64,000 nucleotides of DNA from Oscillospiraceae bacterium (GTDB lineage Bacteria; Bacillota; Clostridia; Oscillospirales; Oscillospiraceae). The notes below the pieces were generated by a model. The model was given only the letters and a program-made list of their open reading frames with translations. It was not told where the DNA came from and ran no database searches. Position 1 is the stretch's first letter; every line of letters starts with the position of its first letter. The position numbers and the translations under genes were made by a program. Location: contig JAFQNL010000019.1 of assembly GCA_017395935.1 (NCBI GenBank), forward strand, positions 62,001-126,000, given 5' to 3'. Below are positions 1-64,000 of this stretch, one piece after another.

Positions 1-342
1 GGCAAGGCAGTTAATCCTCTCTCCTGTGAAGGTCAGATCGAGGGCGGTGTGGTCATGGGTATGGGCTTTGCCCTTACCGAGCAATACCCTCTTGTTGACT
101 GTAAGCCGACGGGAAAGCTGGGCACACTGGGCCTCTTCCGATCCAATCAGATCCCGGAGATCAAGGCTATTGTTGTAGAGAAACCCGGCCTGAATGTTGC
201 CGGAGGTGCCATTGGCATTGGTGAGATCACTTGTATCCCTACCGCCCCTGCCATTGCCGAGGCTTATTATCAGTTTGACGGTCTGCGCCGCAGCTCCCTG
301 CCTCTGGAGCAGACCCCTTACGCCAGAAAAAAGGCAAAATAA
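1..342 (+). CDS. Molybdenum hydroxylase large subunit, C-terminal end (partial)
   Basis: The reading frame is open from the first base and ends at a TAA at 340-342, so this is the last 113 residues of a gene that begins outside the window. The residues EGQIEGGVVMGMGFAL and GIGEITCIPTAPAIAEA match the C-terminal part of the molybdopterin-binding domain of xanthine dehydrogenase/aldehyde oxidoreductase large subunits, which bind the molybdenum cofactor and hydroxylate purines, aldehydes or N-heterocycles. It lies 39 bases before a second complete large subunit (382-2685) and is probably co-transcribed with it. The nearby SDMH maturation genes suggest one of these subunits is the selenium-dependent hydroxylase, but the substrate cannot be told from this fragment. 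Confidence 0.85.
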   Translation, partial: GKAVNPLSCEGQIEGGVVMGMGFALTEQYPLVDCKPTGKLGTLGLFRSNQIPEIKAIVVEKPGLNVAGGAIGIGEITCIPTAPAIAEAYYQFDGLRRSSLPLEQTPYARKKAK

Positions 343-381
343 TCATTCCCGGACCGATGCCCGGAAAAGGAGGGCAAATCA

Positions 382-2685
382 ATGAGCAAAGCAGTAGGAA
401 CCAGCAAGATCCGTGTAGATGCATACGATAAAGTCACCGGACGCAGTATGTACACCGAGGACCTGTGTGACAGCAGCGCGCTCATCATTAAGATCGTTCA
501 TTCCACAGTAGCCCATGGTATTGTACAAGAAGTGGATGCTACCGAGGCACTGAAGGTTCCTGGCGTTGTCAAGGTGTTGACTTGCTTTGACGTGCCGGAG
601 ATCCCCTTCGCCACAGCGGGCCACCCTTGGTCTACCGACCCGAGCCATCAGGATATCGACGTTCGCCATCTGCTCAACTACCACGTCCGATTCTACGGAG
701 ATGACGTGGCCGTTGTGGTGGCGGATAATGAGATCGCAGCCAATCAGGCTGCCCGCCTGGTTAAGGTCCGTTATCAGGAGCTGCCCTTTGTGCTGGATGT
801 GGAAGAGGCCATGAAGCCGGGCGCTCCGGCCATTCATGCCCGCTGGCCAGATAATATCTTTAAGCACACCCAGAATAACCGGGGCGACTACGCCGAGGCC
901 ATCAAGGAGCCTGGACTCACCGTGGTAGAGGGTTGGTATGATACCCCCACAGTTCAGCACTGCCATATTGAAAACCATATCTGCTATGCCTCGATGGAGA
1001 AAGGGCGGATTACCGTTGTCTCCTCAACCCAGATCCCTCATATTGTCCGACGGATCTGCGGTCAGGCACTGGGTATCCCGTGGGGTAAAGTGCGGGTGAT
1101 TAAGCCCTATATCGGAGGCGGTTTCGGCAACAAGCAGGACGCCCTCTATGAGCCTCTTTGCGCCTGGGTGACCACACAGGTAGGCGGACGTCTGGTTAAG
1201 TTGGACTGCAGCCGGGAAGAGACCTTTGTCTGCAACCGGGTCCGCCATGCGATCCGCACTCATATTGTTTCCCATGTTCGCCCGGATGGCACGTTTGCAG
1301 CCCGGAAGATCGAGTGCTTCTCTAATCAGGGCGCCTATGTCTCCCATGGACACAGTATCGTAGCCAAGGGGCTCAACTGCTTCCACCAGATGTATCCCTG
1401 TGCCAATATTCAGGGCGACGCCTATACAGTTTATACCAACCGGCCTACTGCTGGTGCTATGCGAGGCTATGGTATCCCTCAGGCTATGTGGGCAGCCGAA
1501 TGTCATATTGACGACGTAGCCAGGGCTCTGGGTCGGGATCCGGTAGAATACCGCTTCCAGATTGCTATGCCCAAGGGTTATGAGGACGCTTTCAGTAAGA
1601 ACTGCAACTGGGAGGATACTTACCGTCAGACTATGGCCAAGGGAATGGAAGCTATTGGTTATGAGCAGAAGCGGAAGGCCTATGCCAACCAGACCGGCCC
1701 TGTTCGCCGTGGTATCGGCATGGCTCTCTTCTGGTATAATACCGCCGTCTGGCCCATTGCGCTGGAGTCCTCTTCCTGCCGTATGGTTCTCAATCAGGAC
1801 GGTTCTGTTCAGGTTCAGACCGGTGAGACCGAGATCGGTCAGGGCTGCGACACTGCTTTTGCCCAGATGGCAGCCGATGCCATTGGAATCCCCTTTGAGG
1901 ATGTCCATATGGTCTCCACTCAGGACACCGATATCACTCCATACGGTACCGGCGCGTACGCCTCCCGCCAGACCTATGTGGGCGGCTTCTCTATCCAGCA
2001 GACGGGCAGTCTGCTGAAGGACAAAATTCTGAACTATGCGCAGGAACTTACTGGTCAGGCCCGAGCCAATCTGGATCTGGACGAAGGTAAGATCGTCCGG
2101 ATCACCGATGGGAAGCAGTTGATGACGCTGCAAGAACTGGCTATGGAAGCCCTGTACAGCCGGTCTCACAGTGTCCATCTCACTGCCGAGAGCACCTATC
2201 AGATCAAGAGCAATGCCTACTCCTTCGGTTGTACCTTTGCCGAAGTGGAGGTGGATATCCCCATGTGCAAGGCAAAGCTTATTGATATCGTCAACGTCCA
2301 CGACTGCGGCCGGCTCATTAATCCAGCTCTGGCCGAGGCACAGGTCCACGGCGGTATGTCTATGGCCATCGGCTACGGCCTGAGTGAGCAGCTGCTCTTT
2401 GATCCGAAAACGGGCAAGCCACTGAACAATAATCTGCTGGATTACAAGCTCTCCACCTTCATGGATCACCCTAACCTTCGGGCTGAATTTGTGGAGAATC
2501 CGGAGCCGACCAGTCCTTACGGAACCAAGAGTCTGGGCGAACCGCCTACCTGCTCTCCCGCGCCGGCCATTCGTAACGCCATCCTCAATGCCACCGGCGT
2601 CGCCATTGACCAAAATCCCATTACGCCCCATGTGCTCTTCCGGCGCTTTAAGGAAGAGGGCCTGCTGCAGCAAGGAGGGAACTGA
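382..2685 (+). CDS. xdhA: Xanthine dehydrogenase-like molybdenum-binding subunit
   Basis: This 767-residue protein has the usual length for the catalytic subunit of a three-subunit xanthine dehydrogenase-type hydroxylase, which takes an oxygen atom from water at a molybdopterin centre. The N-terminal aldehyde-oxidase a/b hammerhead domain occupies roughly residues 15-125. The Mo-cofactor-binding part follows, with the glycine-rich GGGFGNKQDALYEP around residue 250 and TGETEIGQGCDTAFAQM around residue 480. The C-terminal GTKSLGEPPTCSPAPAI contains the conserved active-site Glu. A GGAGG sits 9 bases before the ATG. It is followed two bases later by the FAD subunit gene, so the three genes form an operon. 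The true substrate (purine, nicotinate or another heterocycle) is not readable from sequence alone. Confidence 0.93.
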   Translation: MSKAVGTSKIRVDAYDKVTGRSMYTEDLCDSSALIIKIVHSTVAHGIVQEVDATEALKVPGVVKVLTCFDVPEIPFATAGHPWSTDPSHQDIDVRHLLNYHVRFYGDDVAVVVADNEIAANQAARLVKVRYQELPFVLDVEEAMKPGAPAIHARWPDNIFKHTQNNRGDYAEAIKEPGLTVVEGWYDTPTVQHCHIENHICYASMEKGRITVVSSTQIPHIVRRICGQALGIPWGKVRVIKPYIGGGFGNKQDALYEPLCAWVTTQVGGRLVKLDCSREETFVCNRVRHAIRTHIVSHVRPDGTFAARKIECFSNQGAYVSHGHSIVAKGLNCFHQMYPCANIQGDAYTVYTNRPTAGAMRGYGIPQAMWAAECHIDDVARALGRDPVEYRFQIAMPKGYEDAFSKNCNWEDTYRQTMAKGMEAIGYEQKRKAYANQTGPVRRGIGMALFWYNTAVWPIALESSSCRMVLNQDGSVQVQTGETEIGQGCDTAFAQMAADAIGIPFEDVHMVSTQDTDITPYGTGAYASRQTYVGGFSIQQTGSLLKDKILNYAQELTGQARANLDLDEGKIVRITDGKQLMTLQELAMEALYSRSHSVHLTAESTYQIKSNAYSFGCTFAEVEVDIPMCKAKLIDIVNVHDCGRLINPALAEAQVHGGMSMAIGYGLSEQLLFDPKTGKPLNNNLLDYKLSTFMDHPNLRAEFVENPEPTSPYGTKSLGEPPTCSPAPAIRNAILNATGVAIDQNPITPHVLFRRFKEEGLLQQGGN

Positions 2686-2687
2686 TC

Positions 2688-3572
2688 ATGTATGATATCA
2701 AAGCCATCTACGAGGCCCATTCCGTCTCTGAGGCGGTGGCACTTCGTCAGGCTCATCCCGAGGCTGATATTATTGCCGGCGGTTCGGACGTACTGGTCCA
2801 GATCCGGGAGGGCAGACGGGCCGGAAAGGAGCTCATTTCTATCTATCTGATCGATCAGCTCCGTGGTATCTCTCTGGATCAGATGGATAATATCCGGATT
2901 GGCTCGCTGACCTGCTTTACCGATATTACCCGTAACCATATTATTCAGCGCTATATTAACGTGCTTGGTGAGGCTGTCGATCAGGTAGGCGGCCCCCAGA
3001 TCCGCAATATCGGCACCATTGGCGGAAATACCTGCAACGGAGTTACCTCGGCAGACTCGGCCTCCACTCTCTTTGCGTGGGATGCTATAGTTGAGCTGAC
3101 CGGTCCTGAGGGTGTCCGGCGGGTTCCCATTCAGGACTTCTATCTCCGGGCCGGAAAGGTAGACGTCCGTCCAGGCGAGCTGCAAACGGCCATCCTGATC
3201 CCCAGAGAGAGCTATGAAAACTGTCACGGTCATTACATCAAATATGCCATGCGAAACGCCATGGACATTGCTACACTGGGCTGCAGCGTCAATGTCTCCC
3301 TCTCCAAGGATCGAAAGACCATCGACCGTGCCCGTATCGCCTATGGCGTGGCCGGTCCCATTCCTCTGCGGGCCAAGACAGCAGAAGCCTTCGCCCGGGG
3401 CCGGGAACTGAACGAAGATCTGATTGAGGGCTTTGCCCAAGCGGTTCTGGATGATATCCATCCCCGGGATTCTTGGCGCGCGGCCAAAGACTTCCGTGAG
3501 CATATCGCTGTGGAGTGTGCCCGACGTGCCCTCCGGGAATCCATCCGACTGGCAGGAGGTGAACTGGTATGA
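2688..3572 (+). CDS. xdhB: Xanthine dehydrogenase-like FAD-binding subunit
   Basis: This 294-residue protein is the medium subunit that passes electrons from the iron-sulfur clusters to FAD and then NAD or another acceptor. The FAD-binding PP-loop is visible as IIAGGSDVLVQIREG near residue 30, and the second signature is IRNIGTIGGNTCNGVTSADSA near residue 105. The CO-dehydrogenase flavoprotein C-terminal domain covers about residues 180-285. The gene starts two bases after the large-subunit stop and its end overlaps the next start by four bases (ATGA), which implies translational coupling in the order large, FAD and Fe-S subunit. Confidence 0.93.
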   Translation: MYDIKAIYEAHSVSEAVALRQAHPEADIIAGGSDVLVQIREGRRAGKELISIYLIDQLRGISLDQMDNIRIGSLTCFTDITRNHIIQRYINVLGEAVDQVGGPQIRNIGTIGGNTCNGVTSADSASTLFAWDAIVELTGPEGVRRVPIQDFYLRAGKVDVRPGELQTAILIPRESYENCHGHYIKYAMRNAMDIATLGCSVNVSLSKDRKTIDRARIAYGVAGPIPLRAKTAEAFARGRELNEDLIEGFAQAVLDDIHPRDSWRAAKDFREHIAVECARRALRESIRLAGGELV

Positions 3573-4060
3573 CACAGTATAAGCATATCCGCTGCACCAT
3601 CAATGGCAGGGAAGTAGACCGCATGATAGATGTCCGGGCCTCCCTTACAGATCTGCTGCGCAACGACTTCCGCCTGACCTCGGTAAAAAAGGGTTGTGAG
3701 GTAGGAGAATGCGGTGCCTGTAATGTGATCATAGATGGACGCTGCTATAATTCCTGTATCTATCTGGCTATCTGGGCCGATGGAAAGCAGATCCGGACGC
3801 TGGAGAGCCTGCTGGGTCCCAATGGTGAGCTGTCTGATATTCAGCAGGCCTTTGTGGATGAGGCTGCGGTCCAGTGCGGTTTCTGTACCCCCGGATTCAT
3901 TATGACAGCAGTTGAGATTCTGGAGAGCGGCGTACCCTATACCGATGATCAGCTGCGCAAGCTCCTCTCCGGTCACCTCTGCCGCTGTACCGGCTATGAG
4001 AATATCCTCCGGGCTGTGAAGAAGACCATGTATCGACGGCTGGGGATGGAAATGCCCTGA
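3569..4060 (+). CDS. xdhC: Xanthine dehydrogenase-like [2Fe-2S] subunit
   Basis: This 163-residue small subunit carries two [2Fe-2S] clusters that link the molybdenum site to FAD. The plant-ferredoxin-type cluster ligands are Cys43, Cys48, Cys51 and Cys63 (CEVGECGAC and a later Cys). The second, all-alpha domain has Cys103, Cys106, Cys138 and Cys140 (CGFCTPGF and CRCTGYENI). All eight expected ligands are present, so the protein should be functional. It is the last gene of the operon and a strong terminator follows 55 bases after its stop. Confidence 0.95.
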   Translation: MTQYKHIRCTINGREVDRMIDVRASLTDLLRNDFRLTSVKKGCEVGECGACNVIIDGRCYNSCIYLAIWADGKQIRTLESLLGPNGELSDIQQAFVDEAAVQCGFCTPGFIMTAVEILESGVPYTDDQLRKLLSGHLCRCTGYENILRAVKKTMYRRLGMEMP

Positions 4061-4115
4061 AGGGACTGAGAAACAGAAAAGCTGAGCCTGAAGGATTGTA
4101 CTTCTCAAGGTAGTA

Positions 4116-4150
4116 AAAAGCTGTGTAGACATTGTCTGCACAGCTTTTAT
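4116..4150 (+). terminator. Rho-independent terminator of the xdh operon
   Basis: A 15-bp stem (AAAGCTGTGTAGACA against TGTCTGCACAGCTTT, with one G-T pair) is followed by T residues. It closes the molybdenum hydroxylase operon. Confidence 0.85.
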
Positions 4151-4329
4151 CATTGTCTTATCCCTTATCAAGCAAGTGAAATATGCGGGATGGTTTTTGA
4201 AACTAATATTAAAAACTTAAATATTTAAAACATAAATCGTGTTCGTTTGCTTTGCATTAGAAATATTAAAGGCACAAACATTATATTCATTCTGGCTATG
4301 AAGAACCAAAGTAAATGAGTTACAGAATA

Positions 4330-4358
4330 TTGAAAATAGAAAGAGTGTGTGATATACT
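4330..4358 (+). promoter_or_regulatory. Sigma-70-type promoter of the GIY-YIG gene
   Basis: TTGAAA at 4330-4335 and TATACT at 4353-4358 are separated by 17 bases, 31 bases before the ATG of the GIY-YIG/DUF4357 gene. The rest of the 328-base gap (4061-4388) holds the xdh terminator and very AT-rich DNA with nothing else recognisable. Confidence 0.6.
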
Positions 4359-4388
4359 TAGGTATAAAATGAATAAGAAGGTAGTAAT

Positions 4389-5057
4389 ATGGCAAAAGGG
4401 ATAATCTATGTAATGACAACTGTGGTTCCTGGGTTAATCAAAATTGGAAAAACTAGAACGGATAATTATGAAAGCAGAATGTACCAGTTAGAACGGAACG
4501 GCTATTTTAATGTTGTAGGACTGAAAAGAAAATTTGCAATAGAAGTTGAAGACTACGATGAAAAAGAAAAACTGCTTGATGAGATTTTTGCAAAAAGCAA
4601 TGTTCAAGGGTCTGAGTTGTTTTCATTAGATGCAGATTTAGTTGTCCAGTTGCTATCCTCATTCGAGGGCAAACAAATTTTTCCTGAAACGTTAACTAAA
4701 GAAGAGGTCTTCATTGCTGCTACTGAAGAGCATAGAATTAAGAACGACTGGGCCCTTGTCCCAGATGGAAAGTACTATTTATCCCAAAATGTAAAGGGGT
4801 TTGGTAAGGTTACGGCAACAATGATAGTTGTAGATGGTAAACTTTCCGTTGAAAAAGGTAGTATATGTGCGCCGACCAGAAAGGGCTGGGTTCCAGAAGC
4901 AAGAAAGAATGCGCGAATCAAGGATAATGTTCTTCTTGAAACTACAGATGTGAATTCTCCTTCAACCGCGGGATGGATTGCATTGGGACACTCAAATAAC
5001 GGATGGTCTGTTTGGAAAGATTCCAAAGGACAACCAATCGATAAATATAGAAAATAA
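4389..5057 (+). CDS. GIY-YIG (T5orf172-type) protein with C-terminal DUF4357
   Basis: The first 80 residues contain the T5orf172 variant of the GIY-YIG nuclease fold: IIYVMTTVVPGLIKIGKT, then a conserved Arg in ESRMYQLER and a Glu in GSELF. The last 95 residues (DGKYYLSQN to GWSVWKDSKG) match DUF4357, which is often attached to this domain. Such proteins occur with phage, restriction and mobile DNA, and a DNA-cleaving role is only inferred here. The gene is clearly more AT-rich than its neighbours and uses A/T-ending codons. It has its own promoter and terminator and sits between two molybdenum gene blocks, so it looks acquired. Confidence 0.8.
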   Translation: MAKGIIYVMTTVVPGLIKIGKTRTDNYESRMYQLERNGYFNVVGLKRKFAIEVEDYDEKEKLLDEIFAKSNVQGSELFSLDADLVVQLLSSFEGKQIFPETLTKEEVFIAATEEHRIKNDWALVPDGKYYLSQNVKGFGKVTATMIVVDGKLSVEKGSICAPTRKGWVPEARKNARIKDNVLLETTDVNSPSTAGWIALGHSNNGWSVWKDSKGQPIDKYRK

Positions 5058-5073
5058 TGTATTTCCATGCAAC

Positions 5074-5106
5074 AATCCCCGCCAATTTCATGGCGGGGAT
5101 TCCTTT
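5074..5106 (+). terminator. Terminator after the GIY-YIG gene
   Basis: A perfect 10-bp stem AATCCCCGCC/GGCGGGGATT with an 8-base loop is followed by CCTTTCCCTT. It ends the GIY-YIG transcript before the convergent ModE-like gene. Confidence 0.75.
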
Positions 5107-5206
5107 CCCTTATAAATGTCAGCAATGACTTTCTTTCATTGAAGTCTGTAGTGCATACTGTTGGGAAATCAGAGCTATCTTTAACTGGTTTTAAGGGTAT
5201 GCTCGC

Positions 5207-5575
5207 TTACGGCTCAGCTTTTTTAGCGATCTTCCGAGATCCAAAACGGATCTCAAACTGTTTAACAGCGAAGGACTCAACTTCGGCCGCATAGTCCAGA
5301 TAGGCCTGTAAGATGACCTCGCCTTCTTCCGTCAGGTGAGCACCGCCGCCGCCCTTGCCGCCGGTGGTGGAGCAGACAAGCTTTGTCTCAAGACCGGCCT
5401 CTGCCTGCTTCAGGATTCGCCAGGCTTTGGAATAGGCCATATCCATCGCTTGAGCCGCAGCCCGAAGAGAACGATGCTCTCGAATCTGGATCAGAAGAGC
5501 AGCTACGCCCGGACCAAAACATTTTTCGTCCGTAAAGAGACGGATGGTAACTTTTGGATGCAGAGGCTGAGCCAT
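5207..5575 (-). CDS. ModE-like winged-helix regulator (N-terminal domain only)
   Basis: This 122-residue protein matches the LysR-like winged-helix DNA-binding domain of ModE. RSLRAAAQAMDMAYSKAWR is the helix-turn-helix, and GGKGGGGAHLTEEGE is the glycine-rich wing typical of ModE proteins. It lacks the C-terminal molybdate-binding TOBE domains of E. coli ModE, so its signal is unclear. It is divergent from yqeB-selD, and a perfect 9-bp inverted repeat lies in the shared region, so it probably controls the selenium/molybdenum hydroxylase genes. The start is set by AAAGGAGG nine bases before the ATG. Confidence 0.87.
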   Translation of the reverse strand: MAQPLHPKVTIRLFTDEKCFGPGVAALLIQIREHRSLRAAAQAMDMAYSKAWRILKQAEAGLETKLVCSTTGGKGGGGAHLTEEGEVILQAYLDYAAEVESFAVKQFEIRFGSRKIAKKAEP

Positions 5576-5604
5576 GGACAGCGCCTCCTTTCTTTGTTTG
5601 GGTT

Positions 5605-5633
5605 ATTATAGCATCTTCTGACTCCGGCGGCAA
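5605..5633 (-). promoter_or_regulatory. Promoter of the ModE-like regulator
   Basis: On the minus strand TTGCCG (5633-5628) and TATAAT (5610-5605) have a 17-base spacer, just upstream of the regulator start at 5575. Confidence 0.65.
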
Positions 5634-5640
5634 GGAAGCC

Positions 5641-5684
5641 TTGACGGTGAGCTGGAAAGAATGTTATTCTTAACAAAGAATAAC
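5641..5684 (+). promoter_or_regulatory. yqeB-selD promoter with overlapping palindromic operator
   Basis: A -35 TTGACG (5641-5646) and a -10 TTATTC (5664-5669) have a 17-base spacer. The perfect inverted repeat GTTATTCTT-N4-AAGAATAAC (5663-5684) covers the -10, as expected for a repressor site. Its GTTAT...ATAAC ends resemble known ModE boxes, and a related 22-bp palindrome occurs at 8851-8872. Confidence 0.6.
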
Positions 5685-5707
5685 GAACGTTCAGGGAGGA
5701 ACCGATC

Positions 5708-6502
5708 ATGCTGGTACTTATTCGTGGTGCCGGTGATATTGCCACCGGTGTCGCTCTTCGCCTCCACCGTGCAGGTCTCGCGGTGGTCATGACCGAGATC
5801 GAACATCCGACCGCTATCCGCCGGACGGTGGCCTTTTCAGAGGCCATTCTTCAGGGAGAAACCTCTGTGGAGGGAATCACCGCCCGTCGGGCTCTGCCGG
5901 AGGAAGTGTGGAGTTTGCTGTCTCAGGGAATCCTGCCTATCTTAGTTGACCCGGCAGGGGAGAGCGTTTCTCTTCTTCGTCCTCATGTGATAGTTGACGC
6001 TATACTGGCCAAGCGCAATCTGGGTACCCGGATTACCCAAGCGCCGGCGGTGATCGGCGTTGGTCCCGGCTTTACCGCCGGAGAGGACTGCCACGCAGTG
6101 GTAGAGACGATGCGAGGCCATACGCTGGGCCGTGTTCTCTACTCAGGCAGTGCTCTGGAAAACACCGCCATTCCCGGCCTGATCGGAGGCTTTGCCGGCG
6201 AGCGAGTTCTGAGAGCTCCCGGGGACGGATACTTTCACCCTGTTCGCCGTATCGGTGATCTGGTACAGGCTGGGGATGTTGTAGGGTATGTGAATGATAT
6301 GGGCATGAAATGTACGATCTCCGGCGTCCTGCGAGGCATTCTTCCCGAGGGGACTATGGTCTATCAAGGCATGAAGGCAGGAGATGTGGATCCGAGAGGG
6401 CGGCAGGCGAACTGTCTTACAGCCTCCGACAAGGCTCTGGCTGTGGGCGGCGGCGTACTGGAAGCGGTTCTGTCTCTGACTGGTGTGCTCAAGGAGAAAT
6501 GA
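5708..6502 (+). CDS. yqeB: Selenium-dependent molybdenum hydroxylase system protein YqeB (EF2563 family)
   Basis: This 264-residue protein belongs to the EF2563/YqeB family, found almost only in genomes with an orphan selD and selenium-dependent molybdenum hydroxylases. The N-terminus (LVLIRGAGDIATGVALRLHR) looks like a Rossmann nucleotide-binding start related to XdhC-type maturation factors. The biochemical role is not established, but it is thought to help insert labile selenium or sulfur at the molybdenum centre. The start follows GGGAGG. The stop is one base from the selD start, so both are made from one transcript. Confidence 0.88.
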   Translation: MLVLIRGAGDIATGVALRLHRAGLAVVMTEIEHPTAIRRTVAFSEAILQGETSVEGITARRALPEEVWSLLSQGILPILVDPAGESVSLLRPHVIVDAILAKRNLGTRITQAPAVIGVGPGFTAGEDCHAVVETMRGHTLGRVLYSGSALENTAIPGLIGGFAGERVLRAPGDGYFHPVRRIGDLVQAGDVVGYVNDMGMKCTISGVLRGILPEGTMVYQGMKAGDVDPRGRQANCLTASDKALAVGGGVLEAVLSLTGVLKEK

Positions 6503-6503
6503 T

Positions 6504-7544
6504 ATGGAAAACGAAGTAAAGCTGACTAAGCTGGCCCAGTGCGCCGGCTGCGGGGCAAAAGTAGGCGCAGGTGTTCTTGCTCAGCTGTTGGAAGGGATTC
6601 AGGTTCATAGGGATCCGAATTTGCTGGTAGGGTTTGACAAGAGTGATGATGCTTCGGTTTATCGAGTTTCCGATGAGCTTGCGTTGGTTCAGACGGTGGA
6701 CTTTTTCCCGCCGATCGCAGACGACCCCTATCTGTTCGGTCAGATCGCTGCTGCCAACGCCCTTTCTGATGTATACGCTATGGGAGCAGAGCCTAAGCTG
6801 GCGCTCAATCTCATGTGTGTCCCCCGGGATATGCCGCAGCAGGCGGTACATCAAATGCTCCGTGGCGGCTATGATAAAGTCTATGAAGCGGGCTGTCTCA
6901 TTACCGGCGGCCATAGCATCTTTGATCCGGAACCGAAATATGGCCTTGCCGTCACTGGCTTTGTCCATCCCCAGCGGATACTGACCAATTCTGGCGCTGA
7001 GACAGGCGATGTTCTTTTGCTGACAAAGCCTTTGGGAATCGGTGTGCTCACGACTGCTCATAAGGCAGATATGGTCACGCCTGAATCCATGGACCTGGCC
7101 TACGCATTAATGACTACCCTGAACAAATCTGCGCGGGATATTATGGTCCGTTATCGGGTCCATGCTTGCACTGACGTTACCGGCTTTAGTCTTATGGGGC
7201 ATATGCTGGAGATGGCACAGGGCAGCGAGAAGCAGATGCACCTGTCTGTCTCCGAAATTGATTTGATTCCTGAGGCAGTGGAGTTGGCCAGAATGGGGCT
7301 GCTTCCGGAGGGAATGTATCGAAACCGGACATTTGCCCAGCAGTGGGTAGAGCATGGAGAGATGCCTCTGGAAATTCAGGATCTGCTCTACGATCCCCAA
7401 ACCTCCGGCGGCCTGCTAATGGCCGTTCATCCGGAAGACGCGCAGGCGCTTCTGGAAGAACTGAAAGGGGCCGTTCCCTCTGCCCAGCGGATCGGAAGGG
7501 TAGCCGACTATCAGGGTGGCAAACGGATCTTTTTGGAAGGTTGA
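6504..7544 (+). CDS. selD: Selenide, water dikinase
   Basis: SelD makes selenophosphate from selenide and ATP. This 346-residue form begins KLAQCAGCGAKVGAG, so the catalytic residue is an ordinary Cys16 rather than selenocysteine, and the second Cys of the E. coli GCGC motif is Ala. The ATP-site residues GFDKSDDASVY and LVQTVDFFPPIADDPYLFG, and the AIR-synthase C-terminal CTDVTGFSLMGH and DPQTSGGLL, are intact. An upstream in-frame ATG at 6483 lies inside yqeB. The ATG at 6504 is chosen because AAGGAG lies eight bases before it. Its neighbours are SDMH genes rather than selA or selB, so here selenophosphate probably serves the hydroxylase. Confidence 0.95.
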   Translation: MENEVKLTKLAQCAGCGAKVGAGVLAQLLEGIQVHRDPNLLVGFDKSDDASVYRVSDELALVQTVDFFPPIADDPYLFGQIAAANALSDVYAMGAEPKLALNLMCVPRDMPQQAVHQMLRGGYDKVYEAGCLITGGHSIFDPEPKYGLAVTGFVHPQRILTNSGAETGDVLLLTKPLGIGVLTTAHKADMVTPESMDLAYALMTTLNKSARDIMVRYRVHACTDVTGFSLMGHMLEMAQGSEKQMHLSVSEIDLIPEAVELARMGLLPEGMYRNRTFAQQWVEHGEMPLEIQDLLYDPQTSGGLLMAVHPEDAQALLEELKGAVPSAQRIGRVADYQGGKRIFLEG

Positions 7545-7553
7545 ACAAATAAT

Positions 7554-7594
7554 ACCCCCGAAGAAAGTAGCTTTCTTCGGGGGTTCTTCTGTTT
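7554..7594. terminator. Shared terminator between convergent selD and the desulfurase gene
   Basis: A perfect 13-bp stem CCCCCGAAGAAAG/CTTTCTTCGGGGG with a 3-base loop lies between two convergent genes. The + strand has a T-rich tail, and the stem can also stop minus-strand transcription. Confidence 0.85.
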
Positions 7595-8744
7595 AATCCG
7601 ATGAGAGGATCCGGATAGCTTCCAGTGCTGAGTCAATATGGTGTTCGGTAGTGCCAAATCCAAAGGAGAAACGGACCGTTCCGTGGGGAAAGGTTCCCAG
7701 CGTTTTGTGAGCGCTTGGGGCACAGTGCAGGCCGCATCGGGTAAGAATGCCAAACTCTGTCTCAAGCCTCCAAGCTATCTCGGCATTATCCTGGCCGGGA
7801 AAATCCAGAGAGAAGACAGCAGTCCGGTCCCGGTGGTCCCAAGGACCTGCCAGATGGATTCGGTCAATATCCTTCAGACCATCCAGAAAACGTCGGGAGA
7901 GCTCTTGTTCTTCCTTACGGAATGCTTCAATTCCCCGACTGGCCACAAAGCGAACCGCGGCTTCCAGACCGTAGATACCGGGGAGATTGGGAGTGCCGGG
8001 TTCAAACTTATCCGGCAGATAGTCTGGTTGATACTCTGTATGAGAGGCAGAGCCGGTACCGCCGGTGACGACAGGGGAGAGGGTTTCGGCCAGACTCCGG
8101 CTCAGCAGCAGGGCGCCGATTCCCTGAGGGCCCAAAAGACCCTTGTGACCGGGGAGGGCAAGCGCGGAGATCCCCATGGCCTGCATATCAATTGGCCAGT
8201 GTCCGCCGGTCTGAGCCCCATCCAGCAGGAAATAGACTCCATGGGCCCGGCAGATACGGCCAATGGCCGCTGCATCCTGAACAGCGCCGGAAACATTGGA
8301 GCTGTGGGAAATGGCGACCAACCGGGTATTGGGCCGAATAAGCCGCTCCATTGCCGACAGATCCAGATATCCATCCCCGTCACACGGGATTCGATCGAAT
8401 GTGATTCCAAACGCTTCCAGCTGCCGAAGAGGCCGCATAACAGCGTTGTGCTCCATAGAAGAGACCAGTACATGATCCCCTGTCTTCAGCAGACCCCTGA
8501 GAACCAGATTGATTCCCCAGGTGGCTCCGGGGGTCAGAAGACAGCAGGTGGGATCATCATGATGAAATAATTCACACAGCGTTTCTCTCAGCGACAGACA
8601 GACCAGACCGGCTTGCTGAGCCGAATGGTAAACGCCCCGGTTGACCGAAGCTCCTACCTGAGTAAGATAATGGACCATGGCTTCCGTTGTACCCGGTGCT
8701 TTCGGGAAACTGGTGGCAGCATGGTCAAGGTAGATCGGAGTCAT
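7593..8744 (-). CDS. Class V aminotransferase / cysteine desulfurase of the EF2568 type
   Basis: This 383-residue PLP enzyme removes sulfur (or selenium) from cysteine (or selenocysteine) as a persulfide. Visible marks are IYLDHAATSFPKAP at the start, LDGAQTGGHWPID for the cofactor Asp, LPGHKGLLGPQG with the PLP lysine, and RCGLHCAPSAHKTLG with the reactive Cys loop. The EF2568-type subfamily accompanies selD and yqeB in SDMH clusters, so it probably supplies sulfur or selenium for hydroxylase maturation. The start at 8744 follows GGGAGG; a longer frame to 8774 would place this ribosome-binding site inside the gene. Confidence 0.9.
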   Translation of the reverse strand: MTPIYLDHAATSFPKAPGTTEAMVHYLTQVGASVNRGVYHSAQQAGLVCLSLRETLCELFHHDDPTCCLLTPGATWGINLVLRGLLKTGDHVLVSSMEHNAVMRPLRQLEAFGITFDRIPCDGDGYLDLSAMERLIRPNTRLVAISHSSNVSGAVQDAAAIGRICRAHGVYFLLDGAQTGGHWPIDMQAMGISALALPGHKGLLGPQGIGALLLSRSLAETLSPVVTGGTGSASHTEYQPDYLPDKFEPGTPNLPGIYGLEAAVRFVASRGIEAFRKEEQELSRRFLDGLKDIDRIHLAGPWDHRDRTAVFSLDFPGQDNAEIAWRLETEFGILTRCGLHCAPSAHKTLGTFPHGTVRFSFGFGTTEHHIDSALEAIRILSSD

Positions 8745-8811
8745 GAATCTTCCTCCCAAACGTTTCTTGCACACAGTTTACCACGGAAGCGCATTTGCTT
8801 CAAGAAAACAG

Positions 8812-8872
8812 TTGTTCAAATGCATTCGATGTGCTATACTATCTAAAAGCGTTATCCTCAAATTAGAATAAC
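8812..8872 (+). promoter_or_regulatory. yedE promoter with downstream palindromic operator
   Basis: TTGTTC (8812-8817) and TATACT (8835-8840) are 17 bases apart. The palindrome GTTATCCT-N6-AGAATAAC (8851-8872) begins about five bases past the expected start point. It matches the 22-bp palindrome at 5663-5684 at 17 positions, so both selenium operons probably answer to the same repressor. Confidence 0.6.
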
Positions 8873-8888
8873 CGAAAAGAGGGATCAT

Positions 8889-9989
8889 ATGAACCAACGT
8901 GGCTTTCTTAAGCAGTATGGGCTTCCGGTGCTGACCGGCCTGCTGGTGGGTGGGGCGGCAGTTCTCCTGACTTTGCTTGGCAATCCTAAGAATATGGGAT
9001 TTTGTATTGCCTGCTTCCTCCGTGATATAGCGGGCGCTCTCAATCTCCAGCGTGCAGGTTATGAAGCGGAACTGGGTTCCGGAATTGTGCAGTATATGCG
9101 TCCCGAGATCGTAGGACTGGTGCTTGGCAGTATGGCTATCGCCCTGTTCAAGAAGGAATTCCGGCCCAAGGGCGGCTCCTCGCCCATGATCCGCTTTCTT
9201 CTTGCTGTTTTTGTCATGATCGGCGCCTTGGTCTTTTTGGGCTGCCCTCTGCGTATGGTCATTCGAATCGGTGGAGGCGACCTGAACGCATTGGTGGGTC
9301 TTGCCGGGTTTATCGCCGGCATTCTGATCGGTATCTTTTTCCTCAACCATGGCTTTAGCCTGAAACGTGCATATAAGCAGTCCTATGCTGAGGGAATGAC
9401 TACCCCTGTTTTGATGCTCCTTCTGATGCTGGTGCTTCTCTACGCACCTGCACTGCTCGCCTCCAGCCGCAGCGGTCCCGGCTCTATGAGAGCGCCTGTT
9501 CTTGCTGCCCTTGCAGTGGCGACTGTGATCGGAGCACTTGCCCAGCGGAGTCGGCTCTGTATGGTGGGAGGCATCCGTGACGCCGTCATGTTCCGGGACT
9601 TCCGGCTGGTCTCCGCCTTTTTGGCTATTATCGTGGCCGTTCTTATCGGTAACCTGATTACTGGCAGTTTTAAGGGCTTTTCCTTTGCGGATCAGCCCAT
9701 TGCCCACACGGATGGTCTCTGGAACTTTCTTGGTATGACCATGGTGGGCTGGGGATCTGTTCTGCTGGGTGGCTGCCCTCTGCGTCAGCTTATTCTGGCC
9801 GGCGAAGGTAATACCGACTCCGGTATCACTGTTATGGGATTTATCGCAGGCGCAGCTATTTCCCATAATTTCTCTCTGGCTTCTTCTGCGGCCGGTATCG
9901 GTGCCGGTCCTGTGGCTCAGACAATGATTCTGGGCTTTGCTCTTCTGGCTGCTGTGTCAGCTGCCAATCTTGAACGGGTGGAGGTGTGA
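8889..9989 (+). CDS. yedE: YedE-type putative selenium transporter membrane protein
   Basis: This 366-residue protein has about nine or ten hydrophobic segments arranged as two YeeE/YedE-like halves. Each half carries a cysteine motif (FLGCPLRMVIRIGGGD near residue 118 and LGGCPLRQLILAGEG near residue 297). An extra GFCIACFLRD lies near residue 38. In YeeE proteins such membrane cysteines carry thiosulfate inward, and the YedE form linked to selD is proposed to move a selenium or sulfur species. The gene is followed at once by a TusA-like carrier and a DUF3343 protein. Confidence 0.87.
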   Translation: MNQRGFLKQYGLPVLTGLLVGGAAVLLTLLGNPKNMGFCIACFLRDIAGALNLQRAGYEAELGSGIVQYMRPEIVGLVLGSMAIALFKKEFRPKGGSSPMIRFLLAVFVMIGALVFLGCPLRMVIRIGGGDLNALVGLAGFIAGILIGIFFLNHGFSLKRAYKQSYAEGMTTPVLMLLLMLVLLYAPALLASSRSGPGSMRAPVLAALAVATVIGALAQRSRLCMVGGIRDAVMFRDFRLVSAFLAIIVAVLIGNLITGSFKGFSFADQPIAHTDGLWNFLGMTMVGWGSVLLGGCPLRQLILAGEGNTDSGITVMGFIAGAAISHNFSLASSAAGIGAGPVAQTMILGFALLAAVSAANLERVEV

Positions 9990-9994
9990 AGCGT

Positions 9995-10198
9995 ATGATA
10001 GATGCAAGAGGTTATTCCTGCCCTATGCCTGTGGTTATGGTCCAGAAGGCGGTGAAGGGGAAAGAGCCCAATAAACTGGAAGTTCTGGTAGACAACCAGT
10101 GCTCTGTAGAAAACGTGACTCGCTATGCCCGTAACAGCGGCTACCAGGTGGAAGTTTCTGATCATGAAGGCGATTACAAGTTGGTGCTGAGAAAATGA
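9995..10198 (+). CDS. TusA/YedF-like sulfur or selenium carrier protein
   Basis: This 67-residue SirA/TusA-fold protein starts IDARGYSCPMPVV, where Cys9 of the CPxP motif would carry a persulfide or selenide. A GTG at 9986 overlapping the yedE stop is in frame. The ATG at 9995 is preferred because GGAGG lies ten bases upstream and the conserved fold starts there. The stop overlaps the next start (ATGA). With YedE and the DUF3343 protein it makes a three-gene uptake and relay unit. It lacks the C-terminal DsrE-like part of full YedF. Confidence 0.88.
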   Translation: MIDARGYSCPMPVVMVQKAVKGKEPNKLEVLVDNQCSVENVTRYARNSGYQVEVSDHEGDYKLVLRK

Positions 10199-10434
10199 AC
10201 TATGCGGCTACCTTCCATACTCACCTTGCTGCCCTGCGTTCCTATAAGCGTCTCTCGGCGGCTGGAGTATCGGCTCGGCAGGCTCCTGTCCCCAGAAGTC
10301 TTAGCTCCTCCTGTGGCACCTGCGTCCTCTATCAGTACCATCAGCCTGCGTTGGATCTGCTGGATGGTGATCTGGAGGCTGTCTATCAGATGACAACAGA
10401 GGGCTATCAGCTGATCCATCAAAACGAGGAATAA
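10195..10434 (+). CDS. DUF3343 putative Se/S carrier protein
   Basis: This 79-residue protein matches DUF3343, a small family described as a putative selenium/sulfur carrier and usually encoded beside YedE and TusA-like genes. It keeps the typical N-terminal pattern YAATFHTHLAALRSYKRL and a paired-cysteine site SSSCGTCVLY near residue 39. Its ATG overlaps the previous stop, so it is translationally coupled. The family has no proven reaction; the carrier role is inferred from context and from the CxxC site. Confidence 0.82.
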   Translation: MNYAATFHTHLAALRSYKRLSAAGVSARQAPVPRSLSSSCGTCVLYQYHQPALDLLDGDLEAVYQMTTEGYQLIHQNEE

Positions 10435-10475
10435 AGAACCGGAGATCCTTTTGAAAGGGTCTCCGGTTCTTTTCG
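10434..10475 (+). terminator. Terminator of the yedE operon
   Basis: A 15-bp stem (AAGAACCGGAGATCC against GGGTCTCCGGTTCTT, one mismatch) is followed by TTTT directly after the DUF3343 stop. The 220 bases from 10476 to the next gene hold no convincing gene. Confidence 0.85.
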
Positions 10476-10693
10476 TCTATAGGTTCGGCCTGCCGCCGGA
10501 AGAAATTTGATAGGCTCAGGTCTGATCAGCAGGAGTAAACTGGAGCTGAATTCAACGCAGCCCATCTTCTTTCGGCTTTCCTGGGCCGCCAGAATGGCAA
10601 TTCTCAATCCTTTAAACGGGTTCCACACGAGATAGCTGGAGCCCGTTTCCGTTGCTTTGACGAAGGGAAGTTCTTCGTGCCTGAAAACCACAA

Positions 10694-11617
10694 TTAATGA
10701 AAAAAGGAGTTTAAAAACGCGTTTCGCGCCGCTACAGAAGCCCTGGTTGTGGGAGCGTTCAGGACAATGTCGTATCCATGCACGGTTCCCTGTGTTTCTC
10801 GGACTTCGACGCTGACACCGGCTTGTTCCAATGCCCGGGCATAGTCCAGCCCCTCATCGTGAAGGCAGTCAAACTCTGCCGTTTCGATATAAGCTGGGGG
10901 CAGAGAGCTGTGATCCGTTGCCTCCATAGGCGAAGCGTAAGCCAGCATCGGCGTGCTGGGATCGGTGAGATAAATGGGCCACATCTTCTCTGACAGCTTG
11001 CTGTTCCACATGGGGGTGTCGGTGAAGCGCCGATTGGATTGGCTGCACATTCGGCGGTCAGTGGCGGGATAGATCAGCATCTGAAACAGAGGGAGCGCCC
11101 TGCCTCGGTCACGAGCCATCAGACAGACAGCGGCTGCCAGCGCTCCGCCCGCACTGTCTCCGCCCACGCCGATCTGCGTCCGGTCAATGCCCAGCAGATC
11201 CGCATGCTCCTGCGCCCAACAGAACGCGCTGTAGCAGTCCTCAGCGGGAATGGGGAAGGGATGGTCGGGTGTCAGCCGGTATTGAACAAAGAGCACTCTG
11301 CAGCGGCTGCTCCAGGCATACTCCGCTGCCAGCTTATAATGATAGCCGGCAGCAGGGAAGAGGAAGCCCCCGCCATGATAATAGACCAGACAAGGTGCCT
11401 CCTGATCCAGGCCACGGGGAGCAATCAGAAGGGCTTCCACCGGATCGCCGCCATAGCCGGGAAAGGTAAACCGGTCTGTCTGAATGACCGGATCGCAAAA
11501 GAGCCAGCCGGGCGGGTGGAGAAAGGAACCCATAAATGATGCCAGTTTGGCGCTCTGCATGGGAGGACGAATCAGCGCATAGGGATAAAACTCACGGCTG
11601 ATGGGATACTTTGACAT
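10694..11617 (-). CDS. Alpha/beta hydrolase of the hormone-sensitive lipase family
   Basis: This 307-residue protein has the HSL-family layout: oxyanion motif YYHGGGFLFP near residue 80, nucleophile elbow GVGGDSAGGALA near residue 155, an Asp in ETAEFDCLHDEG and a His in TVHGYDIV near the end. These make a complete Ser-Asp-His triad for hydrolysis of short acyl esters. No signal peptide is visible, so it should be cytoplasmic. The start follows GGAGG nine bases upstream. It stands alone, so the substrate is unknown. Confidence 0.88.
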   Translation of the reverse strand: MSKYPISREFYPYALIRPPMQSAKLASFMGSFLHPPGWLFCDPVIQTDRFTFPGYGGDPVEALLIAPRGLDQEAPCLVYYHGGGFLFPAAGYHYKLAAEYAWSSRCRVLFVQYRLTPDHPFPIPAEDCYSAFCWAQEHADLLGIDRTQIGVGGDSAGGALAAAVCLMARDRGRALPLFQMLIYPATDRRMCSQSNRRFTDTPMWNSKLSEKMWPIYLTDPSTPMLAYASPMEATDHSSLPPAYIETAEFDCLHDEGLDYARALEQAGVSVEVRETQGTVHGYDIVLNAPTTRASVAARNAFLNSFFH

Positions 11618-11794
11618 AGTGACTGCCTCCGGAGTGAAAGAATACTTGGCTTCAGTATAGCTCTTTTGGATCGGAAAGAAAAGAGGGAATGCTTTGATGA
11701 TCCGTTTGTGAGAAAGTCACGGAAAGAGAAGGTTCGCTCTGATAGAATCAGCTCATAAAACAAAAACATCTTCAACTTCAAGGAGGAACTAATT

Positions 11795-11950
11795 ATGAAA
11801 TATGTATGCGATGTCTGTGGCTGGGAATATGATGAGGCTCTGGGCTATCCCGAAGAGGGAATTGCTCCCGGCACCAAATGGGAAGATCTTCCCGAAGACT
11901 TTGTCTGCCCCCTGTGTATGGTAGGTAAAGATCAGTTTTCTGAGGCATAA
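11795..11950 (+). CDS. Rubredoxin
   Basis: This 51-residue protein is a complete rubredoxin that binds one iron through four cysteines: Cys5 and Cys8 (CDVCG) and Cys38 and Cys41 (CPLC). The typical core ([24 protein letters not shown]) is present. It is a one-electron carrier, in anaerobes commonly feeding rubrerythrins or peroxide reductases; a rubrerythrin lies at 61163. The ribosome-binding site AAGGAGG lies nine bases before the ATG. It is transcribed alone and ends at a strong bidirectional hairpin. Confidence 0.95.
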
Positions 11951-11983
11951 ATAAAGATGTGACCCTGCGGGGCTGCGTCAATG

Positions 11984-12022
11984 ATAAAAACCGCCTGTTC
12001 TGTATAACAGGCGGTTTTTCAT
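11984..12022. terminator. Bidirectional terminator after rubredoxin
   Basis: The stem AAAACCGCCTGTT/AACAGGCGGTTTT with a short loop has A residues before it and T residues after it. It serves rubredoxin on the plus strand and the convergent hypothetical gene on the minus strand. Confidence 0.85.
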
Positions 12023-12033
12023 ATGCATGGGCC

Positions 12034-12528
12034 TCACTTCCATTGAATTCCGGTCATAGGCCATCCCAGTTTCTCAAATAAGGGCTTCATTTCTGCATCG
12101 GCCGACAACAGCTTTAAGTAGAATGTCAGCTTGGCGATCCGGTAACCACCATTCATGATGGCCAGGTGAATCTGACTTCCATCATAGAAGAGATAGTGGA
12201 GTTTTTTGCTGTCCCACTCCCGGTCGGAGGAGTCGAAGGTGGGAATGCTCTCATAGGTCTTCAGTACCCGCTGACCATATTGGTCTGTTCCGATAAACGT
12301 GTTTTCTGTCAGCTCTTCCACGACGTCCTTCCAGAGCGTCTGTACGTCTGTATAAGGCTTGTCGTTAATGGTATAGTTCAGCCCATCCAGTCCATCGAAC
12401 CGGCTGTGAATGCTGCAGCCAGAATGGAAAACCAGATCATATGCGACCCTTTTCTCCGGCAGGGAGAGCTTCATAGTATAGGTGATGGGAGACTCGGGAA
12501 AAGTTTGATTGATAATACGATTGCCCAT
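12034..12528 (-). CDS. Hypothetical protein, 164 residues
   Basis: I do not recognise this protein. It is soluble, mixed alpha/beta in character and has no signal peptide or clear motif. The reading frame is convincing because AAGGAG lies seven bases before the ATG, codon use matches the neighbours, and terminators bound it on both sides. The N-terminal half is rich in beta-like stretches (AYDLVFHSGCSIHSRFDG, GLNYTINDKPY) and the C-terminal half ends KPLFEKLGWPMTGIQWK. It is transcribed alone between rubredoxin and tRNA-Ala. Confidence 0.7.
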   Translation of the reverse strand: MGNRIINQTFPESPITYTMKLSLPEKRVAYDLVFHSGCSIHSRFDGLDGLNYTINDKPYTDVQTLWKDVVEELTENTFIGTDQYGQRVLKTYESIPTFDSSDREWDSKKLHYLFYDGSQIHLAIMNGGYRIAKLTFYLKLLSADAEMKPLFEKLGWPMTGIQWK

Positions 12529-12566
12529 GTCGACGCTCCTTTCAGTCTAAATACGGGAATATAAAA

Positions 12567-12597
12567 AAACACCAGCTTTCAATGAAAACCGGTGTTT
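12567..12597 (-). terminator. Terminator of tRNA-Ala copy 1
   Basis: On the minus strand a stem AAACACC/GGTGTTT with an internal loop is followed by seven T residues, directly after the tRNA CCA end. Confidence 0.75.
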
Positions 12598-12598
12598 G

Positions 12599-12674
<76 letters not shown>

Positions 12675-12688
12675 AAGCGACAATGTGT

Positions 12689-12717
12689 ATTATATCGGCT
12701 CTGAAGCGGTTTGTCAA
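12689..12717 (-). promoter_or_regulatory. Consensus promoter of tRNA-Ala copy 1
   Basis: On the minus strand TTGACA (12717-12712) and TATAAT (12694-12689) are exactly 17 bases apart, a perfect sigma-70-type promoter as expected for a highly expressed tRNA. Confidence 0.9.
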
Positions 12718-12726
12718 CTCCTTTTT

Positions 12727-12766
12727 TCAAAAAATAGCCCGATCTCCCAAAAGAGAATCGGGCCGG
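12727..12766 (-). terminator. Terminator of the thioesterase gene
   Basis: On the minus strand GCCCGATTCTC pairs with GAGATCGGGC (one bulge), followed by TATTTTTTG. It lies immediately downstream of the acyl-ACP thioesterase stop. Confidence 0.75.
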
Positions 12767-12780
12767 TTTTTCTCCCCGCT

Positions 12781-13509
12781 TTATTCTGCCGGCGCAACAG
12801 TGACCTGTGCTTCAAAGCACTTTCGTCCACTGGGAAGAACGCCGTACATTTCATAGCTGCAAGCATCTGTTCTCTGGCCGTAAAGGGTAATTTCCTCTCC
12901 CTCAATTGCCTCATGGTCGAAGACCAGCTGAGCCCGGTCAATGACCCGGATCCCCAGACCGTCGGGGGCATAGTTGGCCAACAGATCGGCATAGAACTGA
13001 TTTCCCATGTGGCCATTGGTGTCAATTTGAGAAGGAAGGACAGTATGACGCCCCAGTTCAGGCAGTTCGGACAGCCGAAAGCGAATCAGCTGAGCGTCTA
13101 CCGGTCGGTCATAGGCCGGATGCTCATGCTTGAACTGGCTGGGCCGCAGGATCTTACGTTCTACCGGATCGACCAGCATCCAGCCAGAGGTGGACTCAAT
13201 GGCAGTCGACCCGTCTGCTTTTTCCAGAGAAAAGTTGCGCAGAAAGAGAGGGCCTTTGATGCCGCCGATCCAGGTGTGAAAACGGCATTGCTCGCCATAC
13301 TGGACAGGCGCGAGGCGATGATATCCTACACGGGAGAGAAGAAACGCCTGTCTCTCGGTCTGCATTCGCTCCCAGGTCAGTCCGATCTGCTCCAGATGGA
13401 GATTGCCCATCTCGCCGCACCATTCCAGATAGGAGCGCAGAGAGAGATCCCGGTTTCGGTCACAGTTATAGAAATTGATCCGCTGAGGGATGGTTAAGAT
13501 CTGATCCAT
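12781..13509 (-). CDS. Acyl-ACP thioesterase family protein
   Basis: This 242-residue protein is built from two hotdog domains like plant FatA/FatB and bacterial acyl-ACP thioesterases, which release free fatty acids from acyl carrier protein. The C-terminal hotdog contains the conserved catalytic segment QIDTNGHMGNQFYADLL, with its Asp-Asn-His pattern. The N-terminal hotdog contains YLEWCGEMGNLHLEQIG. The start is taken at 13509 because GGAGG lies nine bases upstream; the longer open frame reaching 13650 has no family match. It is cytoplasmic and monocistronic. Confidence 0.85.
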   Translation of the reverse strand: MDQILTIPQRINFYNCDRNRDLSLRSYLEWCGEMGNLHLEQIGLTWERMQTERQAFLLSRVGYHRLAPVQYGEQCRFHTWIGGIKGPLFLRNFSLEKADGSTAIESTSGWMLVDPVERKILRPSQFKHEHPAYDRPVDAQLIRFRLSELPELGRHTVLPSQIDTNGHMGNQFYADLLANYAPDGLGIRVIDRAQLVFDHEAIEGEEITLYGQRTDACSYEMYGVLPSGRKCFEAQVTVAPAE

Positions 13510-13576
13510 AGTGATACCTCCATGTCTGTTAATTATAACACTGTCCTGTATCTTAGGCAAGAAGGTGGGATTTTCC

Positions 13577-13605
13577 TTTACAAGATCGGCAATTTTAGAT
13601 ATAAT
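13577..13605 (+). promoter_or_regulatory. Promoter of the PsiE-like gene
   Basis: TTTACA (13577-13582) and TATAAT (13600-13605) are 17 bases apart, 30 bases before the ATG. Confidence 0.65.
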
Positions 13606-13634
13606 GTGGCAAAGAAAGACTGGGAGGTTTTGGA

Positions 13635-14153
13635 ATGAAAGGAAGAGCAAAACGCTTACTGGACAGATTCTCTGTTATTCTGGAGTACTTTATTGCTGGT
13701 GTGCTCTGTATTGGCCTGCTCTATTTCACCTTCGAACTCTGCGCTAGCGTGCTTCATCTGCCTAACCACTCCATTTATGAGAGCTTTGATGATCTGCTCC
13801 ATGGAGCTTTTACGCTGGTCATTGGTGTTGAGATTATTCGAATGCTCTGCGAGCACTCTACTGAGATCGTCTTTGAGGTGCTCACCTTTGCTATCGCGCG
13901 TCAGATTGTGATCTCTCATTCCAGCGCCATTGATAACGTCTATGGCATGGTCGCCCTTGCTATGGTTTTTGCTGTGCGCAAGTATGTCTACTCCGATACG
14001 CTGAATACCGAGCATCCTAAAAAGAAAAAAACCCTACCTGAGCGTCACGAAGCGGCCAAAAATGGCGTTAAGAACACGGTTAAAAACGCTGTCAAGGAAG
14101 CTGTTCTGGAGGCGGCTCAGGAAAACGCGAAGAGCTCTGCCGAATCGAATTGA
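13635..14153 (+). CDS. PsiE-like membrane protein
   Basis: This 172-residue protein has about four membrane segments in residues 12-120, with the PsiE-family pattern of an acidic residue in the second helix (VIGVEIIRMLCEH) and a conserved Arg in FAIARQIVISH. PsiE is a phosphate-starvation-induced membrane protein of unknown function. The last 45 residues are a charged cytoplasmic tail rich in Lys and Ala (KKKKTLPERHEAAKNG) that PsiE itself lacks. It has its own promoter and terminator. The functional assignment is weak; the fold assignment is fair. Confidence 0.65.
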   Translation: MKGRAKRLLDRFSVILEYFIAGVLCIGLLYFTFELCASVLHLPNHSIYESFDDLLHGAFTLVIGVEIIRMLCEHSTEIVFEVLTFAIARQIVISHSSAIDNVYGMVALAMVFAVRKYVYSDTLNTEHPKKKKTLPERHEAAKNGVKNTVKNAVKEAVLEAAQENAKSSAESN

Positions 14154-14182
14154 CTACATAGGTAAGTAGCATCCAGATAAAC

Positions 14183-14216
14183 AAAGCCAGGCCTGTTATG
14201 CGGCCTGGCTTTGTTG
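14183..14216 (+). terminator. Terminator after the PsiE-like gene
   Basis: The stem AAAGCCAGGCC/GGCCTGGCTTT with an 8-base loop is followed by GTTGTTTC. It lies between convergent genes. Confidence 0.8.
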
Positions 14217-14249
14217 TTTCTTTGGAAGACAGATAGAAGAGGGAGCAGC

Positions 14250-14477
14250 TCATTCGGTGGGGGCGATTACCAAATGACACGCTTCACAGTAATAGGCTTC
14301 GGCGTGGTAGGTGCCAATCTTGAACAAATCGAATTTGTTTTTCAGAGAGACCCCGGCCTCAGTTTCTCGAAATACAATGCGGGGAGGCTTCTTGCCGTTT
14401 GGAATCCACTGGACAGGATTGGAACTGTTGTAGATATAGCCTTCAAAAAGTTCTCTGTTACAGCAAGGACACTTCAT
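14250..14477 (-). CDS. Small zinc-ribbon protein (PF20097-like)
   Basis: This 75-residue protein has two CxxC pairs, MKCPCCNREL at the start and YYCEACHLV near the end, that would bind one zinc. The middle (GVSLKNKFDLFKIGTYHAEA) fits the small PF20097-type zinc-ribbon family often found in Firmicutes. Its function is unknown. It is encoded just downstream of the large GTPase-NYN gene on the same strand (37-base gap), so the two may be co-transcribed. Confidence 0.75.
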   Translation of the reverse strand: MKCPCCNRELFEGYIYNSSNPVQWIPNGKKPPRIVFRETEAGVSLKNKFDLFKIGTYHAEAYYCEACHLVIAPTE

Positions 14478-14513
14478 GATTTCAACTCCTTCTTTGATAT
14501 GCAGAATGGACCG

Positions 14514-17105
14514 TTACTGTCTCTGATTATGCTGGCGAATCAGCCGGGCAATCTCCGCCTTGGCCAGCTCCATCTCTTCATAAAATACCTTGGCGGATAC
14601 CCGGAGACAACCATGGCCCAGAACGATAATCTGTTCCAGACCGTCGGAAGTCGCTACCCGAACCCGGTTGTACTTGCCCAGTTTATAGGAGGCCTGCTCA
14701 ATATACTGATCGGCGGTCTCAGCCTCCTGGGTATAAACCACGTGGATATTGTGGTACTGCTCCACGTGTCGCTTGCCGCCCTGGACCTTATAAGCGTCAA
14801 AGACAAGAATGACATGGCATCCCTTGTGAGCCTGATAGCTGCACAGATCGTCCATCAGTGCCTGACGGGCACTGTCCAGACTTGTCTCGGCCAAAGATTT
14901 CAGCTCATCCCAAGCGAAAATAATATTATATCCGTCAACCAGCAGATATTCATCCGGTCGAGTCTGCTCCTTGATGGTTACCTTATCGGCAAGCTTAACC
15001 TCTTTCACTCTGGGAGGCTCAAAGGCATGACGGTGCTTAACAGGGCCGTAGGTCTGCTCAAAGATAGCCTGCAGCTCCTTGTCCTGCGCGACGGCGTCAG
15101 CGTAGCTGCTGCGCCTTCTTGGGGTCGGAGTGGGGGAGGGCTCCTCCTCTTTGCGGTGGAGGGAGAGCGGTGAAACCAGATGCTGGTGGGCGGCCACCTC
15201 ATTCCATTTGACCACAAATCCGGCTCCATGACTGCAGAAAACCGAGTCTGCCGTGTTCTCCAGATCGCTGTCCGGGTCATAGCCCAGACGGGCGATCACT
15301 TCCTCGCTGTTATGACAAGGAAAGTAACCCTCCAGCCGGAGAGAGAGTTGACCACGACCTTTGGTATAGGCGGCCACTTCGGTGGCGTAGTCCTTCATGG
15401 CGGCTACAGGAGCTCTGCCGATAAGCACTGCACGCTCCTCAATGAGCTCAGGAGGGTCAAAACTGCCGCTGCGCTGCTGGATATCGCTCATCGCTCTTCC
15501 AACGCTGGAAGCTGGCAGATCCAGTCGGAAGGCGTACCATGGCTCCAGCAGCAGACTCTCCGCCTGACGCAGACCTTGGCGGAGTGCCCGATAGGTGGCC
15601 TGTCGGAAGTCGCCTCCCTCAGTGTGCTTTAAATGGGCCCGGCCGGCAATGAGCGTAATAACCAGATCGGTAACAGGAGAACCGGTGAGCACCCCCAGAT
15701 GAGTCTTTTCCATCAGATGAGTCAGGATCAACCGCTGCCAGTTTAGATCCAGATCGTTCTCGCTGACGCCAGACCGGAAGACCAGTCCGCTGCCCAGCGG
15801 ACCGGGTTCGATAAGCAGATGAGTTTCAGCGTAGTGCCGCAGCGGCTCAAAATGCCCCACACCGATGACGGGGGACTTTATGGTTTCCCGATAGACGATA
15901 TTACCTTCACCGAAGGAAACCTGAATGCCAAAACGCTCCGCGATGCGCCGGGTAAGGATCTCCACCTGTACCGGCCCCATCAGCTGGATATGCAGCTCAC
16001 GTAGATGCTCGTTCCAGAGAATATGCAGCTGAGGATCCTCCTCTTCCAGCTCCCTGAGCTTCCGCAGCGCGGTATGCACGTCGCATCCCTCCGGAAGCAG
16101 AACCTGGTAGGTCAGAACGGGCTCCAGACTGGCTCCGGAGCTGTCCGGTTCAGCGCCCAGACCTTGGCCGGGCCAGGTCTGAGTCAGGCCGGTTACGGCA
16201 CAGACAGATCCGGCAGGAGCAAGGTCCATACTTTGAAAACGGGTGCCAGAATAGAGCCGAAGCTGATCTGCTTTTTCCGACCAGTGTTCTGCTTTGCTGA
16301 TACCGGACAGTACCGTTTTCGGCCTCAGACAGCCGCCTGTAATTTTCATCCATGTGAGACGAGTGCCCTGACTGTCCCGGGAGATTTTAAAGACCTTAGC
16401 GCCAAAGTTGTCATGGTAGACCGGCTCCGGGCTGTAGCGGATCAGTCCCTCCATCAACTGCTGAACACCCTCCAGTTTCAGAGCAGAGCCAAAGAAACAG
16501 GGAAATAGCTTTCTCTGACCAATGGCCCGGGAGAGAAGAGAGACTTCCATCTCACCCTCTTCCAGATATTGCTCCAACAGGGATTCGTCGCAGACTGCCA
16601 CATCTTCTCCCAATTCCTCAGTGAAGTCGCAGCAACCTTCTCCCAGCCGGCTTCTGAGCTGGCTGAGCAGAGAACGTTTGTCCGCACCGGCCAGATCCAT
16701 TTTGTTGACAAACAGAAAGGTGGGGATTTTATATTCCTCCAGCAGCCGCCAGAGAGTCTCCGTATGGGCCTGTACACCGTCTGTACCGCTGATGACCAGT
16801 ATGGCTGCGTCCAGTACCTGCAGCGTCCGCTCCATTTCGGTGGAAAAGTCTACGTGGCCGGGGGTGTCCAGTAGTGTGATTCGGGTGTCACCCAGATCCA
16901 ATACTGCTTGCTTGGAAAAAATTGTGATACCACGCTCACGCTCCAACTGATCGGTGTCAAGAAACGCGTCCTTGTGATCCACCCGGCCCAACTTCTTCAG
17001 GCTGCCGGAAAGATAGAGCAGCCCTTCAGAGAGGGTTGTTTTGCCTGCGTCCACATGGGCCAGAAGAGCAATGCTTAACAATTTTTTCTTCAATTGATCA
17101 CTCAT
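14514..17105 (-). CDS. TetM-like translation GTPase fused to a C-terminal YacP/Rae1-type NYN nuclease domain
   Basis: The first ~645 residues of this 863-residue protein follow the plan of ribosomal protection proteins and EF-G. The GTPase motifs are AHVDAGKT (16-23), RGIT (58-61), DTPGHVDF (80-87) and NKMDL (134-138), followed by the domain II-V region. A Pro/Arg-rich linker (about 650-715) leads to residues 716-863, which match YacP/Rae1 NYN nucleases: VDGYNIIF (Asp724), LVFDAY (Asp770), TADQYIE (Asp799) and ATSDGLEQ (Asp821). Rae1 of Bacillus cuts mRNA in the ribosomal A site. The domain IV loop that displaces tetracycline in TetM (SPVSTPADF) here reads LKHTEGGDF, so tetracycline resistance is unlikely. 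I infer an A-site ribosome factor that brings its own nuclease. Confidence 0.88.
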   Translation of the reverse strand: MSDQLKKKLLSIALLAHVDAGKTTLSEGLLYLSGSLKKLGRVDHKDAFLDTDQLERERGITIFSKQAVLDLGDTRITLLDTPGHVDFSTEMERTLQVLDAAILVISGTDGVQAHTETLWRLLEEYKIPTFLFVNKMDLAGADKRSLLSQLRSRLGEGCCDFTEELGEDVAVCDESLLEQYLEEGEMEVSLLSRAIGQRKLFPCFFGSALKLEGVQQLMEGLIRYSPEPVYHDNFGAKVFKISRDSQGTRLTWMKITGGCLRPKTVLSGISKAEHWSEKADQLRLYSGTRFQSMDLAPAGSVCAVTGLTQTWPGQGLGAEPDSSGASLEPVLTYQVLLPEGCDVHTALRKLRELEEEDPQLHILWNEHLRELHIQLMGPVQVEILTRRIAERFGIQVSFGEGNIVYRETIKSPVIGVGHFEPLRHYAETHLLIEPGPLGSGLVFRSGVSENDLDLNWQRLILTHLMEKTHLGVLTGSPVTDLVITLIAGRAHLKHTEGGDFRQATYRALRQGLRQAESLLLEPWYAFRLDLPASSVGRAMSDIQQRSGSFDPPELIEERAVLIGRAPVAAMKDYATEVAAYTKGRGQLSLRLEGYFPCHNSEEVIARLGYDPDSDLENTADSVFCSHGAGFVVKWNEVAAHQHLVSPLSLHRKEEEPSPTPTPRRRSSYADAVAQDKELQAIFEQTYGPVKHRHAFEPPRVKEVKLADKVTIKEQTRPDEYLLVDGYNIIFAWDELKSLAETSLDSARQALMDDLCSYQAHKGCHVILVFDAYKVQGGKRHVEQYHNIHVVYTQEAETADQYIEQASYKLGKYNRVRVATSDGLEQIIVLGHGCLRVSAKVFYEEMELAKAEIARLIRQHNQRQ

Positions 17106-17139
17106 AAATTATGGCCCCCTGAATCTGCGATGTAAAGGA

Positions 17140-17168
17140 ATTATATCAGGTCAGAGGGCGTTAGTCGA
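17140..17168 (-). promoter_or_regulatory. Promoter of the GTPase-NYN gene
   Basis: On the minus strand TCGACT (17168-17163) and an extended -10 TGATATAAT (TATAAT at 17145-17140) are 17 bases apart. This gives a short leader before the ATG at 17105. Confidence 0.6.
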
Positions 17169-17253
17169 TAGAATATATTCAATTTCGATGAAAACTCAGC
17201 TGTGAGGGCGCTTGTAGAGAGACGTAAAAAGGGAGAAATGCTTCAAGTGATTC

Positions 17254-17282
17254 TTGTACAGCTTGAGAGGAAGACGTATAAT
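17254..17282 (+). promoter_or_regulatory. Promoter of the moaA-moaC-mog operon
   Basis: TTGTAC (17254-17259) and TATAAT (17277-17282) are 17 bases apart. The predicted transcript has a leader of about 200 bases before moaA. Confidence 0.65.
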
Positions 17283-17288
17283 AATAGC

Positions 17289-17490
17289 GATACAATCCAG
17301 GAAATCTGTTGCCAGAGGAAGAGGGCAGTAGACCGAAATATATCACGGTTTGCACGGATGACAGCCAACGACGCTTATGGCGGCAAGCCCACGCCCACGC
17401 GGATTACAATGCGCTGCGGCACGGAACGGATACTGTTGCGGATAAATGGAAACAGACAGTTTTTCCTGTCTGAGAACATGAGGGATGCTT
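17289..17490 (+). other. Long, GC-rich moaA leader, possible cofactor-sensing RNA
   Basis: The leader contains several short pairing segments, such as TTGCC/GGGCA near 17308-17327 and a perfect hairpin CAGACAG-TTTTTC-CTGTCTG at 17453-17472 that ends about a dozen bases from the ribosome-binding site. The length and position would suit a regulatory RNA such as the Moco motif, but I cannot match its consensus by eye. An open frame of 98 codons across this stretch has no ribosome-binding site and no recognisable product. Confidence 0.3.
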
Positions 17491-18444
17491 ATGGTTGATC
17501 GACATGGCCGTAATATTACATATATGCGCATTTCCGTTACGGACAAATGCAATCTTCGCTGCAGGTACTGCATGCCGGAGGAGGGCGTTTGCAGCAAGAG
17601 CCATTTTGACATGATGACGGAGGAGGAAATCATAACCGCCGTGGAAGCCGCTGCCGCCCTTGGTATCACCAAAGTGCGCATTACCGGCGGTGAGCCTCTG
17701 ATAAAGAAGAATATCCTCTCTATCTGCAGGCGGACAGCTGCCGTGGAAGGAATTGGGGAAGTCTGCATGACCACCAATGGAATTCTTCTGCCCCGACTGG
17801 CAAAGCCTCTGAAGGAAGCGGGAGTTCAGCGACTGAATCTGAGCCTTGATACGCTCGACCCGGAGAAATATGCCTATATCACACGGATTGGCAGCCTTGA
17901 GGCTTTTCAACGTGGTTTGGAGGCTGCCCTTGACGCGGGTTTTGAGAAGATCAAGATCAATGCCGTTCTGATTGGCGGCTTTAATGACAAAGAGATCCGG
18001 TCGCTGGCTCAATTGACGATGGGTTATCCCGTTGATATGCGTTTCATCGAGATGATGCCTATGTATGACAGCGGTGATTTTGACCAACAGGCATTTATCC
18101 CCTCTTCAAAAGTGCTCGATATTCTGCCGGAAGCTGTTGCCGGCGAGCAGGATGGTGGTGTTGCCAAACTGTACCGGCTACCCGGAGCAAAGGGCAATAT
18201 CGGACTGATCAGTCCGGTCAGTGCCCATTTCTGCGGCAACTGTAATCGGATCCGGCTGACTGCCGACGGTAAGATAAAGCCCTGTCTCCATTCGTCAGAT
18301 GAGTACTCTCTGAAAGGACTGGACTTTGACGGAATGAAACAGGTTCTGGAAGAGGCAATCTGGAATAAGCCTGCATGGCATGGTGACCTGGATGCACAGC
18401 ATAGAAGTCAGGCAGGACGAAACATGAATCAAATTGGAGGTTAA
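17491..18444 (+). CDS. moaA: GTP 3',8-cyclase MoaA
   Basis: MoaA is the radical-SAM enzyme that converts GTP to the cyclic intermediate of molybdenum cofactor synthesis, together with MoaC. The 317-residue protein has the SAM-cluster motif CNLRCRYC near residue 25, the ITGGEPL motif near residue 70 and the second-cluster cysteines in CGNCNRIRLTADGKIKPCL near residue 252. It ends ...NQIGG, the conserved GG tail needed for activity. The ATG at 17491 is preferred over the in-frame ATG at 17485 because GAGGG lies six bases before it. It is followed three bases later by moaC. Confidence 0.95.
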   Translation: MVDRHGRNITYMRISVTDKCNLRCRYCMPEEGVCSKSHFDMMTEEEIITAVEAAAALGITKVRITGGEPLIKKNILSICRRTAAVEGIGEVCMTTNGILLPRLAKPLKEAGVQRLNLSLDTLDPEKYAYITRIGSLEAFQRGLEAALDAGFEKIKINAVLIGGFNDKEIRSLAQLTMGYPVDMRFIEMMPMYDSGDFDQQAFIPSSKVLDILPEAVAGEQDGGVAKLYRLPGAKGNIGLISPVSAHFCGNCNRIRLTADGKIKPCLHSSDEYSLKGLDFDGMKQVLEEAIWNKPAWHGDLDAQHRSQAGRNMNQIGG

Positions 18445-18447
18445 CCC

Positions 18448-18930
18448 ATGAGTGACTTTACTCATTTTAATGAGCAGGGCCGGGCGGCAATGGTGGACGT
18501 AGGTATGAAGCCCCTCTCGCGGCGTGTTGCAGTTGCCGCAGGCCGGGTTATCGTAAATGAGCATACCTTCGCGCTGATCCAATCCGGCGGCATAAAGAAG
18601 GGAGATGTGCTTGCTGTTGCTCAAATAGCCGGCATCATGGGAGCCAAGCACACCCCGGATATGATTCCTATGTGCCATCCGATTTTGATTGACGGTATTG
18701 ATTTGCAGCTCTCTATGGACGAAAAACGGAGTTCTGTGGAGATCAGAGCTGTTGTGTCCTGTGACGGCAGAACTGGCGTGGAAATGGAGGCGTTGTCCGC
18801 TGTTTCTGCCGCTGCCCTGACGGTCTACGATATGTGCAAGGCCGTTCAGAAGGATATGGTCATCACTGATATCCGCCTGTTGAGTAAGACCGGGGGAGTG
18901 CACGGAGATTATTTCAGAGAGGAGAACTGA
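18448..18930 (+). CDS. moaC: Cyclic pyranopterin monophosphate synthase MoaC
   Basis: MoaC completes formation of cyclic pyranopterin monophosphate from the MoaA product. The 160-residue length is typical. Conserved segments are MVDVGMKPLSRRVAVA near the start, KHTPDMIPMCHPI (the active-site MCHP) near residue 75, and GVEMEALSAVSAAALTVYDMCKA near residue 110. The catalytic lysine lies in VQKDM. The gene is packed between moaA and mog with gaps of only two or three bases. Confidence 0.96.
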   Translation: MSDFTHFNEQGRAAMVDVGMKPLSRRVAVAAGRVIVNEHTFALIQSGGIKKGDVLAVAQIAGIMGAKHTPDMIPMCHPILIDGIDLQLSMDEKRSSVEIRAVVSCDGRTGVEMEALSAVSAAALTVYDMCKAVQKDMVITDIRLLSKTGGVHGDYFREEN

Positions 18931-18932
18931 CC

Positions 18933-19424
18933 ATGTATACTGCAGCGGTAATCACTGTCAGCGACAAGGGCTATCGGGGTGAGCGGGTAGATACCAGCGG
19001 TCCCAACCTGGTTCGAATCCTTCAGGAGAAGGGGTATGACACGGTCTATACAGCTATTGTTCCCGACGAGCGGGAGTTAATCAGGGCAGAGCTGATCAAG
19101 TGTGCGGACGAGCTGGATATCGCGCTGGTCCTTACGACCGGCGGAACCGGATTCTCTCCTCGAGACATTACTCCAGAGGCTACGATGGAAGTTGTGCAGC
19201 GGCCTACGCCCGGTATTGCTGAAGCGATGAGAGCGGAATCTATGAAGATCACGCCCAAGGGATGCCTGAGCCGCAGTGTGGCGGGAATTCGTGGCCGCAC
19301 TCTGATCATTAATTTGCCTGGAAGCAAGAAGGCGTCTCAGGAAAACATTCTTGCTGTTATTGATCCGGTCAGTCACGGTCTGGATATGCTCTATAGCGAA
19401 GGCAGCGCTGACTGCGGAAAGTAA
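18933..19424 (+). CDS. MogA/MoaB-family molybdopterin adenylyltransferase
   Basis: This 163-residue protein belongs to the MoaB/MogA family that adenylylates molybdopterin before metal insertion. The key motif VLTTGGTGFSPRDITPEAT appears near residue 68, and the C-terminal NLPGSKKASQENI fits the pterin-binding end. It completes a moaA-moaC-mog operon. The window has no moeA or moaD, so later cofactor steps are encoded elsewhere. MogA and MoaB are hard to separate by eye, so no symbol is given. Confidence 0.9.
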   Translation: MYTAAVITVSDKGYRGERVDTSGPNLVRILQEKGYDTVYTAIVPDERELIRAELIKCADELDIALVLTTGGTGFSPRDITPEATMEVVQRPTPGIAEAMRAESMKITPKGCLSRSVAGIRGRTLIINLPGSKKASQENILAVIDPVSHGLDMLYSEGSADCGK

Positions 19425-19536
19425 ACCGAACCCAAGGGCAGAACAGTCCTTGAGTACGCGACCTGATCCGGTTAGCGAAATGCTGCGGATCGACGTTTTG
19501 ACCTCCATATTGGATGGAACCTGAGCCACAAGAATC

Positions 19537-19582
19537 AGAAGAACTCCCTTTCTGAACAAACGGAAAAGGGAGTTCTTCTGTC
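19537..19582. terminator. Terminator between convergent mog and moaE-like genes
   Basis: A perfect 15-bp stem AGAAGAACTCCCTTT/AAAGGGAGTTCTTCT with a 13-base loop is followed by GTCTG. The 110 bases between the mog stop and this stem hold nothing I recognise. Confidence 0.8.
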
Positions 19583-19589
19583 TGGGATA

Positions 19590-19985
19590 TTATGCGTGCA
19601 GCTCTGTCTCCACAACGCATTCATTTTTGATTCGGCCCACCAGATAATTCAGGGCATCTACCACTCTGGGACGGATATCGCCGCCAACGAGGACATACAT
19701 GATGTCATCTCCCACGTTCAGCTGCCCCTCATTGAGCCAGACCTTAATATAGTAGATGCCGTCCATTTTATACGTATCGGAGATTACGGCATCTACCTTG
19801 TCCTGCTGGTAAGAAAAGAGCATACCTGTCACATCTCTGCAGTCCTCTGCCCCAAACCGGACCTTGGCCTTGGCCGTTTGGCGGACGGTGCCGTTGTGAA
19901 TCAGATACATACCGACCCGGGATGCAGACGGGTGGGCCTTTGCCTCTTTCAGCCAGGCGTCGATGGAAGGGGACTGTCTTTTCAT
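19590..19985 (-). CDS. MoaE-like molybdopterin synthase catalytic subunit
   Basis: This 131-residue protein resembles a Firmicute MoaE-like family encoded near moa genes. The core reads VGMYLIHNGTVRQTAKAKV, then VWLNEGQLNVGDDIMYVLVG and DIRPRVVDALNYLVGRIK. MoaE adds dithiolene sulfur to precursor Z together with MoaD. No MoaD is encoded nearby and the protein is shorter than E. coli MoaE (150), so the exact role is less certain than the family link. The start follows GGAGG eight bases upstream. It is convergent to the moa operon and divergent from tupA. Confidence 0.75.
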   Translation of the reverse strand: MKRQSPSIDAWLKEAKAHPSASRVGMYLIHNGTVRQTAKAKVRFGAEDCRDVTGMLFSYQQDKVDAVISDTYKMDGIYYIKVWLNEGQLNVGDDIMYVLVGGDIRPRVVDALNYLVGRIKNECVVETELHA

Positions 19986-20138
19986 ACACTTAGCCTCCGG
20001 TGGACAGAACTTTTACCTGAAAGGATGATCTGCAGACTTGGCCCGTTGTACGAGCCCGGCTGTCATTATCGCTGGATTATTGCGCAAACCTCATGTATAT
20101 CATATCTGATAGAGAAGGAAAAAGAAAGAGAGGAACTA

Positions 20139-20167
20139 TTGAAACTGTATATTTCTTGTGCTACAAT
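20139..20167 (+). promoter_or_regulatory. Promoter of the tup operon
   Basis: TTGAAA (20139-20144) and TACAAT (20162-20167) are 17 bases apart. The expected start point near 20174 leaves a leader of about 165 bases before tupA. Confidence 0.65.
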
Positions 20168-20173
20168 CTGTAC

Positions 20174-20340
20174 TGCAAAGTGACCGCCTGAACCAGCCTG
20201 CTGCAGGTGTCCGGAGGTCTTTATATTTTGCTGAACGGTGGTCGAGCCTTTTCGGATAAACCAAGCGAGAACACAGAGACCCTGTGTTGGTTGGTTATGG
20301 AACGGGCTTGCCATTTTTATTTCAAAGTGGTGAAATAGAT
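20174..20340 (+). other. Structured leader of the tungstate transporter operon
   Basis: The leader holds a clear nested stem: CCAA (20261-20264) can pair with TTGG beyond a perfect AACACAG-AGACC-CTGTGTT hairpin (20270-20288). CCTGCTGCAGG and several GGTC/GACC segments lie upstream. A tungsten- or cofactor-responsive RNA of the Moco type is possible by context, but the consensus is not recognisable by eye. Confidence 0.3.
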
Positions 20341-21330
20341 ATGAAAAAACTGATTTCCATGCTGTTGGTGCTGTCTGTTGTGCTGGCGCTGCCGTCCTGC
20401 GGCGCTGCTGATGTGCCTGGAGCAGAGGCAGCGGAAGAAACTGGGTTGGTTGTGGATACCCGCATTCTGATGGAAGCGGAAGAAGAAATGCTGAATACTT
20501 ATTCTATCATTGCTGTAGATCCTGCCGCTCCCTTTGCTGACGCAGACGGTAATGCTGTATCCGACGTGGAGCTGAATACTGCCGGCGCTGATGCGCTGTA
20601 TCGGTGGCTGCTGACTCAGGAAGCTCTGGACATGGCCGGCGCTTACGGCGTCGCTGAGTACGGTTCCAATCTGTTCTTTGTCAAGGAGGACGCTCCTGTT
20701 TATACCGGCGAGATTGCTGCCGCTACTGAAGAGTCTAAGGTCATTCGCCTGTCTTCTACCACCTCTGTCAACGACTCCGGTCTGCTGGCCAGACTGCTGC
20801 CTGAATTTGAGGCCAAGTATGGTTACAGCGTTGAAGTTTACTCTGCCGGAACCGGTAAGGCTATCAGCAACGCCAAGATGGGCAATGCTGATCTGATCCT
20901 TGTCCACTCCAGAACGCAGGAAGAGCAATTCATTGATGCCGGTTTCTCCCGTGTAGTTGAAGGCTTCGAGGCAGAGCGTGTTTCCTTCATCTATAACTAT
21001 TTCGTCCTTTGCGGCCCGTCTTCAGATCCTGCCGGTGTCGCTGATGCCACATGCGTCAAAGATGCGTTTTCCGCAATCGCCGAAGGCAAGCATACCTTCG
21101 TTTCCCGTGGTGACAGGTCGGGTACCCACACCAAAGAGCTGGATTTGTGGCCTGCGAAATTGGGGATCAATGCCGAGGCTGAAAGCTTTGCCGATTATAC
21201 TGAATGGTATGTTTCCGCCAATACAGGTATGGGCGCCTGTTTGGTTATGGCCGAAGAGATGGGTGCATACATCCTGACCGACAAAGGAACCTTCCTGACC
21301 TTCGCGTCAAATGACGGCGATATAAGTTGA
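20341..21330 (+). CDS. tupA: Tungstate-binding lipoprotein, TupA-like, apparently circularly permuted
   Basis: This 329-residue lipoprotein (signal peptide ending LPSC with Cys20) would bind tungstate outside the membrane. Residues 133-329 carry the TupA core in order: LSSTTSVNDSGLL, YSAGTGKAISNAKMGNADL, LVHSRTQEEQFIDAG, NYFVLCGPSSDPAG, SRGDRSGTHTKEL and YILTDKGTFLTF, and there the protein stops. Ordinary TupA continues from that point into a segment of the type LEILVEGDxxLxNPYxVIAVNP...WL.S.E...LFF. Here that segment is found before the core, at residues 41-115 (RILMEAEEEMLNTYSIIAVD, YRWLLTQEALDMAGAYG, NLFFVKEDA). The C-terminal part has therefore moved to the N-terminus, behind the signal peptide. 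An ATG at 20284 is in frame but lies before the signal peptide. Confidence 0.85.
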   Translation: MKKLISMLLVLSVVLALPSCGAADVPGAEAAEETGLVVDTRILMEAEEEMLNTYSIIAVDPAAPFADADGNAVSDVELNTAGADALYRWLLTQEALDMAGAYGVAEYGSNLFFVKEDAPVYTGEIAAATEESKVIRLSSTTSVNDSGLLARLLPEFEAKYGYSVEVYSAGTGKAISNAKMGNADLILVHSRTQEEQFIDAGFSRVVEGFEAERVSFIYNYFVLCGPSSDPAGVADATCVKDAFSAIAEGKHTFVSRGDRSGTHTKELDLWPAKLGINAEAESFADYTEWYVSANTGMGACLVMAEEMGAYILTDKGTFLTFASNDGDIS

Positions 21331-21384
21331 TGACTTTGTCAGCAACCGGGGAGCCGGCTTGCATTTTATCGGTATATCCTTTAG

Positions 21385-21417
21385 AATGATCCCGTGGGGC
21401 AGTCCGCGGGATCATTT
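21385..21417 (+). terminator. Hairpin between tupA and tupB
   Basis: A perfect 10-bp stem AATGATCCCG/CGGGATCATT with a 12-base loop has only a weak T tail. It probably limits read-through or protects the tupA message, giving more binding protein than permease. Confidence 0.6.
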
Positions 21418-21526
21418 GATATTTCAGCATAGATCGACAATGAATTGTTTCAATGAGATTAGGTGGCCTGAATGTGACCGGAAGTCGGGCTGTCGTGAAT
21501 CCTTAAACTAAGAAAGGGGCGAGAAT

Positions 21527-22213
21527 ATGAAAGCATCGCTGATACAAGCCATACAATTGATTCTGTCTGCGGATGCACAGCTGCTGAATATTCTGAGCGT
21601 TACCGCGCAAATGAGCCTAAAGAGCTCTGTTATCGCCCTTCTCTTGGGTCTGCCCATTGGCATTTGGCTGGGAGCCTGTAAATTTCCGGGAAGAAATGTT
21701 TTGCTGATTGCCAACCGAACACTAATGGGAATGCCTCCGGTTATCTGTGGTTTACTGTTTTACATGCTGTTCTCCGGCGTAGGCCCGTTCCGGCATATGA
21801 AACTGCTGTTTACAGTAGATATTATGGTGATGGCTCAGATTGTGCTGATTACCCCCATCGTGGTGAGCAGCATGGAAAGCTATGTTTCCGCGGTGGCTCC
21901 GGCGGTTCGTGAAACGGCCCGTGGACTGGGGCTGAGCGGCGGAAAGACCTTCCGGCTCTTATGTAATGAATGTATGTATCAGATTATATCAGCTTATCTT
22001 CTTGCTTTTTCCCGGGCTATCGCTGAGGTAGGCGCGGTATCTATGGTAGGCGGCGCCATTGCCTGGAAGACGAATGTAATGACTACTGCTATCATGCAGT
22101 ATACCAATCAGGGCAATTTCACGCTCGGTGTTGCTTTGGGGATCATTTTGCTCACTGTTTCCCTGCTCGTAAATATTGTGATCTCCCTGCTGCAAAGGAG
22201 GCTGAGCCAATGA
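21527..22213 (+). CDS. tupB: Tungstate ABC transporter permease
   Basis: This 228-residue membrane protein has about five or six transmembrane segments and the TupB-type binding-protein-dependent permease layout. The EAA-like cytoplasmic loop that contacts the ATPase is APAVRETARGLGLSGGKTF near residue 125, and AFSRAIAEVGAVSMVGG is a hallmark of TupB and related tungstate permeases. The start follows GGGGCGAG. The gene overlaps tupC by four bases (ATGA), so permease and ATPase are made together. Confidence 0.92.
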   Translation: MKASLIQAIQLILSADAQLLNILSVTAQMSLKSSVIALLLGLPIGIWLGACKFPGRNVLLIANRTLMGMPPVICGLLFYMLFSGVGPFRHMKLLFTVDIMVMAQIVLITPIVVSSMESYVSAVAPAVRETARGLGLSGGKTFRLLCNECMYQIISAYLLAFSRAIAEVGAVSMVGGAIAWKTNVMTTAIMQYTNQGNFTLGVALGIILLTVSLLVNIVISLLQRRLSQ

Positions 22214-22863
22214 TCATTCCTGCTTTTTCCAAGACCTATGACGCGGTTACTGTGCTGGACTTTCCGGGAATGGAACTGAAACGGGGGAAGATCTGTGCTG
22301 TCATTGGGGCAAACGGAAGCGGGAAGTCTACCTTTGCCAAGATCCTCGGAGGAATCCTTCCCCCGGACCGGAAGTTTGACTGTCTGGATGCAGGCGCGAT
22401 TGGTTATATGCCCCAAAAGAACTACGCCTTCCGTATGAGCACAAAGAAGAACATTCTTCTGAATGGAAAAGATGAACGTTGTGCCGACGAACTGATGGAT
22501 GCCCTTCAAATCCGCCATCTGGAGAATAAACGGGGAGACCGGCTCTCTGGGGGCGAGACCGCCCGCATGGCGTTGGCCCGGCTGATGATGAAACGGTATG
22601 AGCTTGTGATTCTGGATGAGCCAACTGCTGCTATGGACATGGAAGCTACCCTGCTGGCCGAGCGGCTCATTCTCCGCTATGTTCGGCAGAGTGGATGCGC
22701 GCTGGTCCTTGTGACCCATAGCCTTCAGCAAGCCCGGCGTATTGCTGACGAGGTGATGTACTTTCATAAAGGAAAGCTGCTGGAGTTTGGTGCCACTGAG
22801 CAGCTGCTTTCCAACCCGTCTCTGCCGGAGACCAGACAGTTTCTGGAGTTTTACGGAGTTTGA
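22210..22863 (+). CDS. tupC: Tungstate ABC transporter ATP-binding protein
   Basis: This 217-residue ATPase has Walker A GANGSGKSTFAKIL near residue 35, the Q-loop GYMPQKNYAF, the signature LSGGETARMALARL near residue 112 and Walker B LVILDEPTAAMDM near residue 135, ending with the H-loop VTHSLQQ. It lacks the extra C-terminal regulatory domain of ModC, in keeping with tungstate TupC proteins. Its start overlaps the permease stop. Confidence 0.92.
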   Translation: MIIPAFSKTYDAVTVLDFPGMELKRGKICAVIGANGSGKSTFAKILGGILPPDRKFDCLDAGAIGYMPQKNYAFRMSTKKNILLNGKDERCADELMDALQIRHLENKRGDRLSGGETARMALARLMMKRYELVILDEPTAAMDMEATLLAERLILRYVRQSGCALVLVTHSLQQARRIADEVMYFHKGKLLEFGATEQLLSNPSLPETRQFLEFYGV

Positions 22864-22964
22864 CAGAGTTTGACAGAAGCTTGCTGACCGTTGGCCAAAG
22901 AATATCAGTTCGGCGCCATGAATACAGATGTTCTAGCATATATCATCGCTGGAATACAAGAAGA

Positions 22965-22996
22965 AAAGCCAAGCTGGGATCCAGCTTGGCTTTTTG
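22965..22996 (+). terminator. Terminator of the tup operon
   Basis: A perfect 13-bp stem AAAGCCAAGCTGG/CCAGCTTGGCTTT with a 3-base loop is followed by TTTGGGTTT. Confidence 0.88.
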
Positions 22997-23045
22997 GGTT
23001 TGTTAGGCAGCTGCCATTGGACAGGGGTGAGATCAGCAGAGACGC

Positions 23046-23576
23046 TTACTCCTCCGGGCGCTGAATGCCAAAAGGCTTGAGGAAGGCGTATTTCACCGTA
23101 TCCATCCGATCCCGTGTAAGCAGTTGATTGACTGCCAGAGCGACTCCAACGCCGATAGCGGTGTCCAATATACGGTTAATGGCATAGAGAACGAACCCAT
23201 CGGGCGTAGAGTTAAACAGAACGATACAGAGCACCACGCCTCCGGCCTGTACCGCGCCTTTCCAGAGCTTGGTGCTGACCAAAATGAGAACAATAACGCC
23301 GATGTACAGCAGCAGCACCAGAAGCAGATAGTTGCCCTCAGGTGCCAGCAGGAGATACAGGGCATACAGTGCCATGCCGATCAGACCGCCCAGAACCGTT
23401 CCAAATAACCGGTTACCGCCAAGAAGCTTGGAGTTCTCCATATCGGCTCCCATGCCGAAGATGGCACCAATGCAGGCAAAGACGGGATTTCTGTTAAACG
23501 GGACATAGAGCAGCGCACAGAGACAGGCGGCGATCCCTGTTTTCATATTTCGATAACCAATATGCGGAAGCTTCAT
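23046..23576 (-). CDS. FUSC-like / aromatic acid exporter family membrane protein
   Basis: This 176-residue protein has about five membrane helices starting at MKTGIAACLCALLYVPF and ending at GVGVALAVNQLL. The pattern, with GGNRLFGTVLGGLIGMALYAL in the middle, fits the N-terminal membrane half of FUSC/ArAE exporters, which are linked to efflux of aromatic acids. The cytoplasmic half of the larger members is absent. A GGAGAGAGG lies upstream of the ATG. It is divergent from the MMPL gene. The substrate is unknown. Confidence 0.78.
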   Translation of the reverse strand: MKLPHIGYRNMKTGIAACLCALLYVPFNRNPVFACIGAIFGMGADMENSKLLGGNRLFGTVLGGLIGMALYALYLLLAPEGNYLLLVLLLYIGVIVLILVSTKLWKGAVQAGGVVLCIVLFNSTPDGFVLYAINRILDTAIGVGVALAVNQLLTRDRMDTVKYAFLKPFGIQRPEE

Positions 23577-23702
23577 TTCAGCCTCTCTCCTGTCTGAGTA
23601 ATATATGCTCAGTATATCATACTTTTTTCATTTCTTCCAGCCCCAAGGTGAAAACGATTCGGGCAATGTATCATGGGTTGGACAGAAAAAATCAACTGTC
23701 AG

Positions 23703-23732
23703 TTTATTTCCGATATAGAAGTATGATATAAT
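23703..23732 (+). promoter_or_regulatory. Promoter of the MMPL operon
   Basis: TTTATT (23703-23708) and TATAAT (23727-23732) have an 18-base spacer, 80 bases before the MMPL start. Confidence 0.5.
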
Positions 23733-23811
23733 ATTTCCAATAAAATGGGTATGAGTCGGCTGCTTTCGCCCGGACAGCGCCTAACTCAGACCCGCTATAG
23801 GAGGGAATGCC

Positions 23812-25884
23812 ATGAATGCCATTTCCAGGCTGGTCATCCGCCACCGGCATGGGACTGTTGCCCTTTTTCTGGTCGTTGCGGTCATCGGAGCTTTATTGGC
23901 GACCCAGGTTTCCGTTAATTATAATATGATTGACTATCTGCCTGAAGACGCAGAGTCTACGGTGGCTCTGGACGTGATGGCAGAGGAGTTCCAGGGTGCT
24001 GTACCCAGTGTCTATGTCATGGTTGATGACGTCTCCCTTCAGGAAGCTGACATGCTTAAGGATGAACTGGCTGCTCTGGAAGGAGTCCAGATGGTCACGT
24101 GGCTGGACGATACTGTCGATCTGAAGACTCCCATCGAGACGGTGGATGCTGAAACCATGGAGGCCTATTACAAGGACGGAAGCGCTCTCTATATGGTGGC
24201 TGTTGAAGATGGCAAGGAGATTATCGCGACCGACGCCATCTACGAGCTGGTAGGGGAGAAAGGGGCGCTGACCGGTGACAGCGTCAGCACTGCTACCATG
24301 CAGAAGGTAGCGTTTGAAGAGTGTATGAAGGCCATCTGTATTCTTGTGCCGGTGGTCATTGTTCTGCTTTTGCTGACAACTACCTCCTGGCTGGAGCCGG
24401 TACTGTTTCTCTTCGCTATTGGAATTGCCGTTCTGCTGAATATGGGCACCAACGCCTTTTTGGGTGAGATCTCCTTCATCACACAGGCGATCAGCCCAAT
24501 TCTCCAGATGGCTGTCTCTCTGGACTATGCTATTTTTCTGCTGAACGCCTTTGAAGAGCACCGACAGACTGAGACTGATCCGAAAAGAGCGATGGAGTTG
24601 GCCGTGAAGCAAGCTGTGCCCGCAGTTGCTGCCAGCGCACTGACGACTCTGTTTGGTTTTCTGTCGCTTACGTTCATGCGCTTTGAGATTGGCGGTGACC
24701 TTGGTCTGAATCTGATCAAGGGTATCATCTTCAGCTATATCTCGGTCATGTTCTTCCTGCCTGCGCTTACCCTATGTTTCCATGGTCTGTTGGATAAAAC
24801 CAAACATAAGCAGATCCTGCCAAATCCGGGACGTGTGGCCCAGTACCTGCTTCGTTTCGGTGTACCTCTGCTGATTATGCTCTGTCTGACCGTTGCTCCT
24901 AGCTTTTTGGCCCAGAGTCGGACCGGCTTTATCTATGGAACCGGAGACCCGGCAGAGGGCTCGAGACTTGCCTATGATACCCAGCGGGTAGATGAGAAGT
25001 TTGGCACTGCCAACGCAATGGTAGTGCTGGTCCCCAGGGGAGACGTGGCACGGGAAAAACTGCTTTGCGACGATCTTGCCCAGCTGGACCATGTGACCAG
25101 TATCGTGTCCTATGCAGTTACTGTAGGCCCTACCATTCCCTCTGATTTTCTGGATCCGGATTTGATCACTCAGCTCTACTCTGAGCACTATGCCCGGATT
25201 ATCCTGACGACCAATACCGGCTTTGAGGGTGAGGACGCGTTCTCACTGGTCCGTCAGATCCGGGAAACGGTGGATGAATACTATGACGAGAGTTATACTT
25301 GCGGCCAGAGCGCGAATCTCTACGATATGATGGAAGCGGTTCAGGGCGATACTGCTCTGGTCAATGGCGTAGCCATTATAGCCATTGCTCTAACCCTGCT
25401 CTTCACCTTCCGCTCCGCTCTGCTGCCCTTGCTGCTGATTCTGGTTATTGAGTCGGCCATCTGGGTCAACCTGGCTGTGCCCTATTTTCAGGATATGTCC
25501 ATCAGCTATATCGGATATCTGGTGGTTAATACTGTCCAGTTGGGCGCTACCATTGACTACGCTATCCTGCTCACGGAGACCTATCTCCAGAAGCGCAAGC
25601 GGCTGCCCCGTAAGGCGGCCGTCCGTGAGGCGCTGGGCGAGTCTATGATGAGCATTCTTACCTCGGCTGCTATACTCTCTATTGCGGCCTTTACGCTTGC
25701 CTTTACCAGCACCAACTATCTGGTAGCTGATCTGGGCATGCTGCTCTGCCGCGGTACAGTGCTCTCTCTGGTTATGGTCCTGTTTATGCTTCCCAAGCTG
25801 CTGGAATTGTTTGACGGCGGCATTCAAAGACTTACCCTGCGATCTGGCTTTGTGTCAGAGAAAGAAAAGGAGGGGATCAAATGA
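23812..25884 (+). CDS. MMPL/RND-family exporter
   Basis: This 690-residue protein has the duplicated RND plan: one N-terminal helix, an extracellular domain (about residues 35-170), five helices (about 180-330), then a second helix, a second extracellular domain and five more helices. MMPL-family signature stretches are visible as AVSLDYAIFLLNAFEEHR in the first half and LGATIDYAILLTETYLQKR in the second, with the proton-relay Asp in each. Members export lipids, toxins or drugs using the proton motive force. It overlaps the next gene by four bases, and that gene encodes a secreted heptad-repeat protein, so the two form one system. Confidence 0.9.
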   Translation: MNAISRLVIRHRHGTVALFLVVAVIGALLATQVSVNYNMIDYLPEDAESTVALDVMAEEFQGAVPSVYVMVDDVSLQEADMLKDELAALEGVQMVTWLDDTVDLKTPIETVDAETMEAYYKDGSALYMVAVEDGKEIIATDAIYELVGEKGALTGDSVSTATMQKVAFEECMKAICILVPVVIVLLLLTTTSWLEPVLFLFAIGIAVLLNMGTNAFLGEISFITQAISPILQMAVSLDYAIFLLNAFEEHRQTETDPKRAMELAVKQAVPAVAASALTTLFGFLSLTFMRFEIGGDLGLNLIKGIIFSYISVMFFLPALTLCFHGLLDKTKHKQILPNPGRVAQYLLRFGVPLLIMLCLTVAPSFLAQSRTGFIYGTGDPAEGSRLAYDTQRVDEKFGTANAMVVLVPRGDVAREKLLCDDLAQLDHVTSIVSYAVTVGPTIPSDFLDPDLITQLYSEHYARIILTTNTGFEGEDAFSLVRQIRETVDEYYDESYTCGQSANLYDMMEAVQGDTALVNGVAIIAIALTLLFTFRSALLPLLLILVIESAIWVNLAVPYFQDMSISYIGYLVVNTVQLGATIDYAILLTETYLQKRKRLPRKAAVREALGESMMSILTSAAILSIAAFTLAFTSTNYLVADLGMLLCRGTVLSLVMVLFMLPKLLELFDGGIQRLTLRSGFVSEKEKEGIK

Positions 25885-27797
25885 GATCTGCTTTTGTCCG
25901 ACTGACCAGCCTGCTGCTGGTTCTGGTGCTCTCTCTGTCCGTGCTGCTTACCCCTGCCGCGGCTGCAGAGCAGACAGACGGTGTGATCACAAAGGAAGAA
26001 TCCATTTATGGCACACTTACGGCCTCTGGTGAAGTTACCGGCCTCTATGTGGTCAATGCTTTTGACCTTCCTGCAGGCAGCGCGTTTACTGACCGGGGGG
26101 ACTACTTGCAGGTGAAAAACCTCACTGACCTCTCTGAGCTTAGCTATAAAAACGGACAGGTAACCGGTGTCAGCGAAGGTGAGCGCTTTTATTATCAGGG
26201 CGACCTGAGAAGTACCCGACTTCCGTGGGTCATCCAAATCGAATATCTGCTGGACGGTCAGCCGATTACCCCCGAGGAACTGGGCGGCAAGACTGGCCGC
26301 GTGACGATTCATCTGACCACCTGTGCAGACGATGATTTTGGCAGTGTTTTCTATGACAATCTGGTGCTCCAGATCTCCATGACGCTGGATGCTGGGCGAT
26401 GCTCCAACTTTGAGGGAGAGAACGCTACCGTTGCCAGTGTGGGCAGTAGCAAGCAGGCCACATTTATGGTTCTGCCCGGAAAGGAAGGAGATCTTTCTCT
26501 CAGCTTTGACGCGCGGGACTTTGAGATGGCCGGTATGACCATTGCCGCTGTTCCTCTTTCTATTGCTTTTGATCTTCCCGACACCGGCGAGATGGAGGAC
26601 GGTCTTGGACAGCTTACCGACGCCGTCGCACAGCTCAATGACGGAGCGGCCCGGCTGAATGAAGGTGTGGGAGACCTTCACGCCGGTGTGCGGCAGCTCA
26701 AGCAGGGCGCCCAGGCGTTGGAGGAAGGTACAGGAGCGTTGGCTGACGGTTCGGAGCAATTTACTGACGGCCTGTCACAACTGGATCAGAACTCTGCAGA
26801 GCTGATTGAAGGCTCTGCCCAGATCAAACAGGCGCTGGAGACTGTCAGTGAGGGATTCTCCCAGATGCCCGAATTGCCCGAAGAGGCAGAAAAGCTGCTG
26901 GACAGTCTCTCTGACCTGCCCCCAGCTCTGCGTAAACTGGCTCAGTCTCTGGAGCAGGCGGCAGAACAGGTTCCGCAACTGCCTGAAGAGCTGCAGGAGG
27001 CAATCGGGCAGCTGAAGAAGCTGGCTGAGGAGCTGAGTGATCTGGAGCTCAGTCAGCAGGAACTGGAGGCACTGAAGCAGGCAGTGCTGGAAAACGAAGT
27101 GGCTGCCAAAGCGCTGGAAAAGCTGCTTGCCAATCAGGAGGCTGCGGAACTGATCTCTCAGATCTACAAAGAACTGGAAGCACACTCTGACCAGATCGAG
27201 GCCGCTCTGGATCAGATTGCGGAAAACGGACTGCTCAATACTATAGCTGAACAGCTTCGGGAGCTGGCTGATAAGCTGGAAGAAGCTGACCTTGCCGGCA
27301 GCCTGGATCAGCTGGCCCAACTGGGGCCCGGTATGGCGCTTCTTTCCGATAACTATGGTCAGTTCCATGATGGGCTTGTCCAGTATACTGACGGTGTGGG
27401 CATACTTAGTGACAACTATTCCGAGCTGAATGGTGGCATTCAGACTCTGGATGACGGCGTGGGTCAGCTGGCTGACGGCATTGCAGCTCTGGCCGACGGC
27501 ACCGGTGAACTGGCCGAGGGCACGGAGCAATTGGCTGACGGCACCCATCAAATGCACATTGAGACGAAGGACATACCCGAGACTATGCGGGATGAGATCG
27601 ACGCTCTGTTGGCAGAGTATGATTTTGGTGGCTTTGAAATGGTCTCCTTTACAGACAGCGCCAATGATGGGGTGGAGATGATCCAATTCGCGTTTACTAC
27701 CGAAAAAATCCAGGTGCCTGAAGAGCCTGTTTTACAGGCGCCGGAGGAAGAGACGCTTACCTTCTGGGAAAAACTTCTCTCTCTGTTTGGACTCTGA
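25881..27797 (+). CDS. Secreted YhgE/Pip-type heptad-repeat protein, partner of the MMPL exporter
   Basis: This 638-residue protein begins with a signal peptide (LLLVLVLSLSVLLTPAAAAE). After a beta-rich domain to about residue 230 it is dominated by repeats of the LxxGxxQLxDG type, such as QLNDGAARLNEG and LADGTGELAEGTEQLADG, broken by a long Glu/Gln/Leu-rich coiled coil at about 330-480. These heptads are typical of YhgE/Pip proteins, which sit at the cell surface beside MMPL exporters. There is no strong C-terminal membrane helix, only an amphipathic WEKLLSLFGL end. The start overlaps the exporter stop. Its exact role is unknown. Confidence 0.85.
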   Translation: MRSAFVRLTSLLLVLVLSLSVLLTPAAAAEQTDGVITKEESIYGTLTASGEVTGLYVVNAFDLPAGSAFTDRGDYLQVKNLTDLSELSYKNGQVTGVSEGERFYYQGDLRSTRLPWVIQIEYLLDGQPITPEELGGKTGRVTIHLTTCADDDFGSVFYDNLVLQISMTLDAGRCSNFEGENATVASVGSSKQATFMVLPGKEGDLSLSFDARDFEMAGMTIAAVPLSIAFDLPDTGEMEDGLGQLTDAVAQLNDGAARLNEGVGDLHAGVRQLKQGAQALEEGTGALADGSEQFTDGLSQLDQNSAELIEGSAQIKQALETVSEGFSQMPELPEEAEKLLDSLSDLPPALRKLAQSLEQAAEQVPQLPEELQEAIGQLKKLAEELSDLELSQQELEALKQAVLENEVAAKALEKLLANQEAAELISQIYKELEAHSDQIEAALDQIAENGLLNTIAEQLRELADKLEEADLAGSLDQLAQLGPGMALLSDNYGQFHDGLVQYTDGVGILSDNYSELNGGIQTLDDGVGQLADGIAALADGTGELAEGTEQLADGTHQMHIETKDIPETMRDEIDALLAEYDFGGFEMVSFTDSANDGVEMIQFAFTTEKIQVPEEPVLQAPEEETLTFWEKLLSLFGL

Positions 27798-27810
27798 TCT
27801 TTTGAATGTA

Positions 27811-27846
27811 GAACGGATACTGCTTTGCGGTATCCGTTCTTCTTTT
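27811..27846 (+). terminator. Terminator of the MMPL operon
   Basis: A 10-bp stem GAACGGATAC/GTATCCGTTC with a 9-base loop is followed by TTCTTTT. Confidence 0.82.
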
Positions 27847-27874
27847 GACAAAGTGTGGGATAGTATGATACCAT
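27845..27874 (+). promoter_or_regulatory. Promoter of ccdA-tlpA
   Basis: A consensus TTGACA (27845-27850) and TACCAT (27869-27874) have an 18-base spacer. It overlaps the end of the preceding terminator. Confidence 0.5.
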
Positions 27875-27904
27875 AATAGTAATCTGAACTGGAAAGGAAT
27901 CGTT

Positions 27905-28567
27905 ATGCAATATTTTGTCTCTTTTTTGGAGGGAATTATCACGTTTATCTCTCCGTGTCTGCTGCCTATGCTGCCTATCTATATCTCCTATTTTGCAGGA
28001 GGGCGTGAGCGTGGCCTGACGAAAACCGTTGCCAACGCTGTCGCCTTTGTGATTGGTTTCACGCTGGTCTTTGTATCCATGGGCGCATTGGCTGGAACAG
28101 TGGGCAGCTTTCTTACGGCCCATCAGCGCGTGGTCGATCTGCTCTGCGGCATTGTGGTTATCTGCTTCGGCCTGAACTATCTGGGCTTGCTCCACCTTAA
28201 TATTTTCAAAGGCAGCGCCTTTCAGGCTGATGGCCGGGATATGGGATTGCTGTCCGCCTTTTTGTTTGGCCTGGTTTTTTCTGTAGGCTGGACCCCGTGT
28301 GTAGGCGCCTTTTTGGGCTCCGCTCTGATGCTGGCCTCTCAGCAGGGCAGTGCTATGACTGGTATGTTTATGCTTCTGTGCTACTCGTTGGGTCTTGGAA
28401 TTCCGTTTTTGATCAGCGCGGTACTCATCGACCAGCTGAAATCTGCCTTTGATCTGATCAAACGCCATTACCAACTTATCAATCGTATCTGCGGCCTCTT
28501 GCTGATTCTTATTGGTATTCTTATGGCTACCGGCTATATGGGCCGCTTGCTGGCTCTGTTGAGCTGA
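27905..28567 (+). CDS. ccdA: CcdA-type thiol-disulfide membrane transporter
   Basis: This 220-residue protein with six membrane helices belongs to the CcdA/DsbD family, which carries reducing equivalents from cytoplasmic thioredoxin to the outside. The two reactive cysteines are in ISPCLLPMLPIY near residue 20 and GWTPCVGAFLGS near residue 140, in the expected pseudo-symmetric positions. It is followed 13 bases later by an anchored thioredoxin-like protein, its likely redox partner. Confidence 0.92.
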   Translation: MQYFVSFLEGIITFISPCLLPMLPIYISYFAGGRERGLTKTVANAVAFVIGFTLVFVSMGALAGTVGSFLTAHQRVVDLLCGIVVICFGLNYLGLLHLNIFKGSAFQADGRDMGLLSAFLFGLVFSVGWTPCVGAFLGSALMLASQQGSAMTGMFMLLCYSLGLGIPFLISAVLIDQLKSAFDLIKRHYQLINRICGLLLILIGILMATGYMGRLLALLS

Positions 28568-28580
28568 AAGGAGATATGCT

Positions 28581-29198
28581 GTGAAGAAAAAGACAATACT
28601 GCTTCTGCTTCTGTTGACCTTCCTGCTCTTGCTGGGCGGCGCTGGAACGCTTTATAATCAGCTCAGCGAGCAGACCGAACAGGAAAGGCTGGCTCAAACA
28701 AATCAGACTGGGCACGAGAATGACCAGCAGGATAATGCTCAGGAGCCAGAGAGGGCAGAGGAGAGCCGGGAGGCCTATCCTGCACCTGACTTTACCGTCT
28801 TTACTGCAGACGGAGAGGAAGTTTCCCTCTCTGATTATCTGGGAACGCCGGTGGTCCTCAATTTTTGGGCCAGCTGGTGTGGGCCCTGCAAAAGCGAGAT
28901 GCCTGATTTTCATGAGAAGGCAGTTGAATATGATGGCCAGATCCAATTTATGATGGTGAACCTTACCGACGGCAGCCGGGAGACGGTCGAGAGCGCCTCT
29001 GCCTTTATTGAAGAACAGGGCTATACCTTCCCGGTCTTCTTTGATACCCAGTATAGCGGGGCTGCTGCCTATGGTACTTCAGCGATTCCTGTCACCTTTT
29101 TCATCGACCGGGACGGAAACCTGATTGCCTATGCTCAGAGTGCGATTGACGCCGAGACCCTTCAGGAAGGGATCGATATGATCCTTCCCCAGTCGTAA
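28581..29198 (+). CDS. TlpA/ResA-like membrane-anchored thioredoxin
   Basis: This 205-residue protein has an N-terminal membrane anchor (ILLLLLLTFLLLLGG), a hydrophilic Gln/Glu/Asn-rich linker to about residue 65 and a C-terminal thioredoxin fold. The active site is NFWASWCGPCKSEMP near residue 97, and the cis-proline is in SAIPVTFFI. It would reduce extracytoplasmic disulfides with electrons from the CcdA-like protein upstream. The start is GTG, supported by AAAGGAG ten bases before it. Confidence 0.92.
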   Translation: MKKKTILLLLLLTFLLLLGGAGTLYNQLSEQTEQERLAQTNQTGHENDQQDNAQEPERAEESREAYPAPDFTVFTADGEEVSLSDYLGTPVVLNFWASWCGPCKSEMPDFHEKAVEYDGQIQFMMVNLTDGSRETVESASAFIEEQGYTFPVFFDTQYSGAAAYGTSAIPVTFFIDRDGNLIAYAQSAIDAETLQEGIDMILPQS

Positions 29199-29201
29199 GT
29201 T

Positions 29202-29231
29202 AAAAGAGAGCCGATCCGGCTCTCTTTTCTT
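29202..29231 (+). terminator. Terminator of ccdA-tlpA
   Basis: A perfect 12-bp stem AAAAGAGAGCCG/CGGCTCTCTTTT with a 3-base loop is followed by CTTG. Confidence 0.85.
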
Positions 29232-29238
29232 GCATAGT

Positions 29239-29313
29239 ATTTAGATAATATTCGAAATAGAATTGACAATACCGCGGGGACCTGCTAGAATCTATTTAGA
29301 GAAACATCTAAAT
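29239..29313 (+). promoter_or_regulatory. sdpRI promoter with two ArsR-type operators
   Basis: TTGACA (29263-29268) and TAGAAT (29286-29291) are 17 bases apart. A perfect ATTTAGA-N6-TCTAAAT repeat covers the start point (29294-29313), and a second copy with one mismatch, ATTTAGA-N6-TCGAAAT, lies just upstream of the -35 (29239-29258). Autoregulation by the ArsR-type product is the natural reading. Confidence 0.7.
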
Positions 29314-29335
29314 TCTGCAGGAAGGAGACATGGGC

Positions 29336-29605
29336 ATGGGTTTCGCTGAGACGTTCAAGGCTCTTTCTGAGCCTATTCGACGGGAGATCCTCATCTTGCT
29401 GCGGCAGGGCAGTCTGTCTGCCGGGGAGATCGGTAGTCACTTTGACCTGACTGGCGCTACCATCTCCTACCACCTTAGCCAGTTAAAAAAAGCTGATCTG
29501 GTACTGGAGAGCAGGCAGAAGAATTATATCTACTACGAGCTCAATACGTCGGTTCTGGAAGAACTTATGCTCTGGTTGTCTCAGTTTAAGGAGGAAGAAC
29601 GATGA
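29336..29605 (+). CDS. ArsR-family autorepressor, SdpR-like
   Basis: This 89-residue winged-helix protein starts FAETFKALSEPIRREILILL, then has the recognition helix in GATISYHLSQLKKADLV and the wing in RQKNYIYYELN. It has no metal-binding CxC, as in SdpR-type repressors. The ATG at 29336 is preferred to the ATG at 29330 because AAGGAG lies eight bases before it. It overlaps the next gene, an SdpI-type protein, by four bases; in Bacillus the SdpR/SdpI pair senses and resists the SdpC killing peptide. No SdpC-like gene is visible here. Confidence 0.88.
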   Translation: MGFAETFKALSEPIRREILILLRQGSLSAGEIGSHFDLTGATISYHLSQLKKADLVLESRQKNYIYYELNTSVLEELMLWLSQFKEEER

Positions 29606-30234
29606 ACGATAAAGCGAAGAAACGGCTGGTCCTTACCACTATTGTAGCTTTGCTGCCCATTCTGCTGGCGTTGATACTCTATCCTCGTCTGCCTGATCGG
29701 GTCCCGATTCACTTCAACTCCGCCGGAGAGGCGGATAACTGGGCCGACAAGACATATGCCTGCTTTGGGATGCCATGCTTTTTCGCGCTGATCAGCGCGT
29801 TCTGTCAGTTTGTTGTGGCCAACGATCCCAAGCGCCAGCGGATCTCGGAGAAGATGATCGTGATTACCGCCTGGACGATCCCGGTCATCTCTGTTCTCTT
29901 CTGCTCAGCCTCTTTGATGATTGCCATCGGCTGGAATATTTCTATCGGCTCTCTTGTTATGCTGGTTCTGGGTATTCTGTTCCTTGTTATCGGCAACTAT
30001 CTCCCCAAATGCAAACGCAATTTCACTACCGGCATTAAACTGCCCTGGACTCTGGCCAGCGAAGATAACTGGAACTACACCCATCGGATCGCCGGCTATA
30101 CATGGATTGGGGCTGGCCTGCTCTTCCTTGTTAACGTGTTTGTTAATGGTGAGTGGCTGTTTGCGGCAGTGCTTGTGCTTGCTGTAGTGATCCCGGTTGT
30201 GGCCTCTTTCCTCTATTATAAACGCCATTCATGA
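29602..30234 (+). CDS. SdpI-family membrane protein
   Basis: This 210-residue protein has six predicted membrane helices and matches SdpI. The DUF1648-type N-terminus reads LYPRLPDRVPIHFNSAGEADNWADK, and the C-terminal SdpI part includes GNYLPKCKRNFTTGIKLPWTLASEDNW and THRIAGYTWIGAG. SdpI gives immunity to a toxin and holds the repressor at the membrane in Bacillus; in other bacteria its job is often unknown. It is translationally coupled to the ArsR-type gene. Confidence 0.9.
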   Translation: MNDKAKKRLVLTTIVALLPILLALILYPRLPDRVPIHFNSAGEADNWADKTYACFGMPCFFALISAFCQFVVANDPKRQRISEKMIVITAWTIPVISVLFCSASLMIAIGWNISIGSLVMLVLGILFLVIGNYLPKCKRNFTTGIKLPWTLASEDNWNYTHRIAGYTWIGAGLLFLVNVFVNGEWLFAAVLVLAVVIPVVASFLYYKRHS

Positions 30235-30286
30235 CCCTGTGAGGGAGGCAGCAGCCTTCGATTGGCAGAGTTTTATGGATAGACTG

Positions 30287-30316
30287 AACCCAGTCGTCTT
30301 GAGCGGCTGGGTTTTG
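30287..30316 (+). terminator. Terminator of sdpRI
   Basis: A 7-bp stem AACCCAG/CTGGGTT is followed by TTGCAATT, about 55 bases after the SdpI stop. Confidence 0.6.
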
Positions 30317-30384
30317 CAATTGTCTGCTTCAGACTCGATTGCATGAAAGGGCGACTGCCTGCTGACTTGAAGAGTAAAGGCTGC

Positions 30385-30606
30385 TTAGCTTTCAAAGATA
30401 GCCTGATAGCGGGTCAGATCAGCCTTTCCCGTTTCGTACAGGGTCCGAATAGCCTGATCCGCGCTGGCACGGTTTAGAGGAAAGAGAGTGAAGTGGAGCG
30501 CTCCGGAATCAATATACAGCTCCTGAGCCTCAGGCCAGTGATAGATAGCGGTCACAGCCGCTGCGATCAGTGTTCCGTCTTCCCGGTCTCTCAGTAATAC
30601 GTTCAT
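30385..30606 (-). CDS. Hypothetical protein, 73 residues
   Basis: I do not recognise this small soluble protein. The start at 30606 is chosen because AAAGGAG lies about ten bases upstream and the sequence from there (MNVLLRDREDGTLIAAAVTA) looks like a compact alpha/beta domain. The longer frame up to 30741 would cross the ptsI terminator. It follows ptsI on the same strand but beyond that terminator, so it is probably transcribed alone. Confidence 0.5.
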   Translation of the reverse strand: MNVLLRDREDGTLIAAAVTAIYHWPEAQELYIDSGALHFTLFPLNRASADQAIRTLYETGKADLTRYQAIFES

Positions 30607-30747
30607 AGATCCCATGCTCCTTTGCTTATCCGTTTGAACTGATCTTTCTGGCAGCTGAGTATCGACTGCCAGTATATGGATCATAGCAAAACAGGAGTAC
30701 CATAAACAGGACAAGGAACAGGAGAAGAGAATCCCTGTCACAGGAAA

Positions 30748-30772
30748 AACGCCCGTCTAAAGACGGGCGTTT
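30748..30772 (-). terminator. Terminator of the ptsHI operon
   Basis: A perfect stem AAACGCCCGTCT/AGACGGGCGTTT with a 2-base loop is followed on the minus strand by TTTCC, 26 bases after the ptsI stop. Confidence 0.85.
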
Positions 30773-30797
30773 AGCATAACGGGGAGACGTGGCAGAC

Positions 30798-32453
30798 TTA
30801 GCCTTCCAGCAGCTCCAGCGTGCAAGTCTGAGCGATGCTCTTGCGGATCTCGGCCCGCAGAGGAAGGACAGAGGACGGAGAGACGGACAGCTCATCAATG
30901 CCCATTGCCAGGAAGGTGGGCAGCAGCTCGATATCCGCCCCCAGTTCGCCGCAGATACCGATCCAGATGCCGGCCTCATGGGCGGCGTCAGCAGCCATCT
31001 TCAGAGCCCGCAGAACGGCGGGATGATGGGCGTCAAAGAACTTGCCCAGATCGTTGCACTGGCGGTCGCATGCCAGCGTGTACTGCGTCAGGTCATTGGT
31101 GCCCACGGAGAAGAAGTCTACCAGCTTTGCCAGATCTCTGGCCATAAAGACGGATGCGGGCGTCTCGATCATGATACCGATCTCGGTTTCGGGATTGAAG
31201 GGGATGCCCTCGGCGGCCAGCTCCTTCATGACGCTCTGGCAGGCTCTCTTGCACTCCTTGACTTCCCAAACAGAGGTAATCATGGGGAACATGATGGCAA
31301 TCTTACCATAAGCAGAGGCCCGATAAAGAGCGCGCAGCTGAGTCCGGAAGACTTCAGGCCGATTCAGGCAGATGCGGATGGCGCGCATACCCAGAGCGGG
31401 ATTCTCTTCCTTGTTGAGCTGGAAGTAATCCACCTGCTTATCAGCGCCGATGTCCAGCGTGCGGATAATGACCCGCTTGCCGCCCATGGCGGCAGCGACT
31501 GTCTTGTAGGCCTGGAACTGATCTTCTTCGGTGGGATAATCGTTGGTAGCCAGATACAGGAACTCGCTGCGGAAGAGACCGATGCCCTGACCGTCATTGG
31601 CCAGAACAGCGTTTACATCGTCGGGAGAGCCGATATTGCAGTACAGATTGACCTTCCGGCCGTCAAGAGTGACATCTTCCTGACCCTTCATAGTCTCCAG
31701 AAGAGCTTTGCGTTCCTGCTGCTCGGCGTACTTCTGCTTCAGAGCGGTCAGAGTCAGCTCATCGGGATCCAGCACAACAGTGCCTTCATCGCCGTCAATG
31801 TAGGCCAGACGGCCATGGTAATCCTTTTTCAGGGCCTCGCCCATACCGCAAACAGCGGGGATACCCATGGTTCGGGCCAAAATAGCAGTGTGGCTGTTGC
31901 CGGAGCCGCCCTGAGTGGCAAAGCCAAGAATCTTGCTCTTGTCCATCTGGATGGTCTCAGAGGGGGCCAGGTCGTCGGCAGCCAGAATGACCGGTTCATC
32001 AGAGTCAATGCCGCCCTCAGGGATCCCCATCAGGTTATTCAGGATCCGCCGGGTTACGTCCTTGATATCCGCGGCGCGGGCCTGCATATAGGCGTCATCC
32101 ATGGCCGCAAACATCTGGGCAAACTGCTCGCCGGCTACCTCAACTGCATATTCAGCGTTGCACTGCTCGTCGTCCAGTGTCTCCATGATGCATTCCACAT
32201 AGTCGTCGTCCTCGACGAACATAGCGTGGGTCTCAAACAGGATGGCAGATTCATCACCGGCTTCTTCCCTGCATTTCTCGGCCAGAGCTTCCAGCTGAGC
32301 GATGCTTTTGGCCTGTGCTTCGGCCAGACGGGCCTTCTCGGCCTCCAAATCATCCACTGTGGTCTTAACTACAGTGGTGTCGGGGCGTTCATAGAAATAG
32401 AGTTTTCCCTTAACGACGCCGGAAGAGACGCCTTTACCTTGAATTAAGATCAT
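30798..32453 (-). CDS. ptsI: Phosphoenolpyruvate-protein phosphotransferase (enzyme I of the PTS)
   Basis: This 551-residue enzyme I moves phosphate from phosphoenolpyruvate to HPr. The phosphorylated His is in GGSGNSHTAILARTMGIPAV near residue 185. The PEP-binding C-terminal barrel has FRSEFLYL, GANKQVDYF-like RTLDIGADKQ and the catalytic Cys in TLACDRQCNDLGKFF near residue 500. The ATG at 32453 is chosen; a TTG two codons upstream is in frame. It follows ptsH with an 85-base gap holding a strong hairpin. No sugar-specific enzyme II is encoded in the window. Confidence 0.95.
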   Translation of the reverse strand: MILIQGKGVSSGVVKGKLYFYERPDTTVVKTTVDDLEAEKARLAEAQAKSIAQLEALAEKCREEAGDESAILFETHAMFVEDDDYVECIMETLDDEQCNAEYAVEVAGEQFAQMFAAMDDAYMQARAADIKDVTRRILNNLMGIPEGGIDSDEPVILAADDLAPSETIQMDKSKILGFATQGGSGNSHTAILARTMGIPAVCGMGEALKKDYHGRLAYIDGDEGTVVLDPDELTLTALKQKYAEQQERKALLETMKGQEDVTLDGRKVNLYCNIGSPDDVNAVLANDGQGIGLFRSEFLYLATNDYPTEEDQFQAYKTVAAAMGGKRVIIRTLDIGADKQVDYFQLNKEENPALGMRAIRICLNRPEVFRTQLRALYRASAYGKIAIMFPMITSVWEVKECKRACQSVMKELAAEGIPFNPETEIGIMIETPASVFMARDLAKLVDFFSVGTNDLTQYTLACDRQCNDLGKFFDAHHPAVLRALKMAADAAHEAGIWIGICGELGADIELLPTFLAMGIDELSVSPSSVLPLRAEIRKSIAQTCTLELLEG

Positions 32454-32476
32454 ATGCAATATTCCTCCATGTAAGA

Positions 32477-32514
32477 ATGCCTGTCCGGACTGCGAGATCA
32501 GAAAGGACAGGCAT
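32477..32514 (-). other. Hairpin between ptsH and ptsI
   Basis: A perfect 10-bp stem ATGCCTGTCC/GGACAGGCAT with an 18-base loop lies between the two genes and has no T tail. It more likely sets relative message stability than stops transcription. Confidence 0.5.
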
Positions 32515-32538
32515 CATATGTCTTCGTGGTTGGGATGA

Positions 32539-32799
32539 TTACAGATTCTCTTCGAAGAACTTCTTCAGAGCAGCAATAGCTTCTGCCTCGGCAGGGCCTT
32601 CGGCAGCTACGGTAACTTCATCGCCGTTCTTGGCAGCCAGACTCATCAGCTTCATCAGCTGGGTAGCTTTGACGGTCTTGTCACCCTTAGTGATGGTGAC
32701 GACGGTATCAGCGTAGGGCTTTGCAGCCTTGGCCAGCAGACCGGCGGGACGAGCGTGGAGGCCCAGGGGATCGTTGATAACATAAGTGAACTGCTGCAT
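32539..32799 (-). CDS. ptsH: HPr phosphocarrier protein
   Basis: This 86-residue HPr has the phospho-accepting His15 in NDPLGLHARPAGLLAKAA. The regulatory serine of Gram-positive HPr (Ser46 in KSIMGVMSLG) aligns with Gln47 in KATQLMKLMSLA, and the preceding residue is Thr46. Control by HPr kinase and CcpA through that serine therefore looks absent. AGGAGG lies nine bases before the ATG. It is followed by ptsI. Confidence 0.94.
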   Translation of the reverse strand: MQQFTYVINDPLGLHARPAGLLAKAAKPYADTVVTITKGDKTVKATQLMKLMSLAAKNGDEVTVAAEGPAEAEAIAALKKFFEENL

Positions 32800-32861
32800 A
32801 ATATTTTCCTCCTAAAATATATGATCAAAAATGGGTAAACAAAGAGAAGGGGGAGGAGGAC

Positions 32862-33563
32862 TTACTTCTTCCCTTGACCGTAGTAGGCGGCGGGGCCATG
32901 CTTGCGCATGAAGTGTTTGTCCTGAATGCACTGTGGAGCGGGGCCAACGGAAGGGGAGACCTGTTCGGTAAAGATAGCCATTTTGGCTACCTCTTCCAAG
33001 ACTACCGCGTGATATACGGCTTGAGCCGCGTCCTTACCCCAGGTGAAGGGACCGTGACTTGCGCAGATAGCTGCGGGGACATGCTTGGGATCAATGCTCC
33101 GGCTATGAAAAGTCTCTACAATGACCTTGCCGGTGTTGGCCTCGTAATCCTCATCAATCTCCTCGGCAGTCAGAGTGCGAGTGCAGGGGATACTGCCGTA
33201 GAAGTAGTCCGCGTGAGTGGTGCCATAGCAGGGGATATCCCGGTGAGCCTGAGCCCAGGCAACGGCATAGGGGCTGTGGGTGTGGACAATACCACCTAGA
33301 TCAGGAAAGGCCCTGTAAAGCTCCAGGTGGGTCTTGGTGTCGGAAGAGGGATTCAAATCACCCTCTACCTGATTGCCTTTCAAATCCATGACAACCAAAT
33401 CCTCAGGCCTCAGATTCGTGTACTCAACTCCGGAGGGCTTAATGACGAAAAGGCCTTTTTCCCGGTCGATGCCACTGACATTGCCCCAGGTGTAGGTGAC
33501 CAGATTCCGACGGGGCAGCTCCATATTGGCTTCATATACGATTCGTTTCAGTTCTTCCAGCAT
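32862..33563 (-). CDS. araD: L-ribulose-5-phosphate 4-epimerase
   Basis: This 233-residue class II aldolase-fold enzyme interconverts L-ribulose 5-phosphate and D-xylulose 5-phosphate. The zinc ligands are in [18 protein letters not shown] near residue 95 and a later His in [40 protein letters not shown] is typical near the start. The ATG at 33563 begins the conserved MLEELK; an upstream in-frame ATG at 33569 is also possible. It lies between a 3-epimerase gene and ptsH on one strand. UlaF/SgbE-type enzymes are equally compatible with the sequence. Confidence 0.9.
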
Positions 33564-33580
33564 GATCATTTCTCTCTTTC

Positions 33581-33817
33581 TCACTCACTGACGGTGTACA
33601 AAGCGACCTCGTCAATTTCACGGTTGGTGCAGACGAAGGCATCCCTGCCCTCGCTATTGATGAACTTCAGCGCGTCGGACGCGCCGCTGTTGCGGTCGAT
33701 GAATTCGATCAGATATTCCTTCTCAACACAAATGAGGGTGCGGCTGTCTCTGCTGTTTTTCGTCGGCAGAAGCCCCGGCCTGGTTTGCCCCATAACCGTT
33801 TCCCATAGATGTAACAA
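33581..33817 (-). CDS. Possible small gene or gene remnant upstream of araD
   Basis: An open frame of up to 78 codons ends 18 bases before the araD start. Its last 50 residues ([20 protein letters not shown] and [17 protein letters not shown]) look protein-like and have coding-type composition. The upstream end has only a TTG or an internal ATG and no good ribosome-binding site, and AT-rich DNA follows. It may be the 3' end of a decayed gene once in this sugar operon. Confidence 0.3.
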
Positions 33818-33973
33818 GAAGAAAATGCTGACTGCAACAAGTCAATTCGTTCATGGAGTAGCGCTTGCACAGGATGGAAATGATCCTTTTATTGATGTGC
33901 ATATTCCTCACTACTTATAATAAACGAAATAATCAAAAATGCAAGTAAGTTATATAAAAAAGCTTGCGGAAAT

Positions 33974-34816
33974 TCAGACCATTTGGTTCAGAATTTTTGC
34001 CATATTGTCATGAGCGAAACGGATATCATCTTTCCAGCATTGCTGCCCCACATACCAAAGCTCGGTTACGTAGCGGCGGACACCGAGCGCCCAGGCTTTG
34101 GCGATCATTGCGGGGAAGTCTACATGGCCGGTAAGGAAGGGAATCTCTCGGAATTTGCCTGGCACGGTCTCTTTCAGGTGCATAGCAACAATGTGTCCGC
34201 GGCCGGTTTCCAGATCCTCCAGAACGTCAGAGTTATAGGTTTTTGCGGCGTTAGTAAGATTGCCAGAGTCAGGATAGACGCCCAGATAGGGACTGTTTAT
34301 TAGCGAAACATAGTGCATGCTCTTGGCAACGGTATTCATGAACTCTGTCTCCATGGTTTCAAAGCCGAGAAGAATTCCTCGACTGGCTGCCATATGAACA
34401 GCGATCTCCAGATTTTTTCTGAAGAAGGCCTCACTCTCTGCGGTGCTCTCTTCGTAGTAGACATCGTATCCGGCCAGCTGAATCACGCGGATGCCCAGAT
34501 CATCGGCCAGCTGAATGGCCTTTTCCATAATCTCCAGTCCCTTGTTCCGCAGGGAAGAGTCGGAAGCGCCGAGAGGATACTTCCGGTGTCCGGACAGGCA
34601 CATACTGCGAATTGGAAGACCAATCTCTCTCATCAGACTGACCATCTCCTGCCGCTGACTGCTGCTCCATTCCAGACGCGCAAGACGAGCGTCAGTTTCG
34701 TCGATGCTGATTTCTACGTAGTCATAGCCGCAGTCCTTTGCGCACAGCAGCATTTCCCGCCAGCTCATCGATTTGGGCATGGCCTTCTCGTAAAGACCGA
34801 TCGCGTATTGCTTCAC
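33974..34816 (-). CDS. L-ribulose-5-phosphate 3-epimerase (UlaE/SgbU type)
   Basis: This 280-residue TIM-barrel enzyme of the xylose-isomerase-like family has the UlaE signature LGFETMETEFMNTVAKSMHYV near residue 155 and GVYPDSGNLTNA near residue 178. It interconverts L-xylulose 5-phosphate and L-ribulose 5-phosphate, the substrate of the 4-epimerase encoded downstream. Metal ligands are the Glu in FETME, the Asp in YPDSGN, the His in VAMHLKET and the Glu in VTELWYVG. The start is GTG with GGGAGG upstream. The pair suggests breakdown of L-ascorbate, L-xylulose or a related pentose. Confidence 0.9.
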   Translation of the reverse strand: MKQYAIGLYEKAMPKSMSWREMLLCAKDCGYDYVEISIDETDARLARLEWSSSQRQEMVSLMREIGLPIRSMCLSGHRKYPLGASDSSLRNKGLEIMEKAIQLADDLGIRVIQLAGYDVYYEESTAESEAFFRKNLEIAVHMAASRGILLGFETMETEFMNTVAKSMHYVSLINSPYLGVYPDSGNLTNAAKTYNSDVLEDLETGRGHIVAMHLKETVPGKFREIPFLTGHVDFPAMIAKAWALGVRRYVTELWYVGQQCWKDDIRFAHDNMAKILNQMV

Positions 34817-35325
34817 ATCAATTACCTCCCTGTCTTACCTGAAACAGGCGCTGAGATCAAAATGCAAAAAGAACATATTTAATAAATAGAAAAAACATTA
34901 AATCGAATATAAATAAGGAAAAAAGGAGACCTATTACTCGGATTATAACCCAGATGAAGGATACTGACAAGTGGGGGCGGTAAGAAGAGCTGAAATAATC
35001 CGAAGTGGAACAGATGGTCAAAGAAACAGATTTCAAAATTTGAATCTTGAATAGATCGAATAAGCTGATTGACCTTTGAAGAATGGACCGATAGTTTGCT
35101 GTAGCTGCAATAGAAGTACAGGAGGGATTATGGGCGCGGAGATCGTACAGCGCATCAATCAGACCTGCGGACCAATTGATTATGCGTTCGTAATTTGGTA
35201 TAGTAAGTGTGAAAAAGGGCGGCAGGCCTGATAGGATATGAGAGAACATTTGAAAAGCCAAGTATGACGGTCTAATAGGTGAGAGTAAATGATGGTGGCT
35301 TGTAATGACGGAGGAGGATTCTGAG
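34817..35325 (+). other. AT-rich intergenic region with the Cof phosphatase promoter
   Basis: These 509 bases lie between divergent genes. The first 280 are AT-rich with no reading frame or repeat I can support. TTGATT (35176-35181) and TATAGT (35199-35204) with a 17-base spacer form a good promoter for the Cof-type gene. A long minus-strand open frame through here runs into the Cof gene and has no family match. Confidence 0.5.
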
Positions 35326-36159
35326 ATGAGAGCAAAATATCTTTTCGTCGATCTGGACGGTACGCTGCTCAATGACAGTAAGCAGATTACCCCGAAGAAC
35401 CGTAAGGCCATTGACGAGGCCATTGCCCGGGGCCATAAGGTGATTATTGCCACCGGTCGACCTTTGAAAAGTGCTATGGATCAGGCTTGTAAACTGGGCA
35501 TGGATAAGCCGGGCGCGCTGACTATCGCTTACAATGGCGCCATGATCTACGACTGGTCACAAGGAGATATCTGTTTTTCTGACGCTCTGCCCATTTCTGT
35601 GGCCTGTCGGGTCATGGAGGAGGCTGGCCGCCGGGGGATCCACGTACAGACCTACGACCGGCGGGATGTGCTGGTGGAGCCACGCTGGGACGACGAGGCG
35701 GTCCGCCGCTATTGCAGGCTGATCAACATGACTTATCGGGTGATAGATAATCCCCGGACTGATCTGAACGAGGAACCGGTCAAGGTTCTTGCCATTAACT
35801 ATGATGATAAAACGGATTTGTTGGCCTTCCGAGACTGGCTGCGGGAGCATATGTCCAATGACGTGGACTGCTATTTCTCCTGTGACCAGTATCTGGAGAT
35901 TGTTCCTGTGGGTATGACAAAGGGTACCGCCGTTCGGCGGCTGTGTCAGATCATGGGAGCTGGGGTCGAAGACGCCATTGCGGTGGGAGACGCCGCCAAC
36001 GATCTGTCTATGATTCAGGCTGCCGGAGTGGGTGTCGCAATGGCAAACGCCACGGATGAGATAAAAGCAGCTGCCGATCGGGTGACTACCCGGGATAACA
36101 ATCACGATGGAATCGCGGAAGTAATTGACTGGTACCTCTCGTGGCCTGTGGACGAATAA
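35326..36159 (+). CDS. Cof-type HAD-IIB sugar phosphatase
   Basis: This 277-residue phosphatase has all four HAD motifs: FVDLDGTLLND near the start (nucleophile Asp), IIATGRPLKSA (motif II), Lys in EIVPVGMTKGTAVRRL (motif III) and AIAVGDAANDLSMI (motif IV). The type IIB cap lies between motifs II and III. Such enzymes dephosphorylate sugar phosphates or flavin and phosphorylated cofactors; the substrate is not predictable. The ATG at 35326 begins the family core and follows GGAGGAGG. Confidence 0.92.
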   Translation: MRAKYLFVDLDGTLLNDSKQITPKNRKAIDEAIARGHKVIIATGRPLKSAMDQACKLGMDKPGALTIAYNGAMIYDWSQGDICFSDALPISVACRVMEEAGRRGIHVQTYDRRDVLVEPRWDDEAVRRYCRLINMTYRVIDNPRTDLNEEPVKVLAINYDDKTDLLAFRDWLREHMSNDVDCYFSCDQYLEIVPVGMTKGTAVRRLCQIMGAGVEDAIAVGDAANDLSMIQAAGVGVAMANATDEIKAAADRVTTRDNNHDGIAEVIDWYLSWPVDE

Positions 36160-36163
36160 AAAT

Positions 36164-36197
36164 AAGACCGTCAGGATGAAATCCTGACGGTCTTTTT
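36164..36197 (+). terminator. Terminator of the Cof phosphatase gene
   Basis: A perfect 13-bp stem AAGACCGTCAGGA/TCCTGACGGTCTT with a 5-base loop is followed by TTT. It also separates the convergent pflA gene. Confidence 0.87.
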
Positions 36198-36219
36198 GTA
36201 TATTTAAGGGGAATTCGGA

Positions 36220-36975
36220 TCAGAAATTGGTATACCGGTCAGTGTGGAGCAGTTCCTCTGCCTTCTGAACTTCTTCCTTGGTGGGGGAAGGTACGCCGTC
36301 CAGAGGATAGGGGACTCCCATTCGCTCCCACTGGGGCTGACCCAGTGTATGATAGGGGAGGATCTCTACCCGGCGAACTGTCTTGAGAGACTGGATAAAC
36401 TCGTCCATCTCTCTCAGACCATCGGGGTCATCCGTATGGCCGGGAACCAGAACATGGCGGATCCACATATCAATGCCAAGATCGGACAGTTTTCTGGCCA
36501 TGGCCAAAATGGGTTCGTTCCGGAAACCGGTTAACACCTTGTGGCGTTCAGGCACGATCTCCTTCAAATCCAGCAGTACCAGATCGGTCACCTTCATCAG
36601 CTCTTGGAACTTGCTGTAAAAGGGCTCCTTCTTGGTATAAAGGATTCCGCTGGTATCCAGAGCGGTGTGCACTCCCTTGGCCTTAGCCAGCCGAAACAGT
36701 TCAGTGACAAAGTCGATCTGGAGCAGAGGCTCACCGCCGCTGACGGTGATGCCTCCGTTGTTTCTCCAATAGTTGTGAAAACGGTATACCCGATCAAACA
36801 GAACCTGAGCTGACCAGGTAGCGCCTCCGTGATGAGACCAGGTCTCCGGATTATGGCAGTACTGGCAGCGCATGGGGCAGCCCTGCAGGAAGATCACCGA
36901 GCGAACGCCGGGACCATCTACCAGGCCAAAGGTTTCAATGGAATGGACCTGTCCGGTTACCTGACTCTGATGCAT
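36220..36975 (-). CDS. pflA: Pyruvate formate-lyase activating enzyme
   Basis: This 251-residue radical-SAM enzyme places the glycyl radical on pyruvate formate-lyase. The [4Fe-4S] motif is FLQGCPMRCQYCHNPETWS near residue 30, followed by TVSGGEPLLQ near residue 78. The C-terminal EILPYHTLGQPQWERMG is typical of PflA. It lies 13 bases downstream of pflB on the same strand and is co-transcribed with it. The length fits PflA rather than the longer glycyl radical activases with extra ferredoxin domains. Confidence 0.95.
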   Translation of the reverse strand: MHQSQVTGQVHSIETFGLVDGPGVRSVIFLQGCPMRCQYCHNPETWSHHGGATWSAQVLFDRVYRFHNYWRNNGGITVSGGEPLLQIDFVTELFRLAKAKGVHTALDTSGILYTKKEPFYSKFQELMKVTDLVLLDLKEIVPERHKVLTGFRNEPILAMARKLSDLGIDMWIRHVLVPGHTDDPDGLREMDEFIQSLKTVRRVEILPYHTLGQPQWERMGVPYPLDGVPSPTKEEVQKAEELLHTDRYTNF

Positions 36976-36988
36976 AGCTGCCTCTTTC

Positions 36989-39241
36989 TTACAGGCCGCT
37001 GTGGCAGGTACGGGAGATAACGTCCAGCTGCTGCTCGCGGGTCAGGTCGATAAACTTAACTGCGTAGCCGGAGACACGGATGGTGAAGTTGGCATACTCC
37101 TCCTTCTCGGGGTGCTCCATGGCATCCAGCAGCTTCTCTACACCAAACACGTTGACGTTCAGATGGTGAGCGCCCTGATCGAAGTAGCCGTCCAGCACCT
37201 GTACCAGGTTGGAGATCCGCTCCATCTCGCTGTGACCCAGAGCGCCGGGGTTAATGGTCTGGGTGTTGGAGATGCCGTCAAGTGCCCAGTGGTAGGGGAG
37301 CTTAGCCACGGAGTTCAGAGAGGCCAGCAGACCGCTCTGCTCTGCGCCATAGCTGGGGTTTGCGCCGGGAGCCAGAGGAGCACCGGCCTTACGGCCATCG
37401 GGCATAGCGCCGGTAGCCTTGCCATAGACCACGTTAGAGGTGATGGTCAGGATAGAGGTGGTAGGCTCAGAGTTCCGGTAGGTGTGGCGCTTCTTCAGCT
37501 TGCCGAGGAAGGTCTTGAGCAGCCACATGGCGATCTCGTCGGCGCGGTCGTCGTCGTTGCCGTAGCGGGGGAAGTCACCCTCGATGGCATAGTCAATAAC
37601 CAGACCCTTTTCGTCACGGATGGTCTTAACCTTGGCATACTTGATGGCGCTCAGAGAGTCAACCACATGGGAGAAGCCGGCGATACCAGTGGCAAAGGTG
37701 CGGCGGACATCGGTATCAATCAGGGACATCTGAGAGGCTTCATAGTAGTACTTGTCGTGCATATACTGAATCAGATTCAGAATATTCACATACAGACCGG
37801 ACAGCCAGTCCATCATCACGTCGTACTTCTTGATGACCTCGTTGTAGTCCAGATACTCAGAGGTAATGGGCATATAGGCAGGACCAACCTGAGCGCCGGA
37901 CTTTTCGTCCACGCCGCCGTTGATGGCGTACAGCAGGCACTTGGCAAGGTTTGCCCGGGCGCCGAAGAACTGCATCTCCTTGCCGGTCTGAGTAGCGGAG
38001 ACACAGCAGCAGATAGAGTAGTCGTCGCCCCAGACAGGCTTCATCACGTCGTCGTTCTCGTACTGGACAGAACTGGTGCGGATGGAGATGTCAGCGGAGT
38101 AGCGCTTGAAGTTTTCGGGCAGAGCGGAGGAATAGAGCACGGTCAGGTTGGGCTCGGGAGCGGGTCCCATATTCTCCAGAGTGTGGAGGAAACGATAGTC
38201 GGTCTTGGTGACCATGCTCCGGCCGTCAATGCCAATACCACCCATTTCCAGAGTAGCCCAGACAGGGTCGCCGGAGAAGAGCTGGTTGTAGGAGGAGATA
38301 CGGGCAAACTTGACCATACGCAGCTTCATGACCAGATGGTCAATGAGCTCCTGAGCTTCGGACTCGGTCAGAGTTCCGTTGTCCAGATCGCGCTGGATAT
38401 AGATGTCAAGGAAGGTGGAAATGCGGCCAACACTCATGGCAGCGCCATTCTGAGTCTTGATGGCAGCCAGATAGCCGAAATAGAGCCACTGGACAGCCTC
38501 GCGGGCGTTGCTGGCGGGCTTGGAGATGTCATAGCCATAGATCTTGGCCATTTCCTTCATGCCTTTGAGTGCATTCATCTGCTTAGCCAGCTCTTCGCGC
38601 TGACGGATCACGTCGTCAGTCATGGTGCCGTCGCCGCAGTTATTAAAGTCGTTGAGCTTTTCTTCCAGCAGATAGTCAATGCCGTACAGAGCGATACGGC
38701 GATAGTCGCCGACAATACGGCCGCGGCCGTAGGCGTCAGGCAGACCGGTAATGATCTTGCTCTTGCGGGCAAGCTTCATCTCGGGGGTGTAGGCATCAAA
38801 GACAGCCTGATTGTGGGTGCGGGCATAGTCGGTAAAGATCTTCTCCAGATCGGAGGAGGGCTCAAAACCGTTGCTTCTGCAGGCCTCAGCAGCCATGCGG
38901 ATACCGCCAAAGGGCATGAATGCGCGCTTGAGCGGTTTGTCGGTCTGCAAACCTACAACTTTTTCCAGCTCTTTCAGCTCTTCGTCGATATATCCTGCCC
39001 CGTGAGAGGTGAGAGTGGAGACCACACTGGTGTCCATATCCAGCACGCCGCCGTTAGCGCGCTCCTGCTTCTGCAGCTTCTGCAGAGCGCCCCAAAGCAG
39101 ATTGGTCGCTTCGGTGGGATCGGCCAGGAACGTGTGATCGCCGTCATAAGGGCGATAGTTTTTCTGAATGAAGTCACGAACGTTGACTTCTTCCTTCCAG
39201 ATACGGCCTTCAAAGCCGTTCCACTGTTCAAAATTGATCAT
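36989..39241 (-). CDS. pflB: Formate C-acetyltransferase (pyruvate formate-lyase)
   Basis: This 750-residue glycyl radical enzyme turns pyruvate and CoA into acetyl-CoA and formate in anaerobic fermentation. The active-site cysteines are in [17 protein letters not shown] near residue 410, and the radical glycine is in [19 protein letters not shown] near residue 727. The protein ends [10 protein letters not shown], as PFL proteins do. RVGSISTF-like [15 protein letters not shown] and [16 protein letters not shown] are also typical. The start is set by AGGAGG eight bases upstream. Together with pflA it forms a two-gene operon. Confidence 0.97.
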
Positions 39242-39262
39242 CGGGATACCTCCTGTTGAGAT

Positions 39263-39344
39263 GCACTGGTGATCAACGCAGTGCGTTAGGCAAAACTAAC
39301 TGGTCTTACAGTATTATCTTACCACCCGGAAACAGCCTTGGCAA
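39263..39344 (-). promoter_or_regulatory. pflB promoter and a dyad in its leader
   Basis: On the minus strand TTGCCA (39344-39339) and TAAGAT (39321-39316) are 17 bases apart. A 6-bp inverted repeat GCACTG-N10-CAGTGC (39263-39284) lies between the expected start point and the ribosome-binding site and could be an operator. A second possible promoter (TTGACA-16-TAATAA) lies further upstream, near 39380-39408. Confidence 0.5.
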
Positions 39345-39458
39345 TATGGCATAATACACTTATTATCCCCTGAAATATCCCTGTTATTAGACAGAATAGA
39401 CAAAATGTCAAACACTGTATCTAGTGAGTAACCGTTACATGAGACACAATATATAGTG

Positions 39459-39491
39459 AACGGCTCTGGATGAAATACGCCAGAGCCGTTT
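39459..39491. terminator. Hairpin between pflB upstream region and the GH1 gene end
   Basis: A perfect 11-bp stem AACGGCTCTGG/CCAGAGCCGTT with a 10-base loop lies just beyond the beta-glucosidase stop. Its T tail is better on the plus strand, so its efficiency for the minus-strand gene is uncertain. Confidence 0.6.
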
Positions 39492-39508
39492 GTTTGCGCG
39501 AGATGAGG

Positions 39509-40861
39509 TCAAAGATCTCGTCCGTTTGTGGAAATGACCCTCTGATACCAGTAAAAGCTGTCCTTGGGCAGCCGGTCTTGTGTGGGGTAGTCTACAAAAA
39601 CGAGCCCGAAGCGCTCTCCATATCCGCTGTGCCACTCAAAATTATCGGTTAGGGCCCAATGGAAATAGCCTTCCAGTTCCACACCGTTTTCAGCAGCTCG
39701 TTTCATTGAACGCAGATATCGGTGGAGAAAATCAATCCGGTCGGCGTCATGGACTTTACCATCCAGATAGATCCGGTCGTTGCAGCTCAGACCGTTTTCC
39801 GAGATAGAGCAGACAATGCCATAACGCTGGTAGAGGAAGCGAAGTCCCCAATCCATCACTTCCGGAGTGATTGGCCACTTCAGAGCAGTCCTTGGGAAAC
39901 CGTCATACCGCCGGACATATTCCGGGGATCCGTCAGCCCCACGGATCACACCCCAACCGTTGTAAATGTTGAAGCAGAGGAAATCGGGGATCTGATGAAT
40001 GATGGAACGCTCTTCGTCAGTCACTTCCTGCGCCAACCGGGCCAGCTGTCCCGCGCCGCAGGGAGGGAAGGTGCCTTTGCAGATTGGATCCAGTGCCATG
40101 TGATGGGTAAAGGTCCACTGGTTATCGTGGGCAGTGAAGCTGGCCTCTCTGGCTGCGTCTATGTTCTCCTGTGTTTCGACAAGGGGATAGCAGAGATTGC
40201 CTGTTGAAGCAAAGCCGATCAGCGCTTGATTGTCGGCGTTTCGAATGGCGGCGGCAGCCAGCCCGTGAGCCATAAGCAGGTGCTTCCAGCAGGTAAATTG
40301 ACCGGCCAGATCCAGCCGCTTGCCAGGGGCGTGGATGCCGGAGGCATAGCCCAGCCCAACGGAACACTGGGGCTCATTGAGGGTGATATAGCGTTTTACC
40401 CTATTGCTGAAATGCTCTGCCATCATGCCGGCAAAGCGGCCAAAGGCTTGGGCTGTGGCGACGGATTGCCAGCCGCCCTGATCCTCCAGTGCCTGTGGCA
40501 GCTCCCAGTGGTACAGGGTCATCCATGGCGTGATACCTGCCGCAATGAGGGCATCCACCAGCCGGTCATAATAAGCAAGTCCTTTCCTGTTCCAGCAGCC
40601 GTCTCCGTTGGGATCAATCCGTGCCCAGCTGGTACTGAAGCGGTAGGCAGATACTCCAAGCTCTTTTAAATGAGCGATATCCTCCGAATATCGATGATAG
40701 CTGTTGCACGCCACGTCACCGTTGCCGTTTTCAAAGATATTGCCCGGCTGGTGGCTGAAGGTATCCCAGATGCTCTTTCCGCCGCTGTCAGCAGTGGAAT
40801 AGCCTTCAATCTGATATGCGCTGGAGGCGGCTCCCCAAACAAAATCCTCTCTCAGTGCCAT
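39509..40861 (-). CDS. GH1 beta-glucosidase
   Basis: This 450-residue family 1 glycoside hydrolase hydrolyses beta-glucosides such as cellobiose. The acid/base Glu is in RYITLNEPQCSVGLGY near residue 165, and the nucleophile Glu is in ICSISENGLSCND near residue 352. FVWGAASSAYQIEGY and the GYFHWALTDNFEWHSGYG end are typical. There is no signal peptide, so it acts on imported sugars. It starts five bases after the cellobiose phosphorylase stop on the same strand, giving the cell both a hydrolytic and a phosphorolytic route for cellobiose. Confidence 0.94.
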   Translation of the reverse strand: MALREDFVWGAASSAYQIEGYSTADSGGKSIWDTFSHQPGNIFENGNGDVACNSYHRYSEDIAHLKELGVSAYRFSTSWARIDPNGDGCWNRKGLAYYDRLVDALIAAGITPWMTLYHWELPQALEDQGGWQSVATAQAFGRFAGMMAEHFSNRVKRYITLNEPQCSVGLGYASGIHAPGKRLDLAGQFTCWKHLLMAHGLAAAAIRNADNQALIGFASTGNLCYPLVETQENIDAAREASFTAHDNQWTFTHHMALDPICKGTFPPCGAGQLARLAQEVTDEERSIIHQIPDFLCFNIYNGWGVIRGADGSPEYVRRYDGFPRTALKWPITPEVMDWGLRFLYQRYGIVCSISENGLSCNDRIYLDGKVHDADRIDFLHRYLRSMKRAAENGVELEGYFHWALTDNFEWHSGYGERFGLVFVDYPTQDRLPKDSFYWYQRVISTNGRDL

Positions 40862-40866
40862 AGCCG

Positions 40867-43302
40867 TTACCCCATAATCACATTGACATGGACTACTGCT
40901 CCCTCGGCAGCCAGCGGAAGCAGAGAGCCGGTCTTGTCGACTCCGTTGACGGTCAGACGGGCAACGCCCTTCTGAACACCGGCGGAGTTGTCAACAGTGA
41001 TATGATACTCGGCGCCCCGGTACCGGCGAACTACCTGATACGCGGACAGAGCGGCGGGAATACAGGGATCCATCCGCAAGCCGTCCAGAGTGGGATTGAT
41101 GCCCAGAATGAACTGGCTGATATTGACAAAGGTCCATGCAGCGGTGCCGGTCAGCCAGCTGTTTTTGGCTTCACCGAATGTGGCAGCGTCTTTGCCTGCT
41201 ACCATCTGGCTGTAGACATAGGGCTCCGTTCGATGGATCTCGCTGATCTCCTCCAAATAGGCCGGACAGGTTTTGCGATAGACCTCGAATGCCCTGTTAC
41301 CCCGTCCGATTACCGTTTCGGCGCAGGAGATCCAGGGATTGTTATGGCAAAAGATACCGGCGTTTTCCTTATAGCCGGGAGGATAGCTGGAGATCTCGCC
41401 CAGATTAAGCCGGTAAGTGGTGTAGGCCGGCTGATGAAGGACGATACCATACTTGGTATCCAAGTGCTTTTCGACGCTCTCAAGGGCCTGCAGAGCCTGA
41501 CCGCTCTCGACGCCCAGACCGGCCATTACGCACATACCCTGAGGTTCGATAAAAATCTGTCCCTCATCGCATACATGGCTTCCCACCGGTTTGCTCTCAG
41601 CGTCAAAGGCGCGAATAAACCACTCTCCATCCCAACCGGCAGTCAGGGTCACCTCTTCCATGGCACGCACAGCGTCCAGCGCATCCTCAGCCTCCTCCTG
41701 CAGGCCTAAATGACGGCAGATATCGGCATATTCTTTGCCATACTTGACAAACATACCGGCGATAAAGACACTCTCTGCCACCGGGCCCTCGCTGGGTCCG
41801 GAAATCTGGAAGCTCTCACCGGGGTGCTCGGAGAAACAGTTGAGGTTGAGACAGTCGTTCCAGTCCGCGCGGCCGATAAGCGGCAGCTTGTGAGGACCCA
41901 GATTCTTTCTGGTGAAGTTAAAGCTGCGGCGGAGATGTTCCATAAGGCTCTGAGCCTTGCTCTCGTCATTATCAAAGGGGACCGACTCCTGGAGAATGGA
42001 CCAATCACCGGTCTCTTTCAGATAGGCCGACGTTCCGGCAATAAGCCAGAGGGGATCGTCATTAAAGCCGCTGCCGATATCGCTGTTTCCCCGCTTGGTC
42101 AGAGGCTGGTACTGGTGATAAGCGCTGCCGTCTTCAAACTGGGTGGCGGCAATATCCAGAATCCGCCCCCGGGCCCGGTTAGGAATCATATGTACAAAGC
42201 CCAGCAGATCCTGACAGGAGTCGCGGAAACCCATGCCGCGGCCCATACCGCTCTCGTAGTAACTGGCGCTTCGGCTCATATTAAAGGTGACCATACACTG
42301 GTACTGATGCCAGATATTGACCATCCGATCCAGCTTCTCTTCGCCGCTGCTTACCTGCCAGCCGGAGAGAAGGCCCTGCCAGTAGGCGGCCAGTGCCTCG
42401 AGGGCCTGATCTACCTGCCGGCTGGTGGCATAGCGGGCCATCATGGCTTTTGCCGGCGCTTTGTTGATAATACCCGGCGCTTCCCATTTCTGATCCCGGG
42501 GGTTTTCCAGATAACCCAGACCGAAAAGAATGGTTTTATCCTCTCCGGGAGCGAGGGTGAGATGGATATGATGGGCACCCACCGGAGTCCAGCCGTGGGC
42601 AATGGTGGAAGAACAGCGGCCGCGAAGAACGGCCTCCGGGGCGGAAGGACCGCTGTACAGGCCGCAGAAAGCATCCCGGGAGGTATCAAAGCTGTCGATA
42701 GGGGTGTCAGTCCAATAGACGGCATAGTGATCCCGGCGCTCCCGGTACTCTGTCTTATGGTAAATGGCGGAGCCCACTACCTCCAGTTCGCCGGTGGAGT
42801 AATTGCGCTGGAAGTTGGAACTGTCGTCCATAGCATCCCAGAGACAGAATTCCACATAGCTGAACACGTCCAGATCCCTGCGTTCACCGCTTCGGTTGCT
42901 CACTGTCAGCCGAGTCAACTCGCAGGCATCACCGACGGGAACGAACATTTCCTGCCGGGCGAAAATATCCCGCTTGCTGCTTTCGAAAACGGTATATCCC
43001 AGACCATGCCGACAGAGATAGCTGTCCAGCTCCGTCTGGACCGGACGCCAGCCGGGATTCCAGACAATATCTCCGTCTTTGATATAGATCCGGTGGCCGT
43101 CGGTATCCAGAGGAGAACTGTTGTAGCGGTACCGGCTAAGACGGCGCAGACGTGCGTCACGATAGAAACTGTAGCCGCCTCCGGTATTGGAAACAAGGCT
43201 GAAAAAATCCTCGCTGCCCAGATAATTGATCCAGGGAAGGGGAGTGCGGGGAGTCTCGACCACGTATTCCCGGCGCATGTCGTCAAAATGTCCGAATTGC
43301 AT
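40867..43302 (-). CDS. Cellobiose phosphorylase (GH94)
   Basis: This 811-residue GH94 enzyme splits cellobiose with phosphate to glucose 1-phosphate and glucose. It matches clostridial cellobiose phosphorylases over its full length: [12 protein letters not shown] near the start, [35 protein letters not shown], the catalytic Asp in [17 protein letters not shown] near residue 480, and [16 protein letters not shown] near the end. The length equals that of the Clostridium thermocellum enzyme as I recall it. It is cytoplasmic, has AAAGGAGAG before the ATG, and is divergent from the LacI-type gene that probably controls it. Confidence 0.94.
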
Positions 43303-43345
43303 AGGGATCTCTCCTTTGCATCAGAGTTGAAAAGAACCTGCCTAC

Positions 43346-43408
43346 TAAAACGTTTAAGCATAGTGAATATACACATCCACTATAGCCTAAGAATACTGGA
43401 ATTTGTAA
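43346..43408 (-). promoter_or_regulatory. Cellobiose phosphorylase promoter with LacI-type operator
   Basis: On the minus strand TTACAA (43408-43403) and TATAGT (43384-43379) have an 18-base spacer. The palindrome TAAAACGTTTAA (43346-43357), with the central CG typical of LacI-family sites, lies about 15-26 bases past the start point. Confidence 0.65.
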
Positions 43409-43527
43409 AAAAAGGCAATAGCTTTTCTAAAAATATTTTCGGTTTTCTGAATGAGGCGGGAAGCGGTCCGGAGACAAACGAAACTGAAGCTATAATTTGC
43501 GAAATATCGTCTTTTTCGAAAAAAGAA

Positions 43528-43573
43528 TTGAAAGTTTAAGCTGAGAAGAGTATAATTTATATAAAACGTATAA
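43528..43573 (+). promoter_or_regulatory. LacI-type regulator promoter with matching operator
   Basis: TTGAAA (43528-43533) and TATAAT (43551-43556) are 17 bases apart. TAAAACGTATAA at 43562-43573 matches 11 of 12 bases of the operator at 43346-43357, which suggests autoregulation. Confidence 0.65.
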
Positions 43574-43585
43574 GGAGATGGTGTC

Positions 43586-44611
43586 ATGGTTTCGCTGAAG
43601 GACATCGCCCAGCGCTGCGGTGTCTCGGTAGCAACTGTAAGTAAGGCGCTCAACGGACAAAAGGATATCGGCCGGGAGACCCGGGAGCGTATCCGAAAAA
43701 TCGCAGATGAAATGGGTTATATGCCAAATTCTGCCGCAAGAGCCCTGAAAACCCATAGAACTTATAATCTTGGCGTTCTTTTTGAGGAAGAACAGCGTAA
43801 AGGTCTGACCCATGAATTCTTCTCCCTTATCCTTAATAGCTTCAAGGAAGAGGCGGAATCTCACGGCTATGATATCACCTTCATCAGCCATAATATCGGC
43901 GGCAAAGCGACTACCTACCTCCGCCACTGCCGGTATCGGGGAGTTGACGGGGCTGCTATCGTTTGCGCTGATTTCGCCGATCCTCAGGTTGTTGAGCTGA
44001 TTAACAGCGACATCCCGGTGGTAACAGTGGACCATACCTTCAACAACCGGATGGCTGTTCTGTCGGACAATATTACTGGTATCTCTGAGCTGGTCCGTCA
44101 CGCCTACAACATGGGCCACAGGAAGATCGCTATGATCCACGGTGAGATGACCTCGGTTACTGAGAACCGTCTGGCTGGCTTTTATAAAACCTGTGAGGAA
44201 TTGGGAATTACTGTTCCGGATGAGTATGTCAGATCCAGTATTTTCTATGATGCGGGCAACTGCTATATGATCACCCGGGAGCTGCTGGCGCTTCGGGACC
44301 GTCCGACCTGTATTCTCTTTCAGGATGACTTCTCCGCCATGGGCGGATATCGGGCCATCGCTGAGGCAGGCCTTCGTATTCCGGAGGATATCTCTACAAC
44401 CGGCTATGATGGCATTTTCCTGTCTGAGGTTATGTCCCCCAGCCTGACTACCTATCGTCAGAATACAGCCCGGATGGGCTGCGTGGCTGCAGACCGGCTG
44501 ATTGCCATGATAGAGCATCCCCGCACGACGCTGCCAGAGCGGCATATGGTCTCCGGCCAACTTGTTCTTGGCGGGTCGGTCGCAGCGCCGGGAAAGAAGA
44601 GAAGAGGTTGA
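43586..44611 (+). CDS. LacI-family transcriptional regulator
   Basis: This 341-residue repressor has the N-terminal helix-turn-helix SLKDIAQRCGVSVATVSKAL, the hinge YMPNSAARALKTHRTYNLGV, and a periplasmic-binding-protein-like sensor with DIPVVTVDHTF and ISTTGYDGIFLSEVMSPSLT. Divergent placement and near-identical palindromes in front of it and the cellobiose phosphorylase gene point to control of cellobiose use. The effector could be cellobiose or a sugar phosphate. A GAGATGG region precedes the ATG. Confidence 0.92.
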   Translation: MVSLKDIAQRCGVSVATVSKALNGQKDIGRETRERIRKIADEMGYMPNSAARALKTHRTYNLGVLFEEEQRKGLTHEFFSLILNSFKEEAESHGYDITFISHNIGGKATTYLRHCRYRGVDGAAIVCADFADPQVVELINSDIPVVTVDHTFNNRMAVLSDNITGISELVRHAYNMGHRKIAMIHGEMTSVTENRLAGFYKTCEELGITVPDEYVRSSIFYDAGNCYMITRELLALRDRPTCILFQDDFSAMGGYRAIAEAGLRIPEDISTTGYDGIFLSEVMSPSLTTYRQNTARMGCVAADRLIAMIEHPRTTLPERHMVSGQLVLGGSVAAPGKKRRG

Positions 44612-44769
44612 CAAAAAACGAAACTGAGAGAGAAAAGCTGATATTATATATGTATTTCGGTGAATCTGTAACAGTTTCGACATAATTCCCGTGTACACTG
44701 ACAATGTGAGCAGATTTTTGAAGAAAATATTATCTGTTTTCACTATAGAAATAGATAGAAACTATCGTG

Positions 44770-44805
44770 TATAATGAACAACACAGTGTTCTGGAAACGC
44801 TTTCA
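44770..44805 (+). promoter_or_regulatory. Branching-enzyme promoter with cre-like operator
   Basis: A TATAAT at 44770-44775 has only a poor -35. TGGAAACGCTTTCA at 44792-44805 fits the cre/LacI-type pattern (TGNAANCGNWNNCA) and lies just past the expected start point. It could bind the neighbouring LacI-type protein or a CcpA homologue. Confidence 0.5.
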
Positions 44806-44863
44806 GTCACTACTTGAGTCAAAAAATATTTGATTCGTCTATTTTACAAAGGAGGGTACCAAC

Positions 44864-46948
44864 GTGTATCGTATTTTGGAACTGAACCCCCAGCTTCAGC
44901 CCTTTGCCGGTGATATCGATCTGCGTATGCAGCTTTATCGTGACACCAAGTCCCGTCTGCTTCCCAATGGTATGACTCTCAACGAGTTTGCCAATGCATA
45001 TAGTTACTATGGCTTCCACCCTGTGGAGGGCGGCTGGATCTATCGTGAATGGGCACCCAGCGCCTATCAGCTCTATCTGACCGGTGACTTCAATGGCTGG
45101 AACCTGACCTCTCATCCCATGCAGCGCACCTCGAATGGCAACTGGGAGATCTTCCTGGAGGGCGAAAATGCTCTGTGGGAAGGCTGCAAGGTTAAGACTG
45201 TGGTTGATGCCAACATGACCCGCACCGAGCACATCCCCCTGTATGCCCGCCGGGTGGTTCAGGATAAGAACACTCTGACCTTCTGCGCCGAGATCGTGGA
45301 TGAGCGCAAGAGCTTTGCCTGGACAGACGGCGACTTTAAGGGCGCCGACACTCTGTACATCTATGAGGCCCATGTGGGTATGGCTCAGGAAGAGGGTAGA
45401 GTGGGCTCCTATCTGGAATTTGCCAAGAACATTCTGCCTCGGGTCAAAAAGGCTGGCTATAATGCCATCCAGCTCATGGCTATTATGGAGCATCCCTACT
45501 ACGGATCTTTCGGCTATCAGGTTTCCAACTTCTACGCCGCTTCTTCCTGGTTCGGCATGCCTGAGGATCTGAAGTATCTGGTTAATAAGGCCCATAAACT
45601 GGGTATGCGGGTTCTGCTGGACGTGGTTCACTCTCACGCGGTCAAGAACACTGCCGAAGGCATCAATATGTTCGATGGCACTACCTGGCAGTTCTTCCAT
45701 GACGGTCCTAAGGGTGATCACCCTGCCTGGGGCACCAAGTGCTTCAACTATGGCAAGGACGAGGTCATTCACTTCCTGCTGTCCAATCTGAAGTTCTGGA
45801 TGACTGAGTATCACTTTGACGGCTTCCGCTTCGACGGCGTCACCTCCATGCTCTATCATGATCATGGTCTGGGCACCGACTTCAATGACAACAGTAAGTA
45901 CTTCTCCCTCAATACCCATACTGAGGCAATTACCTACCTCCAGCTGGCTACCGAGCTGATCCGTCAGGTCAACCCCAACGCCACTATCATTGCTGAGGAT
46001 ATGTCCGGTATGCCCGGTATGTGCCTGCCCATTGAGGACGGCGGTATTGGCTTTGACTATCGTCTGGGCATGGGTCTGCCTGATATGTGGATCCGCACTG
46101 TGAAGGGAAAGCGGGATGAGGATTGGGATATTGGCCAGATGTGGGGTGATATGTGCCTGCGTCGTCCCGGTGAAGGCACTGTCTCCTATGTGGAGAGCCA
46201 TGACCAGGCTCTGGTAGGCGACAAGACCATGATCTTCCGTCTGGCAGATGCTAGCATGTATTCCGACATGAGCAAGGACTGCCACAACCCCGTTATTGAC
46301 CGCGCCATCGCTCTGCATAAGATGATCCGGCTCTTTACTCTGGCCGGCGCCGGTGAGGCCTATCTGAACTTCATGGGCAATGAATTCGGTCATCCCGAAT
46401 GGATCGACTTCCCCCGTGAGGGCAACGGATGGAGCTTCCATTACTGCCGCCGTCAGTGGAGCCTGCTTGATAACGACATGCTCAAGTACCAGTGGCTGGG
46501 CGAGTTTGACCGGGATATGATCACTCTGACCAAGCGCCGCAATATCTTCCAGCAGCGTATGGCCGATCAGATGATGATCCACCATGACAATAAGCTCATC
46601 GCCTTCTACCGCAAGGGGCTGCTCTTTGCCTTCAACTTCCATCCCTCCAACTCCTGCACTGACGTCCGTATTTCTGTTCCCAACAATGCAGACTACACCG
46701 TTGCTCTGTGCACCGATGATGAGAAGTATGGCGGTCAGAATCTGGTCGAGCATATGACCTATCCTGCCAAGGAGATCGACGGCAGATACTATGTGGATAT
46801 CTATCTCCCTGCCCGTACCGCGGTGGTGCTGAAGGAAGGTCGGATTCGCAAGTCCGCAGCTGAGCGCAAGGCTCCCGTCGAGAAAAAGACGATTACCAAA
46901 AAGGCTCCCGCCAAGAAGAGCAAGAAGACGGTCAAAACCGAGGAGTAA
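44864..46948 (+). CDS. Glycogen branching enzyme, eukaryote-like GH13_8 type
   Basis: This 694-residue protein resembles eukaryotic branching enzymes (GH13 subfamily 8) more than bacterial GlgB. Evidence is YYGFHPVEGGWIYREWAPSA, YGSFGYQVSNFYAASSWFG, VLLDVVHSHAVKNTAEGI and FDGFRFDGVTSMLYHDHGLG. The nucleophile Asp is in RFDGVTSM, the acid/base Glu in IIAEDMSGMPG and the third acid in VESHDQAL. It creates alpha-1,6 branches in glycogen. The last 28 residues are a lysine/alanine-rich tail (KKTITKKAPAKKSKKTVK) not needed for catalysis. The start is GTG after AAAGGAGGG. No other glycogen gene is nearby. Confidence 0.9.
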   Translation: MYRILELNPQLQPFAGDIDLRMQLYRDTKSRLLPNGMTLNEFANAYSYYGFHPVEGGWIYREWAPSAYQLYLTGDFNGWNLTSHPMQRTSNGNWEIFLEGENALWEGCKVKTVVDANMTRTEHIPLYARRVVQDKNTLTFCAEIVDERKSFAWTDGDFKGADTLYIYEAHVGMAQEEGRVGSYLEFAKNILPRVKKAGYNAIQLMAIMEHPYYGSFGYQVSNFYAASSWFGMPEDLKYLVNKAHKLGMRVLLDVVHSHAVKNTAEGINMFDGTTWQFFHDGPKGDHPAWGTKCFNYGKDEVIHFLLSNLKFWMTEYHFDGFRFDGVTSMLYHDHGLGTDFNDNSKYFSLNTHTEAITYLQLATELIRQVNPNATIIAEDMSGMPGMCLPIEDGGIGFDYRLGMGLPDMWIRTVKGKRDEDWDIGQMWGDMCLRRPGEGTVSYVESHDQALVGDKTMIFRLADASMYSDMSKDCHNPVIDRAIALHKMIRLFTLAGAGEAYLNFMGNEFGHPEWIDFPREGNGWSFHYCRRQWSLLDNDMLKYQWLGEFDRDMITLTKRRNIFQQRMADQMMIHHDNKLIAFYRKGLLFAFNFHPSNSCTDVRISVPNNADYTVALCTDDEKYGGQNLVEHMTYPAKEIDGRYYVDIYLPARTAVVLKEGRIRKSAAERKAPVEKKTITKKAPAKKSKKTVKTEE

Positions 46949-46978
46949 GGCTCTTCCCGAACTAAAAAACTGACATAT

Positions 46979-47022
46979 GACCCGGCGTCCTCTCTTTGGG
47001 ACGCCGGGTCCGCTTTTTCTTT
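46979..47022 (+). terminator. Terminator after the branching enzyme gene
   Basis: A strong stem ACCCGGCGTCC/GGACGCCGGGT with an 8-base loop is followed by CCGCTTTTTCTTTT. Confidence 0.87.
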
Positions 47023-47140
47023 TCCGACCGGAAAAGTGCCGGAATCAGCGATATCCTCCAAATGAGAAAGAATGTCCCAACTGTTTGGCAAATTTCATAT
47101 TTCTTAAGAGATTATCCCAGTGGAATTCACACTTCTGTCA

Positions 47141-47170
47141 TTGACTCAGACGCCGCCGCAGTGATAAAAT
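47141..47170 (+). promoter_or_regulatory. Promoter upstream of the methyltransferase-ecf-truA gene run
   Basis: TTGACT (47141-47146) and TAAAAT (47165-47170) have an 18-base spacer. No other clear promoter lies before 53400, so this one may serve the closely packed genes up to the CvpA-like gene. Confidence 0.55.
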
Positions 47171-47228
47171 GACATAATTACAATCGATTATTATGACCTA
47201 CTATGCCTATAGATGGAGACATACGATT

Positions 47229-48104
47229 ATGTGGATTGCAAACGGCTGGAAAGACTATGAACTGATCGACTGCGGCGGCGGCGAAAAGGTAGAGCGCTGG
47301 GGAAAGACCATTCTGGTTCGTCCCGATCCTCAGGCTATCTGGAATACTCCCCGAACCCGGAAAGAGTGGAAGCGCCATGACGGACGCTATCATCGCTCCA
47401 AGACCGGCGGCGGCCACTGGGAGAAGGAACGGATGCCGGAAAACTGGATGATTCGTTACGACGATCTGACATTTAAGATCGGCGCCATGAACTTCAAGCA
47501 TACCGGCCTTTTTCCTGAGCAGGCGGCTAACTGGGATTTTGCCCGGGACATGATCCGGAAGGCAAACCGTCCGGTAAATGTGCTCAACCTCTTTGCCTAT
47601 ACGGGCGGAGCCACTGTGGCCTGCGCATCTGCCGGCGCTCAGGTCTGTCATGTAGACGCTGCTAAGGGTATGGTAGCCTGGGGCAAGGAAAACGCAAGAC
47701 TATCCGGTCTGGAGAAAGCGCCTATCCGTTGGATTGTGGATGACTGTGCCAAGTTTGTCGAGCGAGAGATTCGCCGCGGCCGTCGGTATGACGCCATAAT
47801 CATGGATCCCCCCTCCTATGGAAGAGGTCCGTCCGGAGAGATCTGGAAGCTGGAGGAGAATCTCTATCCCTTCCTGGAGCTCGTGGTTCAGGTGCTGAGT
47901 GACAAGCCCGTGTTCTTTATTATTAACTCTTACACTACCGGTCTTGCTCCTTCGGTACTGGGCTACCTGCTGGACACACTGGTGACCAAAAAGTACGGCG
48001 GCCATGCCGAATGCGGCGAGTTGGGTCTGCCGGTAACGGCCAGTGGACTGGTGCTGCCCTGCGGCTCTACCGGTCGCTGGATCGCTGATCTTGGGAGAAA
48101 GTAA
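47229..48104 (+). CDS. Class I SAM-dependent methyltransferase, RlmI/RlmK-like
   Basis: This 291-residue protein has a SAM-binding Rossmann core: VLNLFAYTGGATVACASAGA (motif I), VCHVDAAKGMVAWGKENA (motif II) and YDAIIMDPPSYGRGPSGE, which holds the DPPS sequence of RlmI-type 23S rRNA m5C methyltransferases. There is no PUA domain. The N-terminal part (ELIDCGGGEKVERWGKTIL) is typical of a Firmicute subgroup. The target is probably rRNA but is unproven. The ATG at 47229 is preferred to 47193 because GGAG lies about ten bases upstream and the family begins there. It ends two bases before ecfA1. Confidence 0.85.
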   Translation: MWIANGWKDYELIDCGGGEKVERWGKTILVRPDPQAIWNTPRTRKEWKRHDGRYHRSKTGGGHWEKERMPENWMIRYDDLTFKIGAMNFKHTGLFPEQAANWDFARDMIRKANRPVNVLNLFAYTGGATVACASAGAQVCHVDAAKGMVAWGKENARLSGLEKAPIRWIVDDCAKFVEREIRRGRRYDAIIMDPPSYGRGPSGEIWKLEENLYPFLELVVQVLSDKPVFFIINSYTTGLAPSVLGYLLDTLVTKKYGGHAECGELGLPVTASGLVLPCGSTGRWIADLGRK

Positions 48105-48106
48105 GT

Positions 48107-48952
48107 ATGATGAAATCGATCATTGAGACCAAAGATGTCCGTTTCCGCTATCCTGACGCGGGTCAGGATGCCCCTCTGGTGCTGGATGGAGTCTCTCTTT
48201 CCATTGAGGAGGGAAGCTTTGTAGCAGTTCTTGGCCACAACGGCTCCGGCAAGTCTACTCTGGCCAAGAATATGAACGCGATCTACCTGCCCTCCGGCGG
48301 CACTGTCTATGTAGACGGAATTGATACCGCCGATGAAGGGCGGCTGATGGAGATCCGGCGCACTGTTGGTATGGTCTTTCAGAATCCCGACAACCAGATT
48401 GTTGCCAATGTGGTGGAAGAGGACGTGGCTTTTGCCCCGGAGAATCTGGGCGTAGAACAGGAGCAGCTGCGTCTGCGGGTAGATCAGGCTCTGGCTCTGG
48501 TGGGCATGAGCAAATATGCCAAGCATGCGCCCCACCTGCTCTCCGGTGGTCAGAAGCAGCGTATTGCCATTGCCGGTGTTATCGCTATGGAACCCCGCTG
48601 CATTGTTCTCGACGAGCCCACTGCCATGCTTGACCCCATCGGCCGTGAAGATGTGCTGCGTACCATTACCCGACTCAATCGGGAAAAGGGAATCACTGTG
48701 GTGATTATTACCCACCACATGGATGAGGCCGCCCGTGCTGACCGGCTGGTGGTCATGGATCATGGCAAGGTTATCGCTGACGGCCACCCCAAGGAGGTTT
48801 TTCAGCGTGTTGAGGAGTTGACGGCTGTGGGGCTTACCGTCCCTGAGACGGTGGGTCTGCTGGATCAGCTCCGTCAGGAGGGGATTGACGTACCTCTTGA
48901 CGCGCTGTCCGTCGAAGAATGTGCCGAGGCTATTTTTAAGGCTTTTGGCTGA
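48107..48952 (+). CDS. ecfA1: Energy-coupling factor transporter ATPase 1
   Basis: This 281-residue ATPase is one of two nucleotide-binding subunits of the ECF vitamin/metal transporter core. Walker A is VLGHNGSGKSTLAKN near residue 45, the Q-loop MVFQNPDNQIVA, the signature LLSGGQKQRIAIAGV near residue 145 and Walker B CIVLDEPTAMLDP near residue 165. The C-terminal extension past residue 230 helps dimerise with EcfA2. It follows the methyltransferase gene by two bases. The substrate-binding S-components are encoded elsewhere. Confidence 0.94.
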   Translation: MMKSIIETKDVRFRYPDAGQDAPLVLDGVSLSIEEGSFVAVLGHNGSGKSTLAKNMNAIYLPSGGTVYVDGIDTADEGRLMEIRRTVGMVFQNPDNQIVANVVEEDVAFAPENLGVEQEQLRLRVDQALALVGMSKYAKHAPHLLSGGQKQRIAIAGVIAMEPRCIVLDEPTAMLDPIGREDVLRTITRLNREKGITVVIITHHMDEAARADRLVVMDHGKVIADGHPKEVFQRVEELTAVGLTVPETVGLLDQLRQEGIDVPLDALSVEECAEAIFKAFG

Positions 48953-49023
48953 GGTGTCAGGTATCTTCCCTGAGGACTGCATCCTGCTGTCGGGAGCAGT
49001 ACCGGAAAAGTGAGGTAAATTCA

Positions 49024-49890
49024 TTGGAACCCATTCTTGAAACTAGAAAACTCAGCTGCGTCTATAGTCAGGGTACTCCCTTTGAACACAAGGCCCTGAT
49101 TGACGTGGATTTTCAGGCTTATCCCGGTGAATATGTGGGCATCATTGGTCACACCGGGTCTGGCAAGTCTACCCTGATTCAGCATCTTAACGGGCTGCTC
49201 AAGCCTACCTCTGGTCAGGTGCTGCTCCACGGAAAGGATATCTGGGAGAGCAAGCAGTCGGTCCGCGAGGCAAAGTTCCACGTAGGGCTGGTATTCCAGT
49301 ACCCTGAGTATCAGCTCTTTGAGGAGACAGTTTATCAGGATATTGCTTTTGGTCCTAAAAATATGAAGCTGTCCGCGGATGAGATTGATCGCCGGGTCCA
49401 CGAGGCCGCTGCCTTTGTCGGTCTGACTGAACGGCATTTGAAGAAGTCTCCCTTTGAGCTCTCCGGTGGCCAGAAACGCCGGGTAGCAATTGCCGGCGTT
49501 ATCGCTATGGAGCCGGAGGTGCTCATTCTTGATGAGCCCACCGCCGGTCTTGATCCTGCCGGACGGGACGCTATTCTGGCCAATATCCATAAGTACCACG
49601 AAGCCAGAAACGCGACTATTATCCTCGTCTCTCACTCCATGGAGGAAGTAGCCCGGAGTGTAGACCGGATCGTTGTGGTGAACGATGCACAGATTCCCTT
49701 CACCGGTACGCCCCGCGAAGTCTTCTCCCACAGTCAGGAGCTGCGGAAGATGGGGCTGGGTATTCCTCAGGTGACTCAGGTCTTCCAGCGCCTGAAGGCC
49801 ATGGGACTTCCTATCGAAGACGACTGCGTCTATACCATGGAAGAGGCGAAAGCGGTTCTCATGGCCCTCTATCGGAAGGAGGTGGGCTGA
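49024..49890 (+). CDS. ecfA2: Energy-coupling factor transporter ATPase 2
   Basis: This 288-residue partner ATPase has Walker A IIGHTGSGKSTLIQHL near residue 42, the Q-loop LVFQYPEYQLFEET typical of EcfA2, the signature LSGGQKRRVAIAGV near residue 145 and Walker B VLILDEPTAGLDPAG. The start codon is TTG at 49024, supported by GAGGT upstream and by the family N-terminus; no ATG is available. Its stop is one base from ecfT. Together EcfA1, EcfA2 and EcfT form the shared energising module. Confidence 0.94.
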   Translation: MEPILETRKLSCVYSQGTPFEHKALIDVDFQAYPGEYVGIIGHTGSGKSTLIQHLNGLLKPTSGQVLLHGKDIWESKQSVREAKFHVGLVFQYPEYQLFEETVYQDIAFGPKNMKLSADEIDRRVHEAAAFVGLTERHLKKSPFELSGGQKRRVAIAGVIAMEPEVLILDEPTAGLDPAGRDAILANIHKYHEARNATIILVSHSMEEVARSVDRIVVVNDAQIPFTGTPREVFSHSQELRKMGLGIPQVTQVFQRLKAMGLPIEDDCVYTMEEAKAVLMALYRKEVG

Positions 49891-49891
49891 G

Positions 49892-50701
49892 ATGCTGAAA
49901 GATATTACCCTTGGCCAGTATTTCCCGGGTAACTCCGTAGTTCATCGGCTTGACCCCAGAACTAAGATTCTGATGGTGGTTATCTATATTGTGGCCTTGT
50001 TCATGGCAAAGGGCGTATTGAGCTACGGCCTGCTGCTGGCCTTCCTGGTTACCGCTGTTAAGCTGTCCAAAGTGGGGGCCAAGGCCATTCTCCGAGGCAT
50101 GAAGCCGGTACTCTTTATTCTGGTGTTTACCGGCCTGCTCAATCTCTTCTATAATACAACCGGCACCATCCTCTGGCAGTGGGGCATTCTGACCATCTCT
50201 ACCGGTGGACTGAAGACGGCCTTCTTTATGGTGGTTCGGATTATGATGCTCATTTCCGGCACCTTCCTGCTGACCTATACCACCTCTCCCATCCTGCTTA
50301 CCGATGGTATCGAGAACCTGCTGGCTCCGTTGAAGAAGCTCCATGTTCCCGTCCACGAGCTGGCCATGATGATGTCTATTGCCCTGCGTTTTATCCCCAC
50401 CCTCATTGAGGAGACAGATAAAATTATGTCTGCCCAGAAGGCCAGAGGTGCTGACTTTGACTCAGGCAATCTGCTGGATAAGGCAAAGGCTTTGATCCCG
50501 CTGCTGGTTCCGCTCTTTGTTTCGGCTTTCCGCCGGGCTGATGAACTGGCGACAGCTATGGAGTGCCGCTGCTATCACGGCGGCGAGGGACGTACCCGTC
50601 TGCGCCGTCTGGAATACCATACCAACGACTATATTACACTGGCTCTAGGGCTGATACTGCTGGCGGTAGTTATTGCGATCGCCTTTGGCCTGGGCCTGTG
50701 A
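49892..50701 (+). CDS. ecfT: Energy-coupling factor transporter transmembrane protein EcfT
   Basis: This 269-residue membrane protein has five or six helices and the EcfT coupling helices with the Ala-Arg-Gly motif, seen as MSAQKARGADFDSGN near residue 185 and AMECRCYHGGEGRTRL near residue 225. The N-terminal GQYFPGNSVVHRLDPRTKI is the standard start. It links the two ATPases to interchangeable substrate-binding subunits. It is translated from the same message as ecfA1, ecfA2 and truA. Confidence 0.94.
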   Translation: MLKDITLGQYFPGNSVVHRLDPRTKILMVVIYIVALFMAKGVLSYGLLLAFLVTAVKLSKVGAKAILRGMKPVLFILVFTGLLNLFYNTTGTILWQWGILTISTGGLKTAFFMVVRIMMLISGTFLLTYTTSPILLTDGIENLLAPLKKLHVPVHELAMMMSIALRFIPTLIEETDKIMSAQKARGADFDSGNLLDKAKALIPLLVPLFVSAFRRADELATAMECRCYHGGEGRTRLRRLEYHTNDYITLALGLILLAVVIAIAFGLGL

Positions 50702-50734
50702 GAACCGTATCTTCGTCCTGGAAAGGAAAGGCTT

Positions 50735-51505
50735 ATGAGAAATATCGCTCTGCAGCTCATGTATGTGGGCTCAGCCTACCATGGCTGGCAGATCCAGAAT
50801 AACGCCGCTACTGTCCAGGAGACACTGGAGCAGGCGGTGGCGAAGGTGGTCAAGCACCCTGTCCGCTTCACCGGTGCCGGCAGAACTGACGCTGGTGTCC
50901 ATGCCCGGGTCTATATCGCGAACTTCCGTACCAGCTGTAATATCCCCTGTGACCGGATGCCGCTTGCCTTTAACGCTCGGCTGCCGGAGGATATTGTGGT
51001 TGTCTCTGCCCGGGAGGTCTCCGAGGGATTCAATGCTATTGGTTCCTGCATCAAAAAGGAGTACACCTATCAGGTCTATAACTCCCGGATCCGAAACGCG
51101 TTCTATGTAGACCGTGCTTATTTCTATCCCAAGCGTCTGGACGAGTCTATTATGGCTGCTGCAGCCCGGGAGTTTATCGGAACCAAAGACTTTGCCGCTG
51201 TTCGGGATGTGGGCACAAACGTCCGCTCCACTGTTCGTACCGTTCATTATTTTGACGTGGTCCGGGAGGGGGATCTTATCACCTTAAAGGTCTGCGCCAA
51301 TGGATTTTTGTATAATATGGTCCGTATCATGGTAGGTACCGCGCTCTATGCCGCCGAGGGGAAGTTCGCCCCTTCGGACATTGCCGGTATTCTGGCCCGG
51401 GGCAATCGGACCGAGGCAGGGCCTACCGTTCCCCCCGGCGGACTGTACATGACTAAGCTCTGGTACAATGAGCCCGTGGGTCTTGATACCGACCCGGAGG
51501 TATAA
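50735..51505 (+). CDS. truA: tRNA pseudouridine(38-40) synthase TruA
   Basis: TruA makes pseudouridine at positions 38-40 of the tRNA anticodon arm. The catalytic Asp is in FTGAGRTDAGVHARV near residue 55. The N-terminal LQLMYVGSAYHGWQIQNN and the C-terminal FLYNMVRIMVGTALYAAEGK are diagnostic. The length of 256 is normal. The ecfA-ecfT-truA order is common in Firmicutes. AAAGGAAAG precedes the ATG. Confidence 0.96.
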   Translation: MRNIALQLMYVGSAYHGWQIQNNAATVQETLEQAVAKVVKHPVRFTGAGRTDAGVHARVYIANFRTSCNIPCDRMPLAFNARLPEDIVVVSAREVSEGFNAIGSCIKKEYTYQVYNSRIRNAFYVDRAYFYPKRLDESIMAAAAREFIGTKDFAAVRDVGTNVRSTVRTVHYFDVVREGDLITLKVCANGFLYNMVRIMVGTALYAAEGKFAPSDIAGILARGNRTEAGPTVPPGGLYMTKLWYNEPVGLDTDPEV

Positions 51506-51507
51506 GC

Positions 51508-52707
51508 ATGGAAGATAAGCAAATGAATCCTCAGCAGCGTCCGCAGCCGGCAGGGGAGAGCAAGGTTAGAAAGGGTCTGATTCTGCTCAGCCGAATCCTT
51601 GTAGCTATCCTCACTCTGCTGCTCATCGTTACGGCTGTTATCGTGGTGGTCTTCCGGGACCAGGTTAATCTGGACTCGGTAAAACGCTACCTGACTTATC
51701 AGGCTCTTGAGCGTAACGACGAGGGTGTGGGAGCCGAGTTTGATATTACTGCAGATAAGACCAACTCCTATGCTGCTCTGGATGACTGCCTGATCGCCTG
51801 CAGCAATAACCGGATTCAGATCTATTCCAACGGCGGCAGTGTCTACGTAGATATGCAGGTTTCTATCTTCGATCCTGTTATTCTGGCAGAGGGCAACTAT
51901 GCCCTGATCTACGATGCCGGCGGCAGCGAGCTCTATCTCTTTTCCGAGCGACAGCTCATTCATGAGTATAAGGCCGAAGAAGGATCCAGCATTCTGTCTG
52001 CCCGTGTCAATTCCAATGGATGGCTGGTCATTATTGAAGAGGCTGCCGGCTATAAAGCATCCGCTACCGTCTACAACGACCGTTTCCAGCCGGTCATGAC
52101 TCAGAATATCTCCTCCAGCTTTGTAATCGACGGTGTCGTTTCTCCCGACAATCGGAAGCTGGCCCTCATTACGATCGGGCAGGAGGAGACCAAGTTTGCA
52201 TCTACCCTCCGAATCTATGACTGCGGAGACGGCGCCGAGACAGTTTCCCGGGTCATCTCCAACGAACCTCCGCTGGATCTGCGTTGGGACGAGGATGGCT
52301 TCTGGCTGCAGGAGCTTAATTGTCTGCGGCGGCTGGATGATTCCGGATCTGAAGTGGGGCTCTGGGAGGATGAGTCGCTTCATCTGCAGGGCTTCAGTCT
52401 CAGCGGAGATGGATTTGCAGTAGAGTATTACAGCCGTTATCGGGCCGGCAATGCAGGCACCCTTATGGTCATCGATGAAAAAGGAGCTATCTCTGCCCAA
52501 CTGGATCTGAACGAGGAGATCCTCTCTGTCAGTGCCAGCGGCCGCTACATTGGCGTGCTGACTCACAGCGGACTTACGATCTATACCAGTTCTCTGAACC
52601 GGTATGCCTACCTTGATAATGATACCGGTATCGTAAAAGCTATTGTTCGCTCTGACGGTACCGCTATGCTGGTGTCGGAGAAAACCGCCAGCGTATTTCT
52701 GCCCTAA
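51508..52707 (+). CDS. DUF5711 family membrane-anchored beta-propeller-like protein
   Basis: This 399-residue protein has a short cytoplasmic N-terminus, one membrane helix (LLSRILVAILTLLLIVTAVIV, residues about 27-49) and a large extracellular beta-rich domain made of repeated blades such as YALIYDAGGSELYLFSERQ and GYIGVLTHSG-like RYIGVLTHSGLTIYTSS. This fits DUF5711, whose function is not known. The start is supported by GGAGGT overlapping the truA end. It precedes a CvpA-like gene by 15 bases. Confidence 0.82.
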   Translation: MEDKQMNPQQRPQPAGESKVRKGLILLSRILVAILTLLLIVTAVIVVVFRDQVNLDSVKRYLTYQALERNDEGVGAEFDITADKTNSYAALDDCLIACSNNRIQIYSNGGSVYVDMQVSIFDPVILAEGNYALIYDAGGSELYLFSERQLIHEYKAEEGSSILSARVNSNGWLVIIEEAAGYKASATVYNDRFQPVMTQNISSSFVIDGVVSPDNRKLALITIGQEETKFASTLRIYDCGDGAETVSRVISNEPPLDLRWDEDGFWLQELNCLRRLDDSGSEVGLWEDESLHLQGFSLSGDGFAVEYYSRYRAGNAGTLMVIDEKGAISAQLDLNEEILSVSASGRYIGVLTHSGLTIYTSSLNRYAYLDNDTGIVKAIVRSDGTAMLVSEKTASVFLP

Positions 52708-52722
52708 TGGAGAAAAAAAGCT

Positions 52723-53391
52723 ATGAATGTACTTGATATCGTGATTCTGATCGCCCTTGCGATTTTTACTGTCTTTGGCGCCAATCGGGGACTGATTATG
52801 ACGCTCTGTGGGCTGGTCATTGCCGTACTTGCTCTGGTGGGATCTCCTGTCGTCGCTGACACCGTCTCGCCGGTTGCCGCGGCGATCATTCAGCCCGGTC
52901 TTGAAAATACCATTCAGGACGCAGTGGATGAGGCCGTAGCCAATGGGCAGGAGATCACCATCGAGCTGCCGGAAGCTATTGAAGAGAGCGGCCTGATGGA
53001 GATGATGCTCAACTCTGAGGTCTATCAGCACTTTGCCTCTGCCGTAGAGTCCGGTGTTGAAAGCGGCATGGAAGGTGTGGCCGAGGGCGTATCTACCGCC
53101 CTTGCCAATACCATGGCATGGTTCTTCGTCTACATTGTGGCATTCCTTGCCATTCTGGTTCTTGGAAATCTGGTTGCCCGTTTGCTCAATCTGGCGTCCA
53201 TGCTGCCTGGACTGAACTTCCTGAATAAGTCTCTTGGCGCTGTTCTGGGCTTTTTGAAGGGCGCAGTGTATATGTCCGTCTTTGCCTCGCTGGCCTCGTC
53301 CTTTGGCCTTGTGCCGCCCGAGATGCTTGATGGCAGCCTGCTGCTGAAGCTGTTTGCCTCTTTCGCGGCTATCGCTCTGGCCGCATTGTAA
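52723..53391 (+). CDS. CvpA-family membrane protein
   Basis: This 222-residue protein starts MNVLDIVILIALAIFTVFGA, the classic CvpA N-terminus, followed by a second helix with GLIMTLCGLVIAVLALV. A hydrophilic acidic insertion covers about residues 60-120, then comes a helix pair that ends near LNFLNKSLGAVLGFLKGAVYM. CvpA proteins affect envelope integrity or colicin V export in other bacteria, and their mechanism is uncertain. It is the last gene of the run that begins at 47229. Confidence 0.85.
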   Translation: MNVLDIVILIALAIFTVFGANRGLIMTLCGLVIAVLALVGSPVVADTVSPVAAAIIQPGLENTIQDAVDEAVANGQEITIELPEAIEESGLMEMMLNSEVYQHFASAVESGVESGMEGVAEGVSTALANTMAWFFVYIVAFLAILVLGNLVARLLNLASMLPGLNFLNKSLGAVLGFLKGAVYMSVFASLASSFGLVPPEMLDGSLLLKLFASFAAIALAAL

Positions 53392-53483
53392 GCTTTTCGG
53401 CTTCGAAACAAGATTTGTTCATATTTCTGTGGTAGAATGACCCGGAAAATGTTAAGATACATATTCCTGTAAGGAGATTCAAT

Positions 53484-56042
53484 ATGCAGCCTGTTCTGTG
53501 TTGTAAATGTAAAAAGAATGTAGCCGTTATTTTCCTCACCCGGATCGACAACGGAGAGAGCAAGAACGAGGGCTACTGTCTGACCTGTGCCAAGGGCATG
53601 GGTATTAAACCTGTGGACGATCTTCTGTCCAAAATGGGTATTTCTGATGAAGATCTGGAAAGCCTGACCAATGAAATGATGTCCGCTTTCGGCGGTCCCG
53701 AAGCCATGGAAGCTATGATGGGCGGCCAGGAAGAGGGAGATGAGGACGATCAGGAAGATGGCAAGACCGCTACCTTCCCGTTCCTCAATCGCCTGTTCGG
53801 TGCCGGTCAGGGCAATCAGGAGTTCAAGCGGGATAACGAAGCGCCCCGGGGCCATGAGAAGGAAAGACAGTCTCCCGGCAAAGGGGATAAGAACCAGAAG
53901 CGTAAGTATCTGGAAAGCTACTGTATCTCGCTGACCCGTAAAGCCAGGGAGGGCAAGCTGGATGGCGTGATCGGTCGGGAAGAGGAGATTGCCCGCGTCA
54001 TGCAGATCCTTAACCGCCGTCAGAAGAACAATCCCTGCCTGATCGGCGAGCCCGGTGTTGGTAAGACTGCCATTGCTGAAGGCCTTGCCCTGCGCATTGT
54101 ATCCGGTCAGGTACCCTATAAGCTGGTGGATAAGGAAGTCTATCTGCTGGATCTGACTGCTCTGGTGGCTGGCACTCAGTTCCGCGGCCAGTTTGAGAGC
54201 CGTATGAAGGGCCTGATCGAAGAAGTTAAGCGAATCGGGAATATTATCCTTGTCATCGACGAAGTCCATAACATCGTGGGTGCCGGCGATGCCGAAGGTT
54301 CAATGAATGCCGCCAATATCCTTAAGCCTGCCCTCTCCCGAGGTGAGATTCAGGTAATCGGCGCCACTACCTATAATGAATACCGGAAGTACATTGAAAA
54401 GGACGCCGCCCTGGAGCGCCGTTTCCAGCCGGTCAATGTAGCCGAACCCTCGCTGGATGACTCTACTCGGATTTTGGAAGGTATCGCTCATTTCTATGAA
54501 AACTATCATCAGGTAACTATTCCCAAGCCCATTCTGCGTCAGGCAGTTCTTCTGTCTGAGCGCTATATTACCGACCGTTTCCTTCCCGATAAAGCGATCG
54601 ACCTGATTGATGAGGCCTGCTCTGATGTCAACCTCCATGACCAGAATCTGGCCCGTCTGGCTGCTATTAAGAAAGACCGGGCTGATATCGCGAAGGAGCG
54701 GGAGCTCATTCTGGCCAGTCAGCACGAACAGTCCAATGAGCGCTCCTCCAAGCTGAAGGATAACGAGCAGAAGCAGTCTCGCTGCCGTCAGCAGCTCACC
54801 TCCCTGAACAACGAAGGCATGAGTGTTCAGAACAGCACTTACTATAACGGAGACCGGGAGGGCAAGCTTCGTGAGCTGAGCCAGAAGACCGAAGAACTGA
54901 AGAAGCAGCTCCAGGCACTGAAGGAGGAGCGGATGGCCATTCAGAGCGCTCCGGAGGACTCCAAGGCCTATGAGCGTATTGCTCATCTGCGCAGCAAGGA
55001 TCTCCAGCTGGAGAGCGAGGAGAACGCGCTCAAGGCGCTTGGCCGCCCTGCTCTGGGTGTGGAGAATCTGGCCCGGGTTATTGAGCTTTGGACCAATATT
55101 CCTGCCAGCCGAATTCAGGAAGAAGAGTTTGCCCGTCTGAGTCAGCTGGATCAGCGGCTGAAGAAGCATATTATCGGTCAGGATCAAGCAGTGGATGCTG
55201 TGACCCGGGCGATTCGCCGAAATCGAGTGGGCATCTCTCCCAAGCATAAACCTGTCTCCTTCATTTTCGTCGGCTCTACCGGTGTGGGTAAGACGGAGCT
55301 TGTCAAGCAGCTGGCTCAGGATCTCTTTAACAGTCCTGAGTCCCTGATCCGTCTGGATATGTCCGAATTTATGGAGAAGCATGCGGTCTCCCGGATCGTA
55401 GGCTCGCCTCCCGGCTATGTAGGCTATGACGAAGCCGGACAGCTGACGGAGAAGATTCGCCGGAAGCCTTACTCTGTTATCCTTTTTGATGAGATCGAAA
55501 AGGCGCATCCTGATGTGCTGAACATTCTGCTTCAAATCCTGGACGACGGTCAGATTACCGATGCCCACGGACGTAAGGTTAACTTTGAAAACACAGTCAT
55601 CGTTATGACCTCCAATGCTGGCAGCGGCTCCAAGGGAGGCAGTGTCGGCTTTGGCCGCACCTCCGATGAGCTGGATCAGGAGCGGACAATGAAGGCTCTC
55701 CAGTCTTTCCTGCGGCCTGAGTTTATTAACCGCGTGGATGAGATTGTCCACTTTAACCGACTGAGCGAAGAGGACTTCAAGGGTATCACTGGTATTATGC
55801 TTGCTGAACTCAAGCAGTCTATGAATGATAAGGGTATTGAGTTTAACTGGGATGACGAGCTGGTGAATTATCTTACCCATAAGTCCTATTCCACCACCTA
55901 TGGCGCCCGTAACCTCCGTCGGCTGATCCAGAGAGAGCTGGAGGATCTGATTGCCATGCGGCTGATTGAACAATACGATCAGCAGATCAAACGTCTTACC
56001 GCAACCGTCGCTGATGACCAGATCGTGCTTATCAGCGGCTGA
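53484..56042 (+). CDS. ClpE/ClpC-like AAA+ ATPase with N-terminal zinc finger
   Basis: This 852-residue Hsp100 unfoldase begins with a treble-clef-like zinc finger (Cys6/Cys9 and Cys32/Cys35), as in ClpE. An acidic linker (about residues 80-140) takes the place of the Clp N-repeat domain. The first AAA+ module has Walker A GEPGVGKT (188-195), and an extended coiled-coil middle domain spans about residues 395-520. The second module has Walker A GSTGVGKT and MEKHAVSRIVGSPPGYVGYDEAG. A VGFG loop near residue 720 would dock on ClpP. No CtsR box is evident upstream. It precedes RNase Z by 27 bases. Confidence 0.9.
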   Translation: MQPVLCCKCKKNVAVIFLTRIDNGESKNEGYCLTCAKGMGIKPVDDLLSKMGISDEDLESLTNEMMSAFGGPEAMEAMMGGQEEGDEDDQEDGKTATFPFLNRLFGAGQGNQEFKRDNEAPRGHEKERQSPGKGDKNQKRKYLESYCISLTRKAREGKLDGVIGREEEIARVMQILNRRQKNNPCLIGEPGVGKTAIAEGLALRIVSGQVPYKLVDKEVYLLDLTALVAGTQFRGQFESRMKGLIEEVKRIGNIILVIDEVHNIVGAGDAEGSMNAANILKPALSRGEIQVIGATTYNEYRKYIEKDAALERRFQPVNVAEPSLDDSTRILEGIAHFYENYHQVTIPKPILRQAVLLSERYITDRFLPDKAIDLIDEACSDVNLHDQNLARLAAIKKDRADIAKERELILASQHEQSNERSSKLKDNEQKQSRCRQQLTSLNNEGMSVQNSTYYNGDREGKLRELSQKTEELKKQLQALKEERMAIQSAPEDSKAYERIAHLRSKDLQLESEENALKALGRPALGVENLARVIELWTNIPASRIQEEEFARLSQLDQRLKKHIIGQDQAVDAVTRAIRRNRVGISPKHKPVSFIFVGSTGVGKTELVKQLAQDLFNSPESLIRLDMSEFMEKHAVSRIVGSPPGYVGYDEAGQLTEKIRRKPYSVILFDEIEKAHPDVLNILLQILDDGQITDAHGRKVNFENTVIVMTSNAGSGSKGGSVGFGRTSDELDQERTMKALQSFLRPEFINRVDEIVHFNRLSEEDFKGITGIMLAELKQSMNDKGIEFNWDDELVNYLTHKSYSTTYGARNLRRLIQRELEDLIAMRLIEQYDQQIKRLTATVADDQIVLISG

Positions 56043-56069
56043 CCAGTAACAGAAGGGAAGTGCTCTCAA

Positions 56070-56969
56070 ATGCTGGACGTCTGCCTGCTTGGCACCGGAG
56101 GTACAATGCCTCTGCCCGGCCGCTGGCTCACCTCATTGGTGCTGCGCTGCAATGGTCGGAGCCTGCTTATTGACTCCGGCGAGGGAACTCAGATTGCTGC
56201 CCGGGAAGCCGGATGCTCATTTAAAAATCTGGATACTATCTGCATTACCCATCTTCATGCTGACCACACCGCCGGCCTCCCCGGTCTGCTGCTCACTATG
56301 GGCAACATGGACCGAACCGAGCCGGTAACTTTGGTGGGTCCACGGGGGACGAAAAGGCTGCTGGAAGCCGTTAAAGTGTTGGCTCCTGAGCTGCCCTTCC
56401 CGGTGTGGGCCATGGAGATTGACGAGGACAACTGCCAGACAATCTCTCTTGGAGACTGGGAGATTGCGCCTTTCCCGGTGAATCATACGGTGCCCTGCTT
56501 TGGTTATCTGGTCACTGTGCCCAGAAAGGGCAAGTTCGACCCGAGCAAGGCCATTGAAGCCGGTATTCCCCGTCCTCTCTGGAAGCGGCTGCAGAATGGC
56601 GAGTCGGTAGACGACTATACCCCTGACATGGTTATGGGGCCGCCCAGAACCGGTATAAAGCTGGTCTACTGCACTGATACCCGTCCGGCGAGACCGCTGT
56701 ATAAGGCCTGTGACGGGGTGGATCTGCTGATTTGTGAAGGCATGTACGGTGAGCCGGATAAGCTGGCAAAGGCCAAAGAGACCTGTCATATGACCTTCCA
56801 GGAAGCGGCGAAAACCGCGCTTCGGGGCGGTGCAAAGGAGCTTTGGCTGACCCACTTTAGTCCGTCTCTCAACCATCCTGAAGATTATCTGGATCAGGTA
56901 CAAGCTATTTTCCCGAATACATCTCTTGGATCTGCCGGCCAATGGCATTCGCTTACATTTACAGAATGA
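56070..56969 (+). CDS. rnz: Ribonuclease Z
   Basis: This 299-residue metallo-beta-lactamase-fold enzyme trims the 3' end of tRNA precursors. The metal-binding motif is CITHLHADHTAGLPGLL near residue 60, further ligands lie in VNHTVPCFGY and YCTDTRP, and the final His is in LWLTHFSPSLNHPEDY near residue 265. FLGTGG-like LGTGGTMPLPGRWLTS opens the protein. The flexible arm (exosite) lies around residues 155-190. It probably shares a transcript with the ClpE-like gene. Confidence 0.94.
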   Translation: MLDVCLLGTGGTMPLPGRWLTSLVLRCNGRSLLIDSGEGTQIAAREAGCSFKNLDTICITHLHADHTAGLPGLLLTMGNMDRTEPVTLVGPRGTKRLLEAVKVLAPELPFPVWAMEIDEDNCQTISLGDWEIAPFPVNHTVPCFGYLVTVPRKGKFDPSKAIEAGIPRPLWKRLQNGESVDDYTPDMVMGPPRTGIKLVYCTDTRPARPLYKACDGVDLLICEGMYGEPDKLAKAKETCHMTFQEAAKTALRGGAKELWLTHFSPSLNHPEDYLDQVQAIFPNTSLGSAGQWHSLTFTE

Positions 56970-56976
56970 TCGAATG

Positions 56977-57010
56977 AAACACGCCCCTCCAAAAGGAGGG
57001 GCGTGTTTGC
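56977..57010 (+). terminator. Terminator after rnz
   Basis: A perfect 14-bp stem AAACACGCCCCTCC/GGAGGGGCGTGTTT with a 4-base loop is followed by GCACTG. Confidence 0.85.
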
Positions 57011-57071
57011 ACTGACAAAGAAGACGCAGCGATGATGGGAGAAATTTTAAGGAGCAATCGATATAAGTGAA

Positions 57072-57104
57072 CAAACGAGCATCCGGCGTTTGGATGCTCG
57101 TTTG
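57072..57104. terminator. Second hairpin downstream of rnz
   Basis: A perfect 13-bp stem CAAACGAGCATCC/GGATGCTCGTTTG with a 7-base loop has moderate T tails on both strands. It may stop transcription of the convergent minus-strand gene at 57237. Confidence 0.6.
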
Positions 57105-57236
57105 CTTATAGATCAGCTGACTTGTTCGCTTAATTTGTAATCTGTGGAAAAGCAATGCAATGGCACAGTGCGCATGATTGCGCGCTCCTGAATTGAGGAA
57201 AGTGAGAGGTTTCACTACTCGACAAATCAGGACTGG

Positions 57237-57461
57237 TCAATCTATCTCTTTGCCGCAATGCTGACAATATTTTCCTTCGTCTCTCCCCAGTTGCTTCCCG
57301 CAATGAGGGCATTTGTTATACAGGAAATGTGGAATAAAGCAAGAGAACGAAACAATACCGCCGACAAGCAACAGAGGTTCATAAATGTAACCGCATAGCA
57401 TTATAATAATGCCGGCAATTGCAAGTAAGTCTCTTAATTTTTGGGCTCTTTTGGCTTTCAT
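57237..57461 (-). CDS. Small membrane protein with C-terminal zinc ribbon
   Basis: This 74-residue protein has two membrane helices (LLAIAGIIIMLCGYIYE and LLLVGGIVSFSCFIPHFLY) followed by a zinc ribbon with CPHCGKQLGRDEGKYCQHCG. I do not know its function. The start at 57461 gives a sensible basic N-terminus (MKAKRAQKLRD), but the ribosome-binding site is weak, and a frame from 57503 is possible. Small two-helix zinc-ribbon proteins are common hypotheticals in these bacteria. Confidence 0.6.
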   Translation of the reverse strand: MKAKRAQKLRDLLAIAGIIIMLCGYIYEPLLLVGGIVSFSCFIPHFLYNKCPHCGKQLGRDEGKYCQHCGKEID

Positions 57462-57642
57462 ATGATCACACTCGCTTGTCGAATTCGAGTTTGTGGCATC
57501 CACTCGGTCGCAGCAGCACGAGAAACCACGCGTTAGCCCAGACTTGTGGTTATGTTGTTAGCAAGATGGAAAGGAGAACTCCTTCCTTTCTATCCCCTCC
57601 CTCGGGAGCGGCCCTGGCCGTGGGAAAGCGAGGACGCAGTGC

Positions 57643-58203
57643 TTACTGGATCTTCTTGCCTGCCTGATAGGCGGTGCCGACAGCGGGACCAAGGGGCAAA
57701 TAAGCGTGGTTGATGGGATCGAAGGTAATGGGGTTGAGCTTTGCGGGATCAATAGAGCCGTTTTCGCTCAGAATGGATTCGTCGGCGCTGATGTTGACGA
57801 TCTCGCCGATCATGTAGCCGGTAGACTCGTCATAGCTGATAAGCTTGCACTCGAGGGTCATGGGGAACTCTTCAATGATAGGAGCGTTGACGAACTCGCT
57901 CTTGGAGGTGTGCAGACCGGCCTTTTCCAGCTTGTCGGCTACCTTGTTGCCAGAGGTAATGCCCAGATAGTCGGCCTCGACCATGGTAGAGACAGTGGCC
58001 ATACTGACAGTGTAGGCGCCGGTGGCAAAGATATTCTGAGTTGTCTTGTGGCTGGCGCTCAGGCAGATACCCAGCAGCTTGGTGTCCACGATGCCTCCCC
58101 AGGCAGCGGTCATAGCGTTGGCCTTGCCGTTTTCGTCATAAGCGGCGACAATCAGCACAGGCATGGGATACAGAGCGGGCTTGGAACCGAAATTCTTTCT
58201 CAT
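57643..58203 (-). CDS. Flavin reductase-like FMN-binding protein
   Basis: This 186-residue protein has the split-barrel FMN-binding fold of the flavin reductase/flavoredoxin family. It opens with LYPMPVLIVAAYDENGKANA, followed by AWGGIVDTKLLGICLSASHKT, YTVSMATVSTMVEADYLGI and the conserved NHAYLPLGPAVGTAY end. It would pass electrons between NAD(P)H or ferredoxin and a partner. A GGAGAG lies upstream of the ATG. It is monocistronic; its partner is not evident. Confidence 0.88.
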   Translation of the reverse strand: MRKNFGSKPALYPMPVLIVAAYDENGKANAMTAAWGGIVDTKLLGICLSASHKTTQNIFATGAYTVSMATVSTMVEADYLGITSGNKVADKLEKAGLHTSKSEFVNAPIIEEFPMTLECKLISYDESTGYMIGEIVNISADESILSENGSIDPAKLNPITFDPINHAYLPLGPAVGTAYQAGKKIQ

Positions 58204-58598
58204 AATAACTCTCCTTCGTTGACGATGAATATTCGGTCGGGAAGGGAAGACCCGACCACTCGTATGGCACTATTCTACCATATCCTGTGCCAAATGGAAT
58301 AACGAAGTGTAAATTTTTTCTGATTTGTATAGCACTGTCCCGCGGAAGCAGGTCATTGCAGATCAGCACTTTCGCAGCTAGCGCCTCTTCTTAAAGCGAT
58401 CCCTGCACCAGCTTGATCTTGGCACACTGCGCACTAGAAACGATGGAGTAACGTGTTATTCTGACTGCAGATTCGGCTCTTTCCAATGCGGTTGTGTAAT
58501 TGATTTTTAGAATGTTGAGTTTTTCTGGCGATGAAGGGGAGCAGGCAGCAACGGATATGCGATACGACTCTTCAAATGATCCATTGAGCAGCAACGTA
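58204..58598 (-). other. Intergenic region between the flavin reductase gene and the retron
   Basis: Apart from the retron terminator at its edge and an unresolved promoter for the flavin reductase, I see no supported gene here. A minus-strand frame of up to 90 codons (to 58391) starts inside the reverse transcriptase gene without a ribosome-binding site and runs through the terminator, so it is not called. Confidence 0.4.
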
Positions 58599-58636
58599 AA
58601 ATCCCACCCGTGGTACGTGTACCGCAGGTGGGATTT
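58599..58636 (-). terminator. Terminator of the retron
   Basis: On the minus strand AAATCCCACC pairs with GGTGGGATTT, with further pairing GCGGTAC/GTACCACG inside, and the stem is followed by TTACG. It begins three bases after the reverse transcriptase stop, so no downstream effector shares the transcript. Confidence 0.85.
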
Positions 58637-58638
58637 CA

Positions 58639-59553
58639 TTATTCTGCTGACTGTTGAAGCCATCTTCTGGCTTCCAGCATATCCCGATCATTAGGAGAAA
58701 GCTGAAGCACATAGTTGATCTTACCCAGCAACTGCATTCGGTAAGTTGCTTCCGAAACCTCCAGGCCGATTTTTGTAAGGTGACTTTGGACACCAAATTT
58801 TTTGCAGTAGTACAATTGCTGTTGAAGCTTGCGGCGGTAATCTGCGGGGATACTCAGTCGTTCATTGACCACGATGCCGGTGACGCTCTGCTGCTGACCG
58901 GGGCGCTGGATTCTTGTCTTTTGCTCATTCAACAGGAATCCCATTTTCTTTAATTCCAATCTGACAAATCGGATCACTTCTGCCGGATCAAAACTACCGG
59001 AAAGAGTCATGTCATCACTGTACCGGGTATAGGCGATCCCCTGATCACGGCACCACTGGCCAACGCGTTCATCAAACTCATACAGAATAATATTGGTGAT
59101 GGCCGGCGAACTCGGTGCACCCTGAGGCAGAGCGTCTTTGTGGTAGCAGAGCATTGTCAGAAGAATTCGCAGAGATTCTGCGTAGATTTCTTCCGGGAAT
59201 ACCTTGTCCTTTACAGTGGAGTAGCGTATGCTGTCAAAGAATCGGAAAATGTCCAGCTTCAGTACCAGCTGTTTGCCTACATGATGCTTGGCGTTTTGAA
59301 GGGTGGAGCTGCCATACCGATATGCCATGGCATATCGTGACACAGGCATGGAGATTAGAAGCACCTCCACGATACGTCTCTGGATGGACTTCAGAGCCTC
59401 ATCCGGAACAGACAGGGTTCGAAAGCCACCGCTTTTCTTGGGAAGTGTTGCTTTATGGTAATGCTTGTTGATATGGTTGCTGACGGCATAGAGTGTTTTG
59501 GAACTGATGCCGAGGTCTTGTTCAAGGGAGGAAAGCTCCCTGTATACGATCAT
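58639..59553 (-). CDS. Retron reverse transcriptase
   Basis: This 304-residue protein is a complete retron-type reverse transcriptase. Motifs in order are FRTLSVPDEALKSIQRR (RT1), the retron-specific NAKHH (87-91), KLDIFRFFDSI (motif A, first Asp101), LPQGAPSSP (142-150), the polymerase box YSDD (178-181) and the retron thumb motif VTG (224-226). It would copy part of its own non-coding RNA into multicopy single-stranded DNA. There is no fused domain. The start at 59553 follows GGGAGG; a longer frame to 59658 runs back into the ncRNA and lacks support. No effector gene is adjacent. Confidence 0.95.
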   Translation of the reverse strand: MIVYRELSSLEQDLGISSKTLYAVSNHINKHYHKATLPKKSGGFRTLSVPDEALKSIQRRIVEVLLISMPVSRYAMAYRYGSSTLQNAKHHVGKQLVLKLDIFRFFDSIRYSTVKDKVFPEEIYAESLRILLTMLCYHKDALPQGAPSSPAITNIILYEFDERVGQWCRDQGIAYTRYSDDMTLSGSFDPAEVIRFVRLELKKMGFLLNEQKTRIQRPGQQQSVTGIVVNERLSIPADYRRKLQQQLYYCKKFGVQSHLTKIGLEVSEATYRMQLLGKINYVLQLSPNDRDMLEARRWLQQSAE

Positions 59554-59577
59554 GAAACTTTCCTCCCTTTTACAGTC

Positions 59578-59773
59578 TGGAACAATACAATGATGTATGG
59601 CGAAGTGCGCAGCAGTATCCGGGGTGCGGGCACATGAAATGTGCCGCGGTGGGCACACAGCGTGTGCAGGAATACTGCAAGCAGTTCGGCTGAGCGAAGC
59701 GAATACGTTGAATTTGCGCTATCCGACAGCGACTCGCTGCCGGTGCCAGTGATCTGACAAAAGCTATTGTTCC
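59578..59773 (-). ncRNA. Retron msr-msd non-coding RNA (candidate)
   Basis: The RNA would begin near 59773 with GGAACAATA and end in TATTGTTCCA at 59587-59578, giving 9-10 bp of a1/a2 pairing (59765-59774 with 59578-59587). Straight after a1 comes TAGC, the context of the priming guanosine (about 59764). The msr part has the hairpin CCGGCAGC-GAGTC-GCTGTCGG (59743-59723). The msd part has an outer stem GCAGTATTCC/GGATACTGC (59678-59669 with 59620-59612). It encloses GCACAC-GCT-GTGTGC (59667-59653) and GGCACAT-TTC-ATGTGCC (59645-59629). The reverse transcriptase follows 24 bases later. Confidence 0.8.
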
Positions 59774-59779
59774 ACAGCA

Positions 59780-59808
59780 ATTATAACTAAGGCTGCCTCC
59801 GTATGCAA
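59780..59808 (-). promoter_or_regulatory. Retron promoter
   Basis: On the minus strand TTGCAT (59808-59803) and TATAAT (59785-59780) are 17 bases apart, which places the first base of the transcript at or next to the a1 repeat. A second TATAAT at 59851-59846 has a poorer -35. The 135 bases between this promoter and the tRNA terminator hold nothing else I can support. Confidence 0.7.
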
Positions 59809-59935
59809 CAGTGTGATCGTAAACTTTCTGTTTACAGCCCTCTGCATTATAAAAGACTCGATGGATAAACAACGAGATGCAAGTATGCTGCGGCAATTGG
59901 TAGAGATCAAACATAGTGGACAAAAAGCAGGATTG

Positions 59936-59970
59936 AAAGAAAGAGACCTGAAATCTTACGATTTCAGGTC
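59936..59970 (-). terminator. Terminator of tRNA-Ala copy 2
   Basis: On the minus strand GACCTGAAATC pairs with GATTTCAGGTC (4-base loop), followed by TCTTTCTTTC. It separates the tRNA from the retron. Confidence 0.85.
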
Positions 59971-59974
59971 TTTT

Positions 59975-60050
<76 letters not shown>

Positions 60051-60083
60051 GTATTCAATTATGTTCTGCCGAACAACAAACTT

Positions 60084-60112
60084 ATTATACTCAGAAAGAA
60101 TCTCCTTGTCAA
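60084..60112 (-). promoter_or_regulatory. Consensus promoter of tRNA-Ala copy 2
   Basis: On the minus strand TTGACA (60112-60107) and TATAAT (60089-60084) are exactly 17 bases apart. Confidence 0.9.
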
Positions 60113-60163
60113 GTATAAAAACAAGAAAAAAGAAAAAACTTTTCCTATCCGAAAGAGAAGAGG

Positions 60164-60207
60164 GAAGCGACCGCAGAGACCATGAGACCATGGACCACGG
60201 CCGCTTC
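60164..60207 (-). terminator. Terminator of the Crp/Fnr-type gene
   Basis: On the minus strand GAAGCGGCCG pairs with CGGTCGCTTC (one G-U), with a 24-base loop, followed by CCTCTTCTCTTTC. Confidence 0.6.
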
Positions 60208-60221
60208 TAGAACGGAATAGA

Positions 60222-60881
60222 TCAGCTATGGGCAAGCTTGGACAGTGCTTTTTCGTTGGTGATAAGGACAGTGCCGCGGGTGAGCTTTACCATACCCTCG
60301 TTTTGGAAATATCGCAGCATACGTGTAACCACCTCTCGGGCAGTCCCCATATGCGAGGCGATCTTTTCGTGGGTGATCTTAAGCTCCACACTTTCTTCCA
60401 GATTGCTCTCTTCCAGCAGGAAGCCAGCCAGCCGTCGATCAAAGCTTTTCCACATAATCTGTTCCATCAGCCACATGACCTCAGAAAAACGACTGGCCAT
60501 AAGCTGATTGGTATAGTTAGACAGAGCGGTAGATTCCCGGATCAGCTGCTCATACAGGCAGGATGGGATAACCCACATTTTACTGTCCTTCTCCGTTTCA
60601 ATACAAACGTCAAACTGGATACTCCGAAAGGCACAGGAGGCGGAGAACAGACACGTATCATGCTCAAACAGCCGGTAAAGCGTGATCTCTCGGCCATCTT
60701 CAGAGAGATAGTAAACGCGCAGCTGTCCGGAATGGATGACAAGTAAACCAAGGCAATCTGCCGAGCCGTTATGGAGCAAAGTGCCCTTAGGCGGCTCAAA
60801 GAAATCAGTTGCATGAAGAATTCGCTCCTGCTGTCTTTCGGTTAACTGATTCCAGATGGGGAAATATTGACTCAGTTCCAT
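60222..60881 (-). CDS. Crp/Fnr-family transcriptional regulator
   Basis: This 219-residue protein has an N-terminal cyclic-nucleotide-binding-like beta-barrel (residues about 20-120, with HSGQLRVYYLSEDGREITLYRL) and a C-terminal helix-turn-helix (LKITHEKIASHMGTAREVVTRMLRYFQNEGMV). It lacks the four N-terminal cysteines of oxygen-sensing Fnr; Cys43 and two near residue 80 are the only obvious ones in the sensor. It is divergent from the rubrerythrin gene with back-to-back promoters, so oxidative or redox stress is a plausible signal. AAGGAGG precedes the ATG. Confidence 0.9.
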   Translation of the reverse strand: MELSQYFPIWNQLTERQQERILHATDFFEPPKGTLLHNGSADCLGLLVIHSGQLRVYYLSEDGREITLYRLFEHDTCLFSASCAFRSIQFDVCIETEKDSKMWVIPSCLYEQLIRESTALSNYTNQLMASRFSEVMWLMEQIMWKSFDRRLAGFLLEESNLEESVELKITHEKIASHMGTAREVVTRMLRYFQNEGMVKLTRGTVLITNEKALSKLAHS

Positions 60882-60906
60882 TTAATCGCCTCCTTCTTTA
60901 GAAAAT

Positions 60907-60970
60907 AGTATAAAACTCTTTCATCAGCAAGTCAATCTAAGGTTGACTACAAAAAGAAATGAGTTATAAT
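60907..60970. promoter_or_regulatory. Back-to-back promoters of the Crp/Fnr-type gene and rubrerythrin
   Basis: On the minus strand TTGACT (60935-60930) and TATACT (60912-60907) are 17 bases apart. On the plus strand TTGACT (60943-60948) and TATAAT (60965-60970) are 16 bases apart. The two -35 boxes are separated by only seven bases, so the promoters must compete or share one regulator site. The rubrerythrin leader (to 61162) is about 185 bases and can form a long-range AGTGACA/TGTCACT pairing. Confidence 0.65.
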
Positions 60971-61162
60971 AAAGTGACAGAGGGTTGTGGCTGATAATTC
61001 ATCAGTGCTCTTGGACGGCTTTTCAATGTTCAATGTGATTTTGTCACTGTAAGAACGTAGGTTTGCAGTTATAGTATGAACAAGCGAAGGGGAGGCGCGC
61101 GAAGCGCTGCCGTCTGAGCAGATCTGACGATCCTGAATGTAATGTATATGGAGGTAAGATCA

Positions 61163-61837
61163 ATGGAAAAATGGAAGTGCAGCGTTTGCGGTTATATCCA
61201 TGAAGGCCCCCTCACTGAGGATTTTAAGTGCCCGCTTTGTAAGCGCCCTGCCAGCGTATTTGAAAAAATTGAAGAACCCAAGGAGGATAAACCTATGAAG
61301 AAGAATATCTACGCCGGAACCAAGACCGAAAAGAACCTGTGGGAAGCCTTTGCTGGCGAATCTCAGGCCCGTAATAAGTATACCTTCTTTGCTTCTGTTG
61401 CCAAGAAGGCTGGTTATGAGCAGATCGCAGCCCTCTTCCTGAAGACTGCCGACAACGAGAAGGAGCATGCCAAGCTCTGGTTCAAGGCTCTGGGCGAAGT
61501 GGGCGATACTGCCGAGAACCTGCTCCATGCCGCTGAGGGCGAGAGCTACGAGTGGACCGATATGTATGACCGCATGGCCAGAGAAGCTGACGAGGAAGGC
61601 TTCCATGAGCTGGCTGAGCAGTTCCGCGGCGTCGCTGCTGTTGAGAAGGCCCATGAAGAGCGCTATCGTGCCCTGCTGAGAAACGTGGAGACCAAGGCTG
61701 TGTTTGAGAAGAGCGGCGTGGTTATGTGGGAATGCCGTAACTGCGGCCATCTGGTCCTCAGTGCTAAGGCTCCTCAGGTTTGCCCCGTCTGCAACCATCC
61801 TCAGAGCTTCTTCGAGATCCACGCTGAGAACTACTAA
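61163..61837 (+). CDS. Rubrerythrin with rubredoxin domains at both ends
   Basis: This 224-residue protein reduces hydrogen peroxide at a di-iron centre. Residues 1-35 are a short rubredoxin-like domain ([11 protein letters not shown] and CPLCKRP). The ferritin-like core has the di-iron ligands in [36 protein letters not shown] and [14 protein letters not shown] second rubredoxin-like domain ends the protein ([10 protein letters not shown] and CPVCNHPQ). Classic rubrerythrin has only the C-terminal and reverse rubrerythrin the N-terminal domain. The ATG at 61163 follows GGAGGT; an ATG at 61142 is in frame but unsupported. Confidence 0.92.
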
Positions 61838-61855
61838 TTCCAGTTTGATCTTTCG

Positions 61856-61880
61856 GCCCCTGCTTCGGCAGGGGCTTTTC
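61856..61880 (+). terminator. Terminator of the rubrerythrin gene
   Basis: An 8-bp stem GCCCCTGC/GCAGGGGC with a TTCG loop is followed by TTTTCT. Confidence 0.85.
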
Positions 61881-61923
61881 TATTCTGCTCAAACGTAAGC
61901 TAGCAATAATAGGAATGAACTGG

Positions 61924-61953
61924 TTCGCCCCTGTCATCTGTGACAGGGGCGAA
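61924..61953. terminator. Hairpin at the end of the sugar kinase gene
   Basis: A perfect 13-bp stem TTCGCCCCTGTCA/TGACAGGGGCGAA with a 4-base loop lies 15 bases beyond the kinase stop. The minus-strand tail is not T-rich, so it may protect the message end rather than terminate. Confidence 0.55.
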
Positions 61954-61968
61954 AGCATACGTATTCAT

Positions 61969-63057
61969 TTAGCGCTTGATGTCGAAGTTCATATTCATGA
62001 CTTCCTTGATGGTCTTAGCATCGTCGGTAATGTTGGCATCGCCATGAATGGTATGCTTAATGACCGAGCTTGCCACGGCAAAATTAATCATGTCCATCGG
62101 CTTATATCCCCGGATCATAGCGTAGATCAGGCCGCTGGCAAAGGCGTCGCCGCCGCCGACACGATCGAGGATGTTGAATGTAAACAGCTTGGATTCAAAG
62201 GTATGACCCTGATACCACATAAATGCTTTCAGACTGTTTTCAGAGCCGGAATGGGCATAGCGGATGTGGCGAGCAATACATTTGATATTGGGATAACGTT
62301 CAATAAACCGCTGGAAGATCTCGTCCTGCTGCTCATAGTTGGGCTGATAGGGGATATCGTCCTTCCAGTCTCCCTTGGAGTGATCGTTTTCGTCCTTCCA
62401 CAGATGGTAAGGTTCAATGCCCATGAGGACATCGACATAGGGCAGACACATGGTGCAGTAATCTCTTGCCTGCTCCCAGGTCCAAAGGCGGCGGCGGAAG
62501 TTGCCATCAAAGCTGACAGTCAGCCCTTTTGCCTTGGCCGTCTGCATGCACTTGAGGATAAAGTCTGCGCAGGAGGAAGTAAGAGCAGGGGTAATGCCCG
62601 ACAGGTGGAGCCAGTCAAATCCATCCAGCAGGCCGTCGATATCGACTGAGGACAGGTCATACTCGCAGATGGCGCTGTGCTTACGGTCATAGGTTACCTT
62701 GCTGGGTCGGATTCCGTAGCCGGTCTCCAGATAATAGGTACCCAGACGATGGGTGGGTGTCTCTTCCGGAGTAGAGAGGATAACGGGCGTGCAGTGGACG
62801 TCATTGCTGCGCAGCATGCGAATAGCGCTCTTTCCGATAGAGTTATTGGGAACTACCGTGAAGAATGTAGAGTCAATTCCCAGGTTGGCCAGCGCGAGGG
62901 CGATATTGGCTTCACTGCCACCGTAGTTTGCCTCAAAATTGTTGGCCATACGGATCTTTTCATAGTTGGGAGGTGTGAGACGGAGCATAATCTCACCAAT
63001 GGTGATAAATTTTTGCTTGCTCTTCTGGTTCTGAAGCAGGGGGTTATAGTGCTGCAT
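61969..63057 (-). CDS. PfkB-family sugar kinase, 2-dehydro-3-deoxygluconokinase-like
   Basis: This 362-residue ribokinase-fold enzyme has the PfkB signatures NYGGSEANIALALANLG near residue 45 and RVGGGDAFASGLIYAM near residue 300, where the Asp of GGDAF is the catalytic base. VSFDGNFRRRLWTWEQA is typical of KDG kinases. It would phosphorylate 2-keto-3-deoxygluconate or a related keto sugar acid; the substrate is inferred from family resemblance only. GGAGG lies eight bases before the ATG. No aldolase gene is adjacent. Confidence 0.88.
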   Translation of the reverse strand: MQHYNPLLQNQKSKQKFITIGEIMLRLTPPNYEKIRMANNFEANYGGSEANIALALANLGIDSTFFTVVPNNSIGKSAIRMLRSNDVHCTPVILSTPEETPTHRLGTYYLETGYGIRPSKVTYDRKHSAICEYDLSSVDIDGLLDGFDWLHLSGITPALTSSCADFILKCMQTAKAKGLTVSFDGNFRRRLWTWEQARDYCTMCLPYVDVLMGIEPYHLWKDENDHSKGDWKDDIPYQPNYEQQDEIFQRFIERYPNIKCIARHIRYAHSGSENSLKAFMWYQGHTFESKLFTFNILDRVGGGDAFASGLIYAMIRGYKPMDMINFAVASSVIKHTIHGDANITDDAKTIKEVMNMNFDIKR

Positions 63058-63234
63058 AAGAAGGCCTCCTCGTTCTTTCGTGATAGAAGAATTATAGCAA
63101 ATAGCTTGGATGATTTCAATACATTTTAGGACCGAAAGGGAAGGAGTGATGTATAAAATGACAGGGTGTTTCCTCTTTAATCATTATTTAACCTTTCATT
63201 CATAGTTTGTTCCCGTTCCGCTGAGGATTGCTGA

Positions 63235-63240
63235 TATAAT
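63235..63240 (+). promoter_or_regulatory. Extended -10 promoter of the DUF2974 gene
   Basis: TGATATAAT (TATAAT at 63235-63240) forms an extended -10 with no good -35. A short hairpin GGCCC-CGAA-GGGCC lies between it and the ribosome-binding site. Confidence 0.45.
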
Positions 63241-63282
63241 GTATATAATAAGAATGGCCCCGAAGGGCCTTTGGAGGTAGCC

Positions 63283-64000
63283 ATGGGTAATATTATTACT
63301 TATTTGCAGGAAAACGGAGAAAAAAACTTTGCTCAGCTCCCTTTTTCTGAGGTAGACAGTCTGATCCTCAGTGAAGCAGCCTATTTTGATTTTTCTGCGA
63401 GCCCTTTCTGCAACCCATACCCTGAGATCTCTCTGGGTGGCTGGCTGAAAGAATGTCAGACACCGGGGATTCAAAAGGGGTCACTTACAGCGGTCAGTGA
63501 CCGTGCTCTGATGGACCAGCTGAAACAGGGAGGCCGGATTGGTGATCTCTGCCCCTGCAGTCATGTGTCCGAATCGGACAGGCAGAATGAAATACAGTTT
63601 TCCGCCATTACCTTCCGGCTGGCGGAAGATATCTGGTACATCGCGTTCAGAGGCACTGATAATTCCGTAATTGGTTGGAAAGAGGATATGGCGCTCTATT
63701 ATCTGCCTGCGATTCCCGCTCAGCAGGCAGCTGTAAACTATGCCATTCAGATCATGGAGCGCCTGCCCGGCCGCTTCTACTTGGGTGGTCACTCCAAGGG
63801 CGGAAACCTCTCAGTCTACTGCGCAACCCACCTTCCTGATCATCTTCAGGAGCGGCTGATTACCGTCTATGACCATGATGGACCCGGCTTCCCTCAGCGA
63901 TTCTATGAGAAAGAGGGATATCAGGCCGTTGGTCATAAGATCCATAAGACCCTTCCCAGATCGGCGGTAATCGGCCTGCTGCTGGAAAACGGCGTCGGGT
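63283..64000 (+). CDS. DUF2974 (Mbeg1-like) lipase-fold protein, 5' part
   Basis: The gene starts at an ATG after GGAGGT and stays open to the window end, giving the first 239 residues. Marks of the DUF2974 alpha/beta-hydrolase family are ITFRLAEDIWYIAFRGTDNS near residue 110 and the nucleophile elbow FYLGGHSKGGNLSVYCATH near residue 168, with Ser in GHSKG. The remaining catalytic residues lie beyond the window. The family is widespread in Firmicutes and Streptococcus; its substrates are unknown. No signal peptide is visible. Confidence 0.88.
   Translation, partial: MGNIITYLQENGEKNFAQLPFSEVDSLILSEAAYFDFSASPFCNPYPEISLGGWLKECQTPGIQKGSLTAVSDRALMDQLKQGGRIGDLCPCSHVSESDRQNEIQFSAITFRLAEDIWYIAFRGTDNSVIGWKEDMALYYLPAIPAQQAAVNYAIQIMERLPGRFYLGGHSKGGNLSVYCATHLPDHLQERLITVYDHDGPGFPQRFYEKEGYQAVGHKIHKTLPRSAVIGLLLENGVG

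What the first reader, a model, noticed from the sequence alone, without database searches (positions are those of the whole stretch)
58599..59808. Compact retron with no evident effector, beside a tRNA-Ala gene
A reverse transcriptase with all retron hallmarks (NAKHH, YSDD, VTG) is preceded by a 196-base non-coding stretch with the full retron ncRNA logic. That logic is a 17-spacer promoter placing the start at the a1 repeat, a 10-bp a1/a2 pair, TAGC after a1, an msr hairpin and a branched msd stem. The transcript ends in a strong terminator three bases after the gene, and the tRNA upstream has its own terminator. No toxin, ATPase, nuclease or membrane effector is linked, so the partner is missing, encoded in trans, or the unit does something other than known retron defence.
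Basis: partly seen in the sequence, partly recalled or inferred. Interest (0 to 1): 0.85.

Follow-up and report, generated by a model that had tools for sequence, protein, structure and literature searches.

The report
Ec107-like retron without linked effector
This is a small bacterial DNA-making element (a retron) of the Ec107 kind, first found in E. coli, which carries only its RNA template and its reverse transcriptase; the sequence is real and conserved, but the kind is known and what it does for the cell is still an open question.

Summary
On the minus strand at 58597-59808 lies a retron: a -10 box, a 195-nt msr-msd RNA (a1/a2 59765-59774 with 59578-59587), a 304-aa reverse transcriptase (58639-59553) and a terminator starting right after the stop codon. 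A covariance model trained without E. coli finds the RNA of the E. coli slmA-pyrE retron (E 4.5e-7 and 1.9e-8), and PADLOC's RT_Ec107-like model is the best match (426 bits; next, type III-A, 336). So this is an Ec107-like retron, a known kind. The absence of a linked effector is shared by its relatives. Apart from the RT, no gene family is found in more than 5 of 32 loci. None of 98 neighbouring ORFs at 18 close loci matches a known retron effector; the same scan found the PRTase of a type III-A locus. RT (dN/dS 0.07-0.14) and RNA (15 of 33 pairs with compensatory change) are under selection, so the element very likely works. In E. coli, 373 of 5426 genomes carry one copy each, on the chromosome. 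What the RT and its predicted DNA do, alone or with a distant partner, is unknown. New member of a known kind.

The parts
59780..59785 (-). -10 box TATAAT, 6 nt before the a1 repeat GGAACAATA
   Evidence: sequence; TATAAT or a one-base variant in 13 of 17 close loci. Its -35 TTGCAT (59803-59808) is weak, 3 of 6.
59579..59773 (-). retron ncRNA (msr-msd), 195 nt
   Evidence: coordinates; covariance model R1, 182.1 bits at 59570-59775 (a training member); fold z -2.58; 15 of 33 pairs compensatory over 15 sequences
59765..59774 (-). a1 repeat TGGAACAATA; following G at 59764 (TAGC) is the presumed 2'-5' branch residue
   Evidence: branch role is by analogy with characterised retrons (recalled)
59744..59759 (-). 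msr hairpin 1
   Evidence: helix 2, 4 of 6 pairs with changes on both sides
59723..59743 (-). msr hairpin 2, core GCGAGTCGC, kept in E. coli
   Evidence: helix 3, 2 of 8 pairs with changes on both sides
59588..59722 (-). msd template region with main stem 59670-59677 / 59613-59620
   Evidence: helix 5, 4 of 8 pairs with changes on both sides; exact cDNA ends not determined
59578..59587 (-). a2 repeat, complement of a1
58639..59553 (-). retron reverse transcriptase, 304 aa, NAKHH / YSDD / VTG
   Evidence: PADLOC RT_Ec107-like E 2.3e-128; RVT_1 E 3e-21; dN/dS 0.07-0.13 against six relatives
58597..58638 (-). terminator directly after the RT stop codon
   Evidence: -27.1 kcal/mol, z -6.45; a similar hairpin in L003
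59975..60050 (-). tRNA-Ala (GGC) upstream, own terminator stem 59944-59971; neighbour, not part of the retron

Best explanation
A working, solitary retron of the Ec107 (Eco5) kind. Transcription starts at or near a1; the RNA folds with a1/a2 paired; the RT binds the msr, is primed by the G in TAGC, and copies the msd from next to a2 into a multicopy single-stranded DNA that stays with RNA and RT. One short transcript ending just after the RT gene carries everything. No effector is co-transcribed or linked, so the RT-DNA particle acts either on its own (for example as a decoy or sink for a DNA-binding protein of host or phage) or with a partner encoded elsewhere. Shown here: anatomy, family membership, selection on RT and RNA, no known effector linked. 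Inferred from known retrons: priming, msDNA synthesis. Not shown: function.
For: RT best match RT_Ec107-like, 425.9 bits against 335.7 for the next model; all 20 aligned RTs match that model (which ranks models for the window row only). RNA model built without E. coli finds the E. coli slmA-pyrE retron RNA, E 4.5e-7 and 1.9e-8. 15 of 33 pairs compensatory, slid controls 2-7. dN/dS 0.07-0.09 between window and five close relatives, 0.13 to a sixth. No family besides the RT in more than 5 of 32 loci; 98 neighbour ORFs of 18 close loci match no retron effector in PADLOC, while the same scan of 49 ORFs at ten more distant loci finds a PRTase_III-A. E. coli: 373 of 5426 genomes, one copy each, all on chromosomes.
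Against: No msDNA has been measured in this host. The RT active site is YSDD where the other 19 aligned RTs have YCDD. The -35 box is weak. The RT tree does not settle how E. coli Ec107-type RTs and type III-A RTs branch. dS is above 1 in the window pairs, so the ratios are rough. ORFs under 70 aa were not examined as neighbours.
Confidence: 0.88

Rival explanations
1. Defence retron with the effector in trans: the RT-DNA particle holds or arms a toxin encoded elsewhere in the chromosome.
For: Retrons typically pair the RT-DNA with a toxic effector (PMC12548924, start of abstract and passages; PMC8989520, passages). The RT is nearest to type III-A models after Ec107-like.
Against: The type III-A PRTase was not found in 11 of 11 genomes with this kind of RT (one of them, G152, is 75% complete). 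No fixed neighbour in 32 loci. Other effector families were not sought genome-wide.
Confidence: 0.3
2. Effector-free function: the msDNA itself, or the RT-msDNA particle, is the active product, for instance a decoy that binds single-stranded-DNA or repair proteins under stress or infection.
For: Selection on RT and RNA without a partner gene. Expression of E. coli Eco5 is strongly enhanced in phosphate starvation and on entry into stationary phase (PMC6868368 passage).
Against: No phenotype of an Ec107-like retron appeared in the paper passages that I read.
Confidence: 0.35
3. Selfish element that spreads into gene ends and terminators and does nothing for the host.
For: Many different neighbours in the order; in E. 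coli a palindrome between slmA and pyrE was replaced (PMC6868368 passage; sequences); 3 of the 18 close loci lie behind a tRNA gene.
Against: One copy per genome in 373 of 373 E. coli carriers, no orphan RNA copies in 59 genomes, searched with strict filters, no close relative in the plasmid, phage and viral-contig collections: little sign of active spread. The unit encodes no mobility function.
Confidence: 0.2
4. Decaying remnant of a type III-A retron that lost its PRTase.
For: Type III-A is the next best RT model.
Against: Purifying selection on the RT and covariation in the RNA over many lineages.
Confidence: 0.05
5. Not a retron but a group II intron or DGR reverse transcriptase.
For: The group II model TIGR04416 matches weakly, 62.8 bits against a cut-off of 300.
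Against: NAxxH and VTG motifs, retron RNA with covariation, Ec107-like match.
Confidence: 0.01

Closest known systems
Retron-Eco5 (Ec107), E. coli, between slmA (ttk) and pyrE
   Same: RT and msr-msd only, no other gene between slmA and pyrE in four fetched records; a1/TAGC/two msr hairpins with GCGAGTCGC core; RNA model match E 4.5e-7 and 1.9e-8; RT 42% identical; hairpin of its own after the RT
   Different: Host phylum; msd differs in length and sequence; YSDD instead of YCDD; insertion site. That L070/L071 are Ec107 itself rests on my recall of the slmA-pyrE site, on the RT annotated there and on the fit to the PADLOC model.
PADLOC RT_Ec107-like (PDLC03739)
   Same: Best model for the window RT, full length, 425.9 bits
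   Different: None seen; 24 of 394 genomes of the order match at E <= 1e-40
Type III-A retrons (RT + PRTase + winged-helix protein)
   Same: Next best RT models, 335.7 bits
   Different: No PRTase linked or found anywhere in 11 genomes
Retron-Sda1, Retron-Bth1 (PMC12548924, passages read)
   Same: Retrons without the effector usual for their kind
   Different: Sda1 has HipA/DUF3037 genes instead, Bth1 is interrupted by a group II intron; the passages do not describe this family

Membership tests
Retron | RT with NAxxH in region X and VTG | tested here: met
   NAKHH and VTG in the window RT; N, A, H and T, G invariant in 20 rows
Retron | msr-msd RNA with inverted repeats a1/a2 and a G after a1 | tested here: met
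   10-bp a1/a2, TAGC; helix 1 paired in 94.8% of cells with 4 of 9 pairs changed on both sides
Retron | production of branched msDNA / RT-DNA | not testable with these tools
   needs nucleic acid from cells
Ec107-like retron | RT fits the Ec107-like model ahead of all other retron RT models | tested here: met
   425.9 against 335.7 bits. All 20 aligned RTs match the model, but they match other retron RT models too and the ranking is shown for the window only
Ec107-like retron | RNA homologous to that of the E. coli retron at slmA-pyrE | tested here: met
   model R1, no E. coli row in training, E 4.5e-7 (L070) and 1.9e-8 (L071); empty K-12 site L069 gives none
Ec107-like retron | RT grouped with E. 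coli Ec107 in a tree | tested here: inconclusive
   backbone unsupported (45/32), long branches meet
Ec107-like retron | no linked effector gene (recalled for Ec107; seen in four E. coli records) | tested here: met
   with the positive control
Ec107-like retron | YCDD active site (reported for Eco5) | tested here: not met
   window has YSDD, the other 19 of 20 rows YCDD; I take this as a variant residue, not as a defining feature
Type III-A retron | PRTase effector | tested here: not met
   none nearby or in the genome at E <= 1e-5

The most novel reading that the evidence does not exclude
Ec107-like retrons are a long-lived lineage of truly effector-free retrons, shared by Clostridia and E. 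coli, in which the RT-DNA particle itself is the functional product (a decoy or sensor acting on a core host or phage DNA-binding protein), so that the effector-based defence model does not cover all retrons.
Probability: 0.33. Interest if true: 0.72.

Novelty: new member of a known kind. Interest (0 to 1): 0.4.

Why it matters
Present models treat retrons as three-part defence systems with a toxic effector. This family has kept RT and RNA under selection in distant bacteria without a linked partner. The comparative set gathered here (18 close loci, an RNA covariance model that reaches E. coli, and carrier and non-carrier E. coli genomes with an exact empty site) makes the question of what an effector-free retron does directly testable in laboratory E. 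coli.

Tried and rejected
Orphan RNA copies in trans: model R1 over 59 genomes gave 4 matches, all in genomes and at places where an RT lies (strict filters, weak matches may be lost). A type III-A PRTase elsewhere in the genome: none in 11 genomes, found only in G192, the control with a PRTase beside its RT. Rfam families at the RNA: none up to E 1. Mobile context: best plasmid row 38.9% identical, best phage-collection row 42.9% on a 4.7-kb unverified fecal scaffold, viral contigs 34% or less (two peptide patterns only). Empty sites in relatives: a downstream-gene protein over 89 genomes gave nothing at E <= 1e-60, with no positive control; a genus of one genome and non-syntenic flanks gave nothing usable; so the replaced-palindrome comparison rests on E. 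coli alone. The window's own site could not be matched either: flank searches in 32 genomes of the genus found the genes, but no tRNA in the fetched flanks of six of these places (L032, L093-L097). A tatD remnant behind the window RT: a 34-base resemblance to the tatD-side flank of L003, score 33 against a maximum of 30 in 300 mononucleotide shuffles, too weak to claim; an intact tatD lies elsewhere. RT frame extended upstream (GTG at 59658): open in some relatives only, so ATG 59553 is kept. Structure prediction was not obtained: four requests, machine busy each time.

Full report
WHAT IS THERE. On the minus strand of the window, 58597-59808, lies a compact unit: a perfect -10 box (59780-59785), a1 (59765-59774), the TAGC sequence, two msr hairpins, an msd region, a2 (59578-59587), a GGGAGG ribosome site, a 304-aa reverse transcriptase (59553-58639) and a hairpin terminator that starts right after the stop codon (-27.1 kcal/mol, z -6.45). 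The RNA folds better than its shuffles (z -2.58, 1 of 200 at least as good). The -35 box is weak (3 of 6), and the promoter scan, at chance level in this region, did not list it. In 13 of 17 close loci a hexamer with at most one mismatch to TATAAT lies 13-19 nt before the TAG; L072, L075, L077 and L079 lack one (best of 17 positions tried in each locus).

WHICH KIND. Pfam gives only RVT_1. Of PADLOC's models the best is RT_Ec107-like (425.9 bits, E 2.3e-128), then RT_III-A (335.7 bits). NCBIfam's nearest, retron_St85_RT, stays below its cut-off (218.7 of 235). Among solved structures the best matches by sequence are retron RTs such as Ec86 and Ec67, with group II and DRT2 enzymes far lower. 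The window genome holds one copy. Relatives come from gut Oscillospiraceae and other families of the order: 10 loci in genome contigs, and 24 of 394 genomes of the order at E <= 1e-40 for the Ec107-like model.

THE RNA. The upstream region is conserved together with the RT. In an alignment of 15 RNAs (A1) RNAalifold predicts 33 pairs; 15 have a change on both sides that keeps the pair, 94.5% of cells pair, and structures slid by 1-3 columns give 2-7 such pairs and 35-49%. The structure was derived from these sequences, which favours it on cells paired; the compensatory counts are the better guide. A covariance model from A1 (R1) was run on 22 sources. Of 18 that were not in the training set, 13 gave a match at E <= 1 upstream of the RT, from E 5.6e-48 to 0.0089, including the E. 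coli retrons L070 (E 4.5e-7) and L071 (E 1.9e-8); two of the 13 (L005, L010) are near copies of training rows, and L003 is cut by the contig end. The five without a match are L083, L084, L087 (truncated RT), L091 (the type III-A locus) and L069, the empty K-12 site, which served as a negative control. Three further short matches (E 0.08-0.99) are the antisense of the palindromic hairpin 2. Rfam has no match to this RNA up to E 1.

E. COLI. I recalled that Ec107 sits between pyrE and ttk (slmA). A K-12 query over that site matched 5374 of 5426 genomes; 5 of 60 rows listed at even steps carry an RT gene there. The element itself is in 373 of 5426 genomes, once each, always on the chromosome. The four carriers whose annotation I fetched (L070, L071, L139, L140) hold it between slmA and pyrE with no other gene. 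K-12 has 36 bases between the two stop codons, a palindrome followed by T; in L070 that stretch is gone and the retron, with a hairpin of its own, takes its place, as the literature says (34 bp, palindromic; PMC6868368 passages).

NO EFFECTOR. I took 32 contexts (window, nine loci, twenty, two E. coli), called ORFs of at least 70 aa by a greedy longest-ORF rule, and clustered them. The RT is in 31 of 32 lists (in L011 it was not kept). The next most widespread family is in 5 loci at distances from -6 to +10 kb. Neighbours next to the RT are shared mostly by loci at what looks like the same chromosomal site (L009/L010/L011, L004/L005/L006, L082/L090); a few other pairs share a gene at differing distance or side (L072/L087, L075/L079, L083/L084), none more widely. 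Of up to six neighbours at each of 18 close loci, 98 of 100 ORFs were scanned (two ORFs of L072 were left out). PADLOC shows no retron effector; it does show 20 other models, each in one member save mad8 in two: PDC-M37B, DolB, PDC-M30B, mad1, mad2, mad3, PDC-M41B, Csa3, QatD, TRIP13, pVip, CARF3, AriA, HEC-02A, IetA. Such models also match ordinary relatives (the ClpC-like, TatD-like and radical-SAM genes here), so I read them as scattered, but which locus bears the mad models was not traced. Thirty near neighbours scanned one by one gave no match in 29 and a weak pVip match (34 bits) in one, at L073. Pfam shows mainly ordinary metabolic genes (first 25 of 125 families shown). The same PADLOC scan of 49 of 59 ORFs at ten more distant loci found a PRTase_III-A, so the method can see an effector. 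That PRTase was not found in 11 of 11 genomes with an Ec107-like RT and is present in G192. The greedy rule can choose the wrong strand: in the window it chose an ORF antisense to the flavin reductase gene, which was scanned on its own. ORFs under 70 aa were not looked at.

SELECTION. Window RT against five close relatives: dN/dS 0.07-0.09; against L009 0.13; four other pairs 0.07-0.14. For three window pairs (L006, L072, L077) dS was saturated and no ratio is given; in the others dS is above 1, so the ratios are rough; the four other pairs have dS 0.16-0.68. All 20 aligned RTs match the Ec107-like model, and other retron RT models less well at best. The active site is YSDD in the window and YCDD in the other 19 rows; YCDD is reported for Eco5.

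SITE. The retron lies 200 bp behind a tRNA-Ala. L079 also lies behind a tRNA-Ala (GGC) and L007 behind a tRNA-Leu, so 3 of 18 close loci. Assuming that some 2.5% of genes are tRNA genes (recalled), chance would give about 0.45, with roughly 1% for three or more; the pattern was noticed after the fact and the loci are not all independent. Together with the E. coli case it suggests a preference for gene ends. Attempts at an empty site in the bacterial order failed. Window and L003 share the terminator behind the RT with paired changes, so it may travel with the element, or the two sites may be of common origin.

TREE. A maximum-likelihood tree of 33 RTs places the window with seven close relatives (99/99) but leaves the E. 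coli RTs and the type III-A RT unresolved, with long branches meeting. Membership therefore rests on the RT model and the RNA, not on the tree.

HOW IT PROBABLY WORKS. From the anatomy and from known retrons (recalled), the transcript folds, the RT primes on the G of TAGC (59764) and copies the msd from next to a2. The output is an RT-msDNA particle. Without a linked effector I hold action by the particle itself (0.35) and an effector in trans (0.30) about equally likely, a selfish element at 0.2. Eco5 expression is enhanced in phosphate starvation and on entry into stationary phase (PMC6868368 passage), which fits any of these.

NOVELTY. Papers: PMC6868368 was read in passages and one section, PMC8989520, PMC8565338 and PMC12548924 in passages; the classification paper and the 1996 Ec107 paper are not held. 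The 2019 review gives RNA plus RT alone as a standard cassette; that Ec107 has no accessory gene is my recall, borne out by the four E. coli records. The listings of searches showed no paper on the function of Ec107-like retrons; they cover open-licence papers only. As far as these searches go, the extent of the family in this order and the shared RNA model are additions.

Noticed in passing
12599-12674 and 59975-60050: Two nearly identical tRNA-Ala (GGC) genes in one window: an 84-base stretch is 97.6% identical; the sequences behind the genes differ.
   Followed up: partly
window 53484-56042; L009 3403-5712: A ClpC-like ATPase gene lies about 2.5 kb from the window retron and directly before the retron in L009 and L011 (its end also in L010), and a CbiQ-type transport gene is near in window and L009; shared neighbourhood, different insertion point and orientation.
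   Followed up: partly
L081 (G230): Two Ec107-like RT copies about 4.6 kb apart; one is broken (1 TGA, 2 TAG), and a second RNA match lies near it (E 8.3e-4).
   Followed up: no
L063/L068 (G447); L087 (G062): Broken or truncated Ec107-like RTs: one interrupted by a TGA, one with only the last 120 residues or so.
   Followed up: no
L007 5753-5984: The msd carries a longer and different distal hairpin (221-nt RNA against about 195), while L009-L011 lack that hairpin (about 170 nt): the msd tip is free to vary.
   Followed up: no
58250-58600: Intergenic stretch behind the retron with a 34-base resemblance to the tatD-side flank of L003; too weak to call a gene remnant.
   Followed up: partly
56070-56969: Metallo-beta-lactamase-fold protein with a weak, below cut-off match to anti-Pycsar Apyc1 (31.2 of 50 bits).
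   Followed up: no
neighbours in A3 (18 close loci): PADLOC matches to mad1, mad2, mad3 and mad8 models among neighbour ORFs; the loci that bear them were not identified.
   Followed up: partly
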